IMG/VR virus record: IMGVR_UViG_3300043410_000080
Location: 1 to 23,089 of that record
Length of the DNA: 23,089 nt
Reading direction: 5' to 3' (one strand)
Source of the DNA: a virus
Shown here one piece after another: positions 1 through 23,089 of the stretch (within the stretch, counting starts at the first letter, position 1; each line of letters opens with the position of its first letter). The translations under genes were made by a program, and so were the position numbers. A model generated the notes under the pieces. That model saw nothing but the letters and a program-made list of their open reading frames with translations, did no database searches and had not been told where the DNA came from.

Positions 1-1
1 A

Positions 2-106
2 ACAGAATCGATTGAAGTAAAGAAAGATTGCTCTATTGCTGAAACAAGTCCTGATTTTACGACAAAAGAAAAGGAGCAATGTCGTAGAATTAGGACAAAA
101 TCGTAA
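2..106 (+). CDS. C-terminal end of a convergent plus-strand gene (partial, unknown)
   Basis: An open frame enters from the left edge and ends at a TAA at 104-106, giving 34 residues of a hydrophilic tail (it ends ...EQCRRIRTKS) with two cysteines. It overlaps the 3' end of the endolysin gene by 17 bases tail to tail. Two minus-strand frames are also open across 1-89 but have no ATG start and give less protein-like sequence, so the plus frame is preferred. The gene is too short to assign. If real, it marks the boundary between the leftward late operon and an oppositely oriented unit. Confidence 0.4.
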   Translation, partial: TESIEVKKDCSIAETSPDFTTKEKEQCRRIRTKS

Positions 107-680
107 GAATACGTTGAATTTTTGCAATACGATCATCTAATCCTATAAAACCACCATTAATGCGTTGCGTCATTGTTTTATAATCATTTGTGTCGGCAGT
201 CGTATTTAGCGTTCTTTTGTTCCAAAACCATCCAGCAGATAAACAAGCGTACTCTGGTTGTAATAGTAACTCAGGATGATTGATAGCATCAATACCTGTG
301 GCATCACTAAATGCCTTATAGTTATCACGACCTGTCAACTGGATTAATCCTCGACCATGATACTTCCATCCATCACCATCTTGTAAATTGCCCATACGAC
401 CACCGTATATCTTGTTGGCAATCTTTTCAGGTGTGTCGAATGGTAATGCACTTTCTACTGTTGGGAAACGGCTAGGAAATACAATATGCAGTCTTTCAGG
501 TTTGTAATGTAAATTTTCTTCTAATACTTTAAAGTTACCTGATTCATGCATACATTGACCAATAAAACCAGCTTGTCTTTTAGGAGTTGATATATCGTAT
601 TTAGCAAACACATCATTCAATGGCTGTAACCACTTCTCATCAATTCCAATTTGTTTTAATTGTTCAATTGTTATCATCAT
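90..680 (-). CDS. Endolysin, GH19 chitinase-type muramidase
   Basis: This is a 196-residue protein of the glycoside hydrolase 19 fold used by many phages of Gram-negative hosts to cut peptidoglycan at lysis. The visible signature is CMHESGNF near residues 43-50 with the likely catalytic acid E46, followed by LEENLHY (53-59) with the likely second acid E55, then the substrate-cleft motif GRGLIQLTGRDNY (109-121). There is no signal peptide or membrane anchor, so export should depend on a holin. The start is one of two tandem ATGs (680 or 677) behind an AGGAAG ribosome site. It overlaps the upstream membrane-protein gene by 17 bases, suggesting translational coupling. The length is normal for a single-domain GH19 endolysin. 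The family call is firm; the exact bond cut is inferred from the family. Confidence 0.9.
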   Translation of the reverse strand: MMITIEQLKQIGIDEKWLQPLNDVFAKYDISTPKRQAGFIGQCMHESGNFKVLEENLHYKPERLHIVFPSRFPTVESALPFDTPEKIANKIYGGRMGNLQDGDGWKYHGRGLIQLTGRDNYKAFSDATGIDAINHPELLLQPEYACLSAGWFWNKRTLNTTADTNDYKTMTQRINGGFIGLDDRIAKIQRILTILS

Positions 681-879
681 CGCTTCCTATTTTAATGCCT
701 GTTATCAATCCAATAAAGCCACCAATCACGGTCTGAAACGCTGGCCCAATAATCTGAAATATTTTATCTGAATCAAAGTTTGGGTCAATCACAGCATAAG
801 CAAACATCAGTAACATTCCAATAATAACGGCTACTAATGACCAAGCAGCAATAATCATAACGTGTTCTTTTGTATTCAT
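664..879 (-). CDS. Small two-helix membrane protein, holin-like
   Basis: A 71-residue protein with two predicted membrane helices (about residues 8-30 and 40-63) joined by an acidic turn (DPNFDSDK) and ending in a short acidic tail (SDDDNN). The second helix is glycine-rich (FQTVIGGFIGLITG). Size, topology and position directly before the endolysin fit a holin or holin accessory. I recall similar sequences near endolysins in aquatic phages but cannot name a family. The start has a good AAAGGTG site, overlaps the previous stop as ATGA, and its 3' end overlaps the endolysin start, so all three are probably translated together. Whether this protein or the 132-residue one upstream is the main pore is undecided. 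Confidence 0.75.
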   Translation of the reverse strand: MNTKEHVMIIAAWSLVAVIIGMLLMFAYAVIDPNFDSDKIFQIIGPAFQTVIGGFIGLITGIKIGSDDDNN

Positions 880-1274
880 TTATCACCTTTCTTTGCCATA
901 ATCTTTTCTAAAGTTCTACCACCGAAATAGGCTGACATAATTAACATTCCCCATTGTCCGAGTAATTCAACATAGGCTTGATTTACATTGACATTAAATG
1001 CAGAGAATCCAGCAAAGGTTGTATAGACTCCTAGAATGAATATAAGCGTCATAGGCCGTATATTTTTAGATAGCCAAGAGTCAGATGTCAAGTCAGCTTT
1101 CCAACGGTCTGATACGTTGTTTTGCTCGTTCATATCAGCTTGTAATTCAGCTAAATGTCCATCTTGTGCTAACTTTTGTAAATCTAATTGTGCTTGTGCT
1201 TTTGCTTGTGGATCAGGAATAACCTTATCCAAAATTTTCATTCCTACACCTATAACGTCATCTATACCAAACAT
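876..1274 (-). CDS. Holin of the three-helix (GTA_holin_3TM-like) type
   Basis: A 132-residue protein: an amphipathic N-terminal segment (1-20), a charged helical region rich in Ala, Gln, Lys and Glu (22-52), a conserved-looking DRWKADLTSDSWLSKNIRP stretch (56-74), then two membrane helices (about 74-93 and 102-119) and a basic tail. This matches the layout of the holin family named for gene-transfer-agent release (Holin_3TM), in which the core W/S-x-N-I-R-P motif precedes the first helix. It would form inner-membrane lesions that let the endolysin out. A GAAAGA site lies about seven bases before the ATG. The gene begins one base after the stop of a 25-residue membrane ORF and ends in an ATGA overlap with the next gene. 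Confidence 0.8.
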   Translation of the reverse strand: MFGIDDVIGVGMKILDKVIPDPQAKAQAQLDLQKLAQDGHLAELQADMNEQNNVSDRWKADLTSDSWLSKNIRPMTLIFILGVYTTFAGFSAFNVNVNQAYVELLGQWGMLIMSAYFGGRTLEKIMAKKGDK

Positions 1275-1275
1275 A

Positions 1276-1353
1276 TCAATCTTTCAAAAGAATAATTAAC
1301 ATCATACAAATCAATGCAAACATTGTCCACCACTTGAATAATTCGTCATCCAC
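1276..1353 (-). CDS. Putative 25-residue single-helix membrane peptide (GTG start)
   Basis: This short frame starts with GTG inside the end of the 58-residue gene (8-base overlap) and stops one base before the holin ATG, filling the gap exactly. The product starts with an acidic MDDELFKWW and then has a hydrophobic helix (MFALICMMLIILL), giving a charged N-terminus plus one membrane span. An AAGAAAG ribosome-site candidate lies about nine bases upstream. The precise fit between neighbours and the membrane-like composition favour a real gene; the GTG start, tiny size and lack of a recognised family argue for caution. It could be a holin regulator or a chance ORF. Confidence 0.45.
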   Translation of the reverse strand: MDDELFKWWTMFALICMMLIILLKD

Positions 1354-1522
1354 GCATTATGTCTTTCTTGGTTCGCACTACTACCTTATGTTCTTTACCA
1401 AACTTCGGTCTTGGTACTCGTATTTTTTCTAATTCTTTAATCTCAAAATGCAAATAAATAACATACGACCAAATAACTACTTCTATTAAAAATATTGCAA
1501 ACCAATACTTAATACAGTTCAT
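1346..1522 (-). CDS. Small single-pass membrane protein, 58 residues
   Basis: An ORF of 58 codons overlaps the preceding gene's stop by ATGA. The N-terminal half is one membrane helix (about residues 6-24, aromatic and aliphatic), followed by a short acidic/basic linker and a basic, proline-containing tail (VPRPKFGKEHKVVVRTKKD). This suggests a cytoplasmic positively charged tail with the helix in the inner membrane. It occupies what would otherwise be an unexplained 240-base gap in a fully packed operon, which supports it being real. No family is recognised. It could act with the adjacent C-terminally anchored 148-residue protein, but that is only inferred from adjacency. Confidence 0.65.
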   Translation of the reverse strand: MNCIKYWFAIFLIEVVIWSYVIYLHFEIKELEKIRVPRPKFGKEHKVVVRTKKDIMRG

Positions 1523-1965
1523 ACAAGATTAAAGTAAAACAGTAAAGACGTAATAATAAACGCTACAAAAAAACACCAAAATTGCACACGTCTTACGTCT
1601 TCTAATTTATGACCGTAATACTTTTTACTTTCTTGATGCTCTTTTTCAACTACTTGTTTTAACTCTAATACTTTTGACCATTCTTTAGCACCATACTTCG
1701 CTTTAAACTCTTTTTCAGCTTGATTCTCAGCTTCTATAATGGCACTTTGATTCTGATATTCTTGGATAGCTCGATATATCATCGAGTTTTCCATTGCTTC
1801 TTCGTGTAACTTATGTTTCTTTCGTGCTTCTAATTCTTGTAAAGCAACCTCTGTACCATCTCGTTGTATGTTTTCAATGCTTTTGGTGAGTTTTTTCCCA
1901 GCTTGCCTAGTTTGTTCCAAACTATCTGCTAGAGAGCTTGCACCTTCAGCAATTGGATTAACCAT
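1519..1965 (-). CDS. Coiled-coil protein with C-terminal membrane anchor
   Basis: A 148-residue protein with a long charged helical region (about 8-125, rich in Glu, Lys, Gln and Ala) and a single hydrophobic segment at the extreme C-terminus (about 129-146, FWCFFVAFIITSLLFYF). A typical spanin (Rz) is anchored at the N-terminus, so this is not an ordinary i-spanin. I recall a recurrent uncharacterised aquatic-phage family with the same layout, including a central K/E-W-S-K-V-L-x-L-K motif and a Trp-Cys at the helix start. The function is unknown; tail anchoring would leave the coil in the cytoplasm. The ATG lies one base after the upstream TGA and has no clear ribosome site, so it may depend on coupling. 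Confidence 0.75.
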   Translation of the reverse strand: MVNPIAEGASSLADSLEQTRQAGKKLTKSIENIQRDGTEVALQELEARKKHKLHEEAMENSMIYRAIQEYQNQSAIIEAENQAEKEFKAKYGAKEWSKVLELKQVVEKEHQESKKYYGHKLEDVRRVQFWCFFVAFIITSLLFYFNLV

Positions 1966-1966
1966 T

Positions 1967-2179
1967 TCATTTTGATATTAAATGTTGAACAATATCGACA
2001 ATCATGTCTTTACCAAAGAAAACAGATAAAATCACAGCATATAAAAGATATTCAATACGTTGCATACGCTTAGATCCTTTGTCAAACGAATCCAATATGC
2101 CTTCGTAGCGTTCTGCACAAACAGCTTCATGCACAGACAAACGCTTATCATTTTCAGCAATCACAGCTTCCATATCCAT
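1967..2179 (-). CDS. Small membrane protein, XhlA-like layout
   Basis: A 70-residue protein with a hydrophilic, helical N-terminus (about 1-42, with an NDKRLSVHEAVCAERYEGI segment) and one membrane helix near residues 43-58, then a short C-terminal helix. The layout of a short coil followed by a single membrane span resembles haemolysin XhlA-type proteins that sit next to phage holins and help form lesions. The resemblance is in architecture; I cannot confirm homology. An AAGG site precedes the ATG. It lies between a DUF5658-like membrane protein and the 148-residue anchored coil, all in one orientation with gaps of one base. Confidence 0.65.
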   Translation of the reverse strand: MDMEAVIAENDKRLSVHEAVCAERYEGILDSFDKGSKRMQRIEYLLYAVILSVFFGKDMIVDIVQHLISK

Positions 2180-2180
2180 A

Positions 2181-2456
2181 CTAAGCCTTCATAATCTTAT
2201 AGTTTGAATAAATAATATATATGTAAACAATATCTAATATAGCAATGGCAATTAAAACATCCTTAACAAACCATCCAACAACAATAGCAAATAGTTTATA
2301 AATAGCCAATGCAGGAATTAATCCAATCTTAGATATTCCAAATGCAACAATTGGATTAGATTCATGTCCTTTGTTTATTGTTAAACATTTGTAAGTAGTC
2401 CAAAAGTCTAAGCCTTGAAGAAGAACAAATATAGCGAATAGTATGTAATTTATCAT
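2181..2456 (-). CDS. DUF5658-like multi-span membrane protein
   Basis: A 91-residue, strongly hydrophobic protein with about three membrane segments (roughly 3-14, 45-63 and 66-84). The motif LLQGLDFWTT with D17, followed by GHESNP (30-35), is the hallmark I associate with DUF5658, small integral membrane proteins of unknown function found in bacteria, archaea and phages. The conserved Asp and the E-x-N-P turn may be functional, but no activity is known to me. The ATG overlaps the upstream stop as TAATG and has a GGAG site. The lysis-region position suggests a membrane role late in infection, which is inference. Confidence 0.7.
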   Translation of the reverse strand: MINYILFAIFVLLQGLDFWTTYKCLTINKGHESNPIVAFGISKIGLIPALAIYKLFAIVVGWFVKDVLIAIAILDIVYIYIIYSNYKIMKA

Positions 2457-2872
2457 TAAATACTCCAGGGCAGTTTAGGTGTAACAATTGATGGATTAGC
2501 TAAATCATTAATCATATTGTCTAATTGAGTTTGTATTTCAACTACTTTATCAGCCCCCATAGCAGATTTTACCCAATCAATAACAGTTTCTAAAGTAAGT
2601 CCTTCATATTCTGTAAATGAACTTCCTTCTGTATAAGTTAATGGCTGGACTCCACAAGTTGTAACAAAATACATAGGTTCAGTAAATATTTGTTCAGGAA
2701 TTGTTGTTTGACTTCCATCAAAATTAAATATTGTTTTACTAGGTATTGTTATTTGTTTCATAACATCGCTTGCAGCATTGATTCTCCAATGAACATTAGA
2801 AACAACATTTGTTTTGCCATCTAATGATGGAATACAATCTATAGAATCAACAAGCCAAGTATATGTATTCAT
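2456..2872 (-). CDS. Uncharacterised tail-cassette protein (DUF7936-like)
   Basis: A 138-residue soluble protein that starts YTWLVDSIDCIPSLDGKTNV with VVSNVHWRIN nearby (about 23-32), contains a central F-T-E-Y-E-G-L-T-x-E-T-V-I-D-W-V-K block (about 86-102), and ends with a Pro-rich KLPWSI. I recall this combination (xYTW near the start, V-x-W-R, LT-E-x-V-I-x-W, terminal LPW) from a recurrent small protein family next to fibre genes of aquatic phages, probably DUF7936. No function is established. Its place directly after the spike genes would suit a fibre-assembly chaperone or small capping protein. It starts in a TAATG overlap with the second spike gene and is followed by another TAATG overlap. 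Confidence 0.65.
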   Translation of the reverse strand: MNTYTWLVDSIDCIPSLDGKTNVVSNVHWRINAASDVMKQITIPSKTIFNFDGSQTTIPEQIFTEPMYFVTTCGVQPLTYTEGSSFTEYEGLTLETVIDWVKSAMGADKVVEIQTQLDNMINDLANPSIVTPKLPWSI

Positions 2873-4584
2873 TAATTAAATCCAATTCCATTGGTGTTCC
2901 ATAAACCATCATACATAGCAGCATAATAAAAATAAGACAAACTAGATGTGCCATTAATAATTCTTACCTGTAAAGTTGTATTAGAACCACTATTGCATGA
3001 TGTTGCCAATGCTAATAAGTTACCTGGTGTAAAAGTAGCACCATTATTAATACCACCTTGAGATAAAACAGTTCCATCTGTTTTGCAAATTTGAATAAAG
3101 AAATTAGTAGAAGCTGGATTTGCTAAAGCTACAAATGTATATGTTTGATTGGCTTGTACTGTTACGTTTTGATAAGCAACAGCATAACCTGTTCCAGCAT
3201 TAACACTAACACTAAATCTATATGCCGATCCTGAAGCATTAACTGCTAAACCTGTTAATGGGCCATCAACATTCCATTGAACAGAACTTACAGTTCCTGT
3301 TGCTGTTATATTCCAATTGGCAGGATTTGTTAATGTTGTAGGAAATGATGTAACATTGTTTGTGTATGAAGATGCACCTGGACTTACAAAATTTCCATTA
3401 CTTAATAAATTTTTATTGTTAAATTTAGGTGCTAATGAATTAGTTGAATATTTAACACCACCAGATGATAAATTACTTGTAACAATTGAACTAAATTGTT
3501 CTCCTAAATTACCATTAATATTTTCATAAGATACTAAAGTAATTTGATTTCCTGTATTTCCAACAATTTGAGAATTTACATAATTTGGTAAAACATTGTC
3601 TTGTGCAACTTGAAAATAAATATTTCCTTGTGATGGTAAACCTTGAAAAGAATTACCAATAATCATTAAATTTTGTATATCGTATGGAGTTGTTCCTGCA
3701 CCACCACTAGAAACATAAATATTTGCTGTATTAGTTACTGGTGATGGCCCAAAAACATTATATGCAATAACAGAAGAAATTAAAGTATTAACATTTATAT
3801 CTATACTATTAGCTGCTTGTGATTCAAATTGATTTCTTGTAATTATATTATTGCCAGATTGAAAATTGGTTTGACTAAATATTCCAAAATTAATGGATGA
3901 ACTTGTTGTTCCATAAAAATGATTATTATCTATTCTTACATCTTGAGAATATGGCCATAATACAATTCCAGAACTTAAATTTCTAAATTCACATTCAGTA
4001 ATTTGCGATAAAAAACTTACACCTAAGATACCGTATGACGAATTAAAAAATCCACAGCCTTTTATATTAACATTACATCCTGATGGACTACCTGGCATAG
4101 AAGCAGCATCTATATAATTTGAAAGTTTTATACAGGTATTTTCTGATTGACCAGAGTTAATAAATTTCATTCCAACAAACGCAATATTTTGAGCATTTGT
4201 TGATGGCATACCTACTACAAACATAGGTAATCCACTTGCTAGTGTTGGTGCTGTAATAACTGTAGCATATCCATATCCAGCTAATGGCCCATAAGAACTT
4301 TCACCAACTAATTGAATTTCTGTTGCAGTTCCATCTGTACCCACATTAATTGTGCTAGATATTTTATAAGTTCCTCTTGGAAAATATAAAGTACCAACTC
4401 TTAAAGTGTTAATTGCATTTTGAATAGCCGTTGTTGAATCAGCAACACCAGTATTATCTGCACCAAAATCTAAAACACTAACAAATTCTGATAGTTTTAA
4501 ATTTTCAGGTCTGTTTGCTGAAATAGGATTTGTTACTAAACCTAAAGAATTATTGAAATCAAATTTTGGTATTAATGTAGTCAT
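2872..4584 (-). CDS. Tailspike / depolymerase, right-handed beta-helix, 570 residues
   Basis: The N-terminus is short (about 35 residues; NRPENLKLSEFVSVLDFGAD) and leads directly into the pectate-lyase-superfamily entry motif, with DFGADNTGVADSTTAIQNAI at 39-58. A long run of short strand/turn repeats with many Asn, Ser and Ile follows to about residue 350, as expected for a parallel beta-helix that binds and often cleaves surface polysaccharide. A NLLSNGNF stretch near residue 395 starts a separate C-terminal beta-sandwich, probably a trimerisation or carbohydrate-binding domain. There is no particle-binding domain like that of the 792-residue spike, so it probably attaches through another protein. 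All eight arginines I checked are AGA. An AGGA site precedes the ATG. Enzyme activity is inferred; no catalytic residues could be assigned. Confidence 0.8.
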   Translation of the reverse strand: MTTLIPKFDFNNSLGLVTNPISANRPENLKLSEFVSVLDFGADNTGVADSTTAIQNAINTLRVGTLYFPRGTYKISSTINVGTDGTATEIQLVGESSYGPLAGYGYATVITAPTLASGLPMFVVGMPSTNAQNIAFVGMKFINSGQSENTCIKLSNYIDAASMPGSPSGCNVNIKGCGFFNSSYGILGVSFLSQITECEFRNLSSGIVLWPYSQDVRIDNNHFYGTTSSSINFGIFSQTNFQSGNNIITRNQFESQAANSIDINVNTLISSVIAYNVFGPSPVTNTANIYVSSGGAGTTPYDIQNLMIIGNSFQGLPSQGNIYFQVAQDNVLPNYVNSQIVGNTGNQITLVSYENINGNLGEQFSSIVTSNLSSGGVKYSTNSLAPKFNNKNLLSNGNFVSPGASSYTNNVTSFPTTLTNPANWNITATGTVSSVQWNVDGPLTGLAVNASGSAYRFSVSVNAGTGYAVAYQNVTVQANQTYTFVALANPASTNFFIQICKTDGTVLSQGGINNGATFTPGNLLALATSCNSGSNTTLQVRIINGTSSLSYFYYAAMYDGLWNTNGIGFN

Positions 4585-4592
4585 TTCTTTTC

Positions 4593-5450
4593 CTAAACAG
4601 TATATGATCCAGATATTTTAAAAAAAGCTCCAGAAATTTGAGCATTTGTTGTATTTAATCCTGGTGTTAAAAAAAACATAGTTGTTGTGTTTCCACTTAC
4701 ATAAGATACAGTTGATAATGCAGCAGTTGTATAAGTAATACTTCCGTTGAAATCATTTGCACAGTTATATGGAAATCCAGTTATATTTGCACTATTTGTA
4801 TTAGAAGTTATTGGATAAGTAATCCCCATCTCAAAAGAAACTAATCTTCCAATTTTAGTATATCTTGCATAACTAACAGTAATTGATAATCCTGCTCCAC
4901 TAGAATCAACAGGTGTAAATGTACCTGTTTGATAATCATTTAACAAAGCACTAGAACCAAAATAAATACCATTAGATGTTCCTGAAAATCTTAAATTGCC
5001 TGCTCCTGGATCAGTAGTGTTTCCTATTGATACACCACCACTTCCAAATATACGCATTTTTTCTGCACCATTACATCCAAAACCTAATGCAGAATTTCCA
5101 TAAAGAAAAGGTAAATTACTTCCAGATGGATTTTGTAATCCTAAAGCTATAGTTGTTGTTACAGCATCGGTTAAAATAATTCCTGATTGATAACCAGCAG
5201 TTGCTGTGCTTGTAACAGATCTTATTTGACCACTTACATCTAATCTATACCCTGGTCCTGTTGTTCCTAACCCTAAATTTGTACCATCAAAATACAAATT
5301 AGAACTAGAATTAAATGCTCCTGTTCCATTGCCATACGGTATATAACCTACTGACAAAGAACTTAAACCAGTTCCTCCTTTAGCAAAAGACAATACCCCT
5401 GTACTAGAAGCACCTTCAGCAAGAAATGATAGATTACGAGGTATTGTCAT
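4593..5450 (-). CDS. Short tail fibre, 285 residues
   Basis: The start is taken as the ATG at 5450, forming a TAATG overlap with the upstream spike stop; the frame extends ten codons further up but has no better start. The N-terminus (MTIPRNLSFLAEGASS) and the FAKGGTGLSSL motif are typical of phage fibres. A repetitive beta region follows (YFDGTNLGLGTTGPGYRLDV), then a C-terminal domain opening with DYQTGTFTPVDSSG and containing YARYTKIGRLVSFEM, a module common at fibre ends. No S74 intramolecular chaperone peptidase is visible. The gene sits between two beta-helix spikes, so it is probably an adaptor or a separate receptor-binding fibre. Recognition is by motif; the receptor is unknown. Confidence 0.75.
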   Translation of the reverse strand: MTIPRNLSFLAEGASSTGVLSFAKGGTGLSSLSVGYIPYGNGTGAFNSSSNLYFDGTNLGLGTTGPGYRLDVSGQIRSVTSTATAGYQSGIILTDAVTTTIALGLQNPSGSNLPFLYGNSALGFGCNGAEKMRIFGSGGVSIGNTTDPGAGNLRFSGTSNGIYFGSSALLNDYQTGTFTPVDSSGAGLSITVSYARYTKIGRLVSFEMGITYPITSNTNSANITGFPYNCANDFNGSITYTTAALSTVSYVSGNTTTMFFLTPGLNTTNAQISGAFFKISGSYTV

Positions 5451-7828
5451 TAATATAACCTTATTCCACCAATTTTCCATCTTTGTGCAGATGCGTTCTG
5501 AATAAATCGAATACCAATCATATTTGCATTAGGATATGACATTGGTATTATCATTTGATTTTTTACCCAATTAGTTCCAGCAGTATTTCCATATACTAAA
5601 TTTCCTACATATCCACCTGATGTTGTTCCATCTGCTAATGTATAAGAACCTAAAAATCCTGATATTGAACTATCATAATAAAATACTGTAATATATCCAT
5701 TAAAAGAACCTGTGCTTGCAATTGTTTTTTGCCACCATTCAAAAATCATGTGTGTCGTAGGATAATTTCCATTTGGGCCTGTAGATGGAAACGTATATAA
5801 AATATTCTGTCCTGCACCTGAAATCATATCTATACATTGAGTAAAACTTAATTTTGTATCAGGTAATGTTGGTGATCCAGCCGTATCAGTTTGAATTAAT
5901 ATACTTGTTCCACCCACAGTTGTTTGATAATTTATTGATGGTGGAGCAGAACCAACTCCTGATGCTGGCAAAATTAATAAACCAGGTTGTAATGTTGTTG
6001 GTGAACTATCAAGTGTTACATATCCATAAGTTGAATCAATAGTTAAACAATTTTTAAATTTCACATCTGATTGTGTTGAATACCCATAATCTCCATGAAA
6101 TATTGTTGGAATATTTTGATTTTGAAATACACTATTTGTAAATTTAAATATCCATCCTGTTGCTCCATGTGTATTAATAAGTCCAATATCAGGAGCATAA
6201 GCTGATTTGTAAAAACTTAATGATGTTGCATCAAACACACCATAAGTATTATTAGCAACTTCAATAAATGCTGATGTTGCATTATTCCAATAATTATTTT
6301 GAAATCCATCAATTAAATAACGAGAGCCATTGTATCCAAAAAAGTTAGTGCAAGATGATTCAGTATTACATCCTGTTATCATAATGGTTGCAGCAGATTG
6401 CATCCATTTACCAGTAGCTAAATCGGTTGAGAATGTCCCTGATGTATTGGCAACTAAACAATAATAATTTTGATCTTGATATCCTGTTGGGCCTTGAACT
6501 GTATCACCAACAGCGTAAGAAGTAGATGTTGTCCATGTTCCTTTTGTTGGACTTATTCCATTTATAATAGTATATCCTAATGCTGTTTGAGCTTTAACAA
6601 ACTCACAATCTTCAAACATCATTTGACCTAAAAGATTTTGAACACCACAAGAATATAAATAACTAAATGTTCCTGAATGATAGCTGTCCCAATCATATTT
6701 TTGACAATCAATAGTCATGCCAATAACATGCATAAATCCATTGGGTTGATAACAATTAAAACATATTTCTACATCTCTAAACTCACCACCAATAATAGTA
6801 TTTTCACTTACTGCATTATTGATTGGCACAGACGATGTAAGAGTTCCTATCATTACACCAATAATTGCGTTATAAACACCTAATTGTCGCCAAGTGCATC
6901 TGCCAGCATAAGATACAGAAGAACTTGAATAAATTTGAATTGCAGCAGAATAATTTGTATTATAGTTTGCATTAATTCGTAAATTATTATAATTTGCTTG
7001 TAAAGCTGTAAATCGTGCAACAGCAACTGTTGATGTAGAAGCAATTCCTTTTAAATAGGCATTATTAAAATCTACTTGTTGTCCGTTGGTTGAAAAAGTT
7101 ATAGAAGTAACTGCGTATTGTCCTGGTGGAAATACAACATAGCTATTATTGTTTAATGCCGTTTGTATCGCAGTAGTATCATCCGTAACTCCATCACCCA
7201 CAGCACCAAAGTCTTTTACAGATACTGTCTGAGCAAGTTTGGCTTGTACGTTTGTTGCTACGCTATTTGTAAATGGAGGATAATAAGCAACAGTTACAGC
7301 ATTACTCATGTTCTGTGCAGTTGCTGGCAAAGATGCATAAAAATCCACAACATCACTAGCATTTAAACCACTTGCAAATGTAACAACAGAACTAGAAGTT
7401 TCTGTGTAATTTACATTGACTAATTGCTTTGAACCATTCACAAACACAACTAATGAATTAATGCCTGGTGTATAAGTAATAGTCGTTAAAGTAAATATTG
7501 TTTGACCTTGAGTTGCAGTTTGCACTTCTTCTTGCGATACAAAGTTACTTCCTGCTGGATTAATACCATAGGTATATTGATCCCAAATCAGATTGTTATT
7601 GACATCATAAACTTGTTGTCTATAAGCACCAGCTCCCCATGCAATACATTCGCCAGCAGCATCTAAAATAATAGGATTCGTATTAAGAATACTGAGGTTA
7701 ATATCTTGCCAAGTATTTTTAGGAGTTGTAGTGTAAGGAATGTAGTAATATACTTTACCACCTGCTAGTGGAGTACCATTCGCATCAAAATACTGTTGTT
7801 TTCCGTTTGGAATTAGTGATCCACTCAT
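5450..7828 (-). CDS. Tailspike with N-terminal particle-binding domain and beta-helix, 792 residues
   Basis: Residues 1-90 form a domain seen at the N-terminus of many podovirus spikes (P-N-G-K-Q-Q-Y-F-D-A-N-G-T-P-L-A-G-G-K-V, then NPIILDAAGE and GAGAYRQQVYD), which probably docks the spike on the tail. Residues 104-166 are a small beta domain (LVVFVNGSKQL) also present at the end of the 591-residue needle-position protein. Residues 201-240 carry the pectate-lyase-superfamily entry (VSVKDFGAVGDGVTDDTTAI), followed by a long beta-helix. Residues 429-478 look like a carbohydrate-binding insertion. The C-terminal ~100 residues look like a jelly-roll or trimerisation domain. The start has a GAGGAA site. 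This is likely the primary host-recognition spike; polysaccharide cleavage is inferred. Confidence 0.85.
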   Translation of the reverse strand: MSGSLIPNGKQQYFDANGTPLAGGKVYYYIPYTTTPKNTWQDINLSILNTNPIILDAAGECIAWGAGAYRQQVYDVNNNLIWDQYTYGINPAGSNFVSQEEVQTATQGQTIFTLTTITYTPGINSLVVFVNGSKQLVNVNYTETSSSVVTFASGLNASDVVDFYASLPATAQNMSNAVTVAYYPPFTNSVATNVQAKLAQTVSVKDFGAVGDGVTDDTTAIQTALNNNSYVVFPPGQYAVTSITFSTNGQQVDFNNAYLKGIASTSTVAVARFTALQANYNNLRINANYNTNYSAAIQIYSSSSVSYAGRCTWRQLGVYNAIIGVMIGTLTSSVPINNAVSENTIIGGEFRDVEICFNCYQPNGFMHVIGMTIDCQKYDWDSYHSGTFSYLYSCGVQNLLGQMMFEDCEFVKAQTALGYTIINGISPTKGTWTTSTSYAVGDTVQGPTGYQDQNYYCLVANTSGTFSTDLATGKWMQSAATIMITGCNTESSCTNFFGYNGSRYLIDGFQNNYWNNATSAFIEVANNTYGVFDATSLSFYKSAYAPDIGLINTHGATGWIFKFTNSVFQNQNIPTIFHGDYGYSTQSDVKFKNCLTIDSTYGYVTLDSSPTTLQPGLLILPASGVGSAPPSINYQTTVGGTSILIQTDTAGSPTLPDTKLSFTQCIDMISGAGQNILYTFPSTGPNGNYPTTHMIFEWWQKTIASTGSFNGYITVFYYDSSISGFLGSYTLADGTTSGGYVGNLVYGNTAGTNWVKNQMIIPMSYPNANMIGIRFIQNASAQRWKIGGIRLY

Positions 7829-7830
7829 AA

Positions 7831-10359
7831 TTATTCCTCATTCGCTTTTTTAAGGTCTAGCAACTTACCTAGATTATAATTCTTTTGCATTGTTTCTCTC
7901 ATCTTTGCAGCGTCTTTTTTGCTAAGATTTTGCAATATTAAATTCTGTGCAACTTCTCCACCTGCTACCCCAGCACCTGTTCCCATTCCTTTTGTTGCAC
8001 TACCAGCAACTACACCACCAATATAAGGAAGTTTTGAAACTCCTTTTTTCAACAATCCCATAGTTTCGGCTTGCATTGCACCACCTTCATATGAATGGAT
8101 GCCTGGCATAATCTGGCCACCAATATTTAACTCGTGAAATGCTTTTTGTTCTTCAGGAGTAAATGCATATCGAATCTTACTTTCTCTAGCATTTAATATC
8201 TTATTAACCGAGTTTTGATTCCATACACCAGCTTTATCTTCACCTGCCATAAATACTTCACGAGCAATAGAACCTTTCATCTCGTTTTTAACCATATTAG
8301 CTTGTGCAATTAAATCTTTAGGCACTTTAAAGTTAATATTACCAACTCGAATAAATCCTTTAGATAAGTTATCAGCAGTATCATAGATATGTTTCCATTG
8401 AGCAGTATCTAAACCATTCAACTTGCTCATTATTTTATCTTGTCCAACTCCTTTTTTGATACCATTTGGATCAAATTCACCAAAGATAGTATCCATTCCT
8501 TTTGAACCAAATATTGTTTTTTCTAGTTCATGCAAGTTTCTACCTGTTTCAATAGCACCAGGGCCACCAGCTTTTGCAATGTCATCATCAATAGCTTTGA
8601 CTGCTTCACCAATGGCATAACGATTTTCAGGACTCCATTGACGATTTAATGCTTTACGGAGCTTTTCTAAGCCAGCAATAGAATTAGGTTTAGTACCTTC
8701 AAAACCTTCTGTTTTATGCAACTCTAATAACTTTTGTAATCCACCTGTAAAGTCTTTGTTGCCTTTTAACTCTAATTCAGCTTGAAACTGCTTAGAATTT
8801 AAAAGTTTATCAATATTAGTTGCTTCAACAGGATTATCGCCAACTTTCTTTAAAGCGTACTTATAAACATCATCTTTTAACTTGTTTAAATAACCTTTAA
8901 AGCCTTCAAATTCTCCTGATTTGGCATCGTAATGACCAATTAATGCGTTATTTAATGCATTACCACGTTCTTCATCATTAATTAACTTAGAATTAGCACC
9001 AGTCTTTTCCACAATACTTTGAGCAAAATTAGATAATGCATTTTGTTCGTTTGCTATCTGTTCTTTTAACATTTGACCACGAGGAGTTTCATTTGCTCGT
9101 TTAGCCGTTACATATTCTTCTCTTAATGTTTTTTCATTACCTGTTAAAACACCTGGTCGAATCTGTTTGCTATCTTTAAGAATATCTTGCAGAATTTGTG
9201 CTCTAGTTGCTTGTTCTTCAGGAGATACATCATTTGCCACTTTAGATAATTTAATCTGTGGAAATATCTCGCCACGACCATACGATTCACCTGATATTTT
9301 GTTTCCATAAGGATTAAACTTAGCTTCAGCAGCACCAACTCCACTCAATGTTGGCAATTCAACAACATTAGATGGTTTTACAACAGGAGGTTCTGTTAAA
9401 GCATATGGACTAGGCTTTTTAACAACACTTGGAGGTCTTTCATAGGCTGCCATACCAGCTAATTGATTTCCTACTCCCAATACAGGTGGTACTGATGCAG
9501 ATGTGCCTAAAATCGCTTTAGGAAGTCCACCAAGCATTTCCATAAGGTTCTGACCTGTTTCTGTCTTAGGTTGATACTGAAACTGCTGTATCGCTTGCAT
9601 ACGTCTTGTAGCCTCATCATATGCAGATTGAGGACTGCCAGGAGGCACATATCCATAAGCCATAGCAGCAGGAATACCAGTTATAGCACCAGTTACGGCA
9701 GATGTTCCAGCTTCCATACCACCTAACAACTTTTCAAGAATTGAACCTTTTGGTATTTCTTTTAGAGCTACTGTATTGCCTAATACAGCTTTTGAAAGTA
9801 AAGCAGCAACGACATCTGTAGGAGCATATGTTTTACTTTCTGTAGGCACGACTTCTGATTCTTTTAATAAGTCAGCAGCAGATATTAAATTACCAGAATT
9901 AAGTTCAGGAAGTTTATATTCAATATTAGGATTAATTTGAACATGAACTGGATCACCTTTTTTTATTAAAGGTCTATATAGTCCGTATTTTTCTAAAAAT
10001 GAATCAGGTACGTTTGTAGGCAAATCAATAGCATTTTGATGAACCATCTTTGCACCTTTTGGCACAGGAGCTGGAGTAAATATATTTTTTTCACCAGCTT
10101 TAGCTCGTCTAATTAAATCTTCTTGTTCTGCTGCCGTACTAGCTGCACGAGTAATTGGTAAGTCCGTTCCTTTAGGATTTAACTCTTTATTGTTTTTCCA
10201 ATCCTCTCGCATACGTTCAATACGAGCATATAACTCAGGATCTAAATTTTCTAAGTCAATCTTTTTATCTTTAGGAATTCCACTAATCGTAACAGTACCT
10301 TTAGGTTCTGTATAACCTGCTTCTGCTAGTAAATCTTTAGATGATATTGGTGCTCCCAT
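7831..10359 (-). CDS. Large ejection (internal virion) protein at the gp16 position, 842 residues
   Basis: This large, mostly helical and polar protein has a few hydrophobic, glycine/alanine-rich stretches (about 213-236 and about 775-812) that could insert in membranes. The N-terminal ~150 residues are charged and proline-containing; the middle (about 400-700) is a run of predicted helices rich in Lys and Glu. It starts in a TAATG overlap with the previous gene and ends two bases before the tailspike gene. P22 has its third ejection protein, gp16 (609 residues), at this position. I see no lytic transglycosylase or protease motif and no direct P22 similarity, so the role as a protein injected with the DNA to build the trans-envelope channel rests on position, size and composition. 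Confidence 0.65.
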   Translation of the reverse strand: MGAPISSKDLLAEAGYTEPKGTVTISGIPKDKKIDLENLDPELYARIERMREDWKNNKELNPKGTDLPITRAASTAAEQEDLIRRAKAGEKNIFTPAPVPKGAKMVHQNAIDLPTNVPDSFLEKYGLYRPLIKKGDPVHVQINPNIEYKLPELNSGNLISAADLLKESEVVPTESKTYAPTDVVAALLSKAVLGNTVALKEIPKGSILEKLLGGMEAGTSAVTGAITGIPAAMAYGYVPPGSPQSAYDEATRRMQAIQQFQYQPKTETGQNLMEMLGGLPKAILGTSASVPPVLGVGNQLAGMAAYERPPSVVKKPSPYALTEPPVVKPSNVVELPTLSGVGAAEAKFNPYGNKISGESYGRGEIFPQIKLSKVANDVSPEEQATRAQILQDILKDSKQIRPGVLTGNEKTLREEYVTAKRANETPRGQMLKEQIANEQNALSNFAQSIVEKTGANSKLINDEERGNALNNALIGHYDAKSGEFEGFKGYLNKLKDDVYKYALKKVGDNPVEATNIDKLLNSKQFQAELELKGNKDFTGGLQKLLELHKTEGFEGTKPNSIAGLEKLRKALNRQWSPENRYAIGEAVKAIDDDIAKAGGPGAIETGRNLHELEKTIFGSKGMDTIFGEFDPNGIKKGVGQDKIMSKLNGLDTAQWKHIYDTADNLSKGFIRVGNINFKVPKDLIAQANMVKNEMKGSIAREVFMAGEDKAGVWNQNSVNKILNARESKIRYAFTPEEQKAFHELNIGGQIMPGIHSYEGGAMQAETMGLLKKGVSKLPYIGGVVAGSATKGMGTGAGVAGGEVAQNLILQNLSKKDAAKMRETMQKNYNLGKLLDLKKANEE

Positions 10360-11864
10360 TATTCACCTTTCGATATTAATTCATTAATTTTATCTAAATG
10401 TTTTGCAGCATTAATAAAGCGTTCCGACTTATTACCACCTAATTCTTTGACTACAGACTTAAATCCTTCAGGATCTTCTGTTTTGTTCTTATAAGCATCT
10501 AATAAACGTAATGTATTAATATCTAAAATCTTATTCCACTTGTCTTGGAATTCCAATGCTTTCGTTGGATTCTTAGATTTATAAGCATTATTAATGCCTG
10601 TAGAGAACATTTCAGTAGCCTCAAACATTGCACGATTAATACGGCTTGTATCTTTAATCGCTTGCTTTGTCCAAGTTGTTGTTCCACCAACGTCAGCAGC
10701 CAGTTTTTGTCCTGCATTTGTTCCATTAATGCCAGGTGATTGAGCAATCGTTTGCGTTTGTTGAGCAAGAATATGTCCCAATTTATCAAAGTTAGTTGCA
10801 GAATCAGAAGTCCAGGGCACAGTTGCAAAACCACCACCAATTTCACGCAAAATATTTGATGCAGTACCAAGATTTGTTTCGTCAGCTAAACGAATAATTT
10901 GATTAGAGTTAAATTTGCCTGTTGCAACAGTTTTAGCAGATTCTCTTGCTTTATTTACTAATTCATTACCTGTTGCTAAATTAGTTTCAGTTTGTGGAGA
11001 TAACTTTGAAACCATTGGAGGTGCATTAGTAACTTGTCCTTGTCCTTGCATACCACCTTGAGGAATAATTGTAGGAGCTCCACTTGGGCCGAGTAAATAT
11101 TGTGTACCAGCAGGCAATCCAAGATTGTTTCCTTCTTGTGCTATTAGTGGAGTTCCGACAGGCAATTGACCTTGTATAAACCCAGATGGCTTTGATGTTC
11201 CTGTCAATGGATTGACGTTCAATATCTGCGTTCCACCACCTGTACCAATATATTGCTGTTGTGGTAACAACTTACCTAATAACTGTTCATTGTTAATCGT
11301 TGCTAAATGTTCATTCTTAATAAAATCGTGAATGTTTAGTTTTTCTTGTTCAGAATCATTGGACTTAGGAGGTAACATTGCAATATGTTGCATTGCTTCT
11401 TGTGGAGTAAACACACCAAGTCTTGCCATATGAGCAAATTCATTAATTAACTTATCTCTAGGTATTTCTTTACCTTCATTAATTTGTGCAACTAATGGCC
11501 CAAGTCGTTGACCAGCTAATGTGTTTTTAGTCGCTAAATTAGTTAGTTTTGCAGTATCAGTTGTAAATTGCTGACCTTTTAATTGCAAGAGTTTAGTCGC
11601 TAATTCAGGCAAATTGATAGATGCGTTCTCATCTTTCGATAATTGAGAAATAATGGTTGGTATATCTAAATCACCAGCTTCGCTAGTATTTTCTTTAATT
11701 GCTTTAGATACAGCTTTATTGGATAACAAAGACTGTTTATTTTTTTCTAATTCAACTTTTCCTCGTTGAATATTTAAAATATCGCCAACACCTAAATCAA
11801 AATTAGGTTGTATTTGTTGTTTAGGTATGATTGATGGATCAACTTGAGCTAGATTTAATGGCAT
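10359..11864 (-). CDS. Ejection protein candidate at the gp20 position, 501 residues
   Basis: A largely helical protein with a Gln/Gly/Pro-rich central linker (about 205-285) separating an N-terminal helical half from a C-terminal helical half (GFATVPWTSDSATNFDKLGH and onward). There is no signal peptide or membrane span. P22 encodes its ejection protein gp20 (471 residues) at this point between gp7 and gp16, and the size agrees. No sequence motif proves the function. An AGGA site lies before the ATG, and it ends in a TAATG overlap with the 842-residue gene, so the two are probably made in step. It may be an internal scaffold-like virion protein instead. Confidence 0.6.
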   Translation of the reverse strand: MPLNLAQVDPSIIPKQQIQPNFDLGVGDILNIQRGKVELEKNKQSLLSNKAVSKAIKENTSEAGDLDIPTIISQLSKDENASINLPELATKLLQLKGQQFTTDTAKLTNLATKNTLAGQRLGPLVAQINEGKEIPRDKLINEFAHMARLGVFTPQEAMQHIAMLPPKSNDSEQEKLNIHDFIKNEHLATINNEQLLGKLLPQQQYIGTGGGTQILNVNPLTGTSKPSGFIQGQLPVGTPLIAQEGNNLGLPAGTQYLLGPSGAPTIIPQGGMQGQGQVTNAPPMVSKLSPQTETNLATGNELVNKARESAKTVATGKFNSNQIIRLADETNLGTASNILREIGGGFATVPWTSDSATNFDKLGHILAQQTQTIAQSPGINGTNAGQKLAADVGGTTTWTKQAIKDTSRINRAMFEATEMFSTGINNAYKSKNPTKALEFQDKWNKILDINTLRLLDAYKNKTEDPEGFKSVVKELGGNKSERFINAAKHLDKINELISKGE

Positions 11865-11872
11865 ATATTATC

Positions 11873-12583
11873 CTATGATAATAAAGAGTAAATTTGAGCA
11901 CCAGTTTTGCCAGCACCCATCAAAGAATTAAACGCATTAGCAGTTGTATTTCCTGCTGCAACTTGTCCTGCTGCTAAAGCATTACCAGCTCCAACAGAAG
12001 TATTGTATGCAGCTTGTCCTGTTCCAGCAGCAGCGTTCTGACCAAGATTTAATAAGGCACTTAACTGTCCAGCGTTTGTATTGTATTGACCTAAAGCAGA
12101 ATTATAGTTTGTCTGATACATCCCCAAAGCGTTTTGTAATTGCTGATTGTATGTATTTTGTGCTAATCCTGTCGTATAGTCCGACAATGCTTTTGCTTGT
12201 GCTCCACTACCTAATAAACCTTGACCAGATAATGCATTGTTTGTGTTCTTTAATCCTTGTTGCAAGGTAAACTGATAGCCTGGTGTGTTTTGCAAATTAG
12301 AAGCATCAAATGTAAATGGATTAAATTGAAATCCTTTACCTGATACACCTGATAAGTTTCCAGAAGTATCAAAGCTAGGATTGTATCCAAGTGAAGTCAA
12401 TAATTGAGGCAATACAGCAGTTCCAATTGCTGAATAAGGAGCAAGTTTGCCTTGAAGCATTTGATATGCTTGTAATTGTGCATTTGCTTGTGTTTGTGCA
12501 GCATCTGTCGCAGCTTGAGCTTGTTGATTTGCTCCAGTTATGCCACCGAATATCTGACCTAAAGCGTTTCCTATAAAACTCAT
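11873..12583 (-). CDS. DNA-transfer / ejection protein, gp7-like
   Basis: A 236-residue protein with an Ala/Gln/Asn/Gly-rich composition. It begins with a hydrophobic glycine-rich segment (SFIGNALGQIFGGITGA), contains the block NTPGYQFTLQQGLKN...GLLGSGAQAKAL typical of P22 gp7-like and other DNA-transfer proteins, and ends with a small-residue-rich helical tail. P22 gp7 is about 229 residues at the same place. Such proteins are packed in the capsid and released first into the host envelope to form the ejection channel. The start has a GGGGAG site and overlaps the upstream stop by four bases (ATGA). Confidence 0.75.
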   Translation of the reverse strand: MSFIGNALGQIFGGITGANQQAQAATDAAQTQANAQLQAYQMLQGKLAPYSAIGTAVLPQLLTSLGYNPSFDTSGNLSGVSGKGFQFNPFTFDASNLQNTPGYQFTLQQGLKNTNNALSGQGLLGSGAQAKALSDYTTGLAQNTYNQQLQNALGMYQTNYNSALGQYNTNAGQLSALLNLGQNAAAGTGQAAYNTSVGAGNALAAGQVAAGNTTANAFNSLMGAGKTGAQIYSLLS

Positions 12584-12978
12584 AATTTGCTCCCCATCAA
12601 TACCATTGAATGAAATTTGCCATCTCTTACATAGGCATTGGCAATTCTGCCTTCTTCAATCAAACCTAGACGCTTACCCAATTTTAATGCACTTTTGTTC
12701 CAATCACCAATAGGTGCAAGAAATTTTTTTGTGCCTTGTTTTTTCATCTTTTCCATACATTCTTCCACAAATTCCTTAGTATGTTTACACTTCAACATAC
12801 AAACATGAAGTTCTTTCATGGTTGGTGTTACTGTTCTAAACATTACAAACCCATGTTCATTGACAAAATACTCATCTGATTCACAATAACCATATTGCTC
12901 TTTACTTACTCCATCAATCCTGACCGAATCCCAAACTCGATCATTATGCATAATTGAGGTAATAAACTCCTTAGACAT
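12580..12978 (-). CDS. GNAT-fold-like protein at the gp14 position
   Basis: The ATG at 12978 gives 132 residues and an 8-base overlap with the upstream gene. A longer GTG-started version from 13023 would overlap by 53 bases and is less likely. The C-terminal half reads like a GNAT acetyltransferase core: a helix (about 66-82), the strand KFLAPI (85-90), then GDWNKSALKLGKRLGLIEEG (91-110), which resembles the N-x-S-A-x-x-L-x-x-K-x-G-F motif, and a final strand pair. P22 has its head-assembly protein gp14 (DUF2824, about 150 residues) at this position. The role could be a small virion-assembly factor that keeps a GNAT-like fold. No acetyl-CoA-binding pyrophosphate loop (Q/R-x-x-G-x-G/A) is visible, so catalysis is doubtful. 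Confidence 0.65.
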   Translation of the reverse strand: MSKEFITSIMHNDRVWDSVRIDGVSKEQYGYCESDEYFVNEHGFVMFRTVTPTMKELHVCMLKCKHTKEFVEECMEKMKKQGTKKFLAPIGDWNKSALKLGKRLGLIEEGRIANAYVRDGKFHSMVLMGSKL

Positions 12979-14746
12979 TGTATGCAATCGTTTCCACAAT
13001 ATCGCCAGCATTACATCCGACACTTAGAACCACAGAAGTTCCATTTGTAGCCGTATAATCCGTTCCATTCAATAAAACACCATTGACAAAGACTTGAACG
13101 TAACCTACGTTATAAGTCGCACTAAATGTCGTTTGACTAGCAGTCGCTGTAAATGATGTTCTGACATATGGAGGTTTCCAAGTTGGCACTCCACTTGCCA
13201 CAGTTAATGTATAACCTGTTGTTCCTACAGCTAATTTTGATAGAGTATTTGTTGCATTTGCATACAAAATATCGCCAGTTGTGTAAGAAGTCTGAGCAGT
13301 TCCACCATTAATCGCAGGCAAAGCCGTTCCAGAATAAGTAATCGCTAAAGTTCCACTTGTCGTAATTGGACTGCCTGAAATACTTAGAAAACTCGGTACA
13401 GTCGCAGCTACAGAAGTTACTGTTCCACCTGTTCCAGTCGCATTAATGGTTATTGCAGCCGAGCCGTTATAAGTTGTTCCTGTGCTAAAACTGACACCAG
13501 TTCCAGCAGTTAAACTAAATAAATTACTACCTAAAGCAACACCTGAAATGGTGCTATTGGTTAATTGACTGTTTCCAATGCCTGATAATGTGCCACCAAG
13601 CGTTAAAGAGCCACTAGAAGTAACTGTTCCTGTTAAGGTAATACCATTGACGCTTCCTGTTCCTGAAACGCTTGTAACGCTTCCTTTATTATTAAATGTG
13701 TTCCAGTCGGTGCTAGACAAGTATCCATTACTTGATGCACTAGCTTGCGAAATGCTAACTGTCGGTGTATATCCTGACGTTACAGAAATAGGAGATGTTC
13801 CTGACACAGACGTTACATAGTTTAATGATGGAATATCGGCAGAAACTAAAGCTCTAAATGTAGGAGTTGCAGCACTACCTGTTGATGGCCCAGCAAACAC
13901 AGTATTTGCCGTTTGTGTAGTCAAAGTTCCTGTTAAAGTTCCACTTGTTGTAACTGGTGAACCTGATACAGAAAATATAGATGGTAAAGATAATGCTACG
14001 CTAGTTACAGATCCACTACCTTTATTGTTAAACGTATTCCAATCTGTAGAGCTTAAATAGCCATTTGTTGTTGCAGAAGATTGCGTAATGCTAATATTCG
14101 GAGTTGTGCCACCACTTGAAGATATTGGTGCTGTTCCTGTAACCGATGTAATTGTTCCACCAGAACCAGTTGCACTTAATGTGCCACCAACAAATGAAAC
14201 TCCTAATCCAATCGTTACATTAGAGAATCCACCAGCACCATTACCATAAAGTATGCTTGTGCCACTTGTAGCAGGTGCGTAATCCGTTCCTGATACGGCA
14301 GCAGATATGGCAGTTCCATTTCCTTTTAAAAGTCCTGTAATCGTTGTTTTCATCGTTACAGTTGCATTGCTTGTGCCATTGACTACAGTACCAGCAAAAC
14401 CATTTGCAGAGCTTATCAAGACTGGTAAAGAATAATCTACACCTGAAGTTGCAGCAGACAACGCTGTTCCATCGCCTTTTACAAGTCCTGTTACCGTTGT
14501 CGATAAAGTAACGTCAGCATTGGTCGGTGTATAAACAATATTGCCTGCAAATCCGTTTGCCGACAGGATATTAACTGTTTGTAGATATTGTTGCTGAATC
14601 TGCGTTAGATTTAATGGAGGTGTTTGATCTCCACCTGTTCGTTGGTACAATTGCACCAAAAACATTAGCCAGGGAACAGTTAAATTTCCATTGGGATCAG
14701 TAATTGGAATATTAAGAACAGGAAGATTAGATGCAAGATTAGCCAT
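12971..14746 (-). CDS. Repetitive tail fibre / needle at the gp26 position, 591 residues
   Basis: The N-terminal ~60 residues (including ITDPNGNLTVPWLMFLVQLY) are a short docking-like segment found in other podovirus fibres. The rest is a Gly/Ser/Thr-rich repetitive beta protein: two 44-residue repeats (62-105 and 113-156), two copies of a ~50-residue unit around STDWNTFNNKG (200-250 and 312-360), two PSI/FxSxSGSPxTTSGTL units (253-272 and 450-467), and a final domain (530-591; VQVFVNGVLLNG) shared with the 792-residue spike. In P22 this position holds the 233-residue coiled-coil needle gp26 that plugs the portal. No coiled coil is seen here, so this may be a fibrous plug or a central fibre. 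It starts in a TAATG overlap with the gp10-like gene. Confidence 0.7.
   Translation of the reverse strand: MANLASNLPVLNIPITDPNGNLTVPWLMFLVQLYQRTGGDQTPPLNLTQIQQQYLQTVNILSANGFAGNIVYTPTNADVTLSTTVTGLVKGDGTALSAATSGVDYSLPVLISSANGFAGTVVNGTSNATVTMKTTITGLLKGNGTAISAAVSGTDYAPATSGTSILYGNGAGGFSNVTIGLGVSFVGGTLSATGSGGTITSVTGTAPISSSGGTTPNISITQSSATTNGYLSSTDWNTFNNKGSGSVTSVALSLPSIFSVSGSPVTTSGTLTGTLTTQTANTVFAGPSTGSAATPTFRALVSADIPSLNYVTSVSGTSPISVTSGYTPTVSISQASASSNGYLSSTDWNTFNNKGSVTSVSGTGSVNGITLTGTVTSSGSLTLGGTLSGIGNSQLTNSTISGVALGSNLFSLTAGTGVSFSTGTTYNGSAAITINATGTGGTVTSVAATVPSFLSISGSPITTSGTLAITYSGTALPAINGGTAQTSYTTGDILYANATNTLSKLAVGTTGYTLTVASGVPTWKPPYVRTSFTATASQTTFSATYNVGYVQVFVNGVLLNGTDYTATNGTSVVLSVGCNAGDIVETIAYNV
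13667..14149 (-). repeat. Two diverged ~50-codon repeats (STDWNTFNNKG unit)
   Basis: Copies lie at 13997-14149 and 13667-13813 inside the 591-residue fibre gene. Both encode a TSVxGTxPIS...TTPxxSIxQ unit followed by NGYLSSTDWNTFNNKGS. The 16-residue core is identical in protein, yet many codons differ at the third position, so the duplication is old and the protein is under constraint. This unit is widespread in phage fibres. Confidence 0.8.
14279..14563 (-). repeat. Two tandem 44-codon repeats (SANGFAG...TTxTGLxKGxGTAxSAA)
   Basis: Copies lie at 14432-14563 and 14279-14410, a 51-codon period. Each starts SANGFAG and ends with TGLL/VKGN/DGTAI/LSAAxSGxDY. They build part of the beta shaft of the 591-residue fibre. 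Amino-acid identity is moderate and DNA identity is low. Confidence 0.8.
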
Positions 14747-16167
14747 TATTCGTGATTAGGTAATGCATCCACAAAAGCTCCTGACAATGCTGTTTTAGTC
14801 GGAGAACTCCAAAACAGTTCAAATACTCGATCTCTTGCCATTCCTAAACGATTCCATTGCATACTTGTTAGATATTCACCTTCTTTACCTAAACTTTGCA
14901 TGACTGGATTGCTGTATGTTTTGCCTCTGTCATCTGACCATTGCAAACTGACATCAACAGATTGATTATTACTGCCGTTCCCTGATTCCATTTCAGAAAT
15001 AAAACTACGATAACGCACACGATTTGAATTATCATCTTCCATGTGAAAGAAACTACGAATTCGTGTGATAGGTTGTCCATTATCGGTGTAATTGTCTTGG
15101 TCAATTGTATATAAATTACCATTTTCCCAATCACCAACAACTAATTTTTTGTAGGCAAACGCAAAGCAATTTGAACGATGACGATTTAAATTTCCATCAT
15201 TATCTACCCAATTCCATTCGTTCCATTGATTGTTAGATAAGTCATATACCCATGTCTTATTAGCCGTTGGGAATGTAACTACATAAAAGAAATGTCCGTT
15301 TAATTCATAGGTATAACCAATGGCATCGGACAATGTTGAATAACTTTGCAACTCATTATTAATTGCAAATGTTGAAATTTGTTGTGCAGAAAAATTAGCA
15401 GTCTTACAAATAAATGCTTGACCTTGTGGAGATTGTGCTACCCAATACAATTCACCATCCATTTGTGCTATGGAATTAGTTGCTGCACATCCGTATTGAA
15501 TAAACGAACCTGGCAATCTTCCAAATGGAAATGTCGTATTGCCTTGATTAAACCATACTTCCGTTGTAATTTGACCAAATAAGTATATATATCGTCTTGT
15601 AATACCAATACCGACTAATGAATCTGCAAATCCTGTAGTCGATGCATAATCAATCGGATCAAATATCGTTGTATTTGGCAACGAAATATACCATTCTCGT
15701 GTGCCAATATAGTTCAATACAAAGTATCCATCAACATAATTAACTTGATTTCCACCATAAAAACCAGCTTGATTAATCTTGGCAAAGGCATTAGTCGCTA
15801 AATGAATAGTCCATCCATTGTTTAACGTGCCATCTACTAAAATTAAATCAACGGTATTATCTACCATTGAAACTGGCCCAGCGTAGGATGTAATTGTTCC
15901 TATAACGGTACAAACAAATGAACTGCTAATGGCATAAACAATATTGCCACACACACCATATAGTTGATTATTGCTTGCAGAATATAATCCTCTCCACGAA
16001 ATAGCAGGCACGTTACTTTTTAAAGTTAAGCCTGGTGTTGGATAGTGCGTAAATGGAAATACGCTACCTTGTGGATTAGCCTCTAAATAAAGATTAACAC
16101 ATCGTTGTGCAGATGCAATAACACTTCTTGCTTGATAAGCACCAATAGTTAGAGCTGATTTTGCCAT
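14746..16167 (-). CDS. Packaged-DNA stabilisation (head-closure) protein, gp10-like
   Basis: A 473-residue protein, almost exactly the length of P22 gp10 (472), in the same place between gp4-like and needle-position genes. The N-terminus (SVIASAQRCVNLYLEANPQG) and the beta-propeller-like series of strands (GRLPGSFIQYGCAATNS; ELYWVAQSPQGQAF; KTWVYDLSNNQWNEW) are typical of the Phage_stabilise family. Six copies would form the head-closure ring below the portal and gp4, holding packaged DNA until the needle or fibre plugs the tube. It starts in a TAATG overlap with the gp4-like gene and ends in another with the fibre gene. Confidence 0.85.
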   Translation of the reverse strand: MAKSALTIGAYQARSVIASAQRCVNLYLEANPQGSVFPFTHYPTPGLTLKSNVPAISWRGLYSASNNQLYGVCGNIVYAISSSFVCTVIGTITSYAGPVSMVDNTVDLILVDGTLNNGWTIHLATNAFAKINQAGFYGGNQVNYVDGYFVLNYIGTREWYISLPNTTIFDPIDYASTTGFADSLVGIGITRRYIYLFGQITTEVWFNQGNTTFPFGRLPGSFIQYGCAATNSIAQMDGELYWVAQSPQGQAFICKTANFSAQQISTFAINNELQSYSTLSDAIGYTYELNGHFFYVVTFPTANKTWVYDLSNNQWNEWNWVDNDGNLNRHRSNCFAFAYKKLVVGDWENGNLYTIDQDNYTDNGQPITRIRSFFHMEDDNSNRVRYRSFISEMESGNGSNNQSVDVSLQWSDDRGKTYSNPVMQSLGKEGEYLTSMQWNRLGMARDRVFELFWSSPTKTALSGAFVDALPNHE

Positions 16168-16910
16168 TATCCAGCACTTCCAACGTAGAAATCTCCATAG
16201 ATATTGTATGCTCCAGACTTGCCACGCAAAGCTATAGGCATATGCAACAATGGAATTTGTGAATTGACTTCTTCGATAGCTCGCATACTTGCTTCAGCAT
16301 ACTTTGTAATCTTTGGATTCTCTGGCATACCATAAATAGTCAATATTCTATCTGCTAGATTCCATTGCAATGCATCCAAGTATTCAGGAGGTAAAATGAT
16401 TTGATCACTTAAATTTTGAAATGCTTGCAGTTGTACCATAATGGTAACGAAAATTTGATACTGATTATTCGGAACTGGCCATACATAAATGTTTCCAATT
16501 GGGAATGTTGTATCGTAATAAATGTATTGAGGAAATGCATTAAGATTTTTAATCGAAATACGATCATAGTCTTCTTGTGCTCTCAATACTTGTAATGGAT
16601 AATCCACAGGTAAAACAGAACCACCTTGCATACGAATGTAAGCAGATTCTATTTTTACAGGTCGTGTAATATTAAATTGTTGTCCAGTACCAATTGTGTA
16701 CGATACTGCACCAGTCGCTTGTAAGCCTATTGTTTCTAAGTTATACACCATGTAACGTCTGCGTTGCCATTGAGCAAGCATCATGTTTAGCATATTAAAA
16801 CAATCATTGATATCTTCAGATAATGCAGTCTGTCCAACACCTATCACGTTTGCCGTTTTAAGTGCTAAAGTAATAATATCTCTAGGAGTTGTCGGCAATG
16901 GTTGGCTCAT
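16167..16910 (-). CDS. Tail accessory factor, P22 gp4-like
   Basis: The start is set at the ATG at 16910 behind a good AAGGA site, giving 247 residues; an 18-codon upstream extension would run through the hairpin at 16932-16955 and has no ribosome site. The protein is mostly helical at the N-terminus (TPRDIITLALKTANVIG; INDCFNMLNMMLAQWQRRR), has a central beta region ending in IYVWPVPNNQYQIFVTI, and the motif IILPPEYLDALQWNLADRI, all typical of P22_Tail-4 proteins, which assemble as a 12-mer on the portal. It is longer than P22 gp4 (166 residues) because of the central insert. It ends in a TAATG overlap with the gp10-like gene. Confidence 0.8.
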   Translation of the reverse strand: MSQPLPTTPRDIITLALKTANVIGVGQTALSEDINDCFNMLNMMLAQWQRRRYMVYNLETIGLQATGAVSYTIGTGQQFNITRPVKIESAYIRMQGGSVLPVDYPLQVLRAQEDYDRISIKNLNAFPQYIYYDTTFPIGNIYVWPVPNNQYQIFVTIMVQLQAFQNLSDQIILPPEYLDALQWNLADRILTIYGMPENPKITKYAEASMRAIEEVNSQIPLLHMPIALRGKSGAYNIYGDFYVGSAG

Positions 16911-16931
16911 ATCTATCCTTAATCTAAAGAA

Positions 16932-16955
16932 TGGACTCCCAATTAAGAGAGTCCA
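16932..16955 (-). terminator. Hairpin terminator or attenuator after the coat gene
   Basis: On the minus strand the RNA folds as TGGACTCTC, a TTAATT loop, then GGGAGTCCA (nine pairs including one G-U), followed by TTCTTTAGATT. It lies 22 bases after the coat stop and before the gp4-like ribosome site. The weak U tract suggests partial termination, letting some transcripts continue to the tail genes while enriching coat mRNA. On the plus strand the downstream bases are not T-rich. Confidence 0.6.
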
Positions 16956-16976
16956 CCAATACATCTACAACGCAAA

Positions 16977-18179
16977 TTAAACTACGTCAGCTACTACGCA
17001 AGCCCATTCAGGTTTGATTGCAGCGTAACCGTATAGAATATCCATACGAGTAATCAAGCTATCTGACATAACGTCATATGCTTCAATCATACGCAATGAG
17101 ATTCCATCAAAGTTAGCACGAGCAGCTTGTACCACACCAGCAGTAGGCATTTCTAAGTCAGCAGTTGCTAAAGTAAATGCTTCTGGGAAGTATGCCAAGT
17201 TTTGACGATACTGTGAACCAGCAGGCATTACTAAGCTAATTGCAGCAGAGTTAGCTGGAGATGCAGTTACAGTATTAAACGCAGCAGGAGCTGGAGTAAT
17301 CGCTGGGTAAATTGGAATAGAAGTTGCACCAGATGCTACATCAGCAGTTACAACGAACTGACGGAGTGTACCTTGTGATAAACCAGTTAAACGGTTAATC
17401 GCATATACACCAGCAATAGTAATCACATCACCAGCTTTTAATGTACCAGTAATTGCGTTAGTTACTAAAGTTGTACCTGTTTGTGAACCACCATTAACAG
17501 TACCAGCAGTAAATGTACCAACAGTATGAACTAGAGTTGTCTGGTCATACATCCAATCAAAACCTAAAGTATCACGAGAAATAATACCTGTTTCATACTG
17601 GTCAGAAATCTTAACTTGTGGGTTAAATAAACCAGCCAATGAACTAATAGTACGAGATTGTGTTACTGGATCAAGAATAATTTTACGATCCATTCTTGGC
17701 GATAAGTTTTGGTCAAGTGCTGCACCAGCTTGTAGCCATTGAGTAGCAGTTGGACTAGACAATGTTGAACCACTTAGGTTTGCAACTAAGTTTGCTGAAG
17801 TATTAACTACGTTCATCAAGTCAGCAGCAACGTAAGCAGCTAAACGGTTAACAGCAGGAGCTAAAATACGTTCGCTGAAGTCATCCAATTGCATAGTTTT
17901 CTCAGCAGTACCGAAAGATACAGGTACGTTTGCTTGAGTAGCTACGGTTAAAGTTGTGTTTTGTTCGTTAGTACCTTGTGGAGTAATAGCTGGCCCAGTA
18001 GAAACCGTGTAATCGTTAGGTAAACGAACACGCAATGTTGAACCGATTTTAGCTCCAGTACGAGCAAACTGATCGTCATATTGACGGCTTACTGTGCGTA
18101 AAAACGCATTAGTTTGAGTAAACAGACGCACGGCTTCGTTCGTGATCTGGTTAATCGTTAATAAAGAATTCGTAGTCAT
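16977..18179 (-). CDS. Major capsid (coat) protein, P22 gp5-like
   Basis: The ATG at 18179 has an ideal GGAGAG site six bases upstream; an ATG four codons earlier lies on top of that site, so the 400-residue product is preferred. The sequence has features of P22-type HK97-fold coat proteins: an N-terminal helix (ITNEAVRLFTQTNAFLRTVS), a spine region with PVSFGTAEKTMQLDDFSERI and LAPAVNRLAAYVAADLMNVV, and an inserted Gly/Thr/Val-rich beta region (about 220-320, LKAGDVITIAGVYAINRLTG) where P22 coat has its I-domain. P22 gp5 has 430 residues. About 18 of 20 arginines use CGT, unlike the AGA-rich spike genes, consistent with very high expression. Hairpins flank the gene on both sides. Confidence 0.88.
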   Translation of the reverse strand: MTTNSLLTINQITNEAVRLFTQTNAFLRTVSRQYDDQFARTGAKIGSTLRVRLPNDYTVSTGPAITPQGTNEQNTTLTVATQANVPVSFGTAEKTMQLDDFSERILAPAVNRLAAYVAADLMNVVNTSANLVANLSGSTLSSPTATQWLQAGAALDQNLSPRMDRKIILDPVTQSRTISSLAGLFNPQVKISDQYETGIISRDTLGFDWMYDQTTLVHTVGTFTAGTVNGGSQTGTTLVTNAITGTLKAGDVITIAGVYAINRLTGLSQGTLRQFVVTADVASGATSIPIYPAITPAPAAFNTVTASPANSAAISLVMPAGSQYRQNLAYFPEAFTLATADLEMPTAGVVQAARANFDGISLRMIEAYDVMSDSLITRMDILYGYAAIKPEWACVVADVV

Positions 18180-18280
18180 TTGACTCTCCATTTAAATTGA
18201 AAAAAAGGAAATACTCACTTTTCGTCTTGGCTAGAGAGAAACAATTTACGCCTGTTACAATGATTAACGGTTCATTTCGA

Positions 18281-18308
18281 CCTATAAATTGATTGTAAAT
18301 CCTATCAA
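18281..18308 (-). promoter_or_regulatory. Candidate sigma-70-like promoter for the coat gene
   Basis: On the minus strand TTGATA (18303-18308; one mismatch to consensus -35) is followed after 16 bases by TATAGG (18281-18286; four of six to -10). It sits in the 155-base gap before the coat gene, overlapping the hairpin at 18295-18330. Transcription would start about 90 bases before the coat ATG. In AT-rich DNA such matches can arise by chance. Confidence 0.3.
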
Positions 18309-18330
18309 AAATAATTTCAATAGGATTTAC
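18295..18330 (-). other. Strong hairpin between scaffold and coat genes
   Basis: A perfect 11-base inverted repeat (GTAAATCCTAT at 18295-18305, ATAGGATTTAC at 18320-18330) can extend inward to about 16 pairs with a four-base loop. It begins four bases after the scaffold stop region. On the minus strand no clear U run follows (AATCAATTTA), so it is not a standard terminator; an RNA-stability or processing element is the better guess. It could separate scaffold and coat messages. Confidence 0.6.
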
Positions 18331-18334
18331 TTAT

Positions 18335-19039
18335 TTAGCGTCTTTTTCTTGCGTTTGCAGCTCTCCAACGAATCCATGCCTCAGAATCCGATGGATCAGG
18401 TTCAACAGTTCCTAAAGCTCTGCTTGAACCACCTTCTACATCACCAACAGGAGCTGGAGCATTTGACTTCTGTTTTCCAAGTTCCTTCGTTGCTTTTGAT
18501 GATAATTTAGTCAACTCAACTCCCATTTGTAATGGACTTAAATTAGCTATTCTTATTGCCTCATTGATGTTTTCAGACTTACCTAAAAATGTAATGACTT
18601 TCTCAGGACTTGGAATTGCAGCTAAAGCCTGCAAGAATTCCTGACCACCGACACCAGCTAATTGTAAGTTTGTTACGGATTTATCGTAAACATCACCGAA
18701 TTCTTCCTTAGCTTTTTGCTCAATTTCTGTCATTTTAGCCACAAAAGATTGTTGTTGAACTTGTTGCTCTGCTATTTGTTTAGCATAAGTCATTGCTAGT
18801 TCTTGAATATTCTCTTGAGGTTGAGCATACGTTTGCTCTGGTTGCTGTTGTGCTCTAGCTTGTAATTCCTCTAGCTTTTGCTTGGCAGCGTTCTTTTCGG
18901 CAGCAAGTTCGCCCATTCTACGTCTTGCCCAGTCAGGCAGTTCGTTGTATGAGTTCTCTTGTTTTGGTTCTTCTTTAGGTGTTTCTATTGGTTCTTGGTT
19001 TAATTCAGCGTCTATTTGCGTTGTAGCTGTATCTTCCAT
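18335..19039 (-). CDS. Scaffolding protein
   Basis: A 234-residue highly charged helical protein between the portal and coat genes, the place of scaffold in P22 (gp8, 303 residues). The N-terminus is acidic and Pro-rich (QEPIETPKEEPKQE), residues 36-80 form a probable coiled coil (RRMGELAAEKNAAKQKLEEL), a Gln-rich middle follows, and the C-terminus ends in a basic WRAANARKRR that suits the known coat-binding basic tail of P22 scaffold. It would direct procapsid assembly and then exit. It starts in a TAATG overlap with the portal gene behind a GGAG site. Identity rests on position and composition, since scaffolds diverge quickly. Confidence 0.8.
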   Translation of the reverse strand: MEDTATTQIDAELNQEPIETPKEEPKQENSYNELPDWARRRMGELAAEKNAAKQKLEELQARAQQQPEQTYAQPQENIQELAMTYAKQIAEQQVQQQSFVAKMTEIEQKAKEEFGDVYDKSVTNLQLAGVGGQEFLQALAAIPSPEKVITFLGKSENINEAIRIANLSPLQMGVELTKLSSKATKELGKQKSNAPAPVGDVEGGSSRALGTVEPDPSDSEAWIRWRAANARKRR

Positions 19040-21186
19040 TATTGCTCCTGTTGTAAGTTGGGTAAATATTGACTAATAACCTGTGATGGATCGAAATTGG
19101 TATGCTCGTATTCCTTCGCAGGATCTTCTTCGTTCTCAATCTCCGTAACGGTTTTGTCGGTAATTTGATTGAGTTGTGTTGGACTTAACTGTCCAATTAA
19201 TGCTTTCATGCGATCTGTTTCTGCCTTAAATGCAGCGATTACGTCTTGACGTTCATTCTCGTAACGTAATGCTAAATGGTTCAATGCATCTACGTCAGCA
19301 CGTTGTTTCTCAATAGCAATGTATTGTTGTTTCTCATTTAATTGTTCTGTTAATTGCTGAATGACTAATTGTTGCTGTTGTAACTGTTGCATCATGGCAT
19401 TTTCTTGTTCAGATGGTCCAGTTCCTAAGATGTTTGGAGGTATCCAGTTACGCATACGCTCTTGCAACTTGTCAGCACCAGGAAAGTCTGCACTTCCCAT
19501 ATATAAATCACCAATAACTTGCGATAAAGCTGGTTGAGCAGTTAATAACTTAGTCATTGCATCAAACGCTTCTTCACGCTTTGTATCGTAACTTGGGCCA
19601 CATTCTGCAACTACGTCATACTTACCAACATTAGGATTGAAAATAGTCTTAACCTTAGCTTCTTCTTCAATCTCGTTTTGCATAATAGCTTGTTTAGCTT
19701 GTGGATCAATCATAATTTGATCTTCAGAACCGTCTTCACCTAAGATTCTAACAATACGTTTCGTGTCATATATCTTAGGAATCAAGTCAATAATAATCTT
19801 ACCTACAAACTGAATCGTATTTGCTTGTGCATCTTGGAAATGGAATGTTGCACGATTACCTTGATTAACACGCTTATCAATGGAAACACCTGACAACTCT
19901 TGGCTTTGCTCACCAAACGTCTGTTCGTATTGACCAGATGTCATCATCATTTCCATATTGGCAGCTTGCATACCTTCCATATATACAGGAGCACCCATTG
20001 GAGCTGGTGCTTTCTGTGGAGCTGGTACTGGATTGCCTTGTTCATCCATATGGTTGTATGGCAGATAAGCATGATTTTCTACGTTAGCAGTTGCCCAATA
20101 GTTTTCTAATCCTTCGATAGCTTCTACAGGTGCAACATACGGACTCTTAGATTGCAATGCACCATATTCAAGTGCAGCACTAGCATTATAGTTATATGCA
20201 CGTTGAGCATCTTTCATATAACGCACAATACCTTTTCGGTCTAGTCGTTGCTCGATAATGACTTCTTCTCCTACTTGTCTAGCAATAGGAATGTAACTGC
20301 CAGGCCATATGCCTTTCTCCAAGACTTCTTGTCCACCGATTAAATACTTACGGATAACGTGCTTGTCAATCCTACGTCTGTCAATGCCTTCGCCACCTTG
20401 ACGAATAATCTCATTAAACAACTTGCGTTCTTCAACAGTAATGTCTGACTCACGCATAAACCTTGTAGATCCATCGTCATTCGTAATGGAATATAACCAT
20501 TCTTTACGAGTTTCTTTCTCAAAATATGTTGCTAGTCTTACTACGTCTTTAGTAATCCACATCTGATTGCCACTTGGACTTGTCGCAGGAAGTCTGACAT
20601 TCGGATACTTTTTCTCAAAATCTCGTCTTGGCATATCTTCATAGATAAACGCAAATCTAGCATCTGAACCATCACGCTTCTTGATATGAGGATCGAGATA
20701 AACCGACATAGCATCTGGAATCTCTTTAATAAAAATTTCTTGGTCAAATGTAGAATCGTCTGCGTATTTGGTAATGACTTGAACATATCCAATACCACCA
20801 CCAACTTGTTGTTCTGACGCAATATCATATGCAACTTTAGCATTTGACTTGTATTCGATATGACGGATTAAACCTTCATAGATTTGTGCAGCTTCATAAC
20901 TTGCTTCGCCATTTGTCGGATGAACTTGAATACTTGGCTTGTTTTCCTTCATCTGATTAACAATCATTAACCAATGTGTATGTACCTTATTAATAGTAAT
21001 CATTGGTTGCGTAGCCATGTGCCTTCTGGCTTTTACTGACGGCTCCCATTGATCCTGATTGTCCGAGTCAGCAAATAGAAAACGCATATCCTCTCTAAAG
21101 CGTTGACGAGTTGTTTGTTCCCAGTCTAAACAAGCCTTAAAGTTTTCGTGAGCTCGTTCGATAATGTCTTTTTCTCTATCTGCCAT
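19039..21186 (-). CDS. Portal protein, P22 gp1-like
   Basis: The ATG at 21186 has an AGGAGAG site three bases away; six upstream codons with a TTG start are not needed. The 715-residue product is near the length of P22 portal (725). Features of that family include an N-terminal helical region with WEPSVKARRHMATQPMITIN and HTHWLMIVNQMKENKPSIQV, a clip/stem region with QVGGGIGYVQVI, and IPIARQVGEEVIIEQRLDRKG in the middle. The C-terminal ~120 residues are Gln-rich coiled coil (about 598-665), corresponding to the P22 portal barrel. Twelve copies would form the DNA entry ring that terminase docks on. It starts nine bases after the terminase stop. Confidence 0.9.
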   Translation of the reverse strand: MADREKDIIERAHENFKACLDWEQTTRQRFREDMRFLFADSDNQDQWEPSVKARRHMATQPMITINKVHTHWLMIVNQMKENKPSIQVHPTNGEASYEAAQIYEGLIRHIEYKSNAKVAYDIASEQQVGGGIGYVQVITKYADDSTFDQEIFIKEIPDAMSVYLDPHIKKRDGSDARFAFIYEDMPRRDFEKKYPNVRLPATSPSGNQMWITKDVVRLATYFEKETRKEWLYSITNDDGSTRFMRESDITVEERKLFNEIIRQGGEGIDRRRIDKHVIRKYLIGGQEVLEKGIWPGSYIPIARQVGEEVIIEQRLDRKGIVRYMKDAQRAYNYNASAALEYGALQSKSPYVAPVEAIEGLENYWATANVENHAYLPYNHMDEQGNPVPAPQKAPAPMGAPVYMEGMQAANMEMMMTSGQYEQTFGEQSQELSGVSIDKRVNQGNRATFHFQDAQANTIQFVGKIIIDLIPKIYDTKRIVRILGEDGSEDQIMIDPQAKQAIMQNEIEEEAKVKTIFNPNVGKYDVVAECGPSYDTKREEAFDAMTKLLTAQPALSQVIGDLYMGSADFPGADKLQERMRNWIPPNILGTGPSEQENAMMQQLQQQQLVIQQLTEQLNEKQQYIAIEKQRADVDALNHLALRYENERQDVIAAFKAETDRMKALIGQLSPTQLNQITDKTVTEIENEEDPAKEYEHTNFDPSQVISQYLPNLQQEQ

Positions 21187-21194
21187 ATTCTCTC

Positions 21195-22550
21195 CTACAT
21201 CCAAGTACCACCATAATTACCATTTCTAGTCATCATAGGTCTTCTTATTGGTTGTTGTAATTTCTTTTCTACTCGTTCTCGCACCATGCCTGGAAACAAC
21301 TCAGTCAGTACCCATATCCAAGCATCCATTCTGTTCGGAGATGAATTACCGATGTAACCTTGTGTCGAGAATCCAGCCATTTCATCTTCTAAATCAATAA
21401 ATCGACCACAATGCCTAATTTTACCTTGTTCATACAAAAGTGCAAATGGTTCTGCACGAATTACTTTTCCTCTTGATGCACTTACGGCTTTGTATGGTGT
21501 TCTTGGTCTAGCAGACTGTATAACTTGCTCTACCATTGCTCCACCAAAGTTAGATTCTGCCAAGACTAAATCAGCTTTATGACGTTCAAATGCAGATGCT
21601 ACGACTTTACCCCATGTTGATGGCCCAGCTTTAACCGTACAGTCTTCTAATAAATAAGCATTACCATCTACACCCAAAGCACCGACCACGATTCCAATTG
21701 CATCATTATCTGCATTATCAGTATCACCAGAACCACTTGGATCAACACCGACAAGCACACGCACAAAATCAGGTAAGCGTTCGTCTTCAACTCGCCATTT
21801 GTCAATATCTTCTTCTTTAAATAATTGATTTGGGTTCGCATCGGCAAACTCTCCTTCCAAGAACCTTTTTCTAAGTCTAGCACTTAAATTGTTCAAGGTT
21901 TCTAAGTAGCCATCCGATAAGTTTTCCTTATTGTCATACGGATTAATTTGAAAATGACAATAATCATGCTCATTTTTAAGTGGTAATTTGGTTTCTACAT
22001 CCTTATGCTGAATGAATAATGAATAAGTCCAATGGTTTTTATTTGGAGGATTACAGTCAAAATACATTCTAGGTTTAAGTAAAGAATTGGGTTTGCCTTC
22101 AATAACCTGTTCAACTTTCTGTGCCAAACGAGTTATTGCTATACCTACAGATGGATACGGTATCTGGGAGCACTCATTTAAATAGATAGTTACAAACTCC
22201 ATACCGAGAATCTTCTCAGTCCGTTCTTTATCGTCTAGTCCACCAAACCATATTTCAGAACCATTCGGCAAAGTAATAAACCAGTCAGTCTTATTGACTT
22301 TGTATTGAACATTGGGGAAAGCAAGTTCCATGACCTTTGGAAATGTGTCATAGATAATCGAGTTCTTTACCTGATTAAATCTAAACCTTAATATGGCATG
22401 ACGGCTTTTAGGTGCTTTTAATGCTCTGACAATGATTTGTCTTACTAATAGAAATGTCTTACCTGATCTACTGCCACCAAATAACATGGCATAGGTAGAA
22501 TCGCCATTGATGACATTTAAAGCGTCAACTTGTTTTCTATGGAGTTTCAA
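21195..22550 (-). CDS. terL: Terminase large subunit (ATPase and nuclease)
   Basis: A 451-residue DNA-packaging motor. The ATPase domain has Walker A GGSRSGKT (25-32) and Walker B with the catalytic acid in TIYLNE (121-126, E126). The RNase-H-like nuclease domain has its expected acids at D270 (VGVDPSGSGD), E332 (LVLAESNF) and D409 (NRMDAWIWVL). It cuts concatemeric DNA and pumps it through the portal. All catalytic residues are present, so it should be active. It overlaps the small terminase stop by four bases (ATGA) and is followed by the portal gene. Headful (pac) packaging, as in P22, is likely from the neighbours but not shown by this sequence alone. Confidence 0.93.
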   Translation of the reverse strand: MKLHRKQVDALNVINGDSTYAMLFGGSRSGKTFLLVRQIIVRALKAPKSRHAILRFRFNQVKNSIIYDTFPKVMELAFPNVQYKVNKTDWFITLPNGSEIWFGGLDDKERTEKILGMEFVTIYLNECSQIPYPSVGIAITRLAQKVEQVIEGKPNSLLKPRMYFDCNPPNKNHWTYSLFIQHKDVETKLPLKNEHDYCHFQINPYDNKENLSDGYLETLNNLSARLRKRFLEGEFADANPNQLFKEEDIDKWRVEDERLPDFVRVLVGVDPSGSGDTDNADNDAIGIVVGALGVDGNAYLLEDCTVKAGPSTWGKVVASAFERHKADLVLAESNFGGAMVEQVIQSARPRTPYKAVSASRGKVIRAEPFALLYEQGKIRHCGRFIDLEDEMAGFSTQGYIGNSSPNRMDAWIWVLTELFPGMVRERVEKKLQQPIRRPMMTRNGNYGGTWM

Positions 22551-22879
22551 GCGTTTTCGTCTTGAGGTAATAGTTGAATGGTTAGTGGCTCACCGTCTGC
22601 ACCTGTGAGTTCTTGCTTTACTGTTTCACTCCAACGCATTTGAGCTTTAGTCCACCAAATCATTGCAGTTGTATCTCCAGCTTGTGCTTTGTTGAATAGT
22701 GTATTAGCTATCTTAGAGCTTGCTTTTGCCTTGCCTACAATCAGTTCTGTCTTGTAATGCTTTGCAAGTGTCTTAGCTGTTATACCAATTAGTGCAGCGA
22801 TTTGTTCTTGTGGCAGTCCTAGTCCACTTGATGTTTCTACAAGTTCTTTAAATGCCTCTGTTGGTTCGTGAGCAATCAT
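22547..22879 (-). CDS. terS: Terminase small subunit
   Basis: A 110-residue protein with a helix-turn-helix-like N-terminus (LGLPQEQIAALIGITAKTLA, about 20-39, then KHYKTEL), typical of small terminase subunits that bind the packaging site. A second helical part (KIANTLFNKAQAGDTTAMIW) probably oligomerises. It is shorter than P22 gp3 (162 residues). The ATG has an AAGAAAAG site and the gene overlaps terL by four bases. No pac site can be pointed out; in P22 it lies inside the small terminase gene. Confidence 0.82.
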   Translation of the reverse strand: MIAHEPTEAFKELVETSSGLGLPQEQIAALIGITAKTLAKHYKTELIVGKAKASSKIANTLFNKAQAGDTTAMIWWTKAQMRWSETVKQELTGADGEPLTIQLLPQDENA

Positions 22880-22910
22880 AGTCTTTTCTTATCGGTAAAT
22901 GAATTTTAAT

Positions 22911-22938
22911 AGTTTAATACAATATCTAATTAAATCAA
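22911..22938 (-). promoter_or_regulatory. Weak candidate promoter before the terminase genes
   Basis: In the 90-base AT-rich gap, TTGATT (22933-22938) and TAAACT (22911-22916) on the minus strand stand 16 bases apart, each matching four of six consensus bases. The start would be about 30 bases before the small terminase ATG. The surrounding composition makes chance matches likely. No hairpin terminator for the upstream gene is visible. Confidence 0.2.
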
Positions 22939-22969
22939 ATACTTAATATTTTTTCACACTTTACTTATG

Positions 22970-23089
22970 TTAATTCACATCTTCTGTGATATTTTTAACT
23001 AATTGTGATTGTATCTTATCAGATAAGTTAAGTAACTGTTGTGCTAATTTCTCGCCATGTTGTCTTTCTAAACGATTACTAGGTACAAC
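22970..23089 (-). CDS. C-terminal end of an upstream minus-strand gene (partial, unknown)
   Basis: An open frame entering from the right edge ends in TAA at 22970-22972 and gives 39 residues, mostly one charged helix (NRLERQHGEKLAQQLLNLSD and onward). It lies just upstream of the terminase genes on the same strand. Composition suggests a helical, soluble protein; there is too little to assign. The 90-base gap that follows it separates it from the tightly packed late genes. Confidence 0.55.
   Translation of the reverse strand, partial: VVPSNRLERQHGEKLAQQLLNLSDKIQSQLVKNITEDVN

Follow-up and report, generated by a model that had tools for sequence, protein, structure and literature searches.

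A gp10-linked N-terminal module and an exchangeable, probably fibrous distal part at the needle position of a P22-type phage

The needle of phages P22 and Sf6 is a coiled coil that acts as both plug and probe, and the locus studied here raises the question of what a long repetitive protein is doing at the same position. The window, i.e., the whole stretch of 23,089 bases that was analysed (virus record IMGVR_UViG_3300043410_000080, which may be a fragment), encodes at this point a protein of 591 residues, P0001 (12971..14746, minus strand, ATG start). The ORF had been listed in a first-pass annotation that gave no strand; it is real, lies on the minus strand and has base 14746 in common with gp10, and its 3' end runs into the following ORF. 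Taken as a whole, P0001 has no sequence match in Pfam, PHROG, NCBIfam or the PDB.

The genes around P0001 are those of a P22-type head and tail cluster. Upstream lie a gp4-like tail adaptor (16167..16964, minus; phrog_637 with an E-value of 9.8e-8 over residues 25-69, and phrog_12985, of unknown function, with 3.1e-28) and a homologue of the P22 stabilisation or nozzle protein gp10 (14746..16167, minus; PF11134, E 2.4e-11; phrog_578, E 1.2e-107), which is the presumed docking partner of P0001. On the 3' side follow an ORF of at most 147 residues at the gp14 position and then a P22 gp7-like ejection protein (11873..12583, minus; phrog_598, E 4.1e-16). Family matches support TerL, portal, scaffold, coat, gp10 and gp7, as well as gp4 weakly; for gp14, gp20 and gp16 no family match was convincing, and these were assigned by position and size. 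With this reservation for the three genes, P0001 sits where gp26 is found, directly after gp10 and before the gp14, gp7, gp20 and gp16 positions, and the earlier claim that gene order matches P22 exactly seems reasonable, since order and positions are those of HK620 and Sf6.

The description of P0001 as a Gly/Ser/Thr-rich repeat protein is also borne out. These three residues make up 44.8% of the protein compared with a mean of 23.8%, and charged residues (DEKR) 3.9% compared with 18.1%; in a comparison set of 1,997 mechanical ORFs of at least 200 residues, taken from the loci collected and thus including relatives, 2.4% are as rich in the former and 2.4% as poor in the latter. Three pairs of 30-residue segments are identical at 24, 21 and 20 positions, against a maximum of 13 of 30 over 30 shuffles. 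The strongest pair joins residues 215-244 to 327-356, and the second joins residues 76-105 to 127-156, which fall in two successive repeats of the NGFAG...DY type delimited by repeat comparison (residues 60-107, 14426..14569, and residues 111-158, 14273..14416, both minus).

The absence of a coiled coil, which had likewise been proposed, agrees with a home-made and coarse proxy that gave 1.13 for P0001 and 1.77-2.05 for nine P22-type gp26 proteins (P22, HK620, Sf6, APSE-2, phiSG1, sortkaff, IME_EC2, Aeromonas 4_4512 and Proteus vB_BPM-V3). The cut-off of 1.90 used with this proxy recovers five of these nine needles; 60 shuffles of P22 gp26 had a mean of 1.75 and a maximum of 1.96, and one of 225 shuffled module proteins (see below) reached 1.90. 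The coiled-coil shaft that characterises gp26 was thus not found in P0001. An AlphaFold monomer (22 sequences) had a mean pLDDT of 43.8 with a low-confidence helix at residues 25-36, so the model does not establish the fold, and a poor model is to be expected when a trimeric fibre is modelled as a monomer. The distal part of about 545 residues is probably a beta-rich fibre, as suggested by its composition and its relatives, and would presumably be trimeric.

At the C-terminus, residues 527-591 (12974..13168, minus) form a domain common to tail-fibre proteins of Roseobacter, Pelagibacter and cyanobacterial phages. It matches 64 phage records, and many of the best 40 of these 64 are annotated as tail fibre. 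The PDB gave weak matches alone (K1 capsule depolymerase, E 0.18; a ribosomal protein, E 1.6), which we do not take as assignments. By eye, residues of about 105-165 of the window's spike at 5450-7828, which precede its pectate-lyase part, resemble this domain.

At the other end of P0001 lies a conserved segment. In most relatives the ORF after gp10 starts similarly, with prolines, D and G followed by an aromatic stretch and often RTGG at the end, corresponding to P0001 residues 1 to about 45. This N-terminal module, a putative gp10-docking or plug segment, is mapped by profile conservation to residues 1-50 (14597..14746, minus), with a core at about residues 7-38. A profile HMM seeded with residues 1-52 of P0001, which is therefore a member of the family by construction, was iterated over 10,680 ORFs from both strands of 322 records and settled on 247 ORFs, or 211 distinct proteins. 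For the gp10 searches an alignment of 14 sequences proved too diverse as a query and two narrower alignments were used. A complete gp10 with an ORF behind it is present in 277 loci, and in 242 of these the module stands in the ORF directly after gp10.

Five module matches fall elsewhere. One comes from the window itself, which was present twice in the set, and three (L279, L296 and L308) in fact adjoin gp10 and lie outside the search frame because an ORF intervenes, gp10 is broken or the start is early. The real exception is L109, where a weak match belongs to a 668-residue gene about 5.8 kb upstream of gp10. This module-like fibre gene (4909-6915) lies between coat and gp4 rather than after gp10, and in the same record an ORF that looks by eye like a GIY-YIG protein (12047-12715) stands between gp4 and gp10. 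In L279, a small ORF with the look, again by eye, of an HNH-type homing endonuclease (1252-1755) splits gp10 from the module gene. The 35 loci with no module match in the next ORF include the nine P22-type phages, PBR31, Pam1, ctTUS972 and the above L279, L296 and L308; several others appear by eye to hold weak versions of the module. Among twelve named records that are not P22-type, nine have it (PAE2, DSL-LC05, Rhodoferax phage P26218, phiAX1, ctfPj964, VvAW1, 1.211.A, Thalassomonas phage BA3 and ctNMl277).

Since the loci had been collected with gp10 or P0001, a separate search was made with the module alone, using as a query four members of one module branch. In 79 of 80 loci, the best 80 of at least 597 relatives and ten of them already in the set, gp10 ends within −10 to +18 bases of the match; the 80th lies too near a contig edge to judge. 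For 24 members of the family, Pfam gave no match to the module and PHROG no convincing one (two stray matches, E 0.034 and 0.098). In the PDB the module profile drew nothing but two MORN-repeat chains at E 0.12, which are not convincing. A tblastn search of the phage collection with the N-terminal 56 residues yielded only PAE2 (E 0.01) and phiAX1 (E 0.4), which means that the module is detectable only with profiles. No description of such a module appears in the titles or abstract openings among the literature matches listed, a search with most subscription journals outside its scope. What appears to be new is this anchor module, for which no description was found, together with its strict tie to gp10, and it offers an annotation marker for the tail-tip gene in podoviruses whose gp26-position gene reads "hypothetical protein" or "tail fiber".

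To compare the descent of the two parts of the protein, 124 of 214 loci with complete genes were kept below 90% gp10 identity, and 123 of these have at least 30 distal residues, giving 7,503 pairs. Module identity follows gp10 identity with a rank correlation of 0.66, compared with 0.24 for the whole distal part, and distal blocks of 32 residues, matched in length to the module, gave 0.17, 0.11 and 0.07. None of 500 permutations reached the observed value in either case, and thus the distal part is not wholly independent of gp10 either. At 70-80% gp10 identity (1,192 pairs), modules are 61% identical on average, and for 74% of the pairs BLAST finds no distal match at an E-value of 1e-3.

The same behavior is seen at closer range. 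Ten close relatives have modules 76-88% identical to that of P0001, in long and short proteins alike; five of the proteins have 531-704 residues and a related shaft, and five have 234-265 residues with most of the shaft missing. Within the five long relatives, blocks of 48-84 residues come or go as units, and three such cassettes can be placed in P0001, all on the minus strand: residues 199-246 (14009..14152), absent from relative L023; residues 244-305 (13832..14017), absent from L001; and residues 357-440 (13427..13678), absent from L012. On this comparison the distal part appears to be swapped between viruses, with whole cassettes changing even in near relatives. A conserved N-terminal anchor and an independently exchanged distal part are the marks of a modular tail fibre, and fixed N-termini with replaceable C-termini are described for podovirus tail fibres in PMC10386132. 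P0001 resembles such fibres in its conserved anchor, its mosaic distal part and the C-terminal domain it has in common with Pelagibacter, Roseobacter and cyanophage tail fibres, and differs from them in occupying the needle locus behind gp10 and in an anchor with no Pfam or convincing PHROG match. Taken alone, a repetitive fibre in the needle's place is ordinary tail mosaicism.

The range of what the module carries is wide. There are 225 complete module proteins (190 distinct), in classes that overlap and with counts inflated by near-identical contigs. The coiled-coil proxy is passed by 49 of them (44 distinct), and 62 (49 distinct) are fibre-like, with at least 35% Gly/Ser/Thr and a proxy value below the cut-off. 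Proteins of at most 140 residues number 40 (27 distinct), the shortest having 60 residues, and those of at least 500 residues number 54 (47 distinct). In several loci (L038-L049) a module protein of 130 residues immediately precedes a separate ORF of about 800-1,300 residues, the length of which varies between close relatives.

Two groups illustrate the point. Proteins of the Vibrio/Thalassomonas type (BA3, Vibrio phage 1.211.A and loci such as L244-L252) have the module and gene position of P0001 but a different distal part, predicted to pass from a long helix through a mostly irregular stretch to a helix at the C-terminus. The AlphaFold monomer of L252, aligned with 14 relatives, places these helices at residues 25-136 and 187-227, with a mean pLDDT of 71.5, a pTM of 0.31 and a block pLDDT above 90 for residues 61-120. 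In gp26 the order of parts is N-terminus, coiled coil, beta part and helical tip, and the modelled parts of the L252 type would follow this order in outline. Vibrio phage VvAW1 gp06, a "tail collar fiber protein", and L053 likewise have P0001's module at P0001's position, with distal ends unlike that of P0001 that match phrog_1800 (tail collar fiber) and phrog_7121 (tail fiber protein), respectively. Judging from its motif, we take the C-terminal end of L053 to resemble an S74-type chaperone domain.

Is the module then a form of the gp26 N-terminus? Comparison with the nine gp26-type proteins gave no homology (best E 0.065 with hmmsearch --max in a database of nine; hhalign probability of at most 1.4%), and the C-termini of the coiled-coil relatives compared with five gp26 C-termini reached 1.2%, with controls at 0.1-0.4% and nothing significant. 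A canonical needle elsewhere, which would have spoken against the first-pass annotation, did not turn up: the needle profiles phrog_1219 and phrog_1030 match neither the 23-kb window nor any of eight related records (21.6-35.4 kb, possibly fragments), and the positive controls HK620 and Sf6 score with both. The former is not a narrow profile, as it also matches in six of 14 control genomes. With no significant similarity to gp26, P0001 is not placed in the gp26 family, though it may work like gp26. Like the P22 needle (phrog_1219) and the knobbed needle of Sf6 (phrog_1030), it comes after gp10 and before the gp14 and gp7 positions, and like them it has a conserved N-terminal and an exchanged C-terminal part, the P22 and Sf6 needles having a common N-terminal virion-binding domain and completely different C-termini according to PMC3741392. 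It differs in its length (591 residues vs. 233 in P22 and HK620 or 282 in Sf6), its Gly/Ser/Thr-rich repeats and the lack of a coiled-coil signal. One needle label deserves a check, since the "needle protein" of Pseudanabaena phage Pam1 (ON014753.1, L151; 8866-9750) matches phrog_598 at E 3.8e-23, the DNA ejection family to which the window's gp7 belongs.

We consider it probable that P0001 is the gp26-position tail-tip component of a P22-type short-tailed phage and is made of two independent halves, a gp10-docking plug and an exchangeable fibre. This reading builds on what is directly established, namely the sequence and the place of the gene, the tight link in position between anchor and gp10, their parallel descent, and a distal part that varies independently. 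By analogy, docking or plugging would fall to the module and probing to the distal part. Residues 1-45 would form an anchor that docks at, or inside, the distal opening of the gp10 ring and probably closes it, with the remaining residues as a central fibre of exchangeable cassettes that carries the tail-fibre C-terminal domain at its tip. On adsorption, for which spikes are encoded separately, contact of the fibre with the cell surface would release the anchor and open the channel for the ejection proteins. Linkage without contact can also yield parallel descent with gp10, but such descent is far weaker in the gene's own distal part. Plugs distinct from a needle are known: DEV and N4 have a separate tail plug held by receptor-binding proteins, as described in PMC12892993.

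P0001 could instead be a side fibre or tailspike adaptor attached through the module to the outside of gp10, with no such central needle or plug, which we regard as unlikely, if the most serious of the alternatives. A distal composition and C-terminal domain typical of tail fibres would suit that role, as would the annotation of the same-position protein in Xanthomonas phage PBR31 (with no module match above threshold) as "tail fiber protein, tail spike adaptor protein" and the relatives in which a 130-residue module protein precedes a large separate ORF. However, coiled-coil relatives with a gp26-like order of parts bear the same module at the same place, a single gene adjoining gp10 is the arrangement of gp26, and the window encodes two pectate-lyase-type spikes apart from P0001 (5450-7828 and 2872-4584), one with about 200 residues before the lyase domain that could serve as its anchor.

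The similarities of locus and of N-terminal pattern, the latter vague and seen by eye, together with the domain organisation of the P22 and Sf6 needles noted above from PMC3741392, could also mean that P0001 is a true but diverged gp26, with a beta fibre replacing the coiled coil and the module as a diverged gp26 N-terminus. Given that profile and profile-profile tests were insignificant both for the N-termini and for the coiled-coil relatives against gp26, this seems improbable. That a separate needle is encoded beyond the window and P0001 is an adhesin only is very improbable indeed: the window may be a fragment, but all of the expected head and tail positions are filled within it, the eight related records of up to 35.4 kb have no gp26 profile match, and the module coiled coils of other phages occupy exactly the slot of P0001.

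The two-part reading of P0001, as plug and fibre, bears on how the locus was first interpreted. The proposal of a fibre in place of the needle holds insofar as a repetitive protein with no coiled-coil signal stands at the gp26 locus; the protein is more than a fibre substituted for a needle, as the N-terminal module, which had been missed, is tied to gp10 and is also present on coiled-coil, needle-like proteins of related phages. The two options then offered, that the fibre does the needle's job or that the needle is absent and this is a central adhesin, are not mutually exclusive, because docking and plugging may plausibly reside in the conserved N-terminus and reach and adhesion in the replaceable rest.

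More tentatively, and with the balance slightly against it, the module of about 35 residues may be a widespread, undescribed plug or dock of non-enteric P22-type podoviruses, distinct in sequence from gp26, to which a needle is optional. If so, one plug would carry coiled-coil needles, beta fibres, collar-type fibres or nothing, which would make the puncturing needle an optional accessory and would mean that plugging requires no needle. Plugging and puncturing as separate functions, and channel opening with no rigid needle, are testable now.

Some further features of the window may be recorded. A host search for relatives of gp10 in genome contigs returned none. The ORF at the gp14 position (12580-12978, minus) has weak GNAT-type acetyltransferase matches below the cut-offs (NCBIfam, E 0.011-0.1); acetyltransferase-annotated genes lie nearby in PBR31 and Pam1, and gp14 of HK620 is a DUF2824 protein. 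A DUF7936 protein of unknown function (2456-2872, minus; E 4.2e-20) stands between a pectate-lyase-type spike and the lysis genes, which span 90-1274 on the minus strand and comprise a GH19-type endolysin (90-680) and a GTA_holin_3TM protein (876-1274).
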